Shown here: positions 1 to 64,000 of the stretch, in pieces
Numbering within the stretch: position 1 is the stretch's first letter
How the letters are laid out: the number at the start of each line of letters is the position of its first letter
Assembly: GCF_017635265.1 (NCBI RefSeq)
Contig: NZ_JAGBLU010000104.1
Span: 62,001-126,000, forward strand
Reading direction: 5' to 3'
Source of the DNA: Butyrivibrio sp.
GTDB taxonomy: Bacteria > Bacillota > Clostridia > Lachnospirales > Lachnospiraceae
DNA: 64,000 nt
Notes under the pieces: generated by a model
What the model saw: the letters and a program-made list of their open reading frames with translations, nothing else
Told to the model about the DNA's origin: nothing
The model's database searches: none
Made by a program: the position numbers and the translations under genes

Positions 1-1
1 T

Positions 2-571
2 GGTGATTCCACGACTCTTCCTAAAAAGGAAGGACAGGAAGGCAATGTTCTTTCTCCTTATGCTCTTACAAAAAAGACTGACGAAGAATATGGCAAGCTC
101 TACAAAAAGCTTTATAATCTCGATACATACGGACTTCGTTATTTTAATGTATTTGGCAGAAGACAGGATCCTAATGGCGCTTATGCGGCTGTTATCCCTA
201 AGTTTCTTCGTCAGCTTATGAATGGCGAGACACCGACAATCAACGGTGATGGTAAGCAGTCTCGTGACTTTACATATGTGGATAATGTCATTGAAGGTAA
301 CCTTCGTGCATGCCTTGCTTCTTCAGATGCAGCCGGTGAAGCTTACAACATTGGTGCAGGTGGAAGAGAATTCCTTATTGATGTGTATCATCATCTTACA
401 GAGGCACTTGGTATGGACGTTGAGCCAATTTACGGACCACCACGTGCAGGTGATATTAGGGATTCCAACGCCGATATTTCAAAGGCCAGAAAGAATCTTG
501 GATATGATCCTTCCTATGACTTCCAGGCCGGAATTAAGCTTGCAATCGACTGGTACAAAGAAAATTTATGA
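2..571 (+). CDS. NAD-dependent nucleotide-sugar epimerase, C-terminal part (5' truncated by window)
   Basis: The reading frame is open from base 2 to the TGA at 569-571, so only about the last 189 residues are here. Seen: the SDR catalytic pair in SPYALTKK (Tyr-x3-Lys), then RYFNVFGRRQDPNGAYAAVI and the substrate-loop segment INGDGKQSRDFTYVDN, all typical of extended SDR epimerases. The RYFNVFGRRQDP form resembles UDP-N-acetylglucosamine 4-epimerases of the WbpP/TviC group more than plain GalE. Family role: interconverts UDP-sugars to feed glycan synthesis. It is the last gene before a hairpin-rich gap and heads the polysaccharide locus that follows. The exact substrate is not shown; a UDP-glucuronate epimerase is possible. 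Confidence 0.85.
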   Translation, partial: GDSTTLPKKEGQEGNVLSPYALTKKTDEEYGKLYKKLYNLDTYGLRYFNVFGRRQDPNGAYAAVIPKFLRQLMNGETPTINGDGKQSRDFTYVDNVIEGNLRACLASSDAAGEAYNIGAGGREFLIDVYHHLTEALGMDVEPIYGPPRAGDIRDSNADISKARKNLGYDPSYDFQAGIKLAIDWYKENL

Positions 572-598
572 TGATATGATTTCTTGAACTAAATTTCA

Positions 599-637
599 GA
601 AATCCGCATATACTGCGGATTTCGTGAGAATATGAGT
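599..637 (+). repeat. 39-bp hairpin repeat, copy 1
   Basis: A perfect 10-bp stem (599-608 with 614-623, loop TATAC) followed by CGTGAGAATATGAGT. The same 39 bases, with one loop mismatch (T611 versus A28879), occur at 28867-28905. Here it lies 27 bases after the epimerase stop. No T run follows the stem, so a simple intrinsic terminator is less likely than a dispersed repeat or RNA processing element. Confidence 0.85.
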
Positions 638-883
638 AAAGAGTCAACCAAGCCTCATCGACGAAGTCGATTCAAATTGGCTTGGTTGATGCATTCTTGA
701 ATTGTTGATTCAAGAATGTATAGAGATTCAAAGTCAAGCATATTTCATGCTTGCATGATAATATGCCTGACCTTGAAGATAAAGCAAATATGAGAAACAA
801 GATGCACAAATATGATGAGTGCATCGTTTTATTAATGTTTGTAGCATGATGAGAGCAAAGCGGAGTCATGAGTATATCATCAT
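599..883. repeat. Run of six hairpins filling the 343-base gap between genes
   Basis: The gap 572-914 has no convincing gene. It holds successive inverted repeats: 599-608/614-623 (10 bp), 644-654/679-689 (11 bp, with an inner ATCGAC/GTCGAT hairpin at 656-670), 692-702/708-718 (11 bp), 735-741/747-753 (7 bp), 801-807/819-825 (7 bp) and 846-852/877-883 (7 bp). All arms are perfect matches. This could be a structured RNA, a composite of small hairpin repeats, or a strong processing or stability region between the epimerase and the deacetylase gene. Confidence 0.7.
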
Positions 884-914
884 AGCCTGTATCTTTACAT
901 AGAAAAGGTTTTAT

Positions 915-1658
915 ATGAAAATAACGATCCGAATTGACGATATAGCCCCGGAGATAGATTGGAGAAAGTTTGGCAGATTCAAGACTATCTTGGATAAACA
1001 TGGAGTGAAGCCGATTATCGGAGTAATTCCTGAGAATAAGGACAGCAAACTTAAGATTTCTGATGAACCGGAGGATTTCTGGGAGTACGTTAAAAGACTT
1101 CAGAATGATGGCTGGGTAATTGCTATGCATGGATGTAATCATCTTTATACTACTTGTAAAGGTGGTTTGTTTCCGCTTAATAAAAAATCAGAGTTTGCAG
1201 GATATGATTATAAGACTCAGTTTAAAATGATAGAGAGTGGAAAAAAAATACTTGAAAGCCATAATATAACTACAGAAATATTTATGGCTCCTTCCCATTC
1301 CTATGACAAAATAACTCTTAAGGCATTAAAAGCTAATGGGTTTACCGGATTGACAGATGGTTTTGGCAATGCGCCTTATAAAAGAAGCGGTCTTATTTTT
1401 TATCCAATATCTCTTCGTAAATCAAGGAGTATAGCTTCTAAAAGAGATGGAATCACAACCTTTGTGTATCATCCCAATGTAATGGATGACAAGGATTTTG
1501 AAAATTTTGAGAAACTTTTTGACAAAGCAAATGTGGTTTCCTATTCCGAATTTTCAAAGTATAATGTAAGAAGTCGGAATGTAGCAGAAAACATATGTGA
1601 GTATCTCATTGCAAAAGTGAAATATATTGCAGTTAGAACTATGAATTACAGTAATTAA
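915..1658 (+). CDS. Polysaccharide deacetylase-fold protein (DUF2334-like)
   Basis: 247 residues. The N-terminus has RIDDIAP, the metal-binding Asp pair of the NodB-like fold; MHGCNH (about residue 75) supplies the histidines, and MAPSHSYD (about residue 119) the substrate-groove motif. Family role: removal of N- or O-acetyl groups from glycans, with a divalent metal. No signal peptide or membrane segment is visible, so it would act in the cytoplasm or on a lipid-linked precursor. A second, unrelated-looking deacetylase-fold protein lies at 6851. The position inside a glycosyltransferase run suggests it trims a sugar of the repeat unit; the substrate is inferred. Confidence 0.75.
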   Translation: MKITIRIDDIAPEIDWRKFGRFKTILDKHGVKPIIGVIPENKDSKLKISDEPEDFWEYVKRLQNDGWVIAMHGCNHLYTTCKGGLFPLNKKSEFAGYDYKTQFKMIESGKKILESHNITTEIFMAPSHSYDKITLKALKANGFTGLTDGFGNAPYKRSGLIFYPISLRKSRSIASKRDGITTFVYHPNVMDDKDFENFEKLFDKANVVSYSEFSKYNVRSRNVAENICEYLIAKVKYIAVRTMNYSN

Positions 1659-1803
1659 AGAGAATAGAAATTGGAATATGTGTGATGCAATTTCGCGGTT
1701 TCATTTTGTGGTTGGCACTTTTTGAGAAGCTTATGTGCCGCCAGATTGGAACGGAGCAAACCCGGAATGTTTCATACAATCATATATCCGCACAGGAGCC
1801 GAT

Positions 1804-3249
1804 ATGGAAGAAGGATATGGACAGATAAGAGTGCTTCATGTTCTTGGGGGACTTGGAGTAGGCGGCGCAGAATGCCGTATTATTGATTTATATCGCAACA
1901 TGGATAGAGACAAGATTCAATTTGATTTTCTTGTACACTATTCTCCGGAAAAAACAGGTAAAAAGAGTCCGACTTCTGATGAACTCATGGCAGTTCGAGA
2001 GCCGGACTATTTTGATTCTAGCGTAAAAAAACTGGGAGGCAGAATTTTTTGCCTTCCTAAATTTGTCGGAACCAATCTTGTTGAATATAAAAAGGCTATT
2101 AAAGAGTTTTTTAAACAGCATCCGGGTGAATGGAAAGTTATACAGGGACATATGACAAGTACTGCCTCAATTTACCTTCCTATTGCCAAAAAGGCAGGTG
2201 TGCCGATCTGTATAGCTCATGCCAGAAGCGCAGGAGTTGATCAGGGAGTAAAAGGTCTTGCTACGAGATTTTTGCGAAAGCCGCTTCACAGAGAAGGAAT
2301 AGCTGATTATAGCTTTGCATGTTCAAGGGAGGCCGGAATTTCAGTTTTTGGGCAGAACATGGTAGATGCCGGCAATGTTCGGATCATCCCTAATGCCATT
2401 GACCTTAAGCATTTTGCGTACAATGAACAGACAAGAGACAGGATAAGACAGGAGCTTGGAGTTTCTAATGCTTTAGTCATAGGGCATGTAGGGAGCTTTA
2501 GGTATGCCAAAAATCATGAATACCTCCTGGATGTTTTTGCTAAGCTTGTCAGACTTCTTGACAATGATGATAACAATCAGTACAGCATGCTTCATGGAAT
2601 GAGAATAAGACTTCTTATGCTCGGTACGGGACCTCTCATGGATGAAATGAAGAACAAGGCTGAAAAGCTTCATGTCTATGACAGATGTATCTTTGCGGGA
2701 AATAAATCCAATGCCAGTGAATATTATCAGGCAATGGATTATTTTTGCTTTCCATCAAGATATGAGGGACTTCCGGGGAGCGTAATAGAGGCTCAGGCTG
2801 CAGGTCTTCAGTGCCTTGTGTCAGATGCTGTGACACCTGAAGTTAATGTGACGGAGCTGGTTTCCATGATGAGCATAACCTCAGATCCAATAGACTGGGC
2901 AAGAAAAATACTTGATGATCTGCTGCTTAGAGAGAATAGCCAAAGTGATCTGCTCATGGAAGAGATTAAATTGAATCAGACATTTACAGCAATCGCAGGA
3001 GAGCGCAGAGAAAGCGTGTTTGAAACTGATGATACGCCGGATTTTGATGTGCTTGACAAGAACACCGGCTTTGAACAGCTTAACGTTCCGTCAGAAAAAA
3101 AGACTTATAATCGCCGCAATGAAGAGTTTTCTTTGGGCGATAGAAATAAATCTTCGGATTATGTCTTAAACAAACTTCGTCACGAAGGCTTTGATGTGAA
3201 GAATCAGGCCAAGATGATGACTTATTTTTATGAGAGAGGACATTTTTAA
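1804..3249 (+). CDS. GT4-family glycosyltransferase (EpsF-like)
   Basis: 481 residues from the ATG at 1804, chosen because AGGAG at 1794-1798 sits 5 bases upstream; the frame is open further back to a GTG at 1735 with no ribosome site. Seen: VLGGLGVGGAECRI at the N-terminus (GT-B donor/acceptor loop), an IGHVGSFRYAKNH segment at the start of the second Rossmann domain, and the EX7E region in SRYEGLPGSVIEAQAAG. Family role: retaining transfer of a sugar from a nucleotide donor to a lipid-linked glycan at the inner membrane face. The last ~90 residues after the GT-B core are polar and not recognisable. Its stop overlaps the next start (TAATG). Confidence 0.85.
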   Translation: MEEGYGQIRVLHVLGGLGVGGAECRIIDLYRNMDRDKIQFDFLVHYSPEKTGKKSPTSDELMAVREPDYFDSSVKKLGGRIFCLPKFVGTNLVEYKKAIKEFFKQHPGEWKVIQGHMTSTASIYLPIAKKAGVPICIAHARSAGVDQGVKGLATRFLRKPLHREGIADYSFACSREAGISVFGQNMVDAGNVRIIPNAIDLKHFAYNEQTRDRIRQELGVSNALVIGHVGSFRYAKNHEYLLDVFAKLVRLLDNDDNNQYSMLHGMRIRLLMLGTGPLMDEMKNKAEKLHVYDRCIFAGNKSNASEYYQAMDYFCFPSRYEGLPGSVIEAQAAGLQCLVSDAVTPEVNVTELVSMMSITSDPIDWARKILDDLLLRENSQSDLLMEEIKLNQTFTAIAGERRESVFETDDTPDFDVLDKNTGFEQLNVPSEKKTYNRRNEEFSLGDRNKSSDYVLNKLRHEGFDVKNQAKMMTYFYERGHF

Positions 3250-4448
3250 TGCAGGATAACAACAAAAAGAACCTCCTTCTTATGGTTCCCATGCTTCATC
3301 AGGGCGGTTTTGAGAGAGTGTGCGTTACAACTGCCAGACTAATGCAGGATTTTTACAATGTTCATATTCTCATTTTCAGCTCAAAAGACATTAATTTTGA
3401 TATAACCGGTCTTGATGTGATTGACATTGATGTCCCTGCCAAAAAGGGGAAAATCAATAAGATTATAAATGTGCTAAAGCGCGTTCAAAAAGTTAAGAAG
3501 ATAAAAAAAGAATTAAATATAGATATTGCCTACAGTTTTGGCAGTTCCTCCAACTATGTCAATGTTCTTTCAAGGGGAAAAGAAAAAATTTTGACCGGCC
3601 TGCGCTGTCAGACTGATATGGAAAATCATGGTCAGGTTAATCTTTTTTGTCAAAAATCGGATCAGGTTCTGTCCTGTTCAAAAGAAATCGTAAGGCAGCT
3701 AAAAAAAGATTTTAACTACGACAGAAGCACCTATATTTACAATCCGCTTGATACGGAAGATATTCAGAAAAAAGGAAAAGAAGAGATAACAGATTTTCCC
3801 TTTGATAAAGATACCAAAGTAATAGCCTGCATGGGCAGAAACGACTATATAAAGGGTATATGGCATCTTGTAAAAGCTTTTTCCATTGTTGAAAAAAAGC
3901 ATCCTGAAGCAAGGCTCGTTGTGCTTGGAGCGGGAAATTGGGACGAATATAAAGAGATGGCAGGGAAGATGGGACTATCAGACAAAATATATCTCCCCGG
4001 CAACAGAAAAAATCCATTTCCATATGTGGCAAAATCAGACATTTATGTCTGCAGCTCCAACCATGAAGGCTTTCCTAATGCTGTTCTTGAAGCTATGGCT
4101 CTTAAAAAGCCACTGATTTCAGCGGACTGCAAAACCGGTCCCCGTGAGATAGTTCTTGATGATGAACAGTATAACAGTCTTATTACCGAGATTCCAAGCG
4201 GTGACAGCATAAAGAAACCTATAAACGGCAAATATGGTATACTAATACCTGATATGGGTGAAAAAGTAGATATGAACCCAGAGACTATTACTGATAGAGA
4301 GCGGATACTAGCTGATAAGATCTGCGATCTATTAGACGATGAAGAGCTTATGAGACAGTATTCAGAGCGAGCTTTCGAGCGAGCACTTAACTACACTCCT
4401 GAGAAATACCGTGACAGCATTCATGATATATTTAGACTGTATGAGTAA
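3249..4448 (+). CDS. GT4-family glycosyltransferase
   Basis: 399 residues. The ATG at 3249 shares a base with the preceding TAA, so the two are translationally coupled. Seen: MVPMLHQGGFERVC at the N-terminus, the second-domain start KVIACMGRNDYIKG, and the donor-binding SSNHEGFPNAVLEAMALKKP followed by GPREIV. This is the standard GT-B arrangement of capsular GT4 enzymes. It likely adds one sugar of the repeat unit in the cytoplasm; donor and acceptor cannot be read from sequence. After it comes a 287-base gap with a very long inverted repeat, so the transcript may be broken or processed here. Confidence 0.85.
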   Translation: MQDNNKKNLLLMVPMLHQGGFERVCVTTARLMQDFYNVHILIFSSKDINFDITGLDVIDIDVPAKKGKINKIINVLKRVQKVKKIKKELNIDIAYSFGSSSNYVNVLSRGKEKILTGLRCQTDMENHGQVNLFCQKSDQVLSCSKEIVRQLKKDFNYDRSTYIYNPLDTEDIQKKGKEEITDFPFDKDTKVIACMGRNDYIKGIWHLVKAFSIVEKKHPEARLVVLGAGNWDEYKEMAGKMGLSDKIYLPGNRKNPFPYVAKSDIYVCSSNHEGFPNAVLEAMALKKPLISADCKTGPREIVLDDEQYNSLITEIPSGDSIKKPINGKYGILIPDMGEKVDMNPETITDRERILADKICDLLDDEELMRQYSERAFERALNYTPEKYRDSIHDIFRLYE

Positions 4449-4524
4449 TGTAACCTTCCTGCTGCACATATAGTACTCCCCAGAAATGTGCTGAGGCGGG
4501 TACATTTTTGAAGGAACGTAGATT

Positions 4525-4704
4525 CAACTTGGGAGATATATGGTGGTGGAGTGTGAGTGCGAGTATGGCTTTTGCGGCCTTGAAAAACGCCGGTACTTAG
4601 GTGGCGTTTTTAGGCACCTTAGTACCGCTGCGTTTTTCACGGAGCGAAAGCGTCCGCAAAAACATACTCACACGAACACGACACCCCCATATATCCCCAA
4701 GTTG
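4525..4704. repeat. Near-palindrome of about 180 bp (long hairpin element)
   Basis: The left arm starts CAACTTGGGAGATATATGG at 4525 and the right arm ends CCATATATCCCCAAGTTG at 4704. Going inward, further matched blocks are GGTG/CACC, AGTATG/CATACT, TTTTGCGG/CCGCAAAA, GAAAAACGC/GCGTTTTTC, CGGTACT/AGTACCG and AGGTG/CACCT, with small bulges between. It would fold as one long rod. It lies between a glycosyltransferase and a formyltransferase and encodes no protein of its own. It may be a miniature inverted-repeat element without transposase, or an RNA structure. Confidence 0.8.
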
Positions 4705-4735
4705 TGCTAAAACCCACGAAAGGAGCCACTACCAA

Positions 4736-5671
4736 ATGCACTACAAAGTTGTGGTTTTTGGCGTAAAAGATACGTCAGAGAATATTATAGATTTTATACA
4801 AAGAGAGCTTTGTCCTGTTGACCTTGTTATTACCATTGCACCTAAGGTCACAGAGAAGAATCAGGTCTCAGGATTTAAGGGACTTGGCTTTCTTACAGAG
4901 AAATACGGAATCCCTGTATTTGAAGCAGACAGTTACTTTTTAAATGATGATAAGACTCGAAAATTCATTTCAGGAAATACATTTGACCTTGGTATTGTTA
5001 TGGGATGGCAGAGACTTATTCCAAAAGAAGTTTTAGATGCCTTCAACAGCGGAATATTCGGATTCCATGGCAACTGTGGATATCTTCCCTTTGGAAGAGG
5101 AAGAAGTCCCCTTAACTGGTCAATGATCCTTGGAGATACGAGATTTAATCTTAATCTCTTCAGATATGATGAGCACGCAGATTCACCTAATGTATTTGCT
5201 ACAGAGATGTTCCAGATAAATGAACATGATGATATCAGGACAGCTCAATATAAAAACATGATCTGCTCCAAGAACCTCATCAGAAAACTGGTTAAAACAT
5301 ATTTGGAGAAAGGTACCATTGAAATCCGCACAGATTCTAAGGATTTTGATTCATGGTACAATAAACGTACAGCGGCAGACGGTAAGATAGATTTTCACGA
5401 AAGAACAAGAAACATCTACAACCTTATCCGCGGAGTGGCAGCTCCTTTTCCGGGAGCATTTTGTTATGCAGATAAAGAGGATGATGATCACAAGGTAACA
5501 GTCTGGGAGGCTCATCCTTTTGACGAGATGATAGATTTTTCTGCCTTCGGTCCGGGAGAAATCGTGGACATGTTTGATGGGAAACCGATAGTAAGAACTG
5601 TTGACGGTTCCATCAGAATAGACAGATTTGATAGTAATGTGGAATTATCCACAGGAATGGTACTTAAGTAA
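4736..5671 (+). CDS. Formyltransferase-family protein (probable amino-sugar N-formyltransferase)
   Basis: 311 residues from the ATG at 4736; GAAAGGAG at 4718-4725 supports it. An upstream GTG at 4601 lies inside the long palindrome and is rejected. Seen: the formyl_trans_N core with FGFHGNCGYLPFGRGRSPLNW, equivalent to the HGSLLPxxRGxxPxxW active-site region of Fmt and ArnA (folate-binding, catalytic His), and a C-terminal half with AAPFPGAF and VTVWEA as in Fmt_C. Met-tRNA formyltransferase is usually with def or priA; here all neighbours are glycan genes, so formylation of an amino sugar nucleotide is more likely (inference). Stop and next start are separated by one base. Confidence 0.75.
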   Translation: MHYKVVVFGVKDTSENIIDFIQRELCPVDLVITIAPKVTEKNQVSGFKGLGFLTEKYGIPVFEADSYFLNDDKTRKFISGNTFDLGIVMGWQRLIPKEVLDAFNSGIFGFHGNCGYLPFGRGRSPLNWSMILGDTRFNLNLFRYDEHADSPNVFATEMFQINEHDDIRTAQYKNMICSKNLIRKLVKTYLEKGTIEIRTDSKDFDSWYNKRTAADGKIDFHERTRNIYNLIRGVAAPFPGAFCYADKEDDDHKVTVWEAHPFDEMIDFSAFGPGEIVDMFDGKPIVRTVDGSIRIDRFDSNVELSTGMVLK

Positions 5672-5672
5672 T

Positions 5673-6788
5673 ATGAAGACAATTGCATTTCATTTAAACT
5701 GCCTCGTTCAGGGAGGCGCAGAAAGAGTAGTTTCTAACCTTGCCAATCAATTTGCAAGTGAAGGCTACAAGGTATACGTTGCTACTGAATGGGTTGATGA
5801 AAATGAATTTGCCCTTGATGAGAGAGTTACCCGTGTTCATGTGGGACTTCGTGAGGGCGATGAAAAGAAAAACAGAATTACCAAGTTCTTTTTAAGGATA
5901 AAATATCTTAAAGAATTCGTAAAAAAATATCATCCGGATGTTCTTATAGCATTTGCCCAGAGAGCCAATTACAGAGCACTTATGGCGGCAGGAAACAGTG
6001 ATGTTCCGGTAGTTATATCCATAAGGACAGACCCGGTTGGGCACTACGACGCTTTTTCGGACAAAGTGCAGATAAAGTGGCTTTTTCCAAAAGCTGCAGG
6101 ATGCGTTTTCCAGACTACAGGTCAAAAGGAGTTCTTTAAGCCATATCTTCAGGACAATTCCAGAATTATCTTAAACCCTGTTAATCCCAAGTACTTTGGA
6201 CTTCCCAAGGTGACTGAAAGGGAAAAGGCGGTGGTACACCATGCAAGGCTTGTGGACTTCAAAAATCAGCCGATGCTTTGCAGAGCTTTTATCAAGGTTC
6301 ACGAAAAACACCCTGATTATGTGCTTAAGATTTATGGACCGGATTCTTTTGACGGAACAAAAGAGATTCTGGATAAGATAATTGCTGATAACCATGCAGA
6401 AGACTATATACTTCTCATGGGCGGAAGTGATGAACTTGAAAAGCAGATTCCCAAGGGTGCTGTTTATGCTTTTTCATCGGACTGGGAAGGAATGCCCAAT
6501 TCTCTCCTTGAGGCTATGGCAATGGGAATGCCCATTGTTGCTACAGACTGTCCATGCGGTGGTCCGAGAACTGTCATGAGAGATGGAGAAAATGGTCTTT
6601 TAGTTCCTATAAAGGATGAAGATAAGATGGCAGAGGGTATCTGCAAACTTATCGAAGACAGGGAGCTTGCAGAACGCCTTGGAAAAGAAGCTGCGAAAAT
6701 TGAGGAAATAGCAAACGGCGACGCGGTATTTGTTCAGTGGAGAGATTATCTCGAAGAGGTTATAAGCAATAAAAAGAAAAATATGTAA
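5673..6788 (+). CDS. GT4-family glycosyltransferase
   Basis: 371 residues from the ATG at 5673, one base after the preceding TAA; no strong ribosome site is seen, so it is probably translated by coupling. Seen: NCLVQGGAERVVSNLANQ at the N-terminus, AVVHHARLVDFKNQ at the second domain, and SSDWEGMPNSLLEAMAMGMP with CPCGGPRTVM near the C-terminus. The CPCGGPR block and overall layout closely match the GT4 at 10281, so the two look like paralogues from a duplication and may act on related sugars. Cytoplasmic, peripheral membrane role in repeat-unit assembly. Confidence 0.85.
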   Translation: MKTIAFHLNCLVQGGAERVVSNLANQFASEGYKVYVATEWVDENEFALDERVTRVHVGLREGDEKKNRITKFFLRIKYLKEFVKKYHPDVLIAFAQRANYRALMAAGNSDVPVVISIRTDPVGHYDAFSDKVQIKWLFPKAAGCVFQTTGQKEFFKPYLQDNSRIILNPVNPKYFGLPKVTEREKAVVHHARLVDFKNQPMLCRAFIKVHEKHPDYVLKIYGPDSFDGTKEILDKIIADNHAEDYILLMGGSDELEKQIPKGAVYAFSSDWEGMPNSLLEAMAMGMPIVATDCPCGGPRTVMRDGENGLLVPIKDEDKMAEGICKLIEDRELAERLGKEAAKIEEIANGDAVFVQWRDYLEEVISNKKKNM

Positions 6789-6850
6789 TATTCATACACA
6801 TTCGATGTGAATCCAGCATGAATAATGTAGTCAGATGACAAGGAGAAAAG

Positions 6851-7606
6851 ATGTTTTCATTTGAAGATTACAGAGAAATACTTAGAGCAATTAAGGAAAC
6901 AGGACTTTACGCAACATATGAGGAAGCTCTTGAGAGAGATTCATGGATAATCATGAGGCATGATGTAGAGTACTCGGTAGAAAGAGCATATGCACTTTCA
7001 AAGGTTGAAGAAAGCATGGATTTCAGGTCTACATTCTTTTTCCAGTGGACCAACAACTCCTACAATATTCTCTCAAGAAAGAACAGAGATATTCTTACAG
7101 ATATGCACGAAAGAGGACAGAGGATCGGGCTTCACTTTGCTCTTAACGGAATGACAGATATGAAGCTAATAAGAGAGCGTATCAGACAGGAAATAGATAT
7201 GCTCAGCAATATGCTTGGTTTTGAGATTAATTCATTCTCAATCCACAGACCGTCACCTGATGTTCTGGCTGAGAACATCAAGATTCCGGGAATTTTGAAT
7301 GCCTATCAGGATAATTTCTTTTCTTTTGACCCCAAGGCTACACCGGAGTCACATCTTGAAGTGAAGTACATGTCAGATGCAAACCACATCTGGAGATATG
7401 GATATCCTGATGCAGAAACTATAGGAAAGCATAAAAAGATCCAGATTTTAACCCATCCTTTTGCATGGACTAAAAAAGGATATGATAATCAGGAAAACTA
7501 CAGGACACTTATCAATGAGAAGTATGTGGAACTGATTGATTCTATTGACAACGAATGTAAGGACTTCGGACCACTTCGCGACAATTTTGATAAATTACCA
7601 CTTTGA
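6851..7606 (+). CDS. Polysaccharide deacetylase-like protein of capsule clusters
   Basis: 251 residues; AGGAG 3 to 7 bases before ATG supports the start. Seen: IIMRHDVEYSVE (Asp-Val-Glu metal/catalytic region) near residue 37, RIGLHFA near residue 97, SIHRPS near residue 137 and LTHPFAW near residue 195, which together match the TIM-like fold of putative deacetylases found beside amidotransferases in capsule loci. No signal peptide. It sits directly before asparagine synthase and acyl carrier protein genes. The expected role is deacetylation of an intermediate, but a hydrolase of another acyl group is not excluded. Confidence 0.65.
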   Translation: MFSFEDYREILRAIKETGLYATYEEALERDSWIIMRHDVEYSVERAYALSKVEESMDFRSTFFFQWTNNSYNILSRKNRDILTDMHERGQRIGLHFALNGMTDMKLIRERIRQEIDMLSNMLGFEINSFSIHRPSPDVLAENIKIPGILNAYQDNFFSFDPKATPESHLEVKYMSDANHIWRYGYPDAETIGKHKKIQILTHPFAWTKKGYDNQENYRTLINEKYVELIDSIDNECKDFGPLRDNFDKLPL

Positions 7607-7626
7607 AACAAGGATACTTATAAATA

Positions 7627-9504
7627 ATGTGCGGAATTTGCGGATACATTTCCAAAAACAGAATAAGTGAAGATAATCTGAGGATTATGAACGATACAAT
7701 GATCCATAGAGGACCTGATGATAGCGGAGTATCAGTCTATGAGGACAAGGACGGATATTCAGTGGGACTGGCCCAGAGAAGACTTTCAATTTTGGACCTT
7801 TCGCCATTGGGACATCAGCCGATGCATTCGGTAAACGGCAGAATAACAATTGTTTTTAATGGAGAGATTTACAATTTCCTTGAACTTAAGGAGGAGCTTT
7901 CAGACTATCCATACAAGTCTCATTGTGACACAGAAGTCATAATCGCAGCTTACCTTAAGTGGGGAATAGACATGGTGAATCATATTCACGGAATGTTTGC
8001 CATTGCCATTTACGACAGAGAGACTTCAGATGTCTACCTCATCAGAGACAGGATCGGTAAAAAACCTCTTTTTTACTGGATAGATGGTGAGAATCTTATT
8101 TTTGGTTCTGAACTAAAGCCTATTATGAAGTGCCCGGGTTTTAAGGGAGAAATAAGAACAGATGTTATCTCAAGATACCTTTATCAGCAGTATATAATTG
8201 CTCCTGATACAATATTTAAGGATGTTTATAAACTTGAAGCCGGTGGCGTGTTAAAGTTTCATCTTGGAGAAATAACCAAGTGGAAATACTGGGACGTAAA
8301 AAAGGTCTACGCAGAAAAGTCCGGAGATCAGATTGAGAGCTATGAAGAAGCAAAAGAAGGGTTGAAGCAGCGCCTAAAAAAGGCAGTTGCTGACAGGATG
8401 ATTGCAGATGTACCTCTTGGAACTTTTCTCTCAGGTGGGTATGATTCATCCCTTGTAACAGCTATGGCTCAGGAGTTTTCTGACAAACCTGTCAAAACTT
8501 TCTGTATAGGATTTGGTGTTCCCAGCTACAATGAGGCAGAGTATGCCAAGGAAGTTGCAAAGCATCTTGGATGTGAGCATACTGAGCTTTATATCTCCGA
8601 AAAAGAGATGTTTGATCTGGTGAACAGCATTCCTCAATACTATGATGAACCATTCGCAGACAATTCGCAGATTCCGTCAATGCTTGTAAGTAAGCTTGCA
8701 AAAAAGGATGTAACAGTGGCTCTTTCCGGTGACGGCGGAGATGAGTTTTTCTGTGGATACAATATATACGATAATGTAAGACAGGCTCAGCAGCTGGAAA
8801 TTCCGGGAGCAATAGTTAATGCTATTGGGCAGATTCCCGTGGGAAGTGGCAAGCTTCTTGATAAGATGCCTTTCAGAGTCAGGGTTGTTGCCGGTAACAG
8901 AGACAAAGAGACCAAAACTCAGCTTGTCTCAAAGGGATATATAGATGCAGCAAGAGCCTTTGTACTAGGGGATAAGCAGCCGGTTCTTTTCCCGATAGAG
9001 TCATCTTACGGTGTAAAAGATTTTCAGGTAAGAAGAATGCTTCTTGATATGGATACTTATCTTCCTGATGATATTCTGGTCAAGATGGACAGAGCTTCCA
9101 TGAAGTATTCTCTGGAGAACAGATGCCCTATAATGGACACAGAGGTGATGGAGTATTCCTTCAGGATTCCTCATAAATTCAAATATTTTAATGGCGACAA
9201 GAAGCATATTTTAAAGGATATTGCCTATGACTATATCCCAAAAGAGCTGCTTAATCGTCCAAAGACAGGATTCGGAGTTCCGATGGATCAGTGGCTAAGA
9301 GGTCCGTTAAAAGACCGTCTCATGGACTTTAGCAGTACAAGCTTTTTAAAGAATCAGGGATTATTTGATGCTGATTTCGTATCAAAATTTATCAACAACT
9401 ATGCAGTAAATGGAGATGCAGGTCCCGCCACAGGAGCTAATTTTAGTAAAATAGCCTGGTCATTCTTTATCTTCCAGCAGTGGTATGATTACTACATCAA
9501 TTAG
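7627..9504 (+). CDS. asnB: Asparagine synthase (glutamine-hydrolysing), copy 1
   Basis: 625 residues. Seen: MCGICGY with Cys2 as glutaminase nucleophile, RGPDDSG and the FNGEIYNF block of the N-terminal Ntn amidotransferase domain, then the ATP-pyrophosphatase loop LSGGYDSS near residue 269 and SGDGGDEFFCGY in the synthetase domain. Family role: moves ammonia from glutamine to an activated carboxylate. In polysaccharide loci such enzymes are thought to amidate uronic acids or other acid groups rather than aspartate. Only 13 bases separate it from the carrier protein gene, which hints that its acceptor may be carried on, or belong to, that pathway. A second copy is at 13443. Confidence 0.88.
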   Translation: MCGICGYISKNRISEDNLRIMNDTMIHRGPDDSGVSVYEDKDGYSVGLAQRRLSILDLSPLGHQPMHSVNGRITIVFNGEIYNFLELKEELSDYPYKSHCDTEVIIAAYLKWGIDMVNHIHGMFAIAIYDRETSDVYLIRDRIGKKPLFYWIDGENLIFGSELKPIMKCPGFKGEIRTDVISRYLYQQYIIAPDTIFKDVYKLEAGGVLKFHLGEITKWKYWDVKKVYAEKSGDQIESYEEAKEGLKQRLKKAVADRMIADVPLGTFLSGGYDSSLVTAMAQEFSDKPVKTFCIGFGVPSYNEAEYAKEVAKHLGCEHTELYISEKEMFDLVNSIPQYYDEPFADNSQIPSMLVSKLAKKDVTVALSGDGGDEFFCGYNIYDNVRQAQQLEIPGAIVNAIGQIPVGSGKLLDKMPFRVRVVAGNRDKETKTQLVSKGYIDAARAFVLGDKQPVLFPIESSYGVKDFQVRRMLLDMDTYLPDDILVKMDRASMKYSLENRCPIMDTEVMEYSFRIPHKFKYFNGDKKHILKDIAYDYIPKELLNRPKTGFGVPMDQWLRGPLKDRLMDFSSTSFLKNQGLFDADFVSKFINNYAVNGDAGPATGANFSKIAWSFFIFQQWYDYYIN

Positions 9505-9517
9505 AAAGAGGTTAATT

Positions 9518-9760
9518 ATGACAAGAGAAGAAGTTTTTGAGAAAATGAACGAAGTTTTCAGAGACGTTTTTGAAGATGACGATATCACAGTAACAGATGA
9601 GACAACAGCAGACGACATTGATGATTGGGACTCACTTGAACACATTAATCTGATAAACGCCATGGAACAGGAATTTGATATTAAGTTTACTATGGGTGAG
9701 ATTGTTGGTATGAAGAATGTAGGAGCAATGGCTGACCTTATTATCGCTAAGCTTGGCTGA
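9518..9760 (+). CDS. Acyl carrier protein
   Basis: 80 residues from the ATG at 9518 with AAAGAGG upstream; the longer frame from 9485 overlaps asnB and is rejected. Seen: a four-helix acidic protein with DDWDSLEHINLI, where Ser39 is the phosphopantetheine site, and LIIAKLG at the end. It is not next to fatty-acid genes, so it is a dedicated carrier for a special acyl group. With the FkbH-like protein at 11598 it fits a scheme in which a small hydroxy-acid is loaded onto the carrier. The link to MBOAT at 15413 is inference from position. Confidence 0.88.
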   Translation: MTREEVFEKMNEVFRDVFEDDDITVTDETTADDIDDWDSLEHINLINAMEQEFDIKFTMGEIVGMKNVGAMADLIIAKLG

Positions 9761-9803
9761 TAAAAGCCTTAGTAGTAGAAACAAGCAGGTTTAAGAGGAT
9801 AAA

Positions 9804-10193
9804 ATGAGAGTACACCACATAGGTTATCTGGTAAAAAACATATCAAAAACTGAAAAAAAGTTCCTTGAACTTGGATATGAGATTGAAAGCCCTACGAAGT
9901 TTGATGAGATTAGAAATATTGATATCGAATTTTTGGTAAACGGTGATTACAGAGTGGAGCTTATTGAACCAAAGGGCGAGGATTCTCCAATGTATCCGCT
10001 TCTTAAACGTTACAAAAATACCCCGTATCATCTCTGCTATGAAGTGGAGAACATAGATGATGCCATAAGCGATCTTGGGGATAAACATTATACCGTAATT
10101 CAGGAACCCAATATTGCGTCATGCATTGAAGGTAAGAAAGTAGCTTTTTTGAATAATATCAGCATGGGAATCATAGAGCTTGTGGAAATATGA
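9804..10193 (+). CDS. VOC-family (glyoxalase/epimerase fold) protein
   Basis: 129 residues. Seen: VHHIGYLV at the N-terminus (first metal His), FLVNGDYRVELIEP in the first beta-alpha module, and YHLCYEV and MGIIELVEI in the second, the spacing of methylmalonyl-CoA epimerase-like VOC proteins. Possible roles are epimerisation or isomerisation of an acyl thioester or sugar; the reaction cannot be told from sequence. Position between the carrier protein and FkbH-like genes suggests it acts on the carrier-bound acyl group. A perfect 8-bp inverted repeat (10195-10202/10212-10219) begins one base after its stop. Confidence 0.7.
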   Translation: MRVHHIGYLVKNISKTEKKFLELGYEIESPTKFDEIRNIDIEFLVNGDYRVELIEPKGEDSPMYPLLKRYKNTPYHLCYEVENIDDAISDLGDKHYTVIQEPNIASCIEGKKVAFLNNISMGIIELVEI

Positions 10194-10280
10194 TTCAAAT
10201 CATATATCACCTGATTTGAGATATCTTCAATGTGAGAGCCGGATATAAACTTTTGTTTACATTAGGAGGAATATAGTCCC

Positions 10281-11492
10281 TTGGAGTCAGATAAAAGCAG
10301 TCCAAAACACATTGCAATGTATATAGGCTCCCTTCAAAAAGGCGGTGCCGAAAGAGTCATGTCAAACCTTGCGGATTTCTTTTTTGAGCAGGGCTACAAA
10401 GTGACCTTTGTTACAACATACCTTGCGGACAATGAATATGAAGTTAAGCACGCAGCCTGGAAAAAAGTTCCTGCGGGGGCTCCCGGAGCTGAACTTGTAG
10501 CTGACCTTGATGAGAATCCCGCCTGGATAGATCCAAAAGGTGGAGAAGAAGGTGGAATTGAGCGTGTTTTCTCAGCTCTTTTAAAAAGTGAACAAAAGGG
10601 CAGAGCATACAATCTTCGTATGAGGCACAAAAAGCTTCAGGATATCTGGAAAGAACTTCATCCGGATCTTATCCTGAGTTTTATTGGTAAAAATAATATT
10701 ATGGCACTTTCCACTGCTACCGGCGAGAATATCCCGGTAGTAGTTTCTGTGCGTTCAGATCCCGACAGAGAATATGCATCTTTTTCCATGAAAAGCTCAA
10801 TGCTTGCTCTTTTTGGAAGGGCAGCAGGAGTTGTTGTTCAGTCTCAGGGGGCAAAAGAGAAGTTTCCGGGCTACATACAAAAGAAATGCACCATACTTCC
10901 AAATGCCATAAATCCTTCTTTTATCAGAAAGCGTTATATAGGAGAGAGGGAGAAGAAAATTGTCATGGTGGCAAGGCTTGATGCCAATAAGAATCAGGCA
11001 ATGGTTCTTGAAGCCTTTAAAGAAATTCTTGCAAAAGGCTATAAAGATTACAGTCTTGCATTTTATGGCGATGGTCCGGACAGAATAAAGCTTCAGAACA
11101 TGGCTGTTAAGCTGGGAATAGATAAAAACGTTGAGTTCAAGGGAAGTGTACAGCACGTGGCAGAGCACATTGAAAAGGCATCAATGTTTATTCTTGCTTC
11201 AAAACAGGAAGGTATGCCCAACTCCCTTATTGAGGCCATGTCTTTGGGACTTCCGTGTATTTCCACAGACTGTCCCTGCGGAGGTCCAAGAGAGCTTATT
11301 ACAAACGGAGAAAATGGTATTCTCATACCGGTTGACGATAGACAAGCTCTTGTCAGCTCAATTGAGAAGCTTATTACTGATAAAGACTATGCTGATAAAA
11401 TCGGAAGTGCTGCAGTTAAAATCCAGGAGAAGTGCAGTCCTGATGTGACAAATCAGAAATGGAAAGAATACTTTGATTCTTTAATGCGATGA
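10281..11492 (+). CDS. GT4-family glycosyltransferase (paralogue of the gene at 5673)
   Basis: 403 residues if translation starts at TTG 10281, which has AGGAGGA at 10264-10270 ten bases upstream; an in-frame ATG at 10317 has no such site. Seen: YIGSLQKGGAERVMSNLAD, IVMVARLDANKNQ, KQEGMPNSLIEAMSLGLP and CPCGGPRELI. Compared with the paralogue it carries an extra stretch (about residues 50-95) containing GAELVADLDENPAW and a Gly-Glu-rich loop. It interrupts the carrier-protein/FkbH cassette, so its sugar may be the one that gets acylated (inference). Confidence 0.83.
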   Translation: MESDKSSPKHIAMYIGSLQKGGAERVMSNLADFFFEQGYKVTFVTTYLADNEYEVKHAAWKKVPAGAPGAELVADLDENPAWIDPKGGEEGGIERVFSALLKSEQKGRAYNLRMRHKKLQDIWKELHPDLILSFIGKNNIMALSTATGENIPVVVSVRSDPDREYASFSMKSSMLALFGRAAGVVVQSQGAKEKFPGYIQKKCTILPNAINPSFIRKRYIGEREKKIVMVARLDANKNQAMVLEAFKEILAKGYKDYSLAFYGDGPDRIKLQNMAVKLGIDKNVEFKGSVQHVAEHIEKASMFILASKQEGMPNSLIEAMSLGLPCISTDCPCGGPRELITNGENGILIPVDDRQALVSSIEKLITDKDYADKIGSAAVKIQEKCSPDVTNQKWKEYFDSLMR

Positions 11493-11597
11493 TAACGGAA
11501 GTGTAGGAACGAAAGGCACAAAAAGTCCGTGTTATATACTTTTGATGTTTAAATACAGCACAGAATATATGCGTATTTTGATAAATAGGAGCAAACG

Positions 11598-13394
11598 GTG
11601 AAAGAGTTAGAATATCCCTTTGATAGCAGCTATATAATGAAAAAATCAAAGAGCCTTAAAAAGGCTCTTATTGCTGACGGCACAGACAGAATACATAAAA
11701 AAATCGCAGTACTTGGCGGCTCAACAACCCATGACATTATAAGAATTATGGAGCTGTTTTTGCTTAATTACGGAATTGAGCCTGAATTTTATGAGTCAGA
11801 GTATGGTCAGTATTGGCAGGATGCTATGTTTCCGGGAGAATTATCTGAGTTTAATCCCGATATTATTTACATTCACACATCAAACCGCAATATCAATGAC
11901 TTTCCCACAATGGATGACAGCACTGAGATGGTAGATGAGAAGCTTCAAAAGACCTATCAGCATTTTGAAACTATGTGGAAAAAGCTTTCGGACACATATC
12001 ATTGTCCGATTATTCAGAATAATTTCGAGGCACCATTTTACAGACTTCTTGGGAACAGGGATTTCTTTGATATTCATGGACGCCTTTCATTTATAAACAG
12101 ACTTAACGAAAAATTTGCAGAGTACGCAAGAAAAGCATCAGACTCGGCAGAGAGCTTTTTTATCAACGATATTAATTATATTTCGAGCTGCTATGGACTT
12201 GATCAGTGGTCAGACCCACTTGCATGGCATATGTACAAATACGCCCTTTGCATTCAGGCTATTCCAACATTGAGTTTCAACGTTGCCAACATTATAAAGT
12301 CAATATATGGCAAAAATAAAAAGGGACTTGTTCTCGATCTGGATAACACCCTGTGGGGCGGAGTTGTCGGTGACGACGGTGTAGATGGAATAGAAATCGG
12401 TCAGGAAACCAATCTCGGACAGGTTTATTCAGAGTTTCAAGGTTATGTGAAAATGCAAAAGGACATCGGAGTTCTTTTGACAGTTGATTCCAAAAATGAC
12501 GAAGAAAATGCGATTGCAGGGCTAAATCACCCGGACGGAAAGCTAAAGCCGGATGATTTTGTGGCAATAAAGGCCAACTGGGATCCTAAAAGCGAAAATA
12601 TGAAAGCTATTGCAAAAGAGCTGAATATTCTCCCTGAGTCTTTAGTGTTTGTGGATGATAATCCGGCTGAAAGGGCCATTGTTGAGGGACAGATAAAGGG
12701 AGCGGCAGTTCCTGAAATAGACAGTCCTGAGCACTACATCAGAATCATTGATCATGCAGGATTTTTTGAGGCCACATCGGTATCTGATGATGATAGAAAA
12801 CGCAATGAAATGTATATGGCCAACAAAAAGAGAAATGAACTTGAGGAGAGCTTTGCAGATTATGGCGAATATCTTAAGTCTCTTGAGATGGAGGCAGAGA
12901 TTGCACCGTTTGAGAAAATGTACATGCCAAGAATTGCCCAGCTTACCAATAAGAGCAATCAGTTTAACCTGACAACCAAGCGCTATACACAGGATGACAT
13001 CGAGAAAACTGCCGCAGATGACAGTAACATAACACTTTACGGCAGACTAAAAGATAAATTTGGTGACAACGGAATCGTATCACTTGTTATTGGAAATATC
13101 CGCTCCGGTGCTGAGCTTCACATTGATCTGTGGCTTATGAGTTGTAGAGTTTTAAAGCGCGATATGGAGTTTGCCATGATGGATGCGCTGGTTAAGAAGG
13201 CTTTGGAGCGCGGAGTTAAGACAATTTATGGCTATTATTATCCAACAGCCAAGAACAAGATGGTAAAAGAGTTCTTTGACGGACAGGGCTTTGATCTTGT
13301 GTCTGAGGATGAAGATGGAAACAGGACGTATAAATTGGATTTAAATCAGGAATATACGAATAAAAATAATTTTATAGATGTACATCTTAAATGA
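11598..13394 (+). CDS. FkbH-like HAD-superfamily protein (acyl-carrier loading enzyme)
   Basis: 598 residues from GTG 11598 with TAGGAG upstream. Seen: an N-terminal SGNH/HAD-linker region beginning IAVLGGSTTHD, then the HAD catalytic motif LDLDNTLWGGVVGDDG near residue 245, SKNDEENA, VFVDDNPAER, and a C-terminal GNAT-like region. This is the full FkbH architecture. Known FkbH members take 1,3-bisphosphoglycerate and load a glyceryl group on a carrier protein. With the carrier protein at 9518 this predicts a glyceryl-type or related thioester as precursor for a glycan substituent. Which acid is really used is not shown. Confidence 0.82.
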   Translation: MKELEYPFDSSYIMKKSKSLKKALIADGTDRIHKKIAVLGGSTTHDIIRIMELFLLNYGIEPEFYESEYGQYWQDAMFPGELSEFNPDIIYIHTSNRNINDFPTMDDSTEMVDEKLQKTYQHFETMWKKLSDTYHCPIIQNNFEAPFYRLLGNRDFFDIHGRLSFINRLNEKFAEYARKASDSAESFFINDINYISSCYGLDQWSDPLAWHMYKYALCIQAIPTLSFNVANIIKSIYGKNKKGLVLDLDNTLWGGVVGDDGVDGIEIGQETNLGQVYSEFQGYVKMQKDIGVLLTVDSKNDEENAIAGLNHPDGKLKPDDFVAIKANWDPKSENMKAIAKELNILPESLVFVDDNPAERAIVEGQIKGAAVPEIDSPEHYIRIIDHAGFFEATSVSDDDRKRNEMYMANKKRNELEESFADYGEYLKSLEMEAEIAPFEKMYMPRIAQLTNKSNQFNLTTKRYTQDDIEKTAADDSNITLYGRLKDKFGDNGIVSLVIGNIRSGAELHIDLWLMSCRVLKRDMEFAMMDALVKKALERGVKTIYGYYYPTAKNKMVKEFFDGQGFDLVSEDEDGNRTYKLDLNQEYTNKNNFIDVHLK

Positions 13395-13442
13395 AGCTCG
13401 CATATCTGAAATAAGGAATTATGTGTATTATAAGGACAAAAT

Positions 13443-15356
13443 ATGTGCGGAATAGCAGGACTAATACAGTTTAAGAAAGATACAAAAGAAAATATCCACA
13501 GAATGAACGAGCGAATGCTCCACAGAGGCCCGGATGACGGCGGAATATATATAAGTGATGATGGCAAGGTCGCTTTTGGTCACAGGCGGCTTGCTATTGT
13601 TGACCTTTCAAAGAATGGCGCTCAGCCTATGATTTCACATAGTGGGAAGAGCGTCATTGTTTATAATGGCGAAATTTATAACGCTTCTGATGTGAAAAAA
13701 AGTTTACTTGAAGATGCAGCCTCTAAAGGCGCTGAAATCGGTGCTTTTCGCGGTACATCAGATACAGAGGTTTTAGTTGAGGCCATAGAGCACTTTGGCA
13801 TGAAAAGAGCTCTTTCTTTATGCAAGGGGATGTTTGCCATTGCAGTCTACGATATGGAAAATGGCACAGTTTCTTTTGCCAGAGACAGAGTCGGAGAAAA
13901 GCCTCTCTACTATGGAAATGTGGCAGGTGCTTTTGCTTTTGCATCTGATGTAGGGTGTTTGCGCGTTATTGACGGTTTTGATAATGAGATAGATACTGAT
14001 GTTCTGGACATGTATTTTGAAGAGGGCTATATCCCGGCTCCTTATTCAATCTACAGGGGAATAAAAAAGCTTGAGCCCGGAACAATCCTTAAAGTAAATG
14101 TTGACACACTTGAATGTGAAACAGAAAAGTATTGGTCTATGCAGGAAACTGCAAGGAAGGGGCAGAAGAATAAATTTACCGGAAGCAGGACAGAGGCGGC
14201 AGATGAGCTTGAGAGACTTTTAAAAGAGTCTATTAAAGGGCAGATGGTTGCAGATGTTCCCCTTGGAGCATTCCTTTCGGCAGGAATAGACAGCAGCACC
14301 GTAGTTTCATTGATGCAGTCCATAGCCCCCGGAAAAGTCCGCACCTTTACAATCGGTATGGAGGATGAGAAGTTTAATGAAGCAGTTATTGCCAAAGAAA
14401 TAGCATCTTGCCTTGGAACAGACCACACGGAGCTCTACATAGGGGAGGCTGATGCCAAGGCTGTTATTCCGAAGCTTTCAGCTATGTTTGGGGAACCTTT
14501 TGCAGATTCATCGCAGATACCAACATATCTTGTCAGTAAGATGACAAGAGAACACGTGACGGTTTCTCTTTCAGGTGATGGAGGAGATGAGCTCTTTTGC
14601 GGATATAAGTCCTATAACTCTGTTGCAAGAGTATGGGGCAAGGCTTCAAAAGTTCCATATGCACTCAGAAAGCCGGTAAGTTCCCTTCTTACAAATATTT
14701 ATGGTCTTGACAGTGAGCTTAACCTGAAAAATCCCATGGGCTATGCCAAGGCTCTTTACTTTGGGGCCAAGTCTCCATACGAAGTACATCGAATGGAGCA
14801 TGAGAGCGATCCTCTGATCAAAAAAATTGCACTTAAAGCCGGAAATGCTAAATACAAATGTATGGATCTTCCGGCAGATTTTCTCGGAGAAGTAAATCAC
14901 GAAGCCATGCTTATGGATATGTGCCTTTATCATCCTGACGATATCCTTGTTAAAGTGGACAGAACAGCAATGGCAGTGTCCCTGGAAACGAGAGTACCTA
15001 TGCTTGACAGGGACGTATTGGAATTTGCTTGGAGTCTGCCGATTGAATACCTCAGAAATGACAATCAGGGGAAACTTATTTTGAGGGATGTGTTGTACAG
15101 ATATGTTCCTCGTGATATGATGGAGCGACCAAAAAAAGGATTTTCAATTCCTATTAAGAGCTGGCTCCTTGATAAAGATATAAGAGACTGGGCAGAAGCT
15201 CTTTTGGATAAGGATAAAATCAGGCAGCAGGGACTTCTGAACCCTGATGTTGTAGAGAAAATCTGGACAGATTTCACAGAGCGTGGGATTTATCGTGTAC
15301 AGATATGGTACATTCTGATGTTCCAGCAGTGGTATGAAAGTGATTATTTACAGTGA
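13443..15356 (+). CDS. asnB: Asparagine synthase (glutamine-hydrolysing), copy 2
   Basis: 637 residues. Seen: MCGIAGL with Cys2, HRGPDDGG and VYNGEIYNA in the glutaminase domain, FLSAGIDSSTVV as the ATP loop (Ala in place of the second Gly seen in copy 1) and SGDGGDELFCGY. The C-terminal ERPKKGFSIPI block is conserved. The pair of AsnB-type enzymes in one glycan locus suggests two different carboxyl acceptors, or an amidation step and an acyl-transfer step. It follows the FkbH-like gene by 48 bases and precedes the acyltransferase, so it belongs to the same transcription unit. Confidence 0.87.
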   Translation: MCGIAGLIQFKKDTKENIHRMNERMLHRGPDDGGIYISDDGKVAFGHRRLAIVDLSKNGAQPMISHSGKSVIVYNGEIYNASDVKKSLLEDAASKGAEIGAFRGTSDTEVLVEAIEHFGMKRALSLCKGMFAIAVYDMENGTVSFARDRVGEKPLYYGNVAGAFAFASDVGCLRVIDGFDNEIDTDVLDMYFEEGYIPAPYSIYRGIKKLEPGTILKVNVDTLECETEKYWSMQETARKGQKNKFTGSRTEAADELERLLKESIKGQMVADVPLGAFLSAGIDSSTVVSLMQSIAPGKVRTFTIGMEDEKFNEAVIAKEIASCLGTDHTELYIGEADAKAVIPKLSAMFGEPFADSSQIPTYLVSKMTREHVTVSLSGDGGDELFCGYKSYNSVARVWGKASKVPYALRKPVSSLLTNIYGLDSELNLKNPMGYAKALYFGAKSPYEVHRMEHESDPLIKKIALKAGNAKYKCMDLPADFLGEVNHEAMLMDMCLYHPDDILVKVDRTAMAVSLETRVPMLDRDVLEFAWSLPIEYLRNDNQGKLILRDVLYRYVPRDMMERPKKGFSIPIKSWLLDKDIRDWAEALLDKDKIRQQGLLNPDVVEKIWTDFTERGIYRVQIWYILMFQQWYESDYLQ

Positions 15357-15412
15357 AAGACAAAATATATTTGTTTTTCACCATAAAATAATAAGATTTT
15401 AGTGAGATTTTT

Positions 15413-17008
15413 ATGGGAATTACTTCGTTCAGCTTTTTGATATTTTTCATAGTGACAGTTGCTTTTTATTATACTGTTCCTCTGTTGTTTAAAGGAGGAC
15501 AGTGGGTGGTACTTTTAATTGCAAGTATTATCTATTACCTTTTATCAGGTAACGGAGTGCTTATTTTGTATCCGCTCTTTGCATCCCTGGCTACATGGGG
15601 ATTATTAAAGGCATTAAAGAAAGTATCAGGGAGTGCAGATGGAAAATCGGATGATACTGCCGCCAAAAAAAGAAGAATTGTTCTTTTGCTTGAACTTGCA
15701 GCTCTTCTTGGTATTTTAATAGCTTTAAAATATACTAAGCTGATCCATGGGGGAAGCATAGCAACACCGCTTGGACTTTCCTTTTATACATTTATTCTTC
15801 TGGGATATTTCATAGAAGTATACAACGGTCTTACAGATTCCAATGAGAGCTTTTTTAAGACGGTACTCATAGGAATGTATTTTCCCGTAATGATCTCCGG
15901 TCCGATTTTTCAGATAAGAGAAACCGGAAAACAGTTTTTTGAAAGACACAGGCTCGATTATAAAAACATCACCTTTGGCGCTCAGCGAATGCTCTGGGGA
16001 TTTTTTAAGGAGCTTGTTATTTCAGAGAGACTTGCTGTTGTAGTAAATACAATTTACAACAATGATACCGCATATCCAGGCGCTTATATAATGCTTGGAA
16101 CAGTGGGATTTGCCCTCCAGCTCTACACCAACTTCTCAGGTTGTATGGATATAGTAATCGGAGCATCGCAGTGCTTTGGAATTATTCTTCCTGAGAACTT
16201 TACAACTCCGTTTTTTGCCCGGAGTATCAGCGAATATTGGAGAAGATGGCACATTACTCTTGGTGTCTGGATGAGAGAAAATGTCTTTTATCCACTTCTT
16301 AGAACCGGGATGATCACTAAACTTGGCAAGACACTAAAGGGCAGGTTTGGTAAAAAGAAGGGTAAGCAGTACACCACATATGTGGCAATGTTTATTCTCT
16401 GGTTTTCAGTAGGCTTGTGGCATGGCGGAGAGATGAAGTATGTCATCGGATCAGGTCTTCTTCACTGGGCATATATTGTAATCGGCGAGATATCGCTTCC
16501 GTTTTTCACATGGCTTTTTGCCGAAAAAATGCACATAAATATGAAAGGGAAATTTGCTGACTGTGTAAGAGTAGTGCGTACATTTATCCTTGTATGCATA
16601 GGTGATCTGTTCTTTAGGGCAGATAATGTTCCTCACGCACTTCGCATGTTAAAAGAAAGCGTTACGGTTTTTAATCCTCAGATTTTTGTGGATGGAAGTC
16701 TTTTGAATCTGGGTATAGATATAGTTGATTGGGGAATTATCCTTGTTTCACTTGTAATTCTTACCTGCGTATCGGTTATGCAGTACAAAATGGAGAATGG
16801 CAAGGCAGTACCTAAGGCAGACGGTGATTCAAAGAATGAAAGAACTTCCAAAAAAGTTTCGGATTTTTGTAATGTCCGCGAGTATATTGCTGAAAGACCA
16901 ATAGTACTTAGATGGTTCATCTATATGGCGTTTTTGTTCATGGTCATTCTCATTGCTGAGTATGGCCCCGGATACAGCGCTGCGGAGTTTATATACAAGG
17001 ATTTTTAA
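15413..17008 (+). CDS. MBOAT-family membrane O-acyltransferase (DltB/AlgI-like)
   Basis: 531 residues with about 10-12 hydrophobic segments. Seen: SEYWRRWHITLG and FWSVGLWHGG-type core (here WFSVGLWHGG, catalytic His337) as in DltB, AlgI and PatA. Family role: passes an acyl group from a cytoplasmic carrier through the membrane to a polymer outside. The next gene is an SGNH-type anchored protein, the usual partner. With an acyl carrier protein and FkbH homologue upstream in the same run, the donor is likely that dedicated carrier thioester rather than acetyl-CoA (inference). Confidence 0.85.
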   Translation: MGITSFSFLIFFIVTVAFYYTVPLLFKGGQWVVLLIASIIYYLLSGNGVLILYPLFASLATWGLLKALKKVSGSADGKSDDTAAKKRRIVLLLELAALLGILIALKYTKLIHGGSIATPLGLSFYTFILLGYFIEVYNGLTDSNESFFKTVLIGMYFPVMISGPIFQIRETGKQFFERHRLDYKNITFGAQRMLWGFFKELVISERLAVVVNTIYNNDTAYPGAYIMLGTVGFALQLYTNFSGCMDIVIGASQCFGIILPENFTTPFFARSISEYWRRWHITLGVWMRENVFYPLLRTGMITKLGKTLKGRFGKKKGKQYTTYVAMFILWFSVGLWHGGEMKYVIGSGLLHWAYIVIGEISLPFFTWLFAEKMHINMKGKFADCVRVVRTFILVCIGDLFFRADNVPHALRMLKESVTVFNPQIFVDGSLLNLGIDIVDWGIILVSLVILTCVSVMQYKMENGKAVPKADGDSKNERTSKKVSDFCNVREYIAERPIVLRWFIYMAFLFMVILIAEYGPGYSAAEFIYKDF

Positions 17009-17030
17009 TTCAAAGAGTAATAAATAATTT

Positions 17031-18173
17031 ATGACTAAAAAACAAGTTGCAAAAATTTTGATTTTTATATTGATCGTCTTGTGGCTTCTTGTGCATGTGA
17101 CTTACTGCATAAGGACTAATGGTGATGTTAAAGACAGATTTGTGGGCTTTTATTCCGAGAAAGATAATACAATTGATGCTGTGATTATTGGATCAAGCCC
17201 GGTATATCCATGCATTGCCGGTCCTATGATTTACGGTGATATGGGAATTACCCTGTATCCGCTGGCATCAAATATGCAAAGACCTGTTGCCACTAAATAT
17301 CTTGTGGAAGAGGCATTAAAGACCCAGAGTCCCGATCTTTTCATTTTTGAAATGCGCATGTGGACAGCAGAGGATGAAAATCTACTTGGAAATATGGCGC
17401 ATACAAGAGAAGTTACAGATAATATGAAGTATTCACTCAATAGGATAAAAACCATAAATGCCATGGTTGAGGATCCTTCAGAGAGGCTTTCTTATTATTT
17501 TGATATTTTTAAGTATCACTCAAACTGGAAAACACTCGCTCTATGGGAGCAGCTGCGAACCTTTACATATGAATATCCCGATGATTATAAGGGATTTGTA
17601 CCGTTTTCAACGGTTGGACCTGCACCAAAGACAAATAACGCCGCTATAACGGAAAGAGAGGCCATTCCTGCAGAACAGGAGGAGTACTTAACAGATCTTT
17701 TGGCTTATCTAAAAGAGAAAAACTTAAATGCGTTATTTGTCATCACTCCATATGATGTTCAGGAGGATGAACAGAAAAAGATAAACTATATCAGTGATAT
17801 GGTTACGGCTGCAGGTTATAACTTCCTTGATATGGATCAGTATGTGGATGAGATTGGACTTGATTATGATGTTGACTTTAAAGACTATGGTACTCATACC
17901 AATATCGTAGGAGCCTACAAGGTCACAAGGTTCTTTGAAGAGTATTTAAAAGAGAACTATGTTGATAAGGGAACTTTTGGATTGGCTGACAGTATGAGCA
18001 AAAACATGGAAAGTGGAAAAAGTTCAAATTATAATGACCATCGCGGAGATTCAAAATATAAATCCTGGGATGATGCCTATAACCTCTGGCTTGAAGCCTA
18101 TGAAAAGGGAAGTGAAGAAGTCTTTTATAACGCTGAAAACGGAATTTATTATGACCTTGAGGAAGGCGAGTAA
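17031..18173 (+). CDS. Membrane-anchored SGNH-hydrolase-like protein (AlgJ/DltD-type partner)
   Basis: 380 residues. An N-terminal membrane segment (about residues 9-27) anchors it with the body outside. Seen: VIIGSSPVYP near residue 52, carrying the Gly-Ser-Ser of SGNH-like enzymes, and DYGTHTNIVGAYKVT near residue 285, giving the Asp-x-x-His pair. The C-terminus is rich in charged residues. It begins 23 bases after the MBOAT stop. MBOAT plus an extracytoplasmic SGNH-type protein is a known acylation module for alginate, D-alanyl teichoic acid and peptidoglycan. A hairpin and promoter follow, so it likely ends this transcription unit. Confidence 0.72.
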   Translation: MTKKQVAKILIFILIVLWLLVHVTYCIRTNGDVKDRFVGFYSEKDNTIDAVIIGSSPVYPCIAGPMIYGDMGITLYPLASNMQRPVATKYLVEEALKTQSPDLFIFEMRMWTAEDENLLGNMAHTREVTDNMKYSLNRIKTINAMVEDPSERLSYYFDIFKYHSNWKTLALWEQLRTFTYEYPDDYKGFVPFSTVGPAPKTNNAAITEREAIPAEQEEYLTDLLAYLKEKNLNALFVITPYDVQEDEQKKINYISDMVTAAGYNFLDMDQYVDEIGLDYDVDFKDYGTHTNIVGAYKVTRFFEEYLKENYVDKGTFGLADSMSKNMESGKSSNYNDHRGDSKYKSWDDAYNLWLEAYEKGSEEVFYNAENGIYYDLEEGE

Positions 18174-18214
18174 AGGCTGCCGCAGGGTGGATTGTTTTAT
18201 TGATTTTGCAACTA

Positions 18215-18267
18215 TGATATAATACTTTGAGCGAATTGTTACGGTTCGCACATTAAATGTGCGTTTT
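18215..18267 (+). promoter_or_regulatory. Extended -10 promoter with early hairpin in the leader of the GT11 gene
   Basis: TGATATAAT at 18215-18223 is an extended -10 (TG-N-TATAAT) without a clear -35. About 25 bases later is a perfect 7-bp hairpin (18247-18253/18257-18263) followed by TTTT, which has the form of a short intrinsic terminator. Promoter, terminator-like hairpin and then the ribosome site at 18311 make a small attenuator layout; it could also end read-through from upstream. Confidence 0.5.
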
Positions 18268-18319
18268 AATGCAAATTTTGCTCTTTTTGAAAGAATGGCA
18301 CTACATAATTGGAGGAGTT

Positions 18320-19192
18320 ATGATAATCATTCAGCTCAAGGGCGGACTGGGAAATCAGATGTTTCAGTACGCTTTGTATAGATCTTTATTGAATCGCGGT
18401 AAACAAGTTAAGATTGACGACAAGACCGGATTTGTAAACGACAAACTCAGAATGCCGGTGCTTTCAAGGTGGGGGCTGGAATACGAAAAAGCTACCGACG
18501 AGGAAGTTGTTGCCTTAACTGATTCTAAAATGGACTTATTCAGTCGCATCAGAAGAAAACTCACAGGTAGAAAAACACATAGAATAGATGAGGTATCGGG
18601 GAAATTCAATCCTTCTATTTTGGATCTCGACGAGGCGTACCTTGTAGGCTATTGGCAGTGTGACAGATATTTTGATAATAAAGAAGTTATAAATGAGCTT
18701 AAAGAGGCTTTTGAAAGAAAACCACAGGAATTAATGGCTGATGCTTCAAGCTGGTCAACACTTCAGCAGATAGAGTGCTGCGAATCAGTTAGTTTGCACG
18801 TTCGAAGAACAGATTATATTGATGAAGAACATATCAATATTCACAACATTTGTACGGAAAAGTATTATAAAAATGCAATTGACAGAATAAGGAGAAAATA
18901 TCCTTCTGCTGTATTCTTTATATTTACCGATGATAAAGAGTGGTGCAGAGAGCATTTTAAAGGACCTAATTTCATAGTCGTTGAGCTTGAAGAAGGCGAT
19001 GGAACTGATATCGCTGAAATGACTCTTATGAGCAGATGCAAGCACCACATAATTGCCAACAGTTCATTTAGCTGGTGGGCAGCATGGCTTAATGATTCGC
19101 CTGATAAGATTGTTATCGCTCCTGAAAAGTGGATCAACAACAGAGACATGGATGATATATATACGGAGCGAATGACGAAGATTGCTCTGTAA
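18320..19192 (+). CDS. GT11 alpha-1,2-fucosyltransferase-like glycosyltransferase (first copy)
   Basis: 290 residues from the ATG at 18320, which has GGAGGAG at 18311-18317; the frame is open upstream but without a ribosome site. Seen: QLKGGLGNQMFQYALY (GDP-binding loop), the HVRRTDY motif I of alpha-1,2/1,6-fucosyltransferases near residue 155, and NSSFSWWAAWL. Family role: transfers L-fucose, or L-galactose in a few members, from the GDP-sugar. The same family recurs at 28942 and, more divergent, at 21114. It has its own leader and possible promoter, unlike most genes of the locus. Confidence 0.87.
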   Translation: MIIIQLKGGLGNQMFQYALYRSLLNRGKQVKIDDKTGFVNDKLRMPVLSRWGLEYEKATDEEVVALTDSKMDLFSRIRRKLTGRKTHRIDEVSGKFNPSILDLDEAYLVGYWQCDRYFDNKEVINELKEAFERKPQELMADASSWSTLQQIECCESVSLHVRRTDYIDEEHINIHNICTEKYYKNAIDRIRRKYPSAVFFIFTDDKEWCREHFKGPNFIVVELEEGDGTDIAEMTLMSRCKHHIIANSSFSWWAAWLNDSPDKIVIAPEKWINNRDMDDIYTERMTKIAL

Positions 19193-19266
19193 GAGAAGTA
19201 CTGCAATATAGTTATTAAGAAATCAAGTTGACATAAAATATAAAGTCGAAGTTAGGAATATATTTA

Positions 19267-21060
19267 ATGAGTGGTACAAAGAAGGTAAGCCTGCTTGCCA
19301 AGATAAACTACATTTTTGACAAAAAGCAAAAGGGACAGCTGGTTATATTAGCTGTCCTTATACTGATTGGTGGTGTTGTTGAGACATTGGGTGTATCAAT
19401 GATGATTCCTGTAATCTCAGTGATTTTAAGCCCTGAGTCTCTTCACAGACAGATTGAGAAATATGCAGTGCTTAAAAATCTGATTAATTTCCTGGGGCTT
19501 AATACTGACCTGAAGCTTGCCAGTGCACTTCTTATTCTTTTGATCTTTTTATTTATCTTTAAGAATCTGTATCTGCTGTTTTTGGTTTACAAGCAGAACA
19601 CTTTTATATCCAGAGCCAGAAACGATATGATAAGCAGGGTAATGAGAGAGTTTTTGAACAGACCTTACGAGGACTATCTTGGAGCAGATATCCCCACAGT
19701 CTTTAGAATTACCGACAGCGATATTCCCAAGACATTTACGCTTATGCTCTCACTTTTATCACTGGCAACAGAGATGGTGGTTTCAATTTGCCTTGGTATA
19801 GTACTTCTTGCGGTTAACTGGCAGATGACGGCTCTTATCCTTGTGGTACTCGTAATTCTTACACTTATCATAACCAAGGTTTTAAAGCCAAGGCTTAATG
19901 TAATCGGAAGAAAAAATCAGGAGACGCAGTCAAGGATTGCCAAGTGGAGAATTCAGGCAATCTACGGACTTAAGGATGTCAAGGTTTTAAATAGACAGGA
20001 TTTCTTTATACGTAACTACTATGAGTCAGGAAGAATCGGAGCTGACATTGACAGAAATTATACTGTTATGAACAATATCCCGAGACTTCTTATTGAGACA
20101 GTATTCATTGCAGTTGTTCTTTTGTATGTACTGCTATATCTGATAAATGGCGGAGATGCCAAATCTCTTTTGCCGCAGATTACGGCATTTGGTATGGCGG
20201 CAATCAGGATCATGCCTTCTGTAAACAGGATAAATACATATTTAACTCAGATAGCATATAACCAGTTTAGTTTGGATTTTGTATACAATAACCTTACTGA
20301 GTCTATGAAGATGGAAAAAGAGATGAGAGCTGAAAGGGCCAAGGTTGCAGGACCTGAGCTTCATCTGGAAAAAGAAATTGAGCTTAAGAATATCACTTTC
20401 CATTATCCGGATTCAGATGAGAATATCTTTACTGATGCAAACATGATGGTTCCGAGAGGCAAATCTGTGGGAATCATTGGACCATCAGGTGCCGGAAAAT
20501 CTACAATTGTGGACATTCTCCTTGGACTTTTGCATGTTAAGAGCGGAGAAATCCTCTGCGATGGAAGCAATATATTCAGCAACTATGATTCATGGCTTGC
20601 ACAGATTGGATATATCCCACAGTCTATTTACCTTGTAGATGAGTCAATCAGAGATAATATAGCATTTGGTATTGATGCAGATTTGATTGATGACAAACGA
20701 ATTTGGGAAGTATGTGAAGAAGCCCAGCTTGCGGACTTTATCAGGACTCTTCCAGAGGGACTTGATACCAAGATTGGTGACAGAGGTGTCAGACTTTCCG
20801 GTGGGCAGAGACAGCGTATCGGTATTGCAAGAGCTCTTTATCATAATCCGGAGATACTTGTATTTGACGAGGCTACAAGCGCTCTTGACAACGAGACGGA
20901 GGCAGCGGTTATGGAGGCTATCAACAGCTTCCATGGCAAAAAGACAATGATTATCATTGCTCACAGACTTAATACTATAGAGAACTGCGACATTATCTAT
21001 GAAGTTAAAGATGAGAAGATAACAGAGACCTCTTTGAAAGGTAGAACAATAATTCACTAA
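19267..21060 (+). CDS. ABC transporter, PglK/MsbA-like glycolipid flippase
   Basis: 597 residues, fused membrane and ATPase domains. Six membrane segments lie in residues 20-330; VVETLGVSMMIPV in the first is typical of PglK-type flippases. The ATPase has GPSGAGKST (Walker A, about residue 404), LSGGQRQR (signature, about 512) and LVFDEATSALD (Walker B, about 530). Role: ATP-driven flipping of undecaprenyl-linked oligosaccharide. A Wzx-type flippase is also present at 29872, so the locus encodes two export options. A stable hairpin follows its stop (21069-21093). Confidence 0.87.
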   Translation: MSGTKKVSLLAKINYIFDKKQKGQLVILAVLILIGGVVETLGVSMMIPVISVILSPESLHRQIEKYAVLKNLINFLGLNTDLKLASALLILLIFLFIFKNLYLLFLVYKQNTFISRARNDMISRVMREFLNRPYEDYLGADIPTVFRITDSDIPKTFTLMLSLLSLATEMVVSICLGIVLLAVNWQMTALILVVLVILTLIITKVLKPRLNVIGRKNQETQSRIAKWRIQAIYGLKDVKVLNRQDFFIRNYYESGRIGADIDRNYTVMNNIPRLLIETVFIAVVLLYVLLYLINGGDAKSLLPQITAFGMAAIRIMPSVNRINTYLTQIAYNQFSLDFVYNNLTESMKMEKEMRAERAKVAGPELHLEKEIELKNITFHYPDSDENIFTDANMMVPRGKSVGIIGPSGAGKSTIVDILLGLLHVKSGEILCDGSNIFSNYDSWLAQIGYIPQSIYLVDESIRDNIAFGIDADLIDDKRIWEVCEEAQLADFIRTLPEGLDTKIGDRGVRLSGGQRQRIGIARALYHNPEILVFDEATSALDNETEAAVMEAINSFHGKKTMIIIAHRLNTIENCDIIYEVKDEKITETSLKGRTIIH

Positions 21061-21068
21061 AGTGAACA

Positions 21069-21093
21069 TTACTGTTCAGAATCTGAACAGTAA
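21069..21093 (+). terminator. Strong 11-bp palindromic hairpin after the ABC transporter
   Basis: TTACTGTTCAG (21069-21079) and CTGAACAGTAA (21083-21093) are perfectly complementary with a 3-base loop. No T run follows, so it is either a weak terminator, a processing barrier, or a dimeric protein-binding site. It lies between the transporter stop and the next start at 21114. Confidence 0.5.
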
Positions 21094-21113
21094 CGAATAT
21101 TTATGGAGCACTT

Positions 21114-22157
21114 ATGATAGGTACCGAATTCATCCCCGGCTATGGTCTGGGCAATCAGTTGTTTTTTTATATAGTTACACGATGTATGGCCCTTGAAAAG
21201 GGCGTGGAATATGGATTTATCAATCCGGGGCAGGTCGGTAATGTAGCCCAGTCCCATAAGGGTATGTACTTTATGGACATTGATATGGGAAAAGAAATAC
21301 CGATGTCTGACAAAGATAAATTTACAATATTCACAGAGCAGGATGACCGTCTGTACATGGGGAATTCTAAACATGACATGACGAATGGCTGTTATATAAG
21401 CGGTCCTGACCCAAAGCTTTTTGAAATTGAGGATAACACTTTGATTTATGGTAATCTTCAGGATCAGAGCTATTTTGAGAAATACAGAAGCCAGATAAAG
21501 GATTGGCTTCATGTAAAGGATGAGTATGAGTCCTATGAGTACACCAGTGATGACCTTTGTATTATAAATATCCGTGGAGGAGAGTATACAAACCATCCGG
21601 AGCTTTACCTTGACAGAAAGTATTTTTTAAATGCCATAAAGAATATGAAGAAAATAAATCCTGCCATGAAGTTTATGGTTGTTACAGAGGATGAAGAGGC
21701 TGCAAGGAAAGTCCTTCCTGAATATGAGTGTCATCATTTTGATATGGGTAAGGACTATGTGACAGTGAAAAATGCCAGATATCTTATCTTGTCCAATTCT
21801 TCTTTTTCAATAATGCCTGTTATGTCAAGCACGGAGCTTAAATATGCCATAGCTCCAAAATATTGGGCAAGGCACAATATATCAGATGGATTTTGGTCTT
21901 CAGAACAGAACATCTACACTTTTTTACATTATCAGGACAAAAAAGGAAGAATTTTTGAGGCGGATGAGTGCCGGAAAGAGCTTGAAAAGTACAAGGAAAA
22001 GTCACGGCTCTATGCCTCAAAAAATAAAAGACCGGGGCAGATAAGACTCTTTTGCCAGGTTATCAGGAGAAAGTTCCTCTATGGAATTTTTTATTTCAGG
22101 AAAATTCTTAGGAGCATAGAAAAGAGAATAGGGCTGATAAAGAGATTTAAATATTGA
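21114..22157 (+). CDS. Divergent GT11-like glycosyltransferase
   Basis: 347 residues. Seen: FIPGYGLGNQLFFYIV, the GLGNQ nucleotide loop of fucosyltransferase-fold enzymes, CIINIRGGEYTNH in place of HxRRxD, and LSNSSFSIMPVM. The motif changes (Ile-Asn-Ile-Arg-Gly-Gly) mean a different acceptor or donor from the two plain GT11 copies. The C-terminal 70 residues are highly basic (many Lys/Arg), suitable for membrane association. GT11 membership is by pattern only. Confidence 0.65.
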   Translation: MIGTEFIPGYGLGNQLFFYIVTRCMALEKGVEYGFINPGQVGNVAQSHKGMYFMDIDMGKEIPMSDKDKFTIFTEQDDRLYMGNSKHDMTNGCYISGPDPKLFEIEDNTLIYGNLQDQSYFEKYRSQIKDWLHVKDEYESYEYTSDDLCIINIRGGEYTNHPELYLDRKYFLNAIKNMKKINPAMKFMVVTEDEEAARKVLPEYECHHFDMGKDYVTVKNARYLILSNSSFSIMPVMSSTELKYAIAPKYWARHNISDGFWSSEQNIYTFLHYQDKKGRIFEADECRKELEKYKEKSRLYASKNKRPGQIRLFCQVIRRKFLYGIFYFRKILRSIEKRIGLIKRFKY

Positions 22158-22170
22158 TTCGAGGAATAAA

Positions 22171-22935
22171 ATGGAGAAAAAAATAAAGCTCCCACAGGTT
22201 ACGCTCTGTGCCATGACCAGTGTCAACGTTTATGAGACTGTGCAGGCCATGAAGTACAGCATGAGGGAGATTGAGTTTGGAGATGCGGTTCTTATTTCAG
22301 ATAAAAGACCTTTCTATCTGCCGGGGAACATAAGATTCAGCTACACCTCCAAGCTTGACAGCATCGATAAATTTAATTACAAGATGGTCTATGAACTCAA
22401 AGACCACATAAATACAGACTTTTGCATGGTGGTTCACGCTGATGGATTTGTAATTCATCCTGAAAACTGGCGTGATGAGTTCCTTGAGTATGACTATATT
22501 GGAGCGCCCTGGCCACTTCCCAAAAATGATTACGCTTACAGGGACTCAAAGGGTGAAATCTGCAGAGTTGGAAACAGCGTATCCATCAGGTCAAAAAGGC
22601 TTTTGGAATATCCGGCAGCCCACAACCTTAAGTGGGAAAAAGTCTATGATGGTTTTTATAATGAGGATATTTTTCTTTGCTGCTATCACAAAAATGCCAT
22701 GGAAGAAGAGGGCATGAAGTGGGCTCCGATAGAGGTGGCTGCTTTGTTTGGAAGAGAGCATCCCCTTCCGGAGAATAAGGGAGTAGAGCCATTTGCCTTT
22801 CATAAATGGTGGGGAGAAAATGCGGATTATCCCAGGTTTTACAGCCCCAAAAAGAGAATTAAGATGGCAGTCAGACCATTCCTTTTCTGGAGAAAAAGTA
22901 AGAATTGGAAAGAAAAGCATGGAATAACAGATTAA
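22171..22935 (+). CDS. DUF5672-family protein (probable glycosyltransferase)
   Basis: 254 residues. Seen: QVTLCAMTSVNVYETVQAM at the N-terminus, CMVVHADGFVIHPENW (about residue 88, a DxD-like site), YDYIGAPWPL and VGNSVSIRSKRLLE. These are the marks of DUF5672, a family found in capsule and viral glycan loci with a GT-A-like core. No membrane segment. It starts 14 bases after the preceding gene, so it is part of the same unit. Reaction unknown. Confidence 0.72.
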   Translation: MEKKIKLPQVTLCAMTSVNVYETVQAMKYSMREIEFGDAVLISDKRPFYLPGNIRFSYTSKLDSIDKFNYKMVYELKDHINTDFCMVVHADGFVIHPENWRDEFLEYDYIGAPWPLPKNDYAYRDSKGEICRVGNSVSIRSKRLLEYPAAHNLKWEKVYDGFYNEDIFLCCYHKNAMEEEGMKWAPIEVAALFGREHPLPENKGVEPFAFHKWWGENADYPRFYSPKKRIKMAVRPFLFWRKSKNWKEKHGITD

Positions 22936-22973
22936 GTGATGACAGATATAGATAGTATATGGAAGAGGCGCAT

Positions 22974-24044
22974 ATGATCTTTTCAGTTATAGTTCCGGTT
23001 CATAACGCGGAAAAGTACATAAAAGAAATGCTGGACAGTATTATTCCACAGCTCGGACGAGAGGGGATGGATGCGGAGCTGATACTTATCGAAAACGGAT
23101 CGACTGATCAAAGTGCTGCTATTTGCGACGAATATGCGGCTAACAATCCTTTTGTCTATAGCTATCATTTTGGCAAAATCGGTGCCTATGCTGCCCGCAA
23201 AGAAGGAATAAAAAAATCCATGGGGCAATGGCTGATTTTTGCAGATTCGGATGATCTTTTAATGGATAATGCAATTGAGGACATATGCAGGGCTCTTACA
23301 GACGCATCCATAGCACATAAGCCCTTTGATATTGTGCTGTATAATGCTGCTACCGACAAAGCTCCTTCAAAGAGGAAATTTGCATTTCCTTTTGAAGAGA
23401 ATAAAGTATATAGCGGTGCATTAAAAGACTCTTTTTACAAAACCATGTGTGAAGGAGACTCGCTTAATGCCATGTGGAACAAATGCATAAAGCGTGATCT
23501 TGCTATAGAGGTACTGCTTCAGGATAAGGACATGTTCCTTAATTACGGAGAAGACCTTCTTCAGACTGCAGCTTTTTTGGATAAAGCCCGGGGCATAGTG
23601 TATCTGGACAAGATACTTTACATATACAGACCCAATGACAAGGGATTGACAGGCGGATATCATATTGAATATCTTCCAAATCAGGAAACTGCGTGGAATA
23701 AGTTTGACAGCTATGTGAAAAAATGGGGCGGAGAGAGGTTTGTAAATATGGTTGAGCTCAGAAAATCTCTTACCTGCAGTATCGCTTTATCCAAGCTTAT
23801 TTATTCCGACCAACCGATCAGTATAGTAAAGACCGAACTTGAGAATATTTTTAAAAGTGAATTTTACCGGCATTACAGCAGGATGCCGCTGCCTGATTGG
23901 GCACCTGAAGAAAGTGTTTTGGTACACAAGCTTCAGCTTTCGACTGCGGCTTATCAGAAGCTTTTTTTATCAGCACTGAAATACAGGGCAAAGCATTCGG
24001 TAAAACGAGCTTTAAAAAAGAACCATAGAAAAAGTGAAAGGTAA
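22974..24044 (+). CDS. GT2-family glycosyltransferase
   Basis: 356 residues from the ATG at 22974, preferred over ATG 22959 because AAGAGG at 22963-22968 lies five bases upstream. Seen: FSVIVPVHNAEKYI, ENGSTDQS and WLIFADSDDLLMDN (GT-A fold with DxD-type metal site), followed by a helical C-terminal domain. Family role: inverting transfer of a sugar to the growing lipid-linked unit. It has no membrane segments, so it is not a processive synthase. The stop is four bases before the next start. Confidence 0.86.
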   Translation: MIFSVIVPVHNAEKYIKEMLDSIIPQLGREGMDAELILIENGSTDQSAAICDEYAANNPFVYSYHFGKIGAYAARKEGIKKSMGQWLIFADSDDLLMDNAIEDICRALTDASIAHKPFDIVLYNAATDKAPSKRKFAFPFEENKVYSGALKDSFYKTMCEGDSLNAMWNKCIKRDLAIEVLLQDKDMFLNYGEDLLQTAAFLDKARGIVYLDKILYIYRPNDKGLTGGYHIEYLPNQETAWNKFDSYVKKWGGERFVNMVELRKSLTCSIALSKLIYSDQPISIVKTELENIFKSEFYRHYSRMPLPDWAPEESVLVHKLQLSTAAYQKLFLSALKYRAKHSVKRALKKNHRKSER

Positions 24045-24047
24045 AAC

Positions 24048-25016
24048 ATGGTTTACGATTTAATTCCTTTTTTTAATGAGATAGATATATTAAAGCTTCG
24101 CCTGGGGGTGCTTGATCCGTATGTAGACAAGTTTATTATTGAGGAGGCAACCACAACCTTTTCAGGAGAGCCCAAAGAGCTTTGCTTTGAGAAAAACAAA
24201 GAATTGTTCAGAGATTATCTTGATAAGATTATTTATATTGTTGTGGATGAGGATAAGGATTTTAAAGTTACCCACGAGAGAGATTACTTTCAGAAAAATC
24301 ATCTAAAGCAGGGGCTTGAGCAGGTGGGAGCAACATCTGACGATGTGATTATATTCGGAGATGCAGATGAGATTCCCAATCCCAAGGTACTTAAGAAAAT
24401 AGTGGATAACTTTGACAAGACTAAAGTTTATCATCTGGCTCAGCGAAACTTTTATGTGTACATGAATAATGAGGAAAAGTCAGGAACTCTTATGTCGATA
24501 ACCGGCGAATTTCCTGATATTCCCAAGGCTTCCAGAAAGTGGCTGGGGACTAAGGTAACTTCTGTTGATAATATCCCAAGGGAAGGAATCGTAAGGCTCC
24601 GGGACCTTGTTTCAGTTTGTGACAGGCGCTCTGTCAGGGTGGCCGATGGTGGATGGCATTTTGGATATATGGGTGGACATGGGGAGAAAAATCCCACAAA
24701 GAGGATTGGCGTAAAGGTCAAAGCAGCAGCTCATCAGGAGTACAACGACAGAGAAGTATTGGCGGAGACCATGGATCATCTGATTCTGGGACACGATATC
24801 TTTGGCAGGAATGCGCGTTTTGAGCGATGTGAAATCGACGACACATATCCAACATACCTTAGGGAGCATATTGCTGAGTATAGTCATTTGGTAATGCCTA
24901 AAGTGACTATGCTTTCAAGGGGATATCATTATCTTGATATTACTGCGGGAAGATTTTGCAGAAAAGCATATCATAAAGTATTGAGAATATTAAGGAACTT
25001 AAGAAAAACAACTTGA
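24048..25016 (+). CDS. GT17-like glycosyltransferase
   Basis: 322 residues. Seen: MVYDLIPFFNEIDILKLRL at the N-terminus, VIIFGDADEIPNP (DxD site near residue 105), the aromatic FYVYMN segment and GWHFGYMGG. These fit GT17, the family of beta-1,4-N-acetylglucosaminyltransferase III, which has scattered bacterial members in surface-glycan loci. The known eukaryotic reaction places GlcNAc on a mannose core; for bacteria the donor and acceptor are mostly untested. No signal or membrane segment; cytoplasmic. Confidence 0.75.
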   Translation: MVYDLIPFFNEIDILKLRLGVLDPYVDKFIIEEATTTFSGEPKELCFEKNKELFRDYLDKIIYIVVDEDKDFKVTHERDYFQKNHLKQGLEQVGATSDDVIIFGDADEIPNPKVLKKIVDNFDKTKVYHLAQRNFYVYMNNEEKSGTLMSITGEFPDIPKASRKWLGTKVTSVDNIPREGIVRLRDLVSVCDRRSVRVADGGWHFGYMGGHGEKNPTKRIGVKVKAAAHQEYNDREVLAETMDHLILGHDIFGRNARFERCEIDDTYPTYLREHIAEYSHLVMPKVTMLSRGYHYLDITAGRFCRKAYHKVLRILRNLRKTT

Positions 25017-25065
25017 ACATAGTTCCTAAAGAAAAAGACTGACCTATTATTTGGGGAGTTGTTAA

Positions 25066-26472
25066 ATGGCAGAAAACAAGAAGAAAAATCTTTTTATCAT
25101 AATGATTGCAGCTACTTTTTTGATGATTGCTGTGTATGAGTTTTTAACTCCGAATATGTCAGATGACATAATTTATGGAGATACAGTAGCTAAGGCAACA
25201 AACTTCTTTGATCTGTTTGCCCAGGAATTCGAACATTATATGACTCATAGTGGGAGGAATGTAGCCCATTTTATCCTTAGAGTATTCCTGTTCATGAAGA
25301 CAAAGAGTGTGTTCAATGTGGTTGCGGCCGGTGTTTTTACCTGCCTGTCGCTTATTATGTACGAGAACATAGATTGTAAAAGAAAGTACGACTACAGGCT
25401 TTATGGCCTGGTATTGCTGTTTTTGTGGTTTCTTGATCCTGCCATCAGCAATACTGTTTTCTGGGAAACAGGAGCATGCAATTATCTTTTTACAGGAACC
25501 ATTGCTGTTGGCTATTGCACATTCTTTAGAAAACATCTGAATCTTGACAGCAAAAACACTGTTTCATTGATGATCAGAATGTTCATATCGGGACTTTTGG
25601 CCGGATGGTGCAATGAGAATACTTCAGGCGGTGTAATCCTCTTTTGTATCATTCTTTTTGTGGATAAGTGGCTTGAAAACAACAGAAAATGTGGATTCAT
25701 CAAACCCTGGATGATAGCAGGCTTTGCAGCAAATCTTTTGGGCTTTGGAATAATGATCCTTTCACCCGGCAATTTTGGAAGAGCAGAAGTTGCAGATGAA
25801 GAGCACACAGGACTTTTGGCTATAATGGCAAGGTTCCTGAAGATAGTTATAAATATCAGAGACAACTACTTTGTCCTTGTTGCAGCTTTTGTGGTTCTTT
25901 TGCTGTTTATCTACTATATGTCCGCTGATAAAAAGAAATTCCTCGAAACTACAAAGTACATGAGAATACTCGCTTTTGTGGCTTTAATGACAGCGTTTTC
26001 ACTTATTGCTGTGCCATCATCACAGCTGCGCACCTACTATGGAGCAGGGCTTTTTATGATGATGGCTGTATTAAACGGAGTTGGAATTGTAGCAAATACC
26101 ATGTTTATGTCAGGAAGTGCATCCGACAGAGAAAAGGGGCTTTCCTACACTATTCTTCAAACAGCGGTTTCTTCACTGGTGGCGGTTTGGGGACTTGTTC
26201 TTATGTTTACATATATTGAACAGGGAGCTAATCTTGCCAGAATTAAGAGGGAATTTGCAGAAAGAGATGCTTATGTCTGGCAGCAGGTCGCAAATGGTGA
26301 GATAGATATTTACGCGCCTATGTTAAGACCTGATTGGGAAAACAGGTTTTCCTTTGCCTATGATTCAGATATCACTGAAGATTATAAGAACTGGATCAAT
26401 GTTTTTTACGCCGAGCACTACGGTATAGATGCTATTTGGGGTGTTGAGAGAGAGGACTGGACTGAGTACTGA
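25066..26472 (+). CDS. DUF6056-like polytopic membrane protein
   Basis: 468 residues with roughly 10 membrane segments and a large C-terminal polar part. Seen: MSDDIIYG after the first segment and THSGRNVAHF near residue 62, giving an extracytoplasmic loop with conserved Asp-Asp, His and Arg. This pattern is like DUF6056 and resembles GT-C-type enzymes in layout. Since no other candidate for the Wzy polymerase is seen in the locus, it may polymerise or modify the glycan outside the membrane; that is inference. The stop overlaps the next start (TGATG). Confidence 0.65.
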   Translation: MAENKKKNLFIIMIAATFLMIAVYEFLTPNMSDDIIYGDTVAKATNFFDLFAQEFEHYMTHSGRNVAHFILRVFLFMKTKSVFNVVAAGVFTCLSLIMYENIDCKRKYDYRLYGLVLLFLWFLDPAISNTVFWETGACNYLFTGTIAVGYCTFFRKHLNLDSKNTVSLMIRMFISGLLAGWCNENTSGGVILFCIILFVDKWLENNRKCGFIKPWMIAGFAANLLGFGIMILSPGNFGRAEVADEEHTGLLAIMARFLKIVINIRDNYFVLVAAFVVLLLFIYYMSADKKKFLETTKYMRILAFVALMTAFSLIAVPSSQLRTYYGAGLFMMMAVLNGVGIVANTMFMSGSASDREKGLSYTILQTAVSSLVAVWGLVLMFTYIEQGANLARIKREFAERDAYVWQQVANGEIDIYAPMLRPDWENRFSFAYDSDITEDYKNWINVFYAEHYGIDAIWGVEREDWTEY

Positions 26473-27545
26473 TGGATAAAAAGGTAAGTATAATTGTTCC
26501 GGTTTATCAGGCAGCAGCAACTCTTGAAAGATGTGTGGATTCATGCCTTTCTCAGAATGGTATAAGCAAAGATGAACTGGAAGTTATCTTAATTGATGAT
26601 GGTTCTACGGACGGTAGCGGTGCTCTTGCCGATGAAATTGCCAAAAGAGTCAATAAGTATATGGAAAACGAAGAGCCTGAATCCACAAAAGAAAGTCAAA
26701 TTGTAAAAGTTATCCACACTGAAAACTTCGGAGTATCCCATGCCAGAAATATAGGTATGGAGAAAGCTTTGGGCAAATACATCTGTTTCGTTGATGCAGA
26801 TGACTATGTGCTGGAAAACTTTGTGGAAAACCTTTTGGCTGTCGCTGAAAATGTGGATAAAAATCCGGAAGACAGTTATTTGGGTGACACAGGCAATTTA
26901 TCATCTCAGGCTGTAATAGTGGATTCTACGGATTTATGCCTGAATGGACTTTGCATAAGCGGATATCAATATATTGAGAATTCGATACTTAACAGAAATA
27001 CCCATGTTTGGGGAAAACTCTTTTTACTGGATGTACTCAGAAAAAATCAAATTTGTTTTAAAGAAGGTTTGACTATCGGAGAAGATCTGCTCTTCCTTCT
27101 TGACATAGCTCTTTTACAGGGAAAGAAAAAAACTGTCAGATGTATTGGGGACAGAGGCTACGTTTATGTGGATAACCCGGAGGGTGCAATGAAAAGAGCA
27201 TTCAGAGAAAGCTATATGGATGAGATTGTCTGCTGGAGAGAAGCAGAGGATAAGCTAATGGCTGCAAGAGATTATCTGTCGGAATACTCTTTTGTGAGCG
27301 TTGCTGTAAGCCAGATAATGACTGCTTTGTTGGTGGCAGGGAAGTTATCCGGAATCGACGAAAAGGATAGAGATAAGAATTTAGAAACGATTGTTATCTC
27401 AAAAGTTTTGGAGCAGGTAAAGCATGCCCTTAAAGTGAACGGGGCTTTTGCAGCTCTTGAATTGGGATACAAAATAAAAGTTACGATTTTTAAGTTTAGC
27501 CCCGGGTTTTACCTGAAACTTTATGGGAGCTATAAGTCAAGGTGA
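26472..27545 (+). CDS. GT2-family glycosyltransferase
   Basis: 357 residues. The start codon shares bases with the preceding TGA. Seen: VSIIVPVYQAAATLERCVDS, LIDDGSTDGS, SHARNIGMEKALGKY and FVDADDYVLEN, the standard GT-A core; GEDLLFLLD is in the second half. An acidic, low-order stretch (about residues 60-75, Lys/Glu-rich) sits inside the nucleotide-binding half as a family-atypical insertion. It adds a sugar to the lipid-linked intermediate in the cytoplasm. Confidence 0.87.
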   Translation: MDKKVSIIVPVYQAAATLERCVDSCLSQNGISKDELEVILIDDGSTDGSGALADEIAKRVNKYMENEEPESTKESQIVKVIHTENFGVSHARNIGMEKALGKYICFVDADDYVLENFVENLLAVAENVDKNPEDSYLGDTGNLSSQAVIVDSTDLCLNGLCISGYQYIENSILNRNTHVWGKLFLLDVLRKNQICFKEGLTIGEDLLFLLDIALLQGKKKTVRCIGDRGYVYVDNPEGAMKRAFRESYMDEIVCWREAEDKLMAARDYLSEYSFVSVAVSQIMTALLVAGKLSGIDEKDRDKNLETIVISKVLEQVKHALKVNGAFAALELGYKIKVTIFKFSPGFYLKLYGSYKSR

Positions 27546-27589
27546 GAAGTCTACGGACTTTATTACAAAAGCGTTAAGGAGATTCCTTT

Positions 27590-28816
27590 ATGAATCTTAA
27601 CAGACCAATAGTTTTATATTATCACGCAGGTAGTGGCAATCACGGTTGTGAAGCGATTGCCAACAGCACTCTTAAGCTTATTTACAAAAAACGGATAGAA
27701 CAGGGATGCGATATGGAAAAAACTCCGATTCCGGTAGTTATATCCAACAGCGCCAATGAAGATAGAAGATATTCACTTGGAGATTTGGAAAAGCAGGGAC
27801 TGTGCATTTTGGCGGATGAAAGACATATTGACCGGGATTTTTTTGCCCATGTTTTTTATTACGGATGGCGCAAGATAACCGGTGATAAGCAGTCTTTTAT
27901 GAGATACAGATTTAAGCTTGGCTATAAAGCTTACATTAGCGAACATAACAGGTGCGATTACCAACAAACTGATACCGCGACAGATGAGAGCCTTGCAGTA
28001 AATAACACACCACTTGCCATTTCAATAGGTGGAGATAATTATTGTTATCCGGAAATGGTTTCGGACCTTATTTTGGCACACGATTATTTCAGAAAAAGAG
28101 GTTTTGAAACAGTTCTTTGGGGATGTTCAATTGAACCTGATTCCCTAAAAAACCCGGAGCTTTTAAAAGACCTGATGAACTTTGACAGGATATATGCAAG
28201 AGAGTCAATATCCTACAATGGTCTTTTAAACGCAGGAATATCAGCCGATAAATTGGAGCTTAGAAAAGATCCTGCATTTGAGCTTGAAACATCGCATTTT
28301 TTGGAAACACCGGGAGACGGAAAGCTTCAGATTGAGGGAGCATATATCGGAATAAATCTAAGCCCCATGGTAATTGCCAAGGAGAAAATTCCGGGTATTA
28401 CCATGGAAAATTATAAGAGGTTTATTCAGTACATTTTAGATAACACAGATAAGTCGATAGCGCTGATACCGCATGTTGTCTGGACCGGTAATGACGACAG
28501 AAAGCCGCTGTCAGAGCTTTATGATGCCTTTAAGGATAGTAAAAGAGTATATTTGATTGGGGATATGTCCGCCTTGGATTTAAAGGCTTACATTTCAAAG
28601 TGCAGTTTCTTTGTGGGAGCAAGGACTCACAGTACAATAGCTGCTTATTCAAGCGGCGTTCCGACACTTGTTATAGGATATTCGGTAAAAAGCCGTGGCA
28701 TTGCCACAGACCTTTTTGGAAGCTATGACAATTATTGTCTGCCTGTTCAGGAATTGTCTGATCCCCAGGCGCTAATCAATGGATATGAATGGATTATGGC
28801 ACAGAGTAATAAATAA
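27590..28816 (+). CDS. Polysaccharide pyruvyltransferase-family protein
   Basis: 408 residues. Seen: YYHAGSGNHGCEAIANS at the N-terminus (GT-B-like phosphoenolpyruvate site region), SIGGDNYCYPE, KDPAFELE, and VGARTHSTIAAYSSGVPTL near residue 340. This matches the PS_pyruv_trans family (CsaB, WcaK-like). Family role: ketal pyruvylation of a sugar using PEP; some members instead act as glycosyltransferases. A negatively charged substituent on the glycan is a reasonable expectation. RBS AAGGAG precedes the start. Confidence 0.83.
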   Translation: MNLNRPIVLYYHAGSGNHGCEAIANSTLKLIYKKRIEQGCDMEKTPIPVVISNSANEDRRYSLGDLEKQGLCILADERHIDRDFFAHVFYYGWRKITGDKQSFMRYRFKLGYKAYISEHNRCDYQQTDTATDESLAVNNTPLAISIGGDNYCYPEMVSDLILAHDYFRKRGFETVLWGCSIEPDSLKNPELLKDLMNFDRIYARESISYNGLLNAGISADKLELRKDPAFELETSHFLETPGDGKLQIEGAYIGINLSPMVIAKEKIPGITMENYKRFIQYILDNTDKSIALIPHVVWTGNDDRKPLSELYDAFKDSKRVYLIGDMSALDLKAYISKCSFFVGARTHSTIAAYSSGVPTLVIGYSVKSRGIATDLFGSYDNYCLPVQELSDPQALINGYEWIMAQSNK

Positions 28817-28866
28817 CGGTCTATTAGTGATAAAAAACAAAAATGTATTGGTATGACTTCATGAAC

Positions 28867-28905
28867 GAAATCCGCATAAACTGCGGATTTCGTGAGAATA
28901 TGAGT
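28867..28905 (+). repeat. 39-bp hairpin repeat, copy 2
   Basis: Identical to 599-637 except one base in the loop. The 10-bp stem is 28867-28876 with 28882-28891. It lies between the pyruvyltransferase-family gene and the second GT11 gene; as in copy 1, the 3' flank is AT-rich and free of a T run. Confidence 0.85.
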
Positions 28906-28941
28906 CAAGAATATATGAAAAAAGATATTGGGGATGAGTAA

Positions 28942-29871
28942 ATGATTATATTGCAGATATCCGGTGGTTTGGGGAACCAAATGCAGCAGTATGCACTTTA
29001 CAGGAAACTTTTAAAGTGCGGAAAAGAAGTTAAGCTTGATCTTTCATGGTTTGGACCTGAAGTACAAAAAAATATGCTGGCTCCTCGTGAGTTCGAATTG
29101 CCTCTTTTCAAGGGACTGCCTTATGATGAATGTACAAAAGAAGAGAAGAATGCACTTATCAGGCAGAATCTTTTTCAGATGATAATAGGTAAGATGACCA
29201 AGAAGCTCGGTCGAAGTGCCAGCTCAAACCCTAAGGTCTTTGTTGAAACAAAAATGTTCCATGAGGAAATATTTGATCTGGATGATGTCTACATAACAGG
29301 CTACTTTGCCTGTCAGAATTACTATGATGATGTGATGGGAGAGCTTCAGGAGCTGTTCGTTTTCCCGTCTCACTCTATACCGGAACTTGACCAAAGAAAT
29401 TCAGTTCTTGCAGCAAGGATGGATAAAGAAAATTCTGTAAGTGTACATATCAGACGCGGGGACTACCTTAGTCCCGAAAACGTAGAGATTTTGGGCAACA
29501 TTGCTTCAGATAAATATTATGAGAGCGCTATGAACTATTTCCTGAAAAAAGCTCCGGATGTACATTTTTATATTTTTACCAGCGATCACGAGTATGCAAG
29601 AGAGCATTACAGTGATGAATCAAGGTACACCATAATAGATTGGAATACCGGAAAAAACAGCCTTCAGGATCTTATGCTTATGAGCCATTGCAAAGGCAAC
29701 ATATGCGCCAATTCCACATTCAGTTTCTGGGGAGCAAGACTTAATAAGCGCCCGGACAGGGAACTTGTGCGTACTCTCAAAATGAGAAATAATCAGGAAG
29801 CACAGCCTGAAATTATGCATGAATACTGGAAAAACTGGATTCTCATAGATGAGAACGGAGTAATTGTTTAA
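28942..29871 (+). CDS. GT11 alpha-1,2-fucosyltransferase-like glycosyltransferase (second copy)
   Basis: 309 residues. Seen: LQISGGLGNQMQQYALYRKL at the start, VSVHIRRGDYLS (HxRRxD motif, about residue 170), and CANSTFSFWGARLN. It is clearly related to the protein at 18320 but differs in the nucleotide loop (Gln-Gln for Phe-Gln) and in the middle third. Likely a different fucose linkage in the same glycan. The next gene starts immediately after its TAA, so both are cotranscribed. Confidence 0.87.
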   Translation: MIILQISGGLGNQMQQYALYRKLLKCGKEVKLDLSWFGPEVQKNMLAPREFELPLFKGLPYDECTKEEKNALIRQNLFQMIIGKMTKKLGRSASSNPKVFVETKMFHEEIFDLDDVYITGYFACQNYYDDVMGELQELFVFPSHSIPELDQRNSVLAARMDKENSVSVHIRRGDYLSPENVEILGNIASDKYYESAMNYFLKKAPDVHFYIFTSDHEYAREHYSDESRYTIIDWNTGKNSLQDLMLMSHCKGNICANSTFSFWGARLNKRPDRELVRTLKMRNNQEAQPEIMHEYWKNWILIDENGVIV

Positions 29872-31401
29872 ATGGGTAGAGTTAAGTCAGCTACAAGGAA
29901 TATAGCATTTGGATACATTGGTCAGGTTGCAACCATGATCATGTCCTTTGTGCTGCGCAAGATTTTTATTATCCATTTGAGCGAGACTTTGCTTGGTATA
30001 AACAGTACCTACACAAATATTCTTTCAATCCTTAATATGGCGGAGCTCGGAATTGGAACAGCACTTAACTTTAGCCTCTATGGACCGGTTTCAAGGGGGG
30101 AGAAGGAAAAAATAAAGTCATACATGCAGATGTATCGCAAAGCATACTACTGCATTGCTCTCGTAGTAGCTGTTATGGGTACTGCCCTTGCTCCTTTCCT
30201 TAAATATCTGGTAAAAAAGCCGGACGGAGTTCTTTTAAGAGATCTTACTCTCTACTATTTCATTTTCTTATTTAATACAGTCAGCAGCTATTTTGTTGCC
30301 TACAAATACAGTCTTGTAAATGCTGAACAGAAAAACTATGTTCAGACCAACATACTTACAATCACTAAGGTTGTTACAGTATTTTTCCAGATAATCGTTA
30401 TCATTGTAACCGGGAATTTTTATCTTTTTCTTAGTACGGATGCAATCATTCAGCTGCTTCAGAAAATCTTTGTATCAAGATACCTGAACAAAATGTATCC
30501 GTATCTTACGGAAAAAGATATCATCCCTCTTTCAAAAGAAGAAAGTGATATAGTATGGAAGAAGACAAAGGCTCTGGTTTTCCATAAGATTGGAGATGTG
30601 GCAAGACTTCAGACAGATGCTCTTATAATATCTTCTTTTATCGAAGTAAAAATGGCCGGATTTGTTGATAACTATAACATGGTCATCAGCTCAGTATCCA
30701 ATTTTGTAAATATCATTTTTAATTCAGTTATTTCAAGCTTCGGAAACCTGATTGCCACTGAGTCCAGGCAAAAACAATACGAGATGTTCAAGGTCTACAG
30801 ATTTTTTGCATCCTGGGTATATGGTTATTCCTTTGTCGGATTTATGATTCTTTTAACACCTCTTATCAGGATAATGTATGGCGACTATTGGGCACTTGCG
30901 CCAATGGTCATTTATTGTATTTTGATTGATTATTACTTTAAGGGCGACAGGATTGTCCTTAGTAACTACAAGACAGCAGCAGGAGTATTTGAGCAGGATA
31001 AATATCTTGCTCTTATTCAGGGGGCAGTTAACCTTGTTATTTCAATTGCTCTTGTACAGACAAGTCTTGGACTTGCAGGAATCTATATTGGAACAATTAT
31101 TTCAGGACTTATTGCCAATATAACCAAACCGATCATCATCTATCGGGCCTGCTTTGATATGGGGGCAAAAAGTTATTTTGTGGATACCTGTAAGTATTTG
31201 GCAAGTCTGACAGCTGTTTTTTTGGTTTGTAACTTTATCAGTACTAAGGTTTTATCTGACCTTAATATATTAACTTTCCTTGTTATGGCAGTGATTATTA
31301 CAGTCATATTTAACGGAGCATACTATCTGCTATATGGCAGGACTGATGAGTTTAAATATGTCTATGGCAAGGTTGTTTCAAAAATAAAGAAAAAAGCCTG
31401 A
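29872..31401 (+). CDS. Wzx-like oligosaccharide flippase (MATE-fold)
   Basis: 509 residues, about 12-14 membrane segments. Seen: SATRNIAFGYIGQVATMIMSF in the first segment and LLGINSTYTNILSILNMAELG, the hallmark of Gram-positive Wzx/RfbX proteins of the polysaccharide transporter family. Role: moves the undecaprenyl-linked repeat unit to the outer face using an ion gradient. It begins directly after the preceding stop without spacing. Together with the ABC flippase at 19267 this locus has both flippase types. Confidence 0.87.
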   Translation: MGRVKSATRNIAFGYIGQVATMIMSFVLRKIFIIHLSETLLGINSTYTNILSILNMAELGIGTALNFSLYGPVSRGEKEKIKSYMQMYRKAYYCIALVVAVMGTALAPFLKYLVKKPDGVLLRDLTLYYFIFLFNTVSSYFVAYKYSLVNAEQKNYVQTNILTITKVVTVFFQIIVIIVTGNFYLFLSTDAIIQLLQKIFVSRYLNKMYPYLTEKDIIPLSKEESDIVWKKTKALVFHKIGDVARLQTDALIISSFIEVKMAGFVDNYNMVISSVSNFVNIIFNSVISSFGNLIATESRQKQYEMFKVYRFFASWVYGYSFVGFMILLTPLIRIMYGDYWALAPMVIYCILIDYYFKGDRIVLSNYKTAAGVFEQDKYLALIQGAVNLVISIALVQTSLGLAGIYIGTIISGLIANITKPIIIYRACFDMGAKSYFVDTCKYLASLTAVFLVCNFISTKVLSDLNILTFLVMAVIITVIFNGAYYLLYGRTDEFKYVYGKVVSKIKKKA

Positions 31402-31436
31402 TATTCCGACTTTATAACACTACGAGGTAATTGAGA

Positions 31437-32660
31437 ATGGATAGTGGCATGGAATTCTATAAAGAGATTGTTGATGTTACCTGTGAGGAGCTACTTGGCA
31501 TTATGGACGTTTCACTGGCTCAGCAGGCTAAAGATGTTGTAAAGAGTATCATGGGACGTTCGGTCCGTACCAAAGATCCCCTTTTCTGGCCTGCCGGGGC
31601 ACAGATTTTGGGGCTTGTATCCGCAGCAGGTCGAATGAGCAGATATAAGGGTGATACAGTCAGTGAATTAAAATCAGATAATGAGAACAATGAGGATGAG
31701 GAAGACTCTGATAACAGCGCAGATATCAGGAGCAAATGTCTTGCAACAATATCCGCACATCTTGATATGTGGGTGAATGGCTATGAGAGCAGGATAGGCT
31801 TTGTGGATGATGCCCTGTCAGGCTTTTGCTTTGTAAAAGCTTATGAGATGACTCATGAAGATAAATATAAAGAGGCCGCTGATAAAATAGCACAGTTTAT
31901 CCTTACCGCTCCAAGAGATGATCAGGGGAGTATAATTTACAATCCGGGCAGAAATCTGGCTAACATATTTGCAGACGGAATAGGACAGGTATCTATGTTT
32001 ATGGCAGCGTACATGAGCGCATTTCCGGACAGCGATATTGTAATAAGTTCAGGTTCAAGACTTGATGCCAGTAAACAGATCAAGAATTTTTTTGAAATGG
32101 GTGTAGATAAAAAAAGCGGCTTAAATTACCACGGATATTCACTTTCGGACAATCAGAAAAAAGGTCTTCTTGGCTGGGGAAGAGCCTTCGGCTGGCTTTT
32201 TATGGGAGTGGCAGAGACGGCTGTTACTGCAGTTAACAGTACAATGGAAGATGAAAACTCAAAGTGCAGTGAGGATTGTCCGGAAAAGAAACGCTGCTTT
32301 ATGAACTCGGCATTTAATGTCACAGGTTTGTACAGGCGAATGTGCCAGACGGCTCTTGACTATCAGCGTCCTGACGGTGGATGGAGCTGGCAGATTCAAG
32401 GTGTTGAAGGGCATATCGATATGTCAGCAACCGGAATGATAGCATATTCGATAGCCAGAGGATATAACGCAGGCCTTATAGCTGATGACCTTACAGAAAA
32501 ATTTGATAAAATGAGGGAATGCATGCTGGCACATACATCAGGCGGTAAAGTGATGGATGCTTTAAGTTCCTGTGATGATTTTGGAGTACACTATCAGACA
32601 TATGGACATTATCCATGGGGCCAGGGAATGGTACTTGCAGCTTTGTCAGAAATGCCATAA
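31437..32660 (+). CDS. Glycoside hydrolase family 88/105-like (unsaturated glycuronyl hydrolase fold)
   Basis: 407 residues from ATG 31437 with GAGG upstream; TTG 31431 is the next option. Seen: an alpha/alpha-barrel protein with NLANIFADGIGQVSMFMAAY (equivalent to the catalytic-Asp region of YteR), LGWGRAFGWLFMGV, YQRPDGGWSWQI and HYPWGQGMVLAAL. There is an acidic low-complexity insert around residues 80-95. No signal peptide, so it would act inside the cell on imported or misassembled oligosaccharide. The position at the end of the export locus is unusual for a catabolic enzyme. Confidence 0.72.
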   Translation: MDSGMEFYKEIVDVTCEELLGIMDVSLAQQAKDVVKSIMGRSVRTKDPLFWPAGAQILGLVSAAGRMSRYKGDTVSELKSDNENNEDEEDSDNSADIRSKCLATISAHLDMWVNGYESRIGFVDDALSGFCFVKAYEMTHEDKYKEAADKIAQFILTAPRDDQGSIIYNPGRNLANIFADGIGQVSMFMAAYMSAFPDSDIVISSGSRLDASKQIKNFFEMGVDKKSGLNYHGYSLSDNQKKGLLGWGRAFGWLFMGVAETAVTAVNSTMEDENSKCSEDCPEKKRCFMNSAFNVTGLYRRMCQTALDYQRPDGGWSWQIQGVEGHIDMSATGMIAYSIARGYNAGLIADDLTEKFDKMRECMLAHTSGGKVMDALSSCDDFGVHYQTYGHYPWGQGMVLAALSEMP

Positions 32661-32678
32661 ATTAAGCAGAAAATGTAA

Positions 32679-32726
32679 TTGAAGAGATTTATATTAAAAA
32701 ACTAAAATAGAAAAAGTTTATATAAT
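32679..32726 (+). promoter_or_regulatory. Candidate promoters before the ROK kinase
   Basis: TTGAAG (32679-32684) and TAAAAT (32703-32708) are 18 bases apart; a second TATAAT at 32721-32726 has no good -35. The gap separates the polysaccharide locus from the kinase gene. Sequence support is modest in this AT-rich stretch. Confidence 0.35.
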
Positions 32727-32754
32727 AAATGTCTGAAAAATAAGGGGGATTACC

Positions 32755-33621
32755 ATGAAATACGGAGCACTCGAAGCCGGTGGAACCAAGATGATAGTTG
32801 CAATTGGTGATGAGAACGGAAATATCCTTGAAAGAGCATCATTTCCTACACTTTCGCCAAAAGAGACCATGCCTCAAATGATTGACTTTTTTAAAGGAAA
32901 AGAAATTGCAAGTCTTGGAATTGCCTGTTTTGGACCTATAGATCTTAATAAAGAGTCCAAAACCTATGGATATATCACATCTACACCAAAGCTTGAATGG
33001 AGGAACTATGATATTGTCGGAGAGTTCCAAAAAGCTCTCGGCGTGCCTGTGGGATTTGATACTGATGTTAATGGTTCACTTCTTGGAGAAATAACATGGG
33101 GATGTGCGAGGAATAAAACAGATGCCATTTACCTTACAATCGGAACAGGTATCGGAGGAGGAGTCATGACCAATGGCAGACTTCTTCACGGAATGCTTCA
33201 TCCTGAAATGGGGCATATAAAGCTTGCACTTGAAAAAGATGATACATATAAGGGGAAGTGTCCGTATCACGGAACTTGCTTTGAAGGACTGGCAGCAGGA
33301 CCAGCCATAGAAGAGCGCTGGGGTAAAAAAGCAGTTGAACTTGCTGATAGAGAAGAAGTATGGGAACTTGAAAGTGCCTACATAGCTCAGGCTCTTTGTT
33401 CATACATACTGACCTTAAGTCCGCAGATTATAATCCTTGGCGGAGGAGTAATGCACCAGATGCAGCTTTTTCCGCTTATCAGGAAGAAAGTTTTAGAGCA
33501 GCTTGGGGGATATATCAATACAAAAGAAATTGAAAATATTGATGAATATATCGTTCCTGCAAGTTTAAATGACGATCAGGGAATTATGGGAGCAGTAAAA
33601 CTTGCAATTGATGCGCTCTGA
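32755..33621 (+). CDS. ROK-family sugar kinase (fructokinase-like)
   Basis: 288 residues with AAGGGGG before the start. Seen: YGALEAGGTKMIVAIGD (ATP phosphate loop), LGIACFGPID, GFDTDVNGSLLGE, TIGTGIGGGVMTNGR, HPEMGHIKL and CPYHGTCFEG (the zinc-type His/Cys set of the ScrK/GmuE subgroup). Family role: ATP phosphorylation of fructose, or mannose in some members. It stands alone with its own leader; a fructose-6-phosphate supply would also feed GDP-mannose and GDP-fucose formation (inference). Confidence 0.88.
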   Translation: MKYGALEAGGTKMIVAIGDENGNILERASFPTLSPKETMPQMIDFFKGKEIASLGIACFGPIDLNKESKTYGYITSTPKLEWRNYDIVGEFQKALGVPVGFDTDVNGSLLGEITWGCARNKTDAIYLTIGTGIGGGVMTNGRLLHGMLHPEMGHIKLALEKDDTYKGKCPYHGTCFEGLAAGPAIEERWGKKAVELADREEVWELESAYIAQALCSYILTLSPQIIILGGGVMHQMQLFPLIRKKVLEQLGGYINTKEIENIDEYIVPASLNDDQGIMGAVKLAIDAL

Positions 33622-33721
33622 CTGTAAGAGACGCGAAACTTAAAGGCATAAAGTATCATAATTATAAATTGAAATTTTATATTAATTATCTAAATAAAAA
33701 ATGAAATTTTGTTTAAATTAA

Positions 33722-33730
33722 TGATAAAAT
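33722..33730 (+). promoter_or_regulatory. Extended -10 promoter before the small unknown protein
   Basis: TGATAAAAT is an extended -10 element in a very AT-rich 190-base gap. A small hairpin (about 33736-33755) and AAAGGAG follow, 67 bases before the ATG. The -35 is not clear. Confidence 0.4.
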
Positions 33731-33813
33731 ATTGTTGAGGGATAATCGTATCCTTCAAAAAAAGACTTCAATTGTTGGACTAAAATGAAAACAGAGAAAG
33801 GAGCGACTTGCTT

Positions 33814-34080
33814 ATGAATAACGGCCAGCTGCAATATTCTCCGTTCAAACCAAATTTGAAGACAGCCGAAGTATTTGCGTGGGGCGATCCGGAGTACAAT
33901 CTATTTGATCAGCTGAATGAAAAGTACGAAAAAGCACACCCTGAATATTCAGAATTATCTTCGTACGAAAAAATGGTTATCAAAGAGCAGATCCATCATG
34001 AGGCAATAGGCTTAACGCCTTTAAATCTCATTAAGGGCTTCATAGAAGATCCGCAGTTTGATGAATTCAGAATTATTTAA
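33814..34080 (+). CDS. Small protein of unknown function (88 residues)
   Basis: The ATG at 33814 has AAAGGAG at 33797-33803; an in-frame TTG six bases earlier would be too close. I do not recognise the family. Seen: an amphipathic, acidic protein rich in Tyr, Glu and Phe, with FAWGDPEYNLFDQLNEKY near the N-terminus and a predicted helical middle; no Cys, no signal peptide, no membrane segment. It stands as a single gene with its own promoter-like element and two hairpins after it. Cytoplasmic; function open. Confidence 0.7.
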   Translation: MNNGQLQYSPFKPNLKTAEVFAWGDPEYNLFDQLNEKYEKAHPEYSELSSYEKMVIKEQIHHEAIGLTPLNLIKGFIEDPQFDEFRII

Positions 34081-34085
34081 ACATT

Positions 34086-34132
34086 GGGAACTGTAGAAAG
34101 GTACATTTTCAGTCTATTTGGTTACAGTTCCC
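34086..34132 (+). repeat. 10-bp inverted repeat after the small protein
   Basis: GGGAACTGTA (34086-34095) pairs exactly with TACAGTTCCC (34123-34132) around a 27-base loop. It starts five bases after the stop codon. Together with the next hairpin it makes a two-stem structure. Confidence 0.55.
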
Positions 34133-34153
34133 AGGCTAATAGCACAGTTGTAG

Positions 34154-34189
34154 CATCCCAGGAGCTGGAAACAGTACCTGGGATGTTTT
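34154..34189 (+). terminator. Intrinsic terminator-like hairpin before the cstA remnant
   Basis: CATCCCAGG (34154-34162) pairs with CCTGGGATG (34177-34185), followed by TTTT. It fits a rho-independent terminator of the small-protein gene. Since GTTCCCAGG just upstream (34128-34136) carries the same CCCAGG, an alternative fold with the 3' arm is possible, as in an attenuator. Confidence 0.6.
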
Positions 34190-34225
34190 ATAAAGATCAT
34201 TATGAAAACACGAGGTATAGAAAAG

Positions 34226-35435
34226 ATGAAATCATTATTGATATCATTTGTTATTCTTATTTTGGGATACTGTACTTACGGAATAATTGTTGAAAGAGTT
34301 TTTTCACCGGACGAAAGAAAAACTCCTGCATTCAGGATAAATGACGGGGTGGATTTTGTACCGTTAAAGACTTGGAAAGCCTGCCAAATGGGGAATGAGG
34401 ATATTTTCAATTTTGCTTTTGCTTCTCACGGGTACAGTTTTTGTAAACAGTCCTGCGGCTCTAATTGCACGTCTTACGCCTAAAGCTCTCGGAGAAAATT
34501 TTTGGATAATTGTAATTCTTTTATACTATGTACTGGCAACTCTTTTGCCTATAGATAAGATAATAGGAAAGCTCTATCCTGTGTTCGGCGTTGTACTCAT
34601 AACCATGGCGGTGGGGATATATGTCGGGATTATAAAAGGTGGTTACCACATTCCTGAAATTGTGTTGGCAGATCTTCATCCGGATAGTCTTCCGGTATGG
34701 CCATATATGTTTGTTACAGTTGCGTGCGGCGCTATTTCAGGTTTCCACGCCACACAGTCACCAATGATATCCAAGTGTATATCTTCAGAGCTGGAGGGGC
34801 GAAAAGTTTTTTATGGAGCCATGCTCGCTGAATCAGTTATTGCACTGATCTGGGCAGCAGGTGGTGTCTCATTTTACGGAACAACCAAGGGATTAAATGA
34901 TGCATTGTCATCTCTTGGGCAGTCAGGAGTTGTATATGATATTTCAACAGGAATGCTTGGAGGAATTGGCGGAATTCTTGCAATTGTAGGCGTTATTGCA
35001 TGCCCGATCACTTCAGGTGACACAGCCTTTAGAAGCGCAAGGCTTATTCTTGCGGAAATGACAGGTCTTGATCAAAAAAACATAAAAAACCGTCTTATTA
35101 TCACAATTCCACTGCTTGCCATAGGAGCTCTTTTAACACAGCTCGATTTCAATGTATTGTGGAGATATTTCTCTTGGAGCAACCAGACTCTTGCCATGAT
35201 AAGTCTTTGGATTGCAACAGCATATCTTTTGATCTATGCGGAAAACAGATACTATACACTTATCACTGCACTTCCGGCAACTTTTATGTCAGCAGTGAGT
35301 ATGACCTATATTCTCATGGCAAAAGAAGGATTTTCCATTGAAAGTAAAGTAGCATATCCGTCAGGAGTCTTTTTTTCTTTAGTTTGTTTTGGAATATATG
35401 TATATGCGTTTATAAAAAGAAATAAGAAGGCTTAA
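34226..35435 (+). pseudogene. cstA: cstA-like carbon starvation/peptide permease, broken by internal deletion
   Basis: Frame 1 from ATG 34226 encodes the CstA N-terminus (membrane segment, then RVFSPDERKTPAFRINDG and VDFVPLKTWKA). At about 34380-34395 the homology jumps to another frame that begins RIFSILLLLLTG and runs to 35435 with the remaining CstA core (NSPAALIARLTP, LLPIDKIIGKLYP, GFHATQSPMISK). The part between, normally about 70-75 residues containing the LIQLLNIAG-type segment, is absent. Deletion plus frameshift means no full protein is made. The downstream frame has no ribosome site of its own that I can see. Family role when intact: pyruvate or peptide uptake. Confidence 0.82.
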
Positions 35436-35500
35436 ATGTGTTATTATTGTTATGTTGTATTTTTAGACAATATGTATGATTGAAAGGAACAATAAGCACA

Positions 35501-36037
35501 ATGAGTGAATTGAGAGATAAGAATGGATTAACGGAAGAAGAGTTTTTGAAACAGTACAATTCTGATGGATGGAAAAAGCCATCTTTGACAGCAGATATTT
35601 GCATAATTACAAAGGCTGGGGATGTGCAGAAAATACTTTTGATAAGAAGAGGAAATCACCCATGCCTTGGCAAGTGGGCAACTCCCGGAGGTTTTTCTGA
35701 AGAGGGAGAGTGTATTGAAAATACAGCTGCGAGGGAACTTGAAGAGGAGACAAGCATAAAGATGGATGCAAAAGAACTCACGCTTGTGGGGGTTTACAGT
35801 AAGCCGGGGAGAGATCCAAGGGGCTGGACCGTTTCGGTTGCATTCGCTGCAGTTGTTGATGCAGATAAGGTAAAGCCTATAGCCGCTGATGATGCTGCTG
35901 ATGCCAAGTGGTTTACCATTTCTAAAACCGGCGATACTTATTCATTTTCCGCTGATAATGAGACTATAACATTGGATGAGCTTGCTTTTGATCATGCTGA
36001 CATTGTTACTGATGCTCTTAATAAGGTGAACGCATGA
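35501..36037 (+). CDS. NUDIX hydrolase
   Basis: 178 residues from ATG 35501; AAAGGAAC at 35483-35490 lies upstream. Seen: the full Nudix box GGFSEEGECIENTAARELEE then ET, with LTADICIITK before it and the WFTISK segment after. This fits the ADP-ribose or nucleotide-sugar pyrophosphatase subgroup, though no specificity loop is certain. It overlaps the next gene (ATGATGA), so both are translated together; a joint role in nucleotide or phosphate-ester clean-up is plausible. It is not an NrtR regulator, as no winged-helix region follows the Nudix domain. Confidence 0.85.
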   Translation: MSELRDKNGLTEEEFLKQYNSDGWKKPSLTADICIITKAGDVQKILLIRRGNHPCLGKWATPGGFSEEGECIENTAARELEEETSIKMDAKELTLVGVYSKPGRDPRGWTVSVAFAAVVDADKVKPIAADDAADAKWFTISKTGDTYSFSADNETITLDELAFDHADIVTDALNKVNA

Positions 36038-36702
36038 TGAATAAAAAAAATTGCGTTATATTTGATATGGATGGAGTCATATTCGATTCTGAAAGAGCAT
36101 GTCTCTATACATGGACGGAGGCAGCAAATGCCTTTGGAATGAAGAATATTCGTGAAGTTTTTGATAAATGCATTGGTACTAATAATAATCAGACAAGAGC
36201 GATTGTCGAAGAAGCTTATGCCAAAGAATTCGGAGAAGGTATTTCAGACAGGATATTATCAGAGAGTAGCAGACTTTTCCATGAGAAATATGACGGTGGT
36301 AAACTTCCTGTAAAACTTGGAGTAAAAGATATTTTGGAGTATCTGAAAAAAGAAAAAATCAGATGTGCAGTTGCGTCTTCTACCCGTGAAGCTGTTGTGA
36401 GGCAGGAACTTTCAGATGCAGGTCTTGTTGAATATTTTGAGGAAATAGTCGGAGGAGATGCGGTAAAAATTTCAAAGCCCAATCCTGAAATCTATTTACT
36501 TGCCTGTAGTCGTATGAAGATAGCTCCGGCAAATGCCTTTGCCATTGAAGATTCCTACAACGGAATACGCGCTGCTCATGCTGCAGGAATGAGACCAATC
36601 ATGGTCCCTGACATGATTCCTGCAGATGATGAGATGATGGAACTATCCGAAGTTATTTGTGATGATCTTATTAAAGTAGTTGATTACTTTAAAAGTATTT
36701 AG
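36034..36702 (+). CDS. HAD-superfamily phosphatase (beta-phosphoglucomutase/phosphatase-like)
   Basis: 222 residues. Seen: FDMDGVIFDSE (nucleophile Asp in DxDG), ASSTRE (motif II), KPNPEIYLLA (motif III Lys) and IEDSYNGIRAAHAAGM (motif IV acid). A helical cap lies between motifs I and II, as in subfamily IA. Most likely a sugar-phosphate phosphatase or mutase. The start ATG overlaps the preceding TGA; a second ATG at 36037 would also work. It converges with the GH2 gene, with only 33 bases between them. Confidence 0.85.
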   Translation: MMNKKNCVIFDMDGVIFDSERACLYTWTEAANAFGMKNIREVFDKCIGTNNNQTRAIVEEAYAKEFGEGISDRILSESSRLFHEKYDGGKLPVKLGVKDILEYLKKEKIRCAVASSTREAVVRQELSDAGLVEYFEEIVGGDAVKISKPNPEIYLLACSRMKIAPANAFAIEDSYNGIRAAHAAGMRPIMVPDMIPADDEMMELSEVICDDLIKVVDYFKSI

Positions 36703-36735
36703 TTATGAAGCATTTTTTATAATATGCATTACGAC

Positions 36736-39447
36736 TTAGAACAGATTACGTATTTCGTCCGGTGATAGCTCAATAGTCGGTTCAAATTGATCTGAAGCCA
36801 TGTAAGTATAGATACTGTGAAGAAGAGCCCTGGCCTCCGGATACTGCTGAAGATCCTGAAGTCCCATGGATGAAATCATAAGTTTCCCTTTAAAGCAGCG
36901 CACTTCGAGCAGCTGACTCATAGGGCGCAGAGTTGCGTAACTATCCATTTCTGTAACAATAGTGTCCATGTAAGACGGAAGAATAAATGCACGCTCTGAT
37001 GCCATCGGCCACCATTGATAATTTGTAAACTCCTCTGTCGGGAAGTTTTCAAATATGGGGTGGTCTTTTTTTATAAGCTGTCCCATGGTTCCTTCCTGAT
37101 TTGGAAATGTTCCGACAGACCAGAAGTCAGTTGAAAACTGAGCTTTGGCTGAATGAGGCAGAGCTTCAATTGTTGAATGGGGAGTAAGATATACCTTTCC
37201 GCCATTTTTCAGGATTTGTACAGCTTTTTCATCAAAACTTTCAGTCTCATAAATATCATCAGGGCAAACAGGTTTATTGTCAGGATAAATCCATATAGGA
37301 TAACTGTTTTCAATTTCTGTTCCTTCAAGTTTTACAATCAGATCAAGGCGGGTTGCTTTATCAAAGCCATCAAGTGGAAGCTCAAGGTGGCCTATTTTTG
37401 TGAGGCTACCTGCAGGACAAAATACTGCGTCTAAAGCTCCGGACTCTACAAGCCTATAATTTAGCGGCGTAAGGTAATCGTCTTTACCATAATTTGCAAA
37501 AAGAACATCTGCCTTGAGCATATCTCCGGTATTGTATGTATAACGATCAAGTAGCACTAAAAGAGCCTGATCGGTAAAAAAGCTTTTAAACCTTGAAGGC
37601 TTGGCAAAAGGAAAGTTTTTGGCTTCAAGATGAGAATCAAGCATTCCAACAAGCGCAGTTCCCTGTCCCGGAAAATCCTGAAGGCCAAGAAGGGAAAGAC
37701 CTGACATCTCCGGGGTTCTCATGATTGATTCGACTTCTTCGCGATATCCAATGAGAGATAATTCTCCGGTAGCTGCAATGCGTCTTTTCCATTCTTCTTC
37801 TGAAATGCCGAGGGCTTTTAATTTATCTGCTACAATATTGAAATTATCAGGCTTTGTTACGCCCTTGAATTTAGCAATCTCATCCATATCAGGTGAAATC
37901 TCATATTGACCGACTTCAAACCCAAAAACCGGTTTGTTATATTCTTTTCTTAAATCCTTAAGTATATCTGAAAAGTTATTTTGCCCATTGGGATAGGTTC
38001 GGTTGAAGATTCCCTTTACTCCGGACATTCTTATGTGTTTATCCTTAAAGCGGGCAGAGGTAAAGAAATCACTTTCTTTATCAACGCCATTTGCACCGTA
38101 GAAATTGTTGGAGCCCCAGGCGTAAAGTCTGGTTTTATCGGTCTCTTTGGCGATAGAAAGCATTTCATGCATAAAAGAAACTCCATCATCATCTGTAATC
38201 AGCTCATTTCCCAAAGTAAGCATTACAAAAGACGGGTGATTTGCGTATGACCACAGTATTTCAAGTAGTTCAGCCTGATAATACTGTCTGCTTTCGCTGC
38301 TCTTAAAAGCATCTCTGGGATTCCAGTGAGAAAGTTCAGGTTGCATCATCATTCCCAGTTCATCTGCTGCGGAAAAAGCAGCTTCCGGTGGACACCAGGA
38401 GTGGAAACGCATGCAGTTAACACCATATGATGCGTAAGTTTTAAGAATCTTTGTCCATGACTCTTTATCCATAGGTGGGAAGCCGGTCTCCGGAAATACT
38501 GCGCAGTTTGCCTCACCCCTCAGGAAAAATCTCCTGTCATTTATAGTAAGCCTTCCCTCATTATCGTAAGAGAAATCCCTTATTCCGAATCTTACATTTT
38601 TCCTTGAAGCTTCTTTATCCCCGGCTAAAAGAGATACCGTAAGATCGCAGAGATTGCCTGTTCCTTCGTCCCATAGATGACTTGAATAATTATCGGAAAG
38701 TTCAAGGTCTGTGAGTTCAACGACTGTGCAATCATCCAAAGGGTCAATTGTGATCTCGGATTCTATTGTGTCAGCAAGGTACGGGCAGCTTAAAATAACT
38801 TTATAATTGCCGTCATTCGGGAAAATGTTTTCACCTGAATCTATTACAATACGGACATCAATTTTGCCTTCGTGGGGACAGACCATTACGTCGGATAAAA
38901 AGATATTGTCTCTTTCTTCTACGTATATGTCACCTATTATGCCGTTCCAGTTAGTCTGAGTCTCATCTGTGGCGGCAGAAGAAAAAACTATGTCTTTATA
39001 TGGAAGTCCCTGATATGAGTTATCGCAGATAAAGGTGATGGTGCTACCCTTGTGAAGAAGCCTGGTCACCTCGAAAACATATGGAGTGGATAGGCATCCG
39101 CTTGCACTCGGAATATCTTTACCGTCTATTTTTAGGTAAAGAGCTCTGGATCTTTCTGCTACAATAAAGATCCTTTTATCTGAAGCCGGCTCTATATCGA
39201 AAACTTTCTCAAAAAAAGCCTTTCCTTCATAGGTAAAAAGTCTGGTAAATCTTGAGTTAATCCTTGGATCAGTTTCGGCGTCTTTATCCATGTTTTTGTT
39301 GCGTTCTTCAACATCGGGATGCCAGGGCTTTGCAACTTTGTCGCTATTTCCGATACAGTTGGTATCAAGGCTTCCCGGAAGAATTCCCTCATCCTTGGTG
39401 ACTCTATCAGCAGTGATTTTCCAATTACCTTTCAGATCGTATCTCAT
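36736..39447 (-). CDS. Glycoside hydrolase family 2 enzyme
   Basis: 903 residues; AAGGAG before the ATG on the minus strand. Domain order: N-terminal jelly-roll sugar-binding domain (residues 1-170), immunoglobulin-like domain (to about 280), TIM barrel with GEANCAVFPETGFPP, MRFHSWCPPEAAFSAADELG and the acid/base LTLGNELITDD (Glu in GNE), then FGFEVGQYEI as likely nucleophile region, followed by a long C-terminal part. No signal peptide, so it cleaves imported oligosaccharide. Substrate (beta-galactoside, -glucuronide or -mannoside) is not clear. An AraC regulator gene lies just upstream in the same direction. Confidence 0.83.
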   Translation of the reverse strand: MRYDLKGNWKITADRVTKDEGILPGSLDTNCIGNSDKVAKPWHPDVEERNKNMDKDAETDPRINSRFTRLFTYEGKAFFEKVFDIEPASDKRIFIVAERSRALYLKIDGKDIPSASGCLSTPYVFEVTRLLHKGSTITFICDNSYQGLPYKDIVFSSAATDETQTNWNGIIGDIYVEERDNIFLSDVMVCPHEGKIDVRIVIDSGENIFPNDGNYKVILSCPYLADTIESEITIDPLDDCTVVELTDLELSDNYSSHLWDEGTGNLCDLTVSLLAGDKEASRKNVRFGIRDFSYDNEGRLTINDRRFFLRGEANCAVFPETGFPPMDKESWTKILKTYASYGVNCMRFHSWCPPEAAFSAADELGMMMQPELSHWNPRDAFKSSESRQYYQAELLEILWSYANHPSFVMLTLGNELITDDDGVSFMHEMLSIAKETDKTRLYAWGSNNFYGANGVDKESDFFTSARFKDKHIRMSGVKGIFNRTYPNGQNNFSDILKDLRKEYNKPVFGFEVGQYEISPDMDEIAKFKGVTKPDNFNIVADKLKALGISEEEWKRRIAATGELSLIGYREEVESIMRTPEMSGLSLLGLQDFPGQGTALVGMLDSHLEAKNFPFAKPSRFKSFFTDQALLVLLDRYTYNTGDMLKADVLFANYGKDDYLTPLNYRLVESGALDAVFCPAGSLTKIGHLELPLDGFDKATRLDLIVKLEGTEIENSYPIWIYPDNKPVCPDDIYETESFDEKAVQILKNGGKVYLTPHSTIEALPHSAKAQFSTDFWSVGTFPNQEGTMGQLIKKDHPIFENFPTEEFTNYQWWPMASERAFILPSYMDTIVTEMDSYATLRPMSQLLEVRCFKGKLMISSMGLQDLQQYPEARALLHSIYTYMASDQFEPTIELSPDEIRNLF

Positions 39448-39538
39448 AAATGTTCTCCTTTTTGAATGCTTGTTTATATCTGACTCATTCCGGTTGTAAG
39501 CTGATACTGTAACCCGTTAAAAGATGCCTCGGACAGTA

Positions 39539-40378
39539 TCATGCTCCGTTTCTGTATTTCAAAGGTGTCGTGCCGTTTTTCTTTTTAAATGACTGACAAA
39601 AAGAGCTTTCGTCGTTAAATCCGACTTTTTCTGCAATTTCACTAATACTCATATCTGTCGAGGAAAGATAATATTTTGCTGATGAAAGCCGTGTGTCGAT
39701 AATGAAGCGGTGCGGCGTAACGCCTGTTTTTTTCTTGAAAGTTCTAAGAAAATAGTAGGTTGTAAGGCCTGCTACGCCTGCCAGATCATCCAGCGAAATA
39801 TTTTCCGTAAAATGCTCATTTATATAGCTAAGTACTCTTTGGAAATTCTCGTTGTTTCCGATAATTTCAGTATTTTCGGAGGATATGAGCTGATTTAAGA
39901 GAGTGTGTATCATTATGGAATATTCTCCTTCGGAACATTCATGTCTGGTATCCTTCATGGCGCTTAGTATTCGTGAAAAGTTACTCTTTATTGACTGCAG
40001 GTTCTGGGGCGTGAGCACATTTCCTTTAGAACTTTGCACGGCATTATAAAAGTCTGTGCACATCTTTCCATCAAAGTGTATCCATGAAATAGTAGTTTTT
40101 TCGTGAGCTTTATAGGAGTGGGGCTCGTAGCAATTTATCAATAAAATCTGACCGGGATATACAGTTAGCTCTTTTCCAGGAATATTGACATCAAGTTTGC
40201 CGGATTCAAGGATTATCAGCAGAAAACTGTCATATCTCTCACGGCTCAGTTCATAACCCGGAAGATAAGTGAATTTACCGGCGGCCACAGGATAAAAATA
40301 CAGAGTCTGTGCAAGGGCAGATGCATTATGAAAATAGTATTCCGAATCGTTGGATACATATTTTTCTGTTGATTTCAT
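39539..40378 (-). CDS. AraC-family transcriptional regulator
   Basis: 279 residues from the ATG at 40378 (GGGAG five bases upstream on the minus strand); a TTG at 40390 is the longer option. N-terminal cupin-like sugar-sensing domain with GQILLINCYEPHSYKAHE, then two helix-turn-helix units: LDDLAGVAGLTTYYFLRTFKK and ISEIAEKVGFNDESSFCQSFKK, the AraC signature. It probably controls the GH2 gene downstream (91-base gap) and the divergent DUF5107 gene in response to a sugar. Confidence 0.87.
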   Translation of the reverse strand: MKSTEKYVSNDSEYYFHNASALAQTLYFYPVAAGKFTYLPGYELSRERYDSFLLIILESGKLDVNIPGKELTVYPGQILLINCYEPHSYKAHEKTTISWIHFDGKMCTDFYNAVQSSKGNVLTPQNLQSIKSNFSRILSAMKDTRHECSEGEYSIMIHTLLNQLISSENTEIIGNNENFQRVLSYINEHFTENISLDDLAGVAGLTTYYFLRTFKKKTGVTPHRFIIDTRLSSAKYYLSSTDMSISEIAEKVGFNDESSFCQSFKKKNGTTPLKYRNGA

Positions 40379-40420
40379 TAAAACTCCCAATAAAAAAACT
40401 TCATCTTCATGTTTAGTGGA

Positions 40421-40449
40421 ATTATAGCACCGTGAAAAGATGTATACAA
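40421..40449 (-). promoter_or_regulatory. Promoter of the AraC-GH2 operon
   Basis: On the minus strand TTGTAT and TATAAT are exactly 17 bases apart, 43 bases before the regulator start. Good sigma-A type match in the 185-base divergent gap. Confidence 0.65.
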
Positions 40450-40563
40450 TAGAGCAATATTTTTATAAAAAGCTATCACTTTTTTCACTTGATAATAAAT
40501 TTTCTAAGGTCAAAAATGAGTAAGTAAGATAATAAACTGGCATTATTATAGGAGATAGCGATA

Positions 40564-43500
40564 ATGGGAACAGCAAAAATATGGGAAGAAAATGTAACAA
40601 TTCCAACATATGAAGTTGGAAAGCCTGATAAGAACCCGATGTTTTTGGAAAGAAGAGTTTATCAGGGAAGCACAGGGAAAATATATCCGTATCCTTCAAC
40701 CAATGAAATCAGTCAAACCAAAAAGGACGTGGAGTGGAGAGCAGTTTTTCTCGAAAATGAATATATAAAAGTAATGATTCTTCCGCAGCTTGGAGGCAGA
40801 ATACAGAGAGCTTATGACAAGACCAATGACTATGATTTTGTCTACTATAACAGGGTGATAAAGCCTGCTCTTGTAGGGCTCACAGGACCATGGATTTCAG
40901 GAGGAATAGAATTTAACTGGCCACAGCATCACAGGCCGACTACATATTCTCCTGTGGATTATAAGATTACTGAAGGTGATGATGGAAGTGTGACTCTCAT
41001 AACAGGTGACGTGGATCAGATGTATGGAACAAAAGAAATCACGAAGTTCACGCTATATCCCGGCAAAGCCTTCATTGAGATTACAGGTCAGCTCTATAAC
41101 AGAACCCCTCTCCCGCAGACTTTCCTTTGGTGGGCAAATCCGGCTGTTTCAGTAAATGATTACACACAGTCAATTTTTCCGCCCGATGTTCGTAATGTTT
41201 ACGACCATGGAAAAAGGGCTGTCTCAAGATTTCCGATTGCTACGGGGGAATATTACAAGCACGATTACAGCGAAGGTGTTGATATCTCAAGATATAAAAA
41301 TATACCGGTTCCTACTTCCTATATGGCTGAAAAATCAGATTTTGACTTTGTAGGCGGCTATGACTACAAGAAAGAAGCCGGCCTTTTGCATGTTGCGGAT
41401 CATCATGTTTCACCTGGCAAGAAGCAGTGGACCTGGGGCTGCGGCGATTTTGGAAAGGCATGGGACAGAAATCTCACAGATGAGGATGGCCCATATATTG
41501 AGCTTATGACCGGTATGTTCTGCGACAACCAGCCTGATTTCTCATGGCTCAAACCTTATGAGGAAAAGACATTTAAGCAGTATTTCATGCCCTACAAAAA
41601 GGTCGGTCAGGTTAAAAATGCCGGTATCCATGGGGCATTGAATGTAGAGGTGAGAGATGAAGAAAAGCTTTATATCTGTGCTTATGCCACGGAGCAGTAT
41701 GACAGAGCAAAGCTGTTTATTTCTTACGATGGGACAATAATCTATACAGAAGATATCTGTATTTCGCCTGTTAAGTGCTATGAAGGTGAACTCAACCTAA
41801 AAAAGCTTATCAAAGAAGCTTTATATGATGAGAAGACAGCCTTTGAAAAGAGCCTTATTAAAGTTACTTTATCAGATGAAAATACAGGAAAAGAAATCGT
41901 ATCCTACAAGATACTTGCAGAAAAAGACCCTGAATTTGCAGAGCCAGCAAAGGCTCTTGATGCTCCGGAAAAGATTCAGACCAATGAGGAACTTTTCCTT
42001 GCAGGTCAACATATTGAGCAGTATCGCCATGCAACATTTTTACCGGATCCGTATTATCTTGAGGGACTAAAGCGCGATGAGGGTGATATCAGGATCAATA
42101 ACGCCTACGGACTTTTGTTATTCAGAAGGGGAAGGTTTGAGCTTTCGGAAAAGTACTTCAAAAAAGCAATAAAAAGGCTCACAAGGATGCATCCAAACCC
42201 ATATGATTCCGAGAGCTTCTATAACCTTGGGCTTAGTCTTTTTTATCAGGAAAAATATGACGAAGCTTTTGATGCTTTTTATAAGGCAACCTGGACTGAT
42301 GAGCAAAAGGAAAAGTCTTTCTATTACCTTGCTGCAATTGCCTGCAGAAATAGAGAATATGAACATGCTCTTGAATTTATAGAGCAGTCGCTTATTAAAA
42401 ACAGTCATAGTACCAAAGCAAGGGCATTAAAGGCTGCAATTTTGTATAAGCTTGGTAAAAAAAAGGATGCAGCCGGATTTATAGAAGAGAACCTTCAGCT
42501 GGATACCTTCGATTTTGTATCGGCATTTATTAAGGCTATAAGCAGCACCGGCAAGAACTTTGATGAGAATATAAATGAATTTAAGAAACTTACAAGGGGA
42601 TTTCATGAGACGTATCTTTATGTGGCAAGAGATATGGCTGAAAGTGGTTTTTATGAGGAGGCAATCAAAGTCCTTGATCTATATGAGGGCGACAGCCCCA
42701 TGATTCATTACTATCTTGGAGCTTACAAAGAAAACATCGGGGATGATAAAGGCGCTTTATCTGAGTACCAAAAAGCAGAAGCATCTTCACCTTATTTGTG
42801 TTTTCCCAATAAGCTTGAAGATATAGCTGTGTTAAAAAAGGCAATAGCTGCTGATGACAAGGGATCAAAAGCAAGATATTATCTGGGATGTCTGTATTAC
42901 GACAAGCTTCAGTTTGACCTTGCAATAGAGATGTACGAGGCTTCTTTACAAATATGCGACACGTTTCCGACAGTTTTTAGAAACCTGTCAATTGCTTACT
43001 ACAATAAGAGAGGTGAAAAAGATAAAGCACTTACCTGTCTTGAAAAAGCCTTTTACCTTGATAGGACTGATGCAAGAGTATTCCTTGAGCTTGATCAGCT
43101 TTATCAGAAACTGAATGTGCCGCTTACAAGGAGACTTGAAAAGTACAATGAGAACATCGCCCTGATAGAAAAAAGAGACGATCTCTATACAGAATATGTA
43201 ACTCTTTTAAATACTTTGGGGATGAATGAAGAGGCTCACAAGAAAATAACCGGGCATTCTTTTAGAACCTGGGAGGGCGCAGAAGGTAAGATTACAACTC
43301 AATTTAAAGTGTCTTTGCTTCAGCCGGCAAAAGAACTGATAAAAAAAGGAAAGGCACAGGACGCAGAAAAAATGCTCCTTGAGGCACTTTCATATCCTGA
43401 AAACCTGGGAGAGGGAAGACTTGAAGGAACAAAGGATAATCATATCTATTACTATCTGGGATTATGTTATGAGCTTTCAGGTCAGAGCGACAGAGCAAAA

Positions 43501-43896
43501 GAATGCTTTGAAAAAGCCACACTTGGAGCTATGGAAGTAGCCGGGATGATGTATTATTATGACCAGCCTGCAGATATGATATTGTATCAGGGACTTGCCT
43601 TTGAAAAGCTTGGAGATAAAAAGTCAGCCAATTCAAGATTTTATAAGCTTCTTGATTATGGACAAAAGCATTTAAATGACAAGTTTAAAATGGACTATTT
43701 TGCTGTATCAATGCCGGATATGTCAGTATTTGATGCAGATATGGATCAAAAAAATAAAGCCCACTGCCATTATCTTTGCGGCCTTGGATACATTGGCCTT
43801 GGAGAAAGACAAAAAGCAATGGACTCCTTTAATAAAGTTTTGGAAATTGATAACACTCATCAGAATGCTCACATATATTCAAGCTTCATCTTCTGA
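40564..43896 (+). CDS. DUF5107 and TPR-repeat protein (1110 residues)
   Basis: TAGGAG upstream of the ATG. N-terminal ~350 residues match DUF5107: LPQLGGRIQRAYDK, SGGIEFNWPQHHRP and WTWGCGDFGKAWDR, a beta-sandwich fold related to galactose mutarotase-like domains. From about residue 500 to the end it is tetratricopeptide repeats (for example YNLGLSLFYQEKYDEAFDAF, HYLCGLGYIGLGERQKAM). No signal or membrane segment. Such proteins are found with GH2 and AraC genes in gut Firmicutes and Bacteroidetes, so a role in sugar recognition or processing is likely, but no reaction is known to me. Confidence 0.8.
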   Translation: MGTAKIWEENVTIPTYEVGKPDKNPMFLERRVYQGSTGKIYPYPSTNEISQTKKDVEWRAVFLENEYIKVMILPQLGGRIQRAYDKTNDYDFVYYNRVIKPALVGLTGPWISGGIEFNWPQHHRPTTYSPVDYKITEGDDGSVTLITGDVDQMYGTKEITKFTLYPGKAFIEITGQLYNRTPLPQTFLWWANPAVSVNDYTQSIFPPDVRNVYDHGKRAVSRFPIATGEYYKHDYSEGVDISRYKNIPVPTSYMAEKSDFDFVGGYDYKKEAGLLHVADHHVSPGKKQWTWGCGDFGKAWDRNLTDEDGPYIELMTGMFCDNQPDFSWLKPYEEKTFKQYFMPYKKVGQVKNAGIHGALNVEVRDEEKLYICAYATEQYDRAKLFISYDGTIIYTEDICISPVKCYEGELNLKKLIKEALYDEKTAFEKSLIKVTLSDENTGKEIVSYKILAEKDPEFAEPAKALDAPEKIQTNEELFLAGQHIEQYRHATFLPDPYYLEGLKRDEGDIRINNAYGLLLFRRGRFELSEKYFKKAIKRLTRMHPNPYDSESFYNLGLSLFYQEKYDEAFDAFYKATWTDEQKEKSFYYLAAIACRNREYEHALEFIEQSLIKNSHSTKARALKAAILYKLGKKKDAAGFIEENLQLDTFDFVSAFIKAISSTGKNFDENINEFKKLTRGFHETYLYVARDMAESGFYEEAIKVLDLYEGDSPMIHYYLGAYKENIGDDKGALSEYQKAEASSPYLCFPNKLEDIAVLKKAIAADDKGSKARYYLGCLYYDKLQFDLAIEMYEASLQICDTFPTVFRNLSIAYYNKRGEKDKALTCLEKAFYLDRTDARVFLELDQLYQKLNVPLTRRLEKYNENIALIEKRDDLYTEYVTLLNTLGMNEEAHKKITGHSFRTWEGAEGKITTQFKVSLLQPAKELIKKGKAQDAEKMLLEALSYPENLGEGRLEGTKDNHIYYYLGLCYELSGQSDRAKECFEKATLGAMEVAGMMYYYDQPADMILYQGLAFEKLGDKKSANSRFYKLLDYGQKHLNDKFKMDYFAVSMPDMSVFDADMDQKNKAHCHYLCGLGYIGLGERQKAMDSFNKVLEIDNTHQNAHIYSSFIF

Positions 43897-43929
43897 AGAC
43901 AAAACGGATTTTTGATATCAAAGCTCATA

Positions 43930-45093
43930 TTATTCAGAGTAGTCGCTGTAGTTATCAAGAAAGTGGTGGCGTTTTCCATCAGAGGTTTTATATGCTATAA
44001 GGGCGTTGAGATGAACGTTTTCAACGCTCTTAAAAATATTGGCCTCGATATAGGGGCTTCTTTCCCGAAGCTCTGAAATAAGCGACTTTATTTCAGCCCT
44101 CTTACTTCCCTTATCCGTACCACCGCAGCTTGCACAGCTTTCAGTAAGCCTGCAGGCACAATTGATAAAACGAAGATTGTTGTAGTTCATCCATTTTTTG
44201 ATATCTTCTTCCCGGATAAGATAAAGTGGCCTTATAAGTTCCATACCTTCAAAGTTTGTGCTGTGAAGCTTGGGCATCATGGTCTGTATCTGTCCGCCAT
44301 ACAGCATTCCCATCAAAATGGTTTCGATTACGTCGTCGTAGTGATGCCCCAGTGCAATCTTATTACAGCCAAGTTCTCTGGCTTTGCTGTAAAGAGCACC
44401 TCGCCTCATTCTGGCGCAGAGATAACATGGTGAGCCGGAAGTTTCCTTATCGACTATGTCAAAAATATCCGAATTAAATACAGTTATTGGAATCTGCATC
44501 AGCTTTGCGTTGTTGATTATATTGGTATAGTTGATGTCGTTGTACCCCGGATTCATTACCATGTATACAACTTCAAAGTTCTTTTTGCCATGCCTTTCAA
44601 GCTCCTGAAAAAGCTTTGCCATCAGCATAGAGTCTTTTCCGCCGGATATGCAGACAGCTATTTTATCGCCGTCCTGAATCAGATCATAAACATTGATGGC
44701 TTTTGTAAATTGGCTCCAAAGCTGCGGTCTGAATTTTTTAATGATGCTTCGCTCTATATCTTTGCATCTGTCGTTTCTTTCATCCTCATCAGAAAGCTGA
44801 TGCTCAATCGTATATCTGTAGTAGCTGTAGATTCCGCCTTCAATACTATAGATTTCATAGCCCTTTGGAGTAAGCTCTTCGCATATTTCTATAGAATGTT
44901 TTCCTGAATAGCATAAAAGATAAATTGGCTTATCCTTTGAAAGCTCGCCTTCGTGGTCTGCAAAAACCTGCCATGGTATGTTCCGGGCACCGGGATATGA
45001 GCTTTTTATATAGTCACTTTCTTCGCGGACATCAAAAACAAGCTTATCTCTGGTATCTTCGATCATTTCTTCGATTGTTTTTGTATAAATCAT
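43930..45093 (-). CDS. Rhodanese-TtcA fusion (tRNA thiolation-type PP-loop ATPase)
   Basis: 387 residues. Residues 1-95 are a rhodanese domain with DVREESDY and CYSGKHS (active Cys61). Residues 110-340 are a TtcA/TilS-type N-type PP-loop ATPase: CISGGKDS (150-155), CYLC (Cys223, Cys226), GHHYDDVIET and Cys312/314/320/323 in NCACRLTESCASCGG. The two CxxC-like groups suit an Fe-S cluster. Family role: 2-thiolation of cytidine 32 in tRNA or a related thiolation; the fused rhodanese could hand over sulfur as a persulfide. Not part of an operon with its neighbours. Confidence 0.82.
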   Translation of the reverse strand: MIYTKTIEEMIEDTRDKLVFDVREESDYIKSSYPGARNIPWQVFADHEGELSKDKPIYLLCYSGKHSIEICEELTPKGYEIYSIEGGIYSYYRYTIEHQLSDEDERNDRCKDIERSIIKKFRPQLWSQFTKAINVYDLIQDGDKIAVCISGGKDSMLMAKLFQELERHGKKNFEVVYMVMNPGYNDINYTNIINNAKLMQIPITVFNSDIFDIVDKETSGSPCYLCARMRRGALYSKARELGCNKIALGHHYDDVIETILMGMLYGGQIQTMMPKLHSTNFEGMELIRPLYLIREEDIKKWMNYNNLRFINCACRLTESCASCGGTDKGSKRAEIKSLISELRERSPYIEANIFKSVENVHLNALIAYKTSDGKRHHFLDNYSDYSE

Positions 45094-45304
45094 ATTTTTC
45101 TACCTATAAAATAATTATCAGTAAATTGTCTGTGAGTTATTATTTTTAACGCAAAATTACATTGTTACTGAGCAGTAACGTCTTTGAATGTTATCACACT
45201 TTTTTCATCTATTCAATGGTGCCATAACGTATTAAAGGAAGTATAATATCAGTAGTCGGTACTACGCTGTCGGCTACGTTAAACAGTGATTTTAACAAAA
45301 ATGA

Positions 45305-45318
45305 TGGAAACGATTGCA
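45305..45318 (+). promoter_or_regulatory. cre/LacI-type operator-like site overlapping the ribosome site
   Basis: TGGAAACGATTGCA has the CG-centred dyad of catabolite-responsive and LacI-family operators, with two departures from the cre consensus. It runs into AAGGAGG just before the lipoprotein start, so binding would block transcription and, if RNA is made, ribosome access is unaffected. TATAAT at 45242-45247 is a candidate -10. Weak support. Confidence 0.35.
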
Positions 45319-45329
45319 AGGAGGAAATT

Positions 45330-46922
45330 ATGAAGAAAAAGGTGATTATGGTCATATTGGCCTGTGCACTATTAATTTCTGCGTGCGGAAATAATCAAGC
45401 TGATGTTGGCGGCGACTCTTCAACAAATGAAAACGACGTTGAAGCATCTGCTTCAGATAGCGCTCAGCAAGACACAGCCAATGTTTCCGATGAGGGAAAA
45501 GAGACCGGTGACGTAGCAGCCACATATGAAAATTTCCTTGCAAACAAGGCTAAAGTTCACATAAATCAGGACATGGACTTTGGAACATACTTTTCTTTTG
45601 AGAAAGATAAAGAGCTTAATCTTACCCTTGAAGAAATTACAAATGCTATCATTGACAGTTACCTTGAAGAATTTGAAGGCTCCAAGATTGAGCTTACAGG
45701 CATTGAATATGCATACCTTGACTGCGGCAATGACGGTAATGCAGAGCTTGCAGTTTGCATTCACACACCTTCCGTTGATGACTGGACTGAATACCTTATT
45801 ATAAAAGAAATGAACGGAAAGCTTGAATGTATATATTCCAATGAAGCCTGGTCCAGAAGTAATGTGGGAATTGGCAAGTATGGCTATATTTATGGGGATG
45901 GTTCAGGTGGAGCTTCCAATCACTATTTTGAAAAGAGCTATATAGATGCCGGCGGAAAATGGCACTATATTTACGGTGATGAGACTACAGTTTTTGATTG
46001 CTCCGATGTTGAGTATCCCGGAGATATCTGGGGCAATGGAGACGAGCACGTGAACCTTGAAATGCCACTTCCCGGAAGCTTTGTTTTCTTTAGCTTTGAC
46101 TTTAATAACACCGAAGATGAAAACGATAATGTGTTTAGTTATGCTCAGTACAGCGGCGACTATGAAAGCGATAATGGCCTTGGAGGATATTTCTATTGTA
46201 AGCTGCTGGCTGATGATGGAATATATGATGAAGATTATCCCTTAAAGAAATTTTATGATCAGGTTGGAATTGAAACTCTTTCTATAAAAGAAGTGGGTGA
46301 ACTTATAAGCGAAAAAGCGGAAGCGGAGGGTTTTACACCTGAGATTGCAAATGCAGGGGATGCTGAATGGCAGGAGCTTGAATACTTATTTGAGCCTGAT
46401 ATTGAAACCTACAATGATGATAATTTCATTGAGAGCGATGCCTTTTTCCCAATATATCTTTCTCTCAGGAATACAGAGGATGCCAGCACAACTCTTCATA
46501 TAAATGCCGATGGAACAGTTGAAGGGTCTTATTATGCATCTGATTATACAAACGAAAACGGCAATGAGTCCCAAAAGAATGAATTTACAGGTAAGTTTTC
46601 TTTAAAGAAGAAAATAAATGATGATGAATTTGAAGTAACATTATCGGATGTGAAGCTTAAATACGAAGCCGGTACCGAAGTTACAAAAGAAACCAAAACC
46701 GGAGTTATGACTCATACCTATTATGTAACTCCTCCGGGAATTGATGATGGGGGCAAAGAGTTTACGCTGTATTTACCGGGAGCTTCAGTAAGTGAGCTGC
46801 CTGACGAGCTTATTGATGCTCTTGGAGAATATTGGAAAGAGCAGCTTGAAGGTCGTGAAACAATCGGAAAATGTATTCTTTTTGGAAACGATGGAAAAAA
46901 ATATCTTTGGATGGAGTTTTGA
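45330..46922 (+). CDS. Large predicted lipoprotein of unknown function
   Basis: 530 residues, AAGGAGG upstream. Signal peptide with lipobox LISAC (Cys19), then a Ser/Asp/Glu-rich linker (about residues 20-65). The remainder is acidic with few hydrophobic stretches; SGDYESDNGLGGYFYC and NADGTVEGSYYASD suggest beta-rich repeats. It does not look like an ABC binding protein. Anchored on the outer face of the membrane. The strong ribosome site and acidic composition fit an abundant surface lipoprotein; ligand unknown. A promoter for the next gene (ddh) lies in its tail. Confidence 0.78.
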   Translation: MKKKVIMVILACALLISACGNNQADVGGDSSTNENDVEASASDSAQQDTANVSDEGKETGDVAATYENFLANKAKVHINQDMDFGTYFSFEKDKELNLTLEEITNAIIDSYLEEFEGSKIELTGIEYAYLDCGNDGNAELAVCIHTPSVDDWTEYLIIKEMNGKLECIYSNEAWSRSNVGIGKYGYIYGDGSGGASNHYFEKSYIDAGGKWHYIYGDETTVFDCSDVEYPGDIWGNGDEHVNLEMPLPGSFVFFSFDFNNTEDENDNVFSYAQYSGDYESDNGLGGYFYCKLLADDGIYDEDYPLKKFYDQVGIETLSIKEVGELISEKAEAEGFTPEIANAGDAEWQELEYLFEPDIETYNDDNFIESDAFFPIYLSLRNTEDASTTLHINADGTVEGSYYASDYTNENGNESQKNEFTGKFSLKKKINDDEFEVTLSDVKLKYEAGTEVTKETKTGVMTHTYYVTPPGIDDGGKEFTLYLPGASVSELPDELIDALGEYWKEQLEGRETIGKCILFGNDGKKYLWMEF

Positions 46923-46934
46923 TTGTTGTATAAT
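46907..46934 (+). promoter_or_regulatory. Promoter of ddh
   Basis: TTGGAT and TATAAT are 16 bases apart; the -35 lies inside the end of the lipoprotein gene and the -10 just after its stop. TTGTATAATCGGTTTTGTACAA also forms a short inverted repeat over the start site. Confidence 0.45.
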
Positions 46935-46978
46935 CGGTTTTGTACAACTTATAAAAATTGATATCACAGGAGGAGTAT

Positions 46979-47965
46979 ATGAGTACTAGAATTGGAATTC
47001 TTGGGTATGGAAACCTTGGTAAAGGTGTGGAGCTTGCAGTTAAGGCAGCCCCTGATATGGAACTTGTAGCAGTATTTACAAGAAGAGATCCGTCTTCTTT
47101 AAAGATTGCAACAGAGGGAGTTCCTGTTGTTTCTGTTAATGATGTTGCATCTTACAAGGACAAGATTGATGTAATGATTCTTTGCGGCGGAAGTGCAACA
47201 GACCTTCCTGTTCAGACACCTGAATATGCAAAGCTTTTCAATGTAGTTGACAGCTTTGACACACACGCAAGGATTCCTGAGCATTTTGCAAATGTTGACG
47301 CATCTGCTAAAGAGAGCAAAAAGGTCGCAGTTATTTCATGTGGTTGGGATCCGGGAATGTTCTCACTTGCAAGAGTTTATTCAAACGCTATTCTTCCTGA
47401 TGGCAATGATTACACATTCTGGGGCAAGGGCGTTTCACAGGGACATTCAGATGCAATCCGCAGAATTAAAGGTGTTAAAAATGCCAAGCAGTATACAATC
47501 CCTGTAGAGAGTGCTCTTGAGGCAGTTAGAAATGGGGAGAATCCGGTTCTTACAACAAGACAGAAGCACACAAGAGAGTGTTTTGTGGTTCTTGAAGATG
47601 GTGCAGATGCAGCAGCAGTAGAAAAAGAGATTAAAGAAATGCCAAACTATTTTGCTGATTATGACACAACTGTTCATTTTATCAGTGAAGAGGAACTGCT
47701 ACACAATCACAGCGGAATGGCTCACGGCGGATTCGTGTTCAGAAGCGGCAAGACCGGAGCCAACAAAGAACACAATCATATTATTGAATACAGCTTAAAG
47801 CTTGATTCCAATCCTGAATTTACAACAAGCGTTTTAGTTGCTGTAGCAAGAGCTGCAAAGAGAATGAATGATGAAGGAATGACAGGATGTAAGACAATCC
47901 TTGATATTCCACCTGCATATTTATCAGATAAAAGTGGTGAAGAACTTAGAGCACATCTACTTTAA
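46979..47965 (+). CDS. ddh: meso-diaminopimelate D-dehydrogenase
   Basis: 328 residues from ATG 46979 with CAGGAGGAG upstream; the longer frame start 46958 is inside the leader. Seen: RIGILGYGNLGKGVELAV (NADP-binding GxGxxG variant), VFTRRDP, VISCGWDPGMFSLARV and FWGKGVSQGHSDAIRRIKGV, all standard for Ddh. Reaction: reductive amination of L-2-amino-6-oxopimelate to meso-diaminopimelate, a one-step bypass of lysine and cell wall precursor synthesis. It stands alone with its own promoter. Next is a PP2C remnant and metY. Confidence 0.93.
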   Translation: MSTRIGILGYGNLGKGVELAVKAAPDMELVAVFTRRDPSSLKIATEGVPVVSVNDVASYKDKIDVMILCGGSATDLPVQTPEYAKLFNVVDSFDTHARIPEHFANVDASAKESKKVAVISCGWDPGMFSLARVYSNAILPDGNDYTFWGKGVSQGHSDAIRRIKGVKNAKQYTIPVESALEAVRNGENPVLTTRQKHTRECFVVLEDGADAAAVEKEIKEMPNYFADYDTTVHFISEEELLHNHSGMAHGGFVFRSGKTGANKEHNHIIEYSLKLDSNPEFTTSVLVAVARAAKRMNDEGMTGCKTILDIPPAYLSDKSGEELRAHLL

Positions 47966-47992
47966 GGTATAAACCATGGAAAATAAGAAGCC

Positions 47993-48097
47993 ATGGATAT
48001 GCTGATTGATGATCTGTATTCAGATGAGTTCGTGGGGGACGCACCGCAGTTCGACGACATAACAATGCTTGCATTTAAATATTTTGGAAAACAGTAA
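47993..48097 (+). pseudogene. C-terminal remnant of a PP2C/SpoIIE-type phosphatase
   Basis: A 34-residue open frame ends in PQFDDITMLAFKYFGKQ, the conserved final strand (DDITML) of SpoIIE/RsbU-like PP2C phosphatases. The catalytic core is missing and only 27 bases separate it from ddh. A second short frame, 48099-48179, continues in another phase (ending NILNQINRLE). It appears to be what is left of a deleted regulatory gene. Confidence 0.6.
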
Positions 48098-48195
48098 TGG
48101 GATATTGTTTGAAGCGTATTTTGCTGAACTACGGGATCAGCATCCGAATATTTTAAATCAGATAAACAGATTAGAGTAATTCTAGGAGGAGAAGT

Positions 48196-49473
48196 ATGAA
48201 CAACCAGGGAATTGGAACAAGATGCGTACAGGCAGGATATACGCCGGGAAACGGCGAGCCTCGTCAGGTGCCTATTATTCAGTCAACAACATTTAAGTAT
48301 GACACCAGCGAGGATATGGGCAAGTTATTTGACCTTGAGGCTTCAGGATATTTTTATACCAGACTTCAGAACCCTACAAATGATCATGTAGCAGCCAAGA
48401 TTGCAGCTCTTGAAGGCGGAAGCGCAGCAATGCTCACATCTTCAGGTCAGGCAGCTAACTTTTTTGCACTGTTCAATATCTGTGAGTGCGGAAGTCACAT
48501 TGTAGCCTCTTCATCAATCTATGGAGGAACATTCAATCTTATTGCTGTAACAATGGCAAAGATGGGAATTGAAGTTACTTTTGTTTCGCCTGATGCAGAT
48601 GAAGATGAATTAAACGCTGCTTTTAAAGACAATACCAGAGCAATGTTTGGAGAGACAATTGCAAACCCTGCTCTTACAGTTCTTGATATCGAGAAATTTG
48701 CGAAAGTTGCACATGCTCATGGAGTGCCGCTTGTTGTTGATAATACTTTTCCAACTCCTGTAAACTGCAGACCTATCGAGTGGGGGGCTGACATTGTTAC
48801 TCATTCAACAACAAAATATATGGATGGACATGGAGCAGCAGTTGGCGGAGCTATTGTTGATGCCGGCAAGTTTGACTGGATGGCTCATGCAGATAAGTTC
48901 CCGGGGCTCACACAGCCTGATGAGTCTTATCACGGAATTGTTTATGCAGAGAAGTTTGGTAAAGAAGGTGCGTTTATCACAAAATGTACATCACAGCTTA
49001 TGAGAGACTTTGGGTGCATTCAGTCTCCACAGAATGCATTTATTCTTAACCTTGGTCTTGAATCTCTTCATGTTCGTATGCCCAAGCATGTAGAGAATGG
49101 TCTTGCAGTAGCCAGGTTCCTTGAAGGACACAAGAAAGTTGTTAAGGTTAACTATCCGGGACTTGAATCTGATAAGTACCACGAGCTTGCAAAAAAATAC
49201 CTTCCAAATGGTGGATGTGGAGTTGTTTCTTTTGAACTTGAAGGTGGAAGAGCGGCAGCAGAAAGCTTCATGAAGAAGCTAAAGATTGCGGCTATTGAGA
49301 CACATGTAGCTGATGCCAGAACATGCTGCCTTAATCCTGCAACATCTACGCATCGTCAGCTTACTGATGAACAGCTTGAGGCAGCAGGTATCCCTGCAGG
49401 ATTAATCAGAATCTCCTGTGGACTTGAAGATTCTGCAGATCTTATTGCAGACATCGCGCAGGCTTTGGAATAA
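48196..49473 (+). CDS. metY: O-acetylhomoserine sulfhydrylase (MetY-type PLP enzyme)
   Basis: 425 residues, TAGGAGGAG upstream. Seen: FYTRLQNPTNDHVAAKIAAL, LTSSGQAAN, VVDNTFPTP, and the PLP lysine in THSTTKYMDGHG (Lys about 210), plus FGKEGAFITK, a MetY-type insert. Reaction: O-acetyl-L-homoserine with sulfide to L-homocysteine in methionine synthesis. Cystathionine gamma-synthase is the closest other option, but the length and the extra loop favour MetY. It converges with the NAD genes and shares a bidirectional terminator. Confidence 0.9.
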   Translation: MNNQGIGTRCVQAGYTPGNGEPRQVPIIQSTTFKYDTSEDMGKLFDLEASGYFYTRLQNPTNDHVAAKIAALEGGSAAMLTSSGQAANFFALFNICECGSHIVASSSIYGGTFNLIAVTMAKMGIEVTFVSPDADEDELNAAFKDNTRAMFGETIANPALTVLDIEKFAKVAHAHGVPLVVDNTFPTPVNCRPIEWGADIVTHSTTKYMDGHGAAVGGAIVDAGKFDWMAHADKFPGLTQPDESYHGIVYAEKFGKEGAFITKCTSQLMRDFGCIQSPQNAFILNLGLESLHVRMPKHVENGLAVARFLEGHKKVVKVNYPGLESDKYHELAKKYLPNGGCGVVSFELEGGRAAAESFMKKLKIAAIETHVADARTCCLNPATSTHRQLTDEQLEAAGIPAGLIRISCGLEDSADLIADIAQALE

Positions 49474-49501
49474 GGTAAAAAAGAATTTTAACTGCAGATG
49501 C

Positions 49502-49550
49502 AAAGTCATGGTTGAAGGTTCCTGTAACTTGAACCGTCAACCATGACTTT
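49502..49550. terminator. Bidirectional terminator between metY and nadE
   Basis: 14-base arms AAAGTCATGGTTGA (49502-49515) and TCAACCATGACTTT (49537-49550) pair fully; an inner GGTTC/GAACC extends the stem. T and A runs on the two flanks suit both directions for convergent genes. Confidence 0.8.
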
Positions 49551-49561
49551 CAATTGACTTC

Positions 49562-50317
49562 TTATTTCTGGCGATATGTAGGAATGGTTTGAAGTTTGTG
49601 AAGGTTGATCGCGTGAAGGTGGTCAATCTTCTTTTTTATTTCCTCATTTTCACAGATGCCTGTGAGGACGTATTTATCAAGAATATCGTAGGTAAATCCA
49701 AGTTTGTCCTCATCTGACATTCCGCTAAGTCCATCTGACGGAGTCTTGTGAATGAGCTTTGAAGGAAGGCCAAGTTCATCGCCTATGGCTCTCATCTGGC
49801 ATACAAGGAAGTCAGAGCATGGGCTAAAATCTCCTGCGGCGTCGCCATATTTTGTTGAATAGCCAACGTAGTCTTCTGAGGCGTTGCAGGTGTTGGCAAC
49901 ACGACCACCGTTTGGAAGAGACTGTGCAATGGCATAAAGTGTAGCCATGCGGATTCTTGGTGGTGTGTTGATCAGGGCATCTTTTGAAAGAATTACCCCT
50001 GCTGCTTCCAAAGCTTTCTTTTCACCTTCAACAGCAGGATGAATGTTCACGATGTAGGATTTTATGCCGAGTATTTCAGCGACTTTTTTGGAATCATCAA
50101 TGTCTTTTTGCTCTCCGTCAGGCATAAGAACGCCGACAACTCTGTCTTTTCCAAGGGCTCTTACTAAGAGAGCAGCGACTATTGTTGAGTCTTTTCCCCC
50201 TGATAATCCGATGACAGCGCTGGCTTTTGGACCGTTGTTACCAAACCACTCTTTGATCCAGGCTGTTATATTTTCAATTTCTCTTTTTGCATCAAAGTCA
50301 TTCATTTTATTGTTCAT
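49562..50317 (-). CDS. nadE: Ammonia-dependent NAD+ synthetase
   Basis: 251 residues from the ATG at 50317, which has AGGTGG five bases upstream; the GTG at 50326 is part of that site. Seen: VIGLSGGKDSTIVAALLVRAL (PP-loop), LMPDGEQKD, NTCNASEDYVGYSTKYGDAAGD (substrate loop) and TPSDGLSGMSDEDKLG. No N-terminal glutaminase domain, so free ammonia is the nitrogen donor. Reaction: nicotinic acid adenine dinucleotide to NAD+. Together with pncB and the NadR-like gene on the same strand it completes the nicotinate salvage route. Confidence 0.93.
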   Translation of the reverse strand: MNNKMNDFDAKREIENITAWIKEWFGNNGPKASAVIGLSGGKDSTIVAALLVRALGKDRVVGVLMPDGEQKDIDDSKKVAEILGIKSYIVNIHPAVEGEKKALEAAGVILSKDALINTPPRIRMATLYAIAQSLPNGGRVANTCNASEDYVGYSTKYGDAAGDFSPCSDFLVCQMRAIGDELGLPSKLIHKTPSDGLSGMSDEDKLGFTYDILDKYVLTGICENEEIKKKIDHLHAINLHKLQTIPTYRQK

Positions 50318-50387
50318 GTTTGCCACCTATAAATATAATTTTACTTCTATTACATGTTATTGTTCGTGTTGTTATTAAAATGAGTGA

Positions 50388-51593
50388 TCAGATTGCTTCG
50401 TTTTCCATTCTCCAGTCGATGCATCTCTTAAGATAATCGACGTATGCAGGATTTTTGCACATTCCTTTTCCTTCCACATCTGATATTTTGGCAACATCCT
50501 GACCATTGCAGGCTGTTGTCTTCATTACGATATTGAGGGCAGGAACTTTGGTGTCGTTGGCAATGTAGGTGCCGATTCCGAAAGCAACCTTAGCTTTTCC
50601 GTTGAAGTGAGCAAAGATATCGTTAGCGCGCTTAAAATCAAGGCTGTCGCTAAAGAGTAAAGTTTTTGTCTTGGGATCGATTCCAAGGCTCTCATAGTGC
50701 TTTATCATTTTTTCACCCCATTCAAACGGATCCCCACTATCGTGTCTTACACCTGAGAAAAGAGTTGAATATGTGAGCTGGAAGTCGCGAAGAAAACAAT
50801 CTGTTGTTATTGCATCTGTAAGAGCTGTTCCGTTAAGGATTCCATATTCTTTTACCCAATAATCAAGGGCGTACCAGTTGGAGTATGCCGGATTGTGTTT
50901 GTGATTGCCCTGACCTACGCACATGATCCACTCGTGAGCCATTGTACCGACAGGAGTCACATTAAGAAGCTTTGCAAGATATACGTTTGAAGTTCCTACA
51001 AAGATTGAGCCGTCGAGTTTGGCATTTTTGAGCTTCATTACAGCAAGCTCCTGAGCTTCAGCAGAAAGGCGTCTTCTGAGACCGAATTCACTGAAGGCAC
51101 CGATCTTGTAGGTGCCGCTTGTTAGCATTGAGATCTTTTCATCAAGCTTCTCTTCAAATGATGAGAATAGCTCGTCATAGTCATAAGCCATGCGGAAGTA
51201 CACTTCATTTACTATGGCAAGAGTTGGAATCTCATACATGGACGTGTTGAGCCATGTTCCGTTCGTCTCGATTGAAAGTCCGCACGGAGCGTCAGTTCCG
51301 ATTGTGAAATCCTCATATCTTGGATGCCATAAACGAAGGAAATCCACATAGGATTTTTTTATCCATTTGATGCCTGCAAGGTATGTAAGCTCATCCTCTG
51401 TGAAATTGAGATCGCAGTAAGCGTAGATCTGACGTTTGATCTCTTCAACCATTTCAGGTGTGAACTTCACATCAGTATTTCTGCATTTGAATGACCAGGT
51501 TGTTGTATAGTCAGGGAAGTTGTGATAAATAGCCTGCCCCATAGAAAATTTGTAAAGATCTGTTTCAAGTAAACTTTCAATTATGTTTTGCAT
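50388..51593 (-). CDS. pncB: Nicotinate phosphoribosyltransferase
   Basis: 401 residues; TTAGGAGAA before the ATG. Seen: LLETDLYKFSMGQAIYHNFP at the N-terminus, FSEFGLRRRLSAEAQ, GTMAHEWIM, and SGVRHDSGDPFEWGEKM, the phosphoribosyl-binding region with the catalytic His. Reaction: nicotinate plus PRPP to nicotinate mononucleotide. It ends 71 bases before the nadE start and shares its direction, so they can be one unit. An AT-rich 138-base gap with no strong promoter lies before it. Confidence 0.92.
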   Translation of the reverse strand: MQNIIESLLETDLYKFSMGQAIYHNFPDYTTTWSFKCRNTDVKFTPEMVEEIKRQIYAYCDLNFTEDELTYLAGIKWIKKSYVDFLRLWHPRYEDFTIGTDAPCGLSIETNGTWLNTSMYEIPTLAIVNEVYFRMAYDYDELFSSFEEKLDEKISMLTSGTYKIGAFSEFGLRRRLSAEAQELAVMKLKNAKLDGSIFVGTSNVYLAKLLNVTPVGTMAHEWIMCVGQGNHKHNPAYSNWYALDYWVKEYGILNGTALTDAITTDCFLRDFQLTYSTLFSGVRHDSGDPFEWGEKMIKHYESLGIDPKTKTLLFSDSLDFKRANDIFAHFNGKAKVAFGIGTYIANDTKVPALNIVMKTTACNGQDVAKISDVEGKGMCKNPAYVDYLKRCIDWRMENEAI

Positions 51594-51731
51594 CGTGAAT
51601 TCTCCTAAGAAGGTAGTTTTTTTATTTTATGTCTTGGACTGTTATTGTATTTTAATTTACTTATATTGTATGTTGATTTATTAATACTCTACGCTTTGAT
51701 TTATTGATTCGTATTGTCGATATAATGTGAT

Positions 51732-52247
51732 TTATTTGAGCATGCCGGTTTCTTTGAGATAATTTCTGAAGGCTTCATTGATGTCATCTGCGTGGATTGT
51801 GGGATTATTTCGAATCTCAGTTCCGGATACACGAATGACGGTTCTGTCTACAAGATTGAATGTGTGATTTGGGTAAATTTTTCCAAGCTTATCTACATAA
51901 GATGGCTCTCCGGTGTACCAGTTAAAGTGTGCACTATCCGGCGATATCTCTGCCTGTTTAAACAGTTCGTTTCCCCATAAAACCCAGTTTTCGTGGGTGA
52001 ATGTGCCATCAAGCCCCAGCTTTTTATCATCGATTTTTACAACGATCACTCTCGGATCATCCCGAAACATTTTTGTGACGATTTTGAATCTGGTGGAAAA
52101 GTCCAGAAAATCTTTGCCCCTGTCAGCCTGATATCCGCATACAGCCAGTATCAGCCTGTCATTTTCTAAAAGAGCTCTTTTGATAAGGGACTCGTGTCCC
52201 TTGTGCATAGGTATGAAACAACCAAAAACAATTCCGATGTTCTGCAT
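51732..52247 (-). CDS. NadR-like nucleotidyltransferase (NMN/NaMN adenylyltransferase type)
   Basis: 171 residues from ATG 52247 (GGAG upstream). Seen: IVFGCFIPMHKGHESLI (the HxGH nucleotidyltransferase signature), GTFTHENWVLWGNELF, and VIRVSGTEIRNNP (ISTxxxR-type). This is the N-terminal adenylyltransferase part of NadR without the kinase domain. Role: adenylation of NMN or NaMN to the dinucleotide, giving the missing middle step between pncB and nadE. The choice of mononucleotide cannot be read here. Confidence 0.82.
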   Translation of the reverse strand: MQNIGIVFGCFIPMHKGHESLIKRALLENDRLILAVCGYQADRGKDFLDFSTRFKIVTKMFRDDPRVIVVKIDDKKLGLDGTFTHENWVLWGNELFKQAEISPDSAHFNWYTGEPSYVDKLGKIYPNHTFNLVDRTVIRVSGTEIRNNPTIHADDINEAFRNYLKETGMLK

Positions 52248-52291
52248 TGCTGTCTCCAAAAGATATGTGACGTGAATTTAAGTACCCCACC

Positions 52292-52300
52292 ATCATATCA
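52292..52300 (-). promoter_or_regulatory. Extended -10 promoter of the NAD salvage genes
   Basis: TGATATGAT on the minus strand, 45 bases before the adenylyltransferase start; no clear -35. The rest of the 324-base gap 52248-52571 is AT-rich and shows no gene or strong repeat. Confidence 0.4.
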
Positions 52301-52571
52301 CACTATGAGCATAAATGGATTTTATTTTGGCTCTCGCAAGAATGCATAGAAATATTAAGCAATTATCATATTTTACATTTTTAACAAAATAGAAAATGCC
52401 ACATCGTTCATAGGAAAGTGTCCTTGAGATAGCAATATAATTTGGAGCATCATATAAAAGCGAAGTTTTTTTTCGTGGGAGAAATGTAAGTTTTGGGGAG
52501 TACATAGATGAAAATGTTATTGGCCAGAAGTTGTTAGTAACATGAAAACCAGAGATTCTGAGGTGAAGATT

Positions 52572-52805
52572 ATGGAAGACTATATCAGAAAAACAATAGC
52601 CGGCATGATACAAGGAGACGGAGGATGGGTAGAGTATGTTTCATTTGAAGATAACAAACTCACATTGCTCTTCAGGGCAGAGTGCTCAAAGTGCTTCATT
52701 CTGGACAGGTGCTGCAATTGGATAAAAAACAAAATTGCAGAAGATATTGGACAAAATGTGGAAATAGAGGCAATAAGGAAGAAACCTTTCTTTTGGGAAA
52801 CATAA
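52572..52805 (+). CDS. Stand-alone NifU-like C-terminal domain protein
   Basis: 77 residues from ATG 52572, GAGGTGAAG upstream; ATG 52542 is possible but has no ribosome site. Seen: VEYVSFEDNKLTLLFRAECS with Cys38-x2-Cys41 (ECSKC) and further Cys47-Cys48, the order and spacing of Nfu-type iron-sulfur scaffold domains, though the usual GxCxxC form is altered. The extra Cys pair is unusual. It may carry or transfer a cluster; no other Fe-S assembly gene is near. Confidence 0.6.
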   Translation: MEDYIRKTIAGMIQGDGGWVEYVSFEDNKLTLLFRAECSKCFILDRCCNWIKNKIAEDIGQNVEIEAIRKKPFFWET

Positions 52806-52902
52806 GCTGCGCAGAATGAAATAGAAAGCACGATATTTGCAGAATATTCAAGTTATTTCGTTATAATTCCTAAATCAAATAAAGCCTTTTGAGGAGAATG
52901 AT

Positions 52903-55900
52903 ATGGCATTTGTAAAAGTAGTAAGAAGAAGCATGCGTCCTGAGGAATGGACTGCTCTGAGATATGGATGGATAAAAAAAGCTATTATTGATAAAAAGCT
53001 GGAAATCACGGATATTGAAGTTCGGGATGCGCATCAGATCAGCGAAAACGAGTATATATATGACAACGATTACAGACCATTGAAGCAGGGAGATGTGTAT
53101 TTTACGCCGGATGGAACGGCTTTCATTCGAGGAAAAGGGAAAGTACCGGCTGAACTTTTGGGAAAAGAAACCTATATTCTTTTGCATACGGCGGCAGAAA
53201 TGATCGTCAAGATAAACGGTAAGTATGCAGGTGGAATTGACCCAAACAGAGACAGAATTGAACTTTCAAGATGGATTCGTGAAGATGGGAGCTTTGAATT
53301 TGAAATTGAAGGCTTCAACAGATCAAAGCCGGATGATGAAAGAAATCCTGACGCAATGGATTCAAGGGGATGCCGCCAGATTTTTGAAGGGGCATTTATC
53401 TGTACTGTGAATCAGGATATGCTTGATCTTTATTATGATCTGACACTTCTTTTGGATATTGCAGGGGCAGAAGAGTTTGACGAGGACTATAGGTCGTTCC
53501 TAAACAGAGAGCTTAACGAAGCTCTGAACCTTGTGGATTTTGATACCTATGAAGGCGCCGCAGATGCCCTTAAATACATCGATGAGCATATTTATCAGAA
53601 CAAAGACTTCAGATCAAGTGGCGATGTAGCTTTGGTTGGTCATTCTCACCTGGACATTGCGTACTATTGGCGCAGAATGCACGTTGTGCAGAAGAACGCC
53701 AGAACAGTTCTCATTCAGATGAGACTTATGGACAAGTATCCTGATTTTAAGTATGCCCACACACAGCCTTATGTGTATGAACTTTTAAAAGAGAACTACC
53801 CCGAACTATTTGAGGAGTTAAAAGAAAAAATCAAAAACGGACAGTTTGAGCCAATAGGCGCGATGTACGTTGAGCCTGACTGCAATATTCCATGTGCAGA
53901 GAGCCTTATCAGACAGTGCCTTTACGGACAACTGTTTTACAGAAGAGAGTTCGGGAAAACTTCCGATAATGCATGGCTTCCCGATGTATTCGGAAACAGC
54001 TGGATACTTCCGCAGATTCTTAAAAAGAGTGGAGTGGATTTTTTTGTATCAAATAAGATGTCTACCTGGAATGATACGAACAGATTTCCGCATAATAACT
54101 TCCTGTGGAAGGGAATTGACGGAACATCAGTCTATGCCAGCGTTCCGCCTACACATTTTATTACCTGGAACATGCCAAGTCAGATAATGGAAAACTGGAA
54201 TGCGTACCAGGATAAAGAAACCGGAGGACAGACTTTAAGTATGTTCGGATATGGCGACGGAGGAAGCGGCGCCACAGAAGAAATGATCGAACTTATGCAC
54301 CGCTTTGATAAACTATCGATAATGCCAAAAACTGAGCATATGTCAGCACATGAGTTTCTCCACAGAAATCTTGAAGGAAATAATAACTTATCCACATGGG
54401 ATGGTGAATTGTACCTTGAAATGCACAGGGGAACGTTTACAACCAAGTCCATCCTGAAAAGATATAACAGAAAACTGGAAAGCAAAATAAGAGCAGCAGA
54501 GATCCTTTCTCTGATGCGTATGATTACTGATAAAAAAGAATATCCCAAAACCGAAATTGACAAAGCTTATAAAAAGATGCTTGTAAATCAGTTTCACGAT
54601 ATCCTTCCGGGAAGCCATATAAATCCTGTATTTAAGGATGCAATCAGGGATTATGAGGAAGCTGATAAAACTCTTGATAATATCATCAATGAGAACGGAG
54701 AGTATTTTTTAAACACGCTTAATGTGCCCTTTGATCAGGTGACCTTTATTCCCGATGAAAAAGGAGATATCACAAGAGAAGGCGTTAGAGGATTTTTTGC
54801 ATATCCTGAAATTAAAGGACTTGAAAGCAAAAAAACAGAAGATATCTTAAAAAACAGCCCTATATCCAATGACAATTATGGTGCTGTCAGGGAAAATAAT
54901 GCACAGAATAACGCCGGTTCCAATGAGCATGATAATAAAAATTGCAGCGGAAAATGGATTACAATTAACCAACGCGCAGATGGAGTCCTTGAGTTAAAAA
55001 CTCCATTCTATGAAGCAAAGCTTAACAAAGATGGAAGTTTTGGAAGTCTTGTAGATGTAAAAACAGGCAGAGAGTGGGTAGACGGAAACTTTAATAAGCT
55101 CCACCTTTATCAGGATGTACCGGGTATGTATGATGCGTGGGATATTCTGCCCAATTATAAAGATGTTGAGTATGAATTCACAGTAACAGAACCTTTAAAA
55201 CTCACTTTTTCAAATGCTACTGTTGCTGAATTCAAGACGGTTTTACAGACTCCGGAAAACAAGGCAAAGCTTTCCCCAGCGAAGGGAAAGAGTACCTGGA
55301 GAGTTATCCTTAGATTTTTCAAGGACTCACCTTATATTGAAGTTGAGCATGACGTAGACTGGGATGAAAAGCACAGGCTTGTTAAAGCAGAATTCTCCTG
55401 CAACATACTCTCAAGAGAGCTTATTTGTGATACAAGTGCCGGATATATCAAGAGAGAGACTCACAAAAATACAACATGGCAGCAGGCAAGATTTGAAGTC
55501 TGCTCTCACAAATGGTGTGACTTTGCGGAACAGGGAGCAGGCGTCGCAATTATAAATGAGGGTAAGTATGGGCTTGGTGTTGAAGAGAAAGGAATGTCCC
55601 TTAGCCTTCTTAGGTCCAACATAAGACCTGACGTTAACTCTGATATCGGAAAGCATCACTTCTCCTATGTGATCCTTCCGCATGAAGGTAGCCACATTGA
55701 GGCAAAGATAAATGAGAAGGCGCTTTGCTACAACAACCCACTTATAAAAGTGGAAAAGAACTTTTCTATAGGCAAAATCATTCCGGAACTTAAGCTTTTT
55801 GATGGGCTTATTCTTCAGGCAATGAAGCTTTCAGAAGACGGAAAGAGCTTTGTTATAAGACTTTCAGAGCAGAACGGATGTAGAGGAAAAGTAAAACTTC

Positions 55901-56004
55901 CTCGAAAGGTTACGATTATGAACATGCTTGAAGATATAGAAAAAGAGACTGATGAAATATCATACAGTCCCTTTGAGATAATTACTGTTTCTGTAACTCT
56001 TTAA
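52903..56004 (+). CDS. GH38 alpha-mannosidase
   Basis: 1033 residues, TTGAGGAG upstream. Seen: VALVGHSHLDIAYYWRR (zinc ligands), YVEPDCNIPCAESLIRQCLYG, WLPDVFGNSW with nucleophile Asp361, and NQFHDILPGSHI, the four classic GH38 motifs. No signal peptide, so it acts in the cytoplasm. The C-terminal beta domains follow an unusual Asn-rich stretch near residues 660-685. Family role: retaining hydrolysis of alpha-mannosides. Next to YesM/YesN-type regulators and a sugar ABC importer it fits mannan or N-glycan oligosaccharide use. Its 3' end overlaps the kinase gene by 45 bases, tail to tail. Confidence 0.9.
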   Translation: MAFVKVVRRSMRPEEWTALRYGWIKKAIIDKKLEITDIEVRDAHQISENEYIYDNDYRPLKQGDVYFTPDGTAFIRGKGKVPAELLGKETYILLHTAAEMIVKINGKYAGGIDPNRDRIELSRWIREDGSFEFEIEGFNRSKPDDERNPDAMDSRGCRQIFEGAFICTVNQDMLDLYYDLTLLLDIAGAEEFDEDYRSFLNRELNEALNLVDFDTYEGAADALKYIDEHIYQNKDFRSSGDVALVGHSHLDIAYYWRRMHVVQKNARTVLIQMRLMDKYPDFKYAHTQPYVYELLKENYPELFEELKEKIKNGQFEPIGAMYVEPDCNIPCAESLIRQCLYGQLFYRREFGKTSDNAWLPDVFGNSWILPQILKKSGVDFFVSNKMSTWNDTNRFPHNNFLWKGIDGTSVYASVPPTHFITWNMPSQIMENWNAYQDKETGGQTLSMFGYGDGGSGATEEMIELMHRFDKLSIMPKTEHMSAHEFLHRNLEGNNNLSTWDGELYLEMHRGTFTTKSILKRYNRKLESKIRAAEILSLMRMITDKKEYPKTEIDKAYKKMLVNQFHDILPGSHINPVFKDAIRDYEEADKTLDNIINENGEYFLNTLNVPFDQVTFIPDEKGDITREGVRGFFAYPEIKGLESKKTEDILKNSPISNDNYGAVRENNAQNNAGSNEHDNKNCSGKWITINQRADGVLELKTPFYEAKLNKDGSFGSLVDVKTGREWVDGNFNKLHLYQDVPGMYDAWDILPNYKDVEYEFTVTEPLKLTFSNATVAEFKTVLQTPENKAKLSPAKGKSTWRVILRFFKDSPYIEVEHDVDWDEKHRLVKAEFSCNILSRELICDTSAGYIKRETHKNTTWQQARFEVCSHKWCDFAEQGAGVAIINEGKYGLGVEEKGMSLSLLRSNIRPDVNSDIGKHHFSYVILPHEGSHIEAKINEKALCYNNPLIKVEKNFSIGKIIPELKLFDGLILQAMKLSEDGKSFVIRLSEQNGCRGKVKLPRKVTIMNMLEDIEKETDEISYSPFEIITVSVTL

Positions 56005-57705
56005 AACTATTCTTATAGAGTTTCTGTAATATGGAATGGAATCCAGCAAGATATCAATGTTTTCTTTTCCATAAGTTGTTATAAATCTGTAATAGACATT
56101 GTGAAGTCCTATATGCCGCTGCTGATCATCTTTACCGTTTATCATGATCGCAGCGGTTTTTTCTATATCAAATCCGGAGCCATTGTCTGCAACTTCAATT
56201 GTCAGATTTTCTCTGTCTGAAAGAATGTTGACTTCAAGAGTAGGAAGCTGAACGGGAATTCCTTCGCTGTCAATACCAAATCCGTGACGGATACTGTTTT
56301 CCAAAAGAGGCTGTAATATTGTTTTTGGTATTTTGAAAGTGGATAACTCGGGTGAAACCTGATAGATAAAGTTAATATCTTTTCCAAATCGTTTTTCCAT
56401 CAGATGAATATATGCATTGGCATGTTGTATCTCTTGCGGTATAGCAATGAAGTCATCTCCATATGACAAGCCGATGCGCATATATTCAGAGAGATATTGA
56501 ATGAGGTCAGCAGCAGTTTCGCTGTTTCCTTTTCTGACTTCTGATTGGATGGCATCCAACGTGTTGTACAGAAAGTGAGGGTTTACCTGCTCTGAGGTCC
56601 TTAGCATCTGAGCAACATATTTTTCTGATTCTTCCTTTTTTATCTGTTCAATCTGAGACTGTATAGTGTCGTACATTTGATTGATTGCCTTGTTTAGCTG
56701 CCCAATTTCATCATTGGTTTTAAATTCTCTTTTTACATTATAGGTTCCCTGCTCTATTTCTTTTACTATTCCTGCCTGAATTTGAATAGGCCTACTGATA
56801 AAGCGTGACATAAGTACAGAGACAATTCCCAGAATCATAACAATTAAAATGCCAAAAAGTAAAAAGGTATTGGATGTTATTCCGATTGCAGAAAGAAATG
56901 ATGCGGGGCTTGTGTGGTACAATAAAAAAAGTCTTGAATTGTTGACGGGTGAGTAGTACCAGTAATCATCGCCACTTACATTGCTGACACTAGTGGTACT
57001 ATCTGATAATTCTGAAAGCTTTTCATTTACAGTAAGCATATAATCCGCATCTTCAGGCGGATTAAGTATTACATTATCTGTCGAGAATAAAAAGAATTCA
57101 GAACTTTCAGTAGCTCGCTGATCTAAGTCCTGATTGGTTATGGCAGAGGAAAGCTTAGCATAATCAAGGTATACGATTACAAAAATGTCTGTGTAGTCAA
57201 TGTTGTTTGTTATAGTGACATAATCCTTATAATCAGTGCTAAGAGGATAGACTATAGGAATGGTTGAAGTGCTCTTGTGCAGAGGACTTGACCTTTTTGA
57301 AAGCCAGGTTATGCCTTTGATCTGAGAAAGATCATCAGAGGTAAACAAAGCATTTTCAGCCAAAGTAGCGGACCAGTTATAAGAAAAAATATTTCCGGTT
57401 TTGGTGGAAGTTGCCATAACAGAGTCTATGATGTAATCAGATACCTGAAGGTCCGCCAGATAGCTTTGAAGATCTTTTTGCTGAAGCTTTAGAGTATTTT
57501 CTTCATTATGTTCTCTTTTTAAAAGAGTGGCAAAATCCTCGTTTCCGAAAATCGAGACAAAGCGCCTTGTGATAACTTCATAGTGCATTGCAAGTGAATA
57601 TGAAGCATTTGAGGCAAGAGAATCAGACTCCTGAATGAACCATTTGTTAGTTCTGGCAGCATATATGAACAGGGAAAAGAATGTCATAAGAGATATAAGT
57701 ATCAC
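55960..57705 (-). CDS. YesM-type sensor histidine kinase (start disrupted)
   Basis: 581 residues from GTG 57705, which has no ribosome site. Seen: an N-terminal membrane segment, extracytoplasmic cache-like domain, second membrane segment near residues 275-295, a HAMP region, NPHFLYNTLDAIQ (His-kinase box) and a C-terminal ATPase. Role: senses an extracytoplasmic sugar or glycan and signals to the YesN-type protein. A fine start (ATG 57770, GGAGAAAAG upstream) lies in another frame and would join this one if the T6 at 57732-57737 had one more T. So the true protein is likely about 21 residues longer, or the gene is frameshifted. Confidence 0.8.
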   Translation of the reverse strand: MILISLMTFFSLFIYAARTNKWFIQESDSLASNASYSLAMHYEVITRRFVSIFGNEDFATLLKREHNEENTLKLQQKDLQSYLADLQVSDYIIDSVMATSTKTGNIFSYNWSATLAENALFTSDDLSQIKGITWLSKRSSPLHKSTSTIPIVYPLSTDYKDYVTITNNIDYTDIFVIVYLDYAKLSSAITNQDLDQRATESSEFFLFSTDNVILNPPEDADYMLTVNEKLSELSDSTTSVSNVSGDDYWYYSPVNNSRLFLLYHTSPASFLSAIGITSNTFLLFGILIVMILGIVSVLMSRFISRPIQIQAGIVKEIEQGTYNVKREFKTNDEIGQLNKAINQMYDTIQSQIEQIKKEESEKYVAQMLRTSEQVNPHFLYNTLDAIQSEVRKGNSETAADLIQYLSEYMRIGLSYGDDFIAIPQEIQHANAYIHLMEKRFGKDINFIYQVSPELSTFKIPKTILQPLLENSIRHGFGIDSEGIPVQLPTLEVNILSDRENLTIEVADNGSGFDIEKTAAIMINGKDDQQRHIGLHNVYYRFITTYGKENIDILLDSIPYYRNSIRIVLKSYRNSNYLKGTV

Positions 57706-57787
57706 TGTGATGCCAAATAGATAGATACTGATTTTTTGAATAAAGGCTGATCCTGAAATTTCTGTTTCATCTTTTCTCCATAATAAA

Positions 57788-59353
57788 CTATTTGCTCTGA
57801 AAATCAGAAGGAGTGCATCCGTATATATTTTTGAAGGCTCTGGAAAATGATCTGTAGTCGCTATATCCGAGTGAGTCTGCGACTTCCATTACAGTCTGAT
57901 TATCGCTTCTAAGGGCAGCTGCCGCATACTCCATTTTTGTCTGAAGCAGAAAATCACGAAGGTTTGCCCCGGTTTTTTCCTTGAAATAAGTCGCAAAATA
58001 TGAAGGGGACAGATGCACGTTTCTTGCTATGTCTTCAAGCTTTATGCGCTTTGCAATATTATCTTTGATGTATTTTTGGGAAGCGATAATAATGTCATCT
58101 TCAACAGAGCTTATATCCACGCGCTTTTCTGATTGCGGATTGGAATAGCCGTAGATGGCATCAACCATGTCTGATAGTTTACAAAAAGTATTGCTGAGCC
58201 AGTCGATAATCTGGTCAGTATTTGTACACTGATACAGCTCCTGACTTCCTGCAAAATCAGTTATATTCTCCTGAAGAAAATTGGAGAATTCCTTTTGTAT
58301 TTGGGCAAAGAGCGCGTAACACATGCTAAAAACATAGTTTGGCGGAGGCATTTTTACATATAAGAGACTGTTAAAAAAGTCTTTACAAAAATTGCGTATT
58401 GAATCTTTGTCTCTTTTAACTATGAACTGGACAAGTGGAAGGCAGTCTATCTCCTGTAGTCTCAGAGTGGGAGGAGTTGTACATATGATATCACTTGGGA
58501 AAACTCTTGATGCTGAGTCAAACAGCTTGTAGCTTAGGGCAGTCATGGCTCTTCCGTATGAGTAAGAAGCATTTGTCAGTTGGTTTACAATGTCACCGAT
58601 TCCTATAGTGGTTCCGGGGCAAAACTCTGACATTACCTCAACAATTTTCATGGCAATGCGAAAAGAAGTTTCCTCTGTGATATTAAAAATTGCTCCGAGC
58701 TTAATTGAATCAATCTGCCAGAAAACATGCTTAGTGTTTGAAAATGTCTCATTTAATTTATGTAACATTTTCTCAGGCTCCGTAAGCTCAATGTTGGTCT
58801 GAATGACCATCACGTAACAGTTTCCCATACCGATTGACAAATCAAGGCTCTGAAGGAAACTGCTTATTGCTGAGGAATCAGTATATTTGCCATCTATCAG
58901 ACGATTGAAATTGTTGTCTATAAGATGCTGCGTATACTTCTGATTTATTGGCATCTGACTGTGTCTTGAGTGTTCAAGACATATCTGTCCGATCTGGTTA
59001 TTAAGTTCCTCGGCATTTACAGGCTTAAGAAGATATGCTTTGGCTCCGTGGGAAATGGCTTCCTGCGCATAAGAAAACTCCCCAAAGCCACTAAGGATAA
59101 TAAAATCTGTCCTGATTTTGTTGGCTCTTGCTTCGCGAATAATGTCAAGACCGCTCATTCCCGGCATGTTAATATCAACGATGGCAAAATCCGGCTGCCA
59201 TTCAAGAAGAAGCTTTAATGCTTCTACGCCGTCCATGGCGGTTCCGATGAGCTTTATCTGATATCGGTCAAAATCTATTACTTCCTGTAATCCGTTTAAA
59301 ACTGACTGTTCATCATCAACCAGAATGGCAGTGATGGTCTTGTAATCCTCCAT
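57788..59353 (-). CDS. YesN-type response regulator with AraC DNA-binding domain
   Basis: 521 residues, TTGGAGG upstream. N-terminal receiver with ILVDDEQ, phospho-acceptor Asp60 in FAIVDINMPGMSG and the Lys of LLKPVN. Middle region of about 270 residues without known motif. C-terminal double helix-turn-helix: LEDIARNVHLSPSYFATYFKE and VADSLGYSDYRSFSRAFKN then CTPSDF. It is transcribed before the kinase on the minus strand. It likely activates the sugar importer genes divergent from it. Confidence 0.9.
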   Translation of the reverse strand: MEDYKTITAILVDDEQSVLNGLQEVIDFDRYQIKLIGTAMDGVEALKLLLEWQPDFAIVDINMPGMSGLDIIREARANKIRTDFIILSGFGEFSYAQEAISHGAKAYLLKPVNAEELNNQIGQICLEHSRHSQMPINQKYTQHLIDNNFNRLIDGKYTDSSAISSFLQSLDLSIGMGNCYVMVIQTNIELTEPEKMLHKLNETFSNTKHVFWQIDSIKLGAIFNITEETSFRIAMKIVEVMSEFCPGTTIGIGDIVNQLTNASYSYGRAMTALSYKLFDSASRVFPSDIICTTPPTLRLQEIDCLPLVQFIVKRDKDSIRNFCKDFFNSLLYVKMPPPNYVFSMCYALFAQIQKEFSNFLQENITDFAGSQELYQCTNTDQIIDWLSNTFCKLSDMVDAIYGYSNPQSEKRVDISSVEDDIIIASQKYIKDNIAKRIKLEDIARNVHLSPSYFATYFKEKTGANLRDFLLQTKMEYAAAALRSDNQTVMEVADSLGYSDYRSFSRAFKNIYGCTPSDFQSK

Positions 59354-59495
59354 TTTTTTTCCTCCAATAGATATTTTATTCTATCATTTATATGAAAAAA
59401 GTGTTACATAGTGAGTTGAAAAAGTCCTTTAGATAAAAAAATACGAATGATAACATTTTTTTATAACAAATGTTTACAGTGAACAGGAGGGAAAA

Positions 59496-60923
59496 ATGAA
59501 AAAGAAACTTTTAAGCAGCATTTTGGCTGCAACAATGGTTGTTTCGCTTGCAGCTTGCGGAAGCGCTTCATCTGACACTACTGCTACTACAACTGAGACA
59601 GGTGATACACAGACTGCTGAAGCAGATACTACTGAAGCTGCTGCCACAACACAGACAGCATCAGGAGACGGCATCACAATAACAATGTGGACAAATGACC
59701 GTCATGACATGGACTACATTCAGTCAGCTATTGATACATTTAACTCAACCAATACAGATGGTATTACGGTAGAGTTCCAGACGGTAACTGACAATTATGC
59801 CAATCAGATCCAGCTTGCATATCAGGGCGGAACAGCACCTGACATTGTAACAGGTAACGGTTCTGATATTTCAATCAACAATTTTGCAGATACAGGAATC
59901 GTTATTCCTCTTAACGATTACATCTCAGCAGATGAAGAATATCAGAAGGTCAATGACCCATACAATCATATGTATGAAGGCTATAACGTAAAGGATGGAA
60001 ACATCTACAGCGTATATTCGGGAGTTCGTTCAGGTGTAAGAGTTGAGTATAACACATCTCTTATTACAGAAGAAATTCCTTCAACACTTTCGGATTATGT
60101 AGCACTTGCTCAGAAGGTAACAGATGAAGGCGCAGGTCAGTATTATGGAATCGGTCTTACATCATCAGGTCCTTTTGGAAGACTTCTTGAAGCATCAGCT
60201 CAGATGTCAGGAATTTACCCATACGACTATGTAAACGGTAAATTTGATTTTTCAGGATTCAAAGAAATCGTAGAAGCCGGTAAGGGACTTGTAGCTGCAG
60301 CATATCCTGATCAGCAGGGTGTTGATAACATGAGAGCTCTTTTCGCAGAAGGTCAGTTCGCTCTTTGGAGCAACGCTTCTCAGGAGGTTTCAGTATTTAC
60401 AAACCAGATTCCTGTAACAGGTTTTGAGTGGGGTGTTGCTGAAGTTCCTACACTTGATGGCACAGTAAAGGGTGCGCTTAACATGGTTCCTCAGAAGGGC
60501 TACTACATTCTTTCATCAAGCCCTAACCAGGATGCAGCATGGAAGGTTATTTCTTACCTTCAGTCAGAGGAAGTTATGAAGTCTTACCTTGAGAATGGAT
60601 ATTGCCTTCCTATAACAGATTACATGGCTGGTATCATCGACAGTTCACAGACAGGAAGAATGGTAGATTTTGCAACACAGGATTATGAAGATGTATATCC
60701 TCCGACACCTTCAATCAACCTCACAGGTGATGATTACGGAACCGTTCTTTGGAATGCCGTAATGGGTTATGTGGATGTTGATGAAGCTATCGAAGATCTG
60801 AATACCCGTTATAACGAAGCACTTGAAGCTGACGTTGCATCAGGAACTGTCAAGAGACTTGTGATCAAAGATTATGATCCGCTTCACCCAAGTAAGGGAA
60901 CTGCTGAATATCTTTCAGAGTAA
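59496..60923 (+). CDS. ABC transporter sugar-binding lipoprotein
   Basis: 475 residues, CAGGAGGGA upstream. Signal peptide with lipobox SLAAC (Cys21), then a Thr/Ala/Glu-rich linker to about residue 56. The rest matches family 1 solute-binding proteins: ITITMWTNDRHDMDYI, YQGGTAPDIVTGNGSD, and LFAEGQFALWSNASQE. Anchored outside, it binds an oligosaccharide for the two permeases downstream. The 142-base gap before it holds the divergent promoters. A hairpin after it separates it from the permease genes. Confidence 0.9.
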   Translation: MKKKLLSSILAATMVVSLAACGSASSDTTATTTETGDTQTAEADTTEAAATTQTASGDGITITMWTNDRHDMDYIQSAIDTFNSTNTDGITVEFQTVTDNYANQIQLAYQGGTAPDIVTGNGSDISINNFADTGIVIPLNDYISADEEYQKVNDPYNHMYEGYNVKDGNIYSVYSGVRSGVRVEYNTSLITEEIPSTLSDYVALAQKVTDEGAGQYYGIGLTSSGPFGRLLEASAQMSGIYPYDYVNGKFDFSGFKEIVEAGKGLVAAAYPDQQGVDNMRALFAEGQFALWSNASQEVSVFTNQIPVTGFEWGVAEVPTLDGTVKGALNMVPQKGYYILSSSPNQDAAWKVISYLQSEEVMKSYLENGYCLPITDYMAGIIDSSQTGRMVDFATQDYEDVYPPTPSINLTGDDYGTVLWNAVMGYVDVDEAIEDLNTRYNEALEADVASGTVKRLVIKDYDPLHPSKGTAEYLSE

Positions 60924-60939
60924 TACGAAGTAAAAAAAT

Positions 60940-60967
60940 AAAAGGGGATCTTTAAGGTCCCCTTTTT
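60940..60967 (+). terminator. Intra-operon attenuator-type terminator
   Basis: AAAAGGGGA (60940-60948) pairs with TCCCCTTTT (60958-60966) followed by T. It lies between binding-protein and permease genes, where partial termination gives more binding protein than permease, as in many sugar ABC operons. Confidence 0.75.
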
Positions 60968-60989
60968 CTAAGAGAAAAGGGGCATTAGT

Positions 60990-61928
60990 ATGGCTGGTAA
61001 TGATGGAAGAGGCAAAAAAAGAATCAAGTTAAGATCAGGCGGTTCTCACGAGGGATTAGCTTCTTTTTTGATGTTGCTGCCTGCAATCATTTTTTTAATA
61101 GTTTGTTCAATATATCCTTTCATATGGATATTCAGATATATTTGTTATAACTACAACGGTTTTACTGCCACATATACAGGGGCAGCAAACTTTGAGAGAA
61201 TGCTTTCAGACAAGACATTTTGGATGAGCGTTGTCCATACTTTTGAGTATGCATTTTATAAGCTATTGTTTATTATTCCTTTGGCGCTTATAATCGCGGT
61301 CATTCTTCATACCAGGATTATGGGATCAAATGTTTTCAGAGGAGTGTACTTCATGCCAACTGTAATCAGTTCATCAATTGCAGGCATGATATTCACATTT
61401 ATTTTTGCAACTAAAAACGGCATTTTAAATTCTGTTTTACAATCCTTGCATATTGTATCATCGCCGATTCCATGGCTCACCGGAACCAATGTCGTAATGG
61501 CGGCAGTGACGATTCTGGCTATATGGGGCGGCTTTGGTAATTACATGCTGTACTTTACATCAGGAATGGATTCCATTTCAAATGATGTATATGAGTCAGC
61601 CAAAATAGATGGAGCAAACGGTGTTCAGACATTTTTCTATGTGACACTTCCTATGCTTTCTCCGGTACTTAAGGTTGTTCTGATGCTTGCAATTACAGGA
61701 GCATTTAAAGATTATGAGGCAATTATGGTCCTCTCCGATGGTGGCCCGGGTAACAGATCGATGGTTATGTTCCTTTACATTTACAGAATGATATTTGGTT
61801 CTGCCACTTCAACGGCCGCAGTGCAGATTGGATATGGTGCCCTGTTATCAGTGGTGGCTGCAATAATCGTTGGTATAGTGACTGCTATATATCTTTTCAT
61901 TTCAAGAAAACTGGATGATGTAGTATAA
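60990..61928 (+). CDS. ABC sugar transporter permease (MalF/LplB-like)
   Basis: 312 residues with six predicted membrane segments. Seen: FLMLLPAIIFLIVCSIYPF near the N-terminus and the EAA loop ESAKIDGANGVQTFFYVTLP, contact site for the ATPase. Pairs with the permease at 61943. No ATPase gene is in the window; these importers often use a shared MsmK-type ATPase encoded elsewhere. GGGG before the start comes from the arm of the preceding stem region. Confidence 0.9.
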   Translation: MAGNDGRGKKRIKLRSGGSHEGLASFLMLLPAIIFLIVCSIYPFIWIFRYICYNYNGFTATYTGAANFERMLSDKTFWMSVVHTFEYAFYKLLFIIPLALIIAVILHTRIMGSNVFRGVYFMPTVISSSIAGMIFTFIFATKNGILNSVLQSLHIVSSPIPWLTGTNVVMAAVTILAIWGGFGNYMLYFTSGMDSISNDVYESAKIDGANGVQTFFYVTLPMLSPVLKVVLMLAITGAFKDYEAIMVLSDGGPGNRSMVMFLYIYRMIFGSATSTAAVQIGYGALLSVVAAIIVGIVTAIYLFISRKLDDVV

Positions 61929-61942
61929 GGAGGCGAGAAAAG

Positions 61943-62806
61943 ATGGAAGGACATGCAGTTGTATCAACAAAAGGTAAGATAATAAATACAATAGTATGGA
62001 TACTGCTTCTTTTTCTGGCAGTACTTACTATTTTCCCGGTTCTATATGTAGTATTCGGATCATTTAAGGAAAATGCCGAACTTCTTGTAGGTGGAAGCAA
62101 TATATTCCCTAAAAAGTGGATTATTGATAACTATATATCTGCGTGGAATCAGGCAAATTTCGCCGTATATACCAAGAACAGTATATTTCTTGCGCTTGGA
62201 GTAATGATTGTTTCTCTGGTGAATGCAAGTATGGCAGGTTATGTTTTCTCCCGCAGTAAATTTAAGGTAAAAGAACTGGTTTATTCACTTTTTGTAATGT
62301 TCATGTTTATAAATGTGGGATCTGTTTCACTTCGCCCGATGTATGAACTTGCAATAAAACTTCACCTTAACACTTCTCTTCTGGCGGTTGTTCTGATTTC
62401 CGCAGGTGGTGGACAGGCAACATACATTTTCCTAAGCAGAGGATTTGTAAATTCTATTCCGAAAGAGCTTGATGAAGCAGCAAAGATAGACGGATGTACT
62501 TTTTTTCAGACATTCTATATGGTAATTCTTCCTCTTCTGAAACCGGTAATGGGAACGATAGCTCTTTTATCATTCAGGCAGGGATGGAATGAATATATAC
62601 TGCCATTAGTATTTACAATGACCAACGATGCCAAGAGACCTCTTACAGTTGGCGTCAATATGTTAAAGAATGCAGGAGATGGTACTGCAGCTTGGAATAT
62701 CATGTTTGCAGGAGCAACCATTGCGATAATTCCTATGTTGGTGATTTATTGTATATTCAGCAGAAACTTTATGAGTGGTATGACAAGCGGAGCCGTTAAG
62801 GGTTAA
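61943..62806 (+). CDS. ABC sugar transporter permease (MalG-like)
   Basis: 287 residues, AAGGAGGCG upstream. Six membrane segments; EAA loop DEAAKIDGCTFFQTFYMVILP, and FRQGWNEYILPLVF near the end. It starts 14 bases after the other permease gene. Together they form the membrane channel for the oligosaccharide bound by the lipoprotein at 59496. A terminator follows. Confidence 0.9.
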   Translation: MEGHAVVSTKGKIINTIVWILLLFLAVLTIFPVLYVVFGSFKENAELLVGGSNIFPKKWIIDNYISAWNQANFAVYTKNSIFLALGVMIVSLVNASMAGYVFSRSKFKVKELVYSLFVMFMFINVGSVSLRPMYELAIKLHLNTSLLAVVLISAGGGQATYIFLSRGFVNSIPKELDEAAKIDGCTFFQTFYMVILPLLKPVMGTIALLSFRQGWNEYILPLVFTMTNDAKRPLTVGVNMLKNAGDGTAAWNIMFAGATIAIIPMLVIYCIFSRNFMSGMTSGAVKG

Positions 62807-62810
62807 AGAA

Positions 62811-62838
62811 AGCCGCAGGGTAATTCCTGCGGCTTTTT
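62811..62838 (+). terminator. Intrinsic terminator of the ABC importer operon
   Basis: AGCCGCAGG (62811-62819) pairs with CCTGCGGCT (62826-62834) followed by TTTTT, four bases after the permease stop. Confidence 0.88.
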
Positions 62839-62869
62839 CGTGACTATTATCAGAACGGAAAAGTCATAA

Positions 62870-62886
62870 ATTCTTGATTCAAGAAT
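62870..62886. repeat. 17-bp palindrome shared with the hairpin run near 700
   Basis: ATTCTTGA-T-TCAAGAAT is a perfect dyad. TTGATTCAAGAATG (62874-62887) is identical to 705-718, where it forms one arm of an 11-bp hairpin. Possible member of a dispersed repeat family or an operator site before the next gene. Confidence 0.5.
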
Positions 62887-62914
62887 GCATTATTTAGAGG
62901 AGATGAAGACAGCT

Positions 62915-64000
62915 ATGGACAGATGGGAGCTTGGATACGAAGGCTTTGTTTGCCAGTACATGGTTTCGGGACCAAAGGTAAGTGATTATGAATCGGATAT
63001 TGTTGACGAAGATCAGTTTAAATTAGAGGAACGCTTAAGAAAGCAGATTGCCAGGAACCTGATAATAAAAGATGACGCAGGAATTGATATTGGCAGTGGG
63101 AAAGCGTTGGTCGGCGAAAAGTCAGATATTGGCTGTGAGTGGGAAACAGCAGCAACTTTAGGGAATGGATTTATAGATAAGTCTGCGTTTTATTCGACCT
63201 TAAAGAAAATAGAACTTGAGGTGTCAACAGTTCTGGTAGCATCAGAAAGTACAAGGACTACAATTAGCCTATGGTCATATATGGCTGCGGCCTTATTCGT
63301 GAATGGCAATTATGAAGGCGGTACTGATACGCCCGTTTATAAGCCCATTACCTACAAAGATGTAGAAGTAAAGCTTAATAAAGGTGAAAACGAAGTTCTT
63401 ATCAAGTGCTTAAACTTAGGGGTTAGGGATACCAGAAATATTGTCGGAGTACAGGTTCTTGATAAAAGAGAAAAGATTTGTGTCACTTTGCCTGACAAAA
63501 GGATCAGGGAAAAAGTATATGAAAACTTAAATGAGCTGGGAAATTTGAAATATGAAGACGGAAAGCTTTATCTTGGCTTAAAAGAATACACAATTTCTTT
63601 TCCAAAATGGAAGAGTGACTATGAAGATGGAAGCGAGGATGAAAGTGTTAAGGGAACAGGAGAGTTTGTAATTCCCGATGGCAAAGAATCTGTGAGAGTG
63701 TCCTGTGAAAACCTTGTGGGAGGAGCTTCGTACACAATAGGAAGAACTATTGAACTTTCCGACAGAATATGTTCCCTTGAAGAAACTCAGGAAGAAAAAG
63801 CAGATAAGCAGAGGTATTTAAAGACAATAGCAGAGGTAAAGTCTGCAAACCGCGGAGAATTTGGTTTTTCCATTATGAATATTCTTGCAAGAAAAGCTTT
63901 GGGAATAGATGATCCTTTAGACAGGAAGAGATTTTTTGATGATCTTGATCTTGTGGAGAAAAGAGTTGATTGTGCGGATTTTCTTTTATGCGGGATTATC
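62915..64000 (+). CDS. Large protein of unknown function, 3' truncated by window
   Basis: The frame is open from ATG 62915 (or 62903) to the last base, over 360 residues, with no stop in the window. AGAGGAG at 62896-62902 lies upstream. Seen: WELGYEGFVCQYMVSGP near the start, SLWSYMAAALFVNGNY (about residue 117) and YKPITYKDVEVKLNKG, which look like a beta-sandwich carbohydrate-binding-type region, then a helical part. I do not know the family; similar long proteins occur in sugar-use loci of Firmicutes. Its place after a mannosidase and importer suggests glycan breakdown. Confidence 0.72.
   Translation, partial: MDRWELGYEGFVCQYMVSGPKVSDYESDIVDEDQFKLEERLRKQIARNLIIKDDAGIDIGSGKALVGEKSDIGCEWETAATLGNGFIDKSAFYSTLKKIELEVSTVLVASESTRTTISLWSYMAAALFVNGNYEGGTDTPVYKPITYKDVEVKLNKGENEVLIKCLNLGVRDTRNIVGVQVLDKREKICVTLPDKRIREKVYENLNELGNLKYEDGKLYLGLKEYTISFPKWKSDYEDGSEDESVKGTGEFVIPDGKESVRVSCENLVGGASYTIGRTIELSDRICSLEETQEEKADKQRYLKTIAEVKSANRGEFGFSIMNILARKALGIDDPLDRKRFFDDLDLVEKRVDCADFLLCGII

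Follow-up and report, generated by a model that had tools for sequence, protein, structure and literature searches.

A candidate FkbH-charged, carrier-protein-fed MBOAT/SGNH acylation cassette in a glycan locus of Butyrivibrio sp.

The genome of Butyrivibrio sp. probably encodes a cassette in which an acyl carrier protein (ACP), charged with a glyceryl group by an FkbH-type protein, feeds an MBOAT/SGNH acylation system, the two AsnB genes of the same run being part of the glycan backbone locus (Table 1). The core of this cassette consists of FkbH, ACP, MBOAT, and an anchored SGNH-like protein, with the VOC protein as an optional tailoring component. All genes listed in the preliminary description were retrieved as open plus-strand frames where it had placed them in the window (the whole stretch of 64,000 nucleotides that was analysed), and the window contains numerous glycosyltransferases. 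Gene content, motifs, conserved linkage, and recurrence across phyla were observed; each chemical step was inferred.

Table 1. Features of the proposed acylation cassette and the interspersed glycan genes, with positions in the window.
Feature	Position	Strand	Evidence
AsnB1, glutamine-dependent amidotransferase	7627..9504	+	TIGR01536, 466 bits (cut-off 267)
Acyl carrier protein (ACP)	ORF 9485-9760, likely start 9518	+	PF00550, 25.6 bits (cut-off 20.8)
VOC metalloenzyme, methylmalonyl-CoA epimerase-like	9804..10193	+	PF13669
GT4 glycosyltransferase, glycan backbone	10281..11492	+	PF00534, 132 bits
FkbH-type HAD phosphatase/acyltransferase, proposed glyceryl-ACP synthase	11598..13394	+	TIGR01686, 282 bits (cut-off 146.65)
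AsnB2, glutamine-dependent amidotransferase	13443..15356	+	TIGR01536, 443 bits (cut-off 267)
MBOAT acyltransferase	15413..17008	+	PF03062, 47 bits
Acyl-shuttle hexapeptide FIYKDF, very C-terminus of the MBOAT	16988-17005	+	Motif
Membrane-anchored SGNH-like protein, proposed last transferase	17031..18173	+	Motifs Ser56, Asp282, His289

A first step of the proposed pathway would be performed by FkbH, which, judging from the chemistry of its family, would dephosphorylate D-1,3-bisphosphoglycerate and transfer the D-glyceryl group to the phosphopantetheine on Ser39 of the ACP. Given the likely start of the ACP, Ser39 is the serine of DWDSLEHI (9632-9634) and the predicted phosphopantetheine site. 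The FkbH protein matched the solved structure 3slr, and its residues D247 and D249 (HAD motif DLDNTLWGG) and C516 (MSCRVL) were identical in all 60 aligned FkbH proteins, the one of the window included. The scan of window ORFs gave neither a polyketide synthase nor a peptide synthase. Secondly, while the acyl group is on the carrier, the VOC protein might act on its alpha-carbon, for example by converting D-glyceryl into L-glyceryl. Its best NCBIfam model was methylmalonyl-CoA epimerase (TIGR03081; 58 bits, below the cut-off of 115), and H5, E52, H76, and E125, which we take to be metal ligands, were conserved in 16 to 17 of 17 aligned VOC proteins (one of them a 49-residue fragment), so that a role as on-carrier epimerase is tentatively proposed. 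Thirdly, by analogy with Dlt and PatA, glyceryl-ACP would dock at the cytosolic face of the MBOAT and the acyl group would pass to the tyrosine of FIYKDF. Lastly, the anchored SGNH-like protein may accept the acyl group from this tyrosine on its Ser56 and transfer it to a hydroxyl of the exported glycan, yielding an ester.

The MBOAT of the window matched solved DltB (E 7e-18) and scored 129 bits with the DltB model TIGR04091, under the cut-off of 375. Of 66 other MBOAT proteins, 56 likewise had the hexapeptide motif no more than 40 residues from the C-terminus; such a C-terminal hexapeptide is described as the acyl shuttle of MBOAT/SGNH transferases in the available part of PMC12148441. The protein encoded downstream (17031-18173) gave no match in Pfam or NCBIfam, nor any significant one when its profile was compared with solved structures. 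An alignment of 23 members of its family displayed the motifs GSS (Ser56), Asp282, and His289, and a comparison with two DltD sequences gave a partial profile match (63%, E 7e-5 for one template). In addition, a set of 80 regions contained 67 MBOAT ORFs, 21 of which had a family member as neighbour. These motifs, the partial DltD match, and the position beside the MBOAT suggest, at the level of motifs, that this protein is SGNH-like.

Among known systems, DltABCDX is similar in that a thioester carrier, an MBOAT, a tyrosine-bearing hexapeptide, and an SGNH protein act in succession (available part of PMC12148441). It differs in its loader (DltA instead of FkbH), its cargo (D-Ala instead of the predicted glyceryl group), and its hexapeptide, which is located on DltX and not fused to the MBOAT as it is here. 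Within the genome under study (88% complete), DltD (PF04914) was unmatched and the DltA model TIGR01734 was nowhere above its cut-off of 560 bits; the best match, at 303 bits, lay in an open frame of 3051 aa. PatA/PatB shares the MBOAT with a fused C-terminal FXYXXF, and its separate SGNH partner may have a counterpart in the anchored SGNH-like protein directly downstream of the MBOAT, but the donor of PatA is acetyl-CoA, no carrier being involved according to the available part of PMC12148441, whereas an ACP and its loader adjoin the MBOAT here. That source (2025), as far as available, states that MBOAT/SGNH pathways except Dlt have no carrier protein; hence, the set of the window looks like a new, carrier-fed form of the PatA type. 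FkbH and an ACP also occur together in FK520, tetronate, and vioprolide synthesis, where glycerate is loaded, while the predicted acceptor here is a membrane MBOAT in a glycan locus. Similarly, among the wfp genes of Flavobacterium psychrophilum, the hydroxy-acyl group of the O-polysaccharide is predicted to come from a dedicated ACP, although fatty-acid-type enzymes are its predicted makers and a nucleotide sugar its predicted acceptor (both according to the available part of PMC6519341).

Conservation of the gene set was assessed in 60 FkbH regions of the same family, chosen from 90 listed matches (44 of the 45 best matches outside this genome, with at least 46% identity, and 16 picked by hand from the other 44), and in 19 control glycan regions of ten FkbH-bearing genomes; sequences shorter than 10 kb made up two of the former and three of the latter. 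Of the 60 FkbH genes, 55 had an ACP gene at a distance of at most 10 kb, versus none of the 19 controls (Fisher p 5e-14, relatedness ignored), and an MBOAT gene in 39 of 60 versus two of 19 (Fisher p 4e-5, relatedness ignored). The control profiles were built partly from FkbH regions, and the counts of ACP, MBOAT, MaoC, and AsnB did not change when single sequences served as queries. This linkage supports the part of the preliminary description in which an FkbH-charged carrier feeds an MBOAT/SGNH pair.

Recurrence was not confined to this family. On one Sinorhizobium meliloti pSymB, the gene order VOC-MBOAT-SGNH-like-ACP-FkbH was found (40 Sinorhizobium records matched, one annotated region being viewed in full); the SGNH-like protein of the window, used as query, gave no match to the SGNH-like partner of that cassette. 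SMb20651 was considered for the carrier role in the pSymB cassette and dropped, since the available part of the literature pairs it with an acyl-CoA ligase gene. The cassette was also present in Nitrospina-type loci and others, across phyla. Indeed, an MBOAT gene was present within 5 kb of FkbH in 45 of 80 named loci from several phyla, these being the best 80 of at least 562 confirmed relatives when ordered by their match to the FkbH of S. meliloti. Retention of the carrier and FkbH genes with MBOAT in related genomes, on which the earlier reading depended, was thus found within the family as well as beyond it.

Alternatively, although this is unlikely, the locus may encode two unrelated decorations, FkbH and ACP serving a cytosolic N- or O-acyltransferase and the MBOAT/SGNH pair adding acetyl from acetyl-CoA. 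Indeed, no MBOAT gene was found within 10 kb of FkbH in 21 of the 60 same-family regions (some ending at contig ends) or within 5 kb in 35 of the 80 named loci (best 80 of at least 562; some cut by contig ends), and the FkbH product clearly has other uses, such FkbH genes being many. Moreover, FkbH-ACP of Niveispirillum is adjacent to a WcbI-type acyltransferase, and the acetyl-CoA use of the non-Dlt MBOAT PatA, mentioned above, points in the same direction. Against it stand the strong linkage excess over control glycan loci, the identical set on the Sinorhizobium pSymB, and the position of ACP genes: in a set of 80 regions with 67 MBOAT matches, 22 of these matches had a same-strand ACP gene no more than 600 bp upstream, among them those of L093, L094, L096, and L097, where FkbH was not adjacent. 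L093 and L094 carried FkbH elsewhere in the genome, L094 matching the operon of the window minus FkbH and VOC; the contig of L096 was only 3.5 kb. In L097, the ACP-MBOAT pair adjoined a phosphate acetyltransferase gene, no FkbH being found in that genome at E 1e-40, which counts against the proposed pathway. An ACP beside an MBOAT argues for a donor other than acyl-CoA, as far as gene order can indicate. Furthermore, among 20 regions chosen for a strong MBOAT match and no adjacent FkbH (L095, L096, and L101 being near contig ends), FkbH occurred elsewhere in the genome for nine of ten with an MBOAT of the FkbH-type clade versus one of ten others (hand count, Fisher p 0.001, relatedness ignored).

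Phylogenetic analysis placed the MBOAT of the window in a supported clade of 13 rows, all FkbH- or ACP-linked. Several MBOAT lineages adjoined FkbH-ACP, and the FkbH-linked MBOATs did not form one clade, which rules out a single origin. FkbH linkage clustered modestly on the tree (18 changes versus a shuffled mean of 22.7; 14 of 500 shuffles were as low). The DltB model score (113-153 bits for FkbH-linked versus 150-170 bits for unlinked MBOATs) did not separate the two groups and was dropped as a marker of carrier use, because unlinked MBOATs score equally high.

Genes near FkbH indicate that the acyl group seems to be reworked on the carrier in other genomes, by MaoC plus SDR, a methyltransferase, or VOC. 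MaoC was found in 16 of the 60 same-family regions, 12 of which also had an SDR gene, and VOC in 15 when a single sequence was the query, or in 16 when a profile was used; the excess of VOC over control glycan loci was not significant (p 0.21, relatedness ignored), and in G003 and G107 VOC was located in a different glycan locus. Among the 80 named loci (best 80 of at least 562), MaoC was present in 11, VOC in nine, and a methyltransferase in 14, co-occurring with VOC in five and with MaoC in two. VOC and MaoC never occurred together in the 60 regions or in these best 80 of at least 562 loci (exclusion p 0.006 for the 60 regions, relatedness ignored). The combination of MaoC and SDR near FkbH resembles the lactyl-loading module of bryostatin, and its frequency in sister regions would favour a different small hydroxy-acid as cargo, for instance lactyl, derived from reworked glyceryl-ACP and exported by MBOAT/SGNH in the same way. 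For the cassette of the window this is improbable, as the ORFs scanned near its FkbH gene included VOC but neither MaoC nor SDR. As a whole, the tailoring genes agree with a carrier-bound glyceryl group.

A broader reading, to which about even weight is given, is that of a widespread, undescribed envelope acylation in several phyla, in which glyceryl-ACP, made by FkbH from the glycolytic intermediate 1,3-bisphosphoglycerate, is varied (VOC-epimerised, turned into lactyl by MaoC and SDR, or O-methylated by a methyltransferase) and its acyl group reaches exported glycans through a PatA-type MBOAT and an SGNH protein. Gellan carries L-glycerate (cited in PMC4432689), and a nonulosonic acid of Tannerella carries a glyceroyl group whose gene was called elusive (PMC6120980, 2018); the latter being an N-acyl group, the FkbH-ACP half alone might apply there. 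The literature searched contained no gene set for attaching glyceryl groups outside the cell. If the proposal is correct, a testable gene set for extracellular glyceryl decoration exists, found in Sinorhizobium meliloti, polyketide starter chemistry is linked with cell-surface decoration, and carrier-fed MBOAT transfer extends beyond D-alanine. The cassette may also account for acid substituents on bacterial glycans that lack assigned genes.

Amidation of the carrier-bound acyl group by AsnB, resulting in a carboxamide substituent as the full model of the preliminary description had it, is very improbable and was not borne out: AsnB2 sits between FkbH and MBOAT in the window, and AsnB genes flank the cassette in L034 and L094, but AsnB was rare near FkbH, occurring within 10 kb in two of the 60 same-family regions and three of the 80 named loci (best 80 of at least 562). 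AsnB was present in three of the 19 control glycan regions as well. Two relatives belonging to a single genus (L215 and L217) carry the AsnB genes as adjacent neighbours in a locus with a UDP-sugar dehydrogenase, FkbH, ACP, and MBOAT being absent from the 20 kb analysed. On the grounds of this scarcity, the controls, and the cassette-free pair, AsnB was rejected as a member of the acyl cassette; AsnB1 and AsnB2 probably belong to the glycan backbone locus. In addition, the sole above-cut-off match to UDP-sugar dehydrogenase in the genome under study (88% complete) is located just upstream of the window. Together with the cassette-free pair, this makes a uronic acid of the glycan the more likely target of amidation. 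Indeed, a UDP-sugar dehydrogenase gene lay within 20 kb in all four AsnB-bearing cassettes versus three of nine others (hand count, Fisher p 0.07, relatedness ignored, suggestive only).

Since the most likely start of the acyl carrier protein (ACP) is position 9518, the serine of its DSL motif is Ser39, as the preliminary description had it; all genes listed there were likewise retrieved, at unchanged coordinates, by ORF and domain-model scans. FkbH scored above its curated cut-off (282 versus 147 bits). Matches in the window to the models for VOC and DltB stayed under the respective cut-offs, and the protein following MBOAT had no Pfam or NCBIfam match. The HAD aspartates and Cys516 of FkbH, the latter presumably bearing the glyceryl group, were identical in 60 of 60 aligned family members. 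The VOC protein, resembling methylmalonyl-CoA epimerase, keeps four likely metal ligands. MBOAT ends in FIYKDF; an FXYXXF-type motif occurred within the last 40 residues of 56 of the 66 other MBOATs examined.

Coordinates of the cassette and of related genes elsewhere
Feature	Location	Coordinates	Strand
AsnB1	window	7627..9504	+
ACP	window	9518..9760	+
VOC	window	9804..10193	+
GT4	window	10281..11492	+
FkbH	window	11598..13394	+
AsnB2	window	13443..15356	+
MBOAT	window	15413..17008	+
SGNH-like	window	17031..18173	+
Formyltransferase-like	window	4601-5671	
Phosphate acetyltransferase with ACP-MBOAT	L097	5042-8905	
VOC relative	L210	4202	
VOC relative	L213	14595	
1281-aa frame	C80 (= L204:6277-10122)	170276-174121	

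Among 397 genomes searched within the same family, 77 carried FkbH (90 matches, E 1e-40). In 60 FkbH regions (all but one of the 45 top-ranking matches from other genomes, plus 16 chosen by hand among the remaining 44), ACP lay within 10 kb of FkbH in 55, MBOAT in 39, VOC in 15, MaoC in 16, and AsnB in two. Control regions, namely 19 UDP-sugar dehydrogenase regions distant from FkbH in ten FkbH-bearing genomes, contained ACP in none, MBOAT in two, VOC in two, MaoC in none, and AsnB in three, and single-sequence queries agreed. The enrichment was significant for ACP, MBOAT, and MaoC (Fisher p 5e-14, 4e-5, and 0.009; relatedness ignored), and not for VOC (p 0.21, 19 controls). Hence, the proposed co-occurrence with FkbH in this family held for ACP and MBOAT, not for AsnB. 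As MBOAT was absent near FkbH in 21 of the 60 family regions (10 kb) and in 35 of 80 named loci outside the family (5 kb), the predicted glyceryl-ACP has further uses besides the MBOAT route. In regions L077 to L079, the MBOAT that follows FkbH-ACP is some 400 aa long and lacks the C-terminal motif; a putative nucleotidyltransferase gene lies downstream in L077 and L078. The FkbH regions of genomes G003 and G107 lacked VOC; a close VOC relative headed a UDP-sugar dehydrogenase glycan locus (L210 and L213) instead.

The ACP-MBOAT unit persists where no FkbH adjoins. Indeed, region L094 contained the operon of the window minus FkbH and VOC, and L093 an ACP-MBOAT-SGNH unit among unrelated genes, FkbH being located elsewhere in both genomes; L096, on a contig of just 3.5 kb, was similar to L093. 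Across 80 regions, 22 of 67 MBOAT matches had a co-oriented ACP no more than 600 bp upstream. In the 67-row MBOAT tree, the window fell in a supported set of 13 rows, all FkbH- or ACP-linked, nested in a set of 31 (26 linked). A single clade of FkbH-linked MBOATs was rejected, as the tree places several lineages beside FkbH-ACP. Among 20 MBOAT regions chosen for having no adjacent FkbH, the genome carried FkbH for nine of ten inside the FkbH-type clade (32 rows) versus one of ten outside (hand count, p 0.001), three of the inside regions being near contig ends, where FkbH could adjoin. The exception inside was L097, whose ACP-MBOAT adjoins a phosphate acetyltransferase in a genome without an FkbH match (E 1e-40); this enzyme may be an alternative loader serving the same export step.

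Outside the family, VOC, MBOAT, an anchored SGNH-like protein, ACP, and FkbH were consecutive on one Sinorhizobium meliloti pSymB (CP140883.1, L114), this MBOAT ending in FLYQGF. Its partner, annotated as a TonB-dependent receptor, matched neither a Pfam family nor the window SGNH query and is called SGNH-like here for its motifs GGS and DPGH. The best 80 of at least 562 loci spanned Alphaproteobacteria, Stutzerimonas, Paraburkholderia, Nitrospina, Acidobacteria, Planctomycetota, and others. Among these 80, ACP (74), MBOAT (45), MaoC (11), and VOC (9) lay within 5 kb of FkbH, AsnB within 10 kb in three; MBOAT was within 600 bp in 27 and carried a C-terminal FXYXXF in 38. A related methyltransferase (family assigned by Pfam for three members) occurred near FkbH in 14, MBOAT being present as well in 11. 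VOC and MaoC never accompanied the same FkbH (0/60 family regions, 0/80 best named loci); the Nitrospina-type loci L128 and L129 represent a VOC form and a MaoC plus SDR form, each with MBOAT next. The tailoring genes (VOC; MaoC, PF01575; SDR, PF13561) are compatible with a carrier-bound glyceryl group, which MaoC and SDR could convert into lactyl, by analogy with bryostatin loading.

According to PMC12148441, PatA/PatB acts via the tyrosine of a C-terminal FXYXXF and Dlt is carrier-fed, whereas other MBOAT/SGNH pathways are said to have no similar carrier protein. From these mechanisms, the motif, and the conserved FkbH residues, the acyl group would pass from FkbH via ACP, the MBOAT tyrosine, and the SGNH serine to the glycan. 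Among the papers listed in searches of the open-access (PMC) literature, which leaves out most paywalled articles and every bioRxiv preprint, none joined FkbH and MBOAT in envelope acylation; the one listed paper naming both deals with aeruginosin peptides. L-glycerate on gellan is cited in PMC4432689, and according to PMC7099621 C. jejuni has an fkbH-domain gene in its flagellar glycosylation region.

The sole UDP-sugar dehydrogenase match above cut-off in this genome lies directly upstream of the window, in a glycan locus with aminotransferase, dehydrogenase, formyltransferase, glycosyltransferase, AsnB1, and AsnB2 genes. This locus recurred in L215 and L217 (one genus) with adjacent AsnB genes and no acyl cassette within the fetched stretch, so that the cassette looks like an inserted module and the AsnB product is more likely a uronamide. 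Together with the rarity of AsnB near FkbH, this argues against the earlier idea that AsnB amidates the acyl group. The dehydrogenase accompanied four of four AsnB-bearing versus three of nine other cassettes (hand count, p 0.07), by itself a suggestive association only. The formyltransferase-like gene, shared with L094, L210, L213, L215, L217, and L218, points to an N-formyl sugar.

Elsewhere in this genome, a 1281-aa frame on contig C80 combines a glycosyltransferase-like segment with a second FkbH domain (143.7-147.8 bits, cut-off 146.65); the protein beside it weakly matches the flagellin-modification protein PseD (35.7 bits, well below cut-off). Contig C128 (L233-L235) contains a single 3051-aa open frame with three adenylation-type matches, apparently a nonribosomal peptide synthetase.
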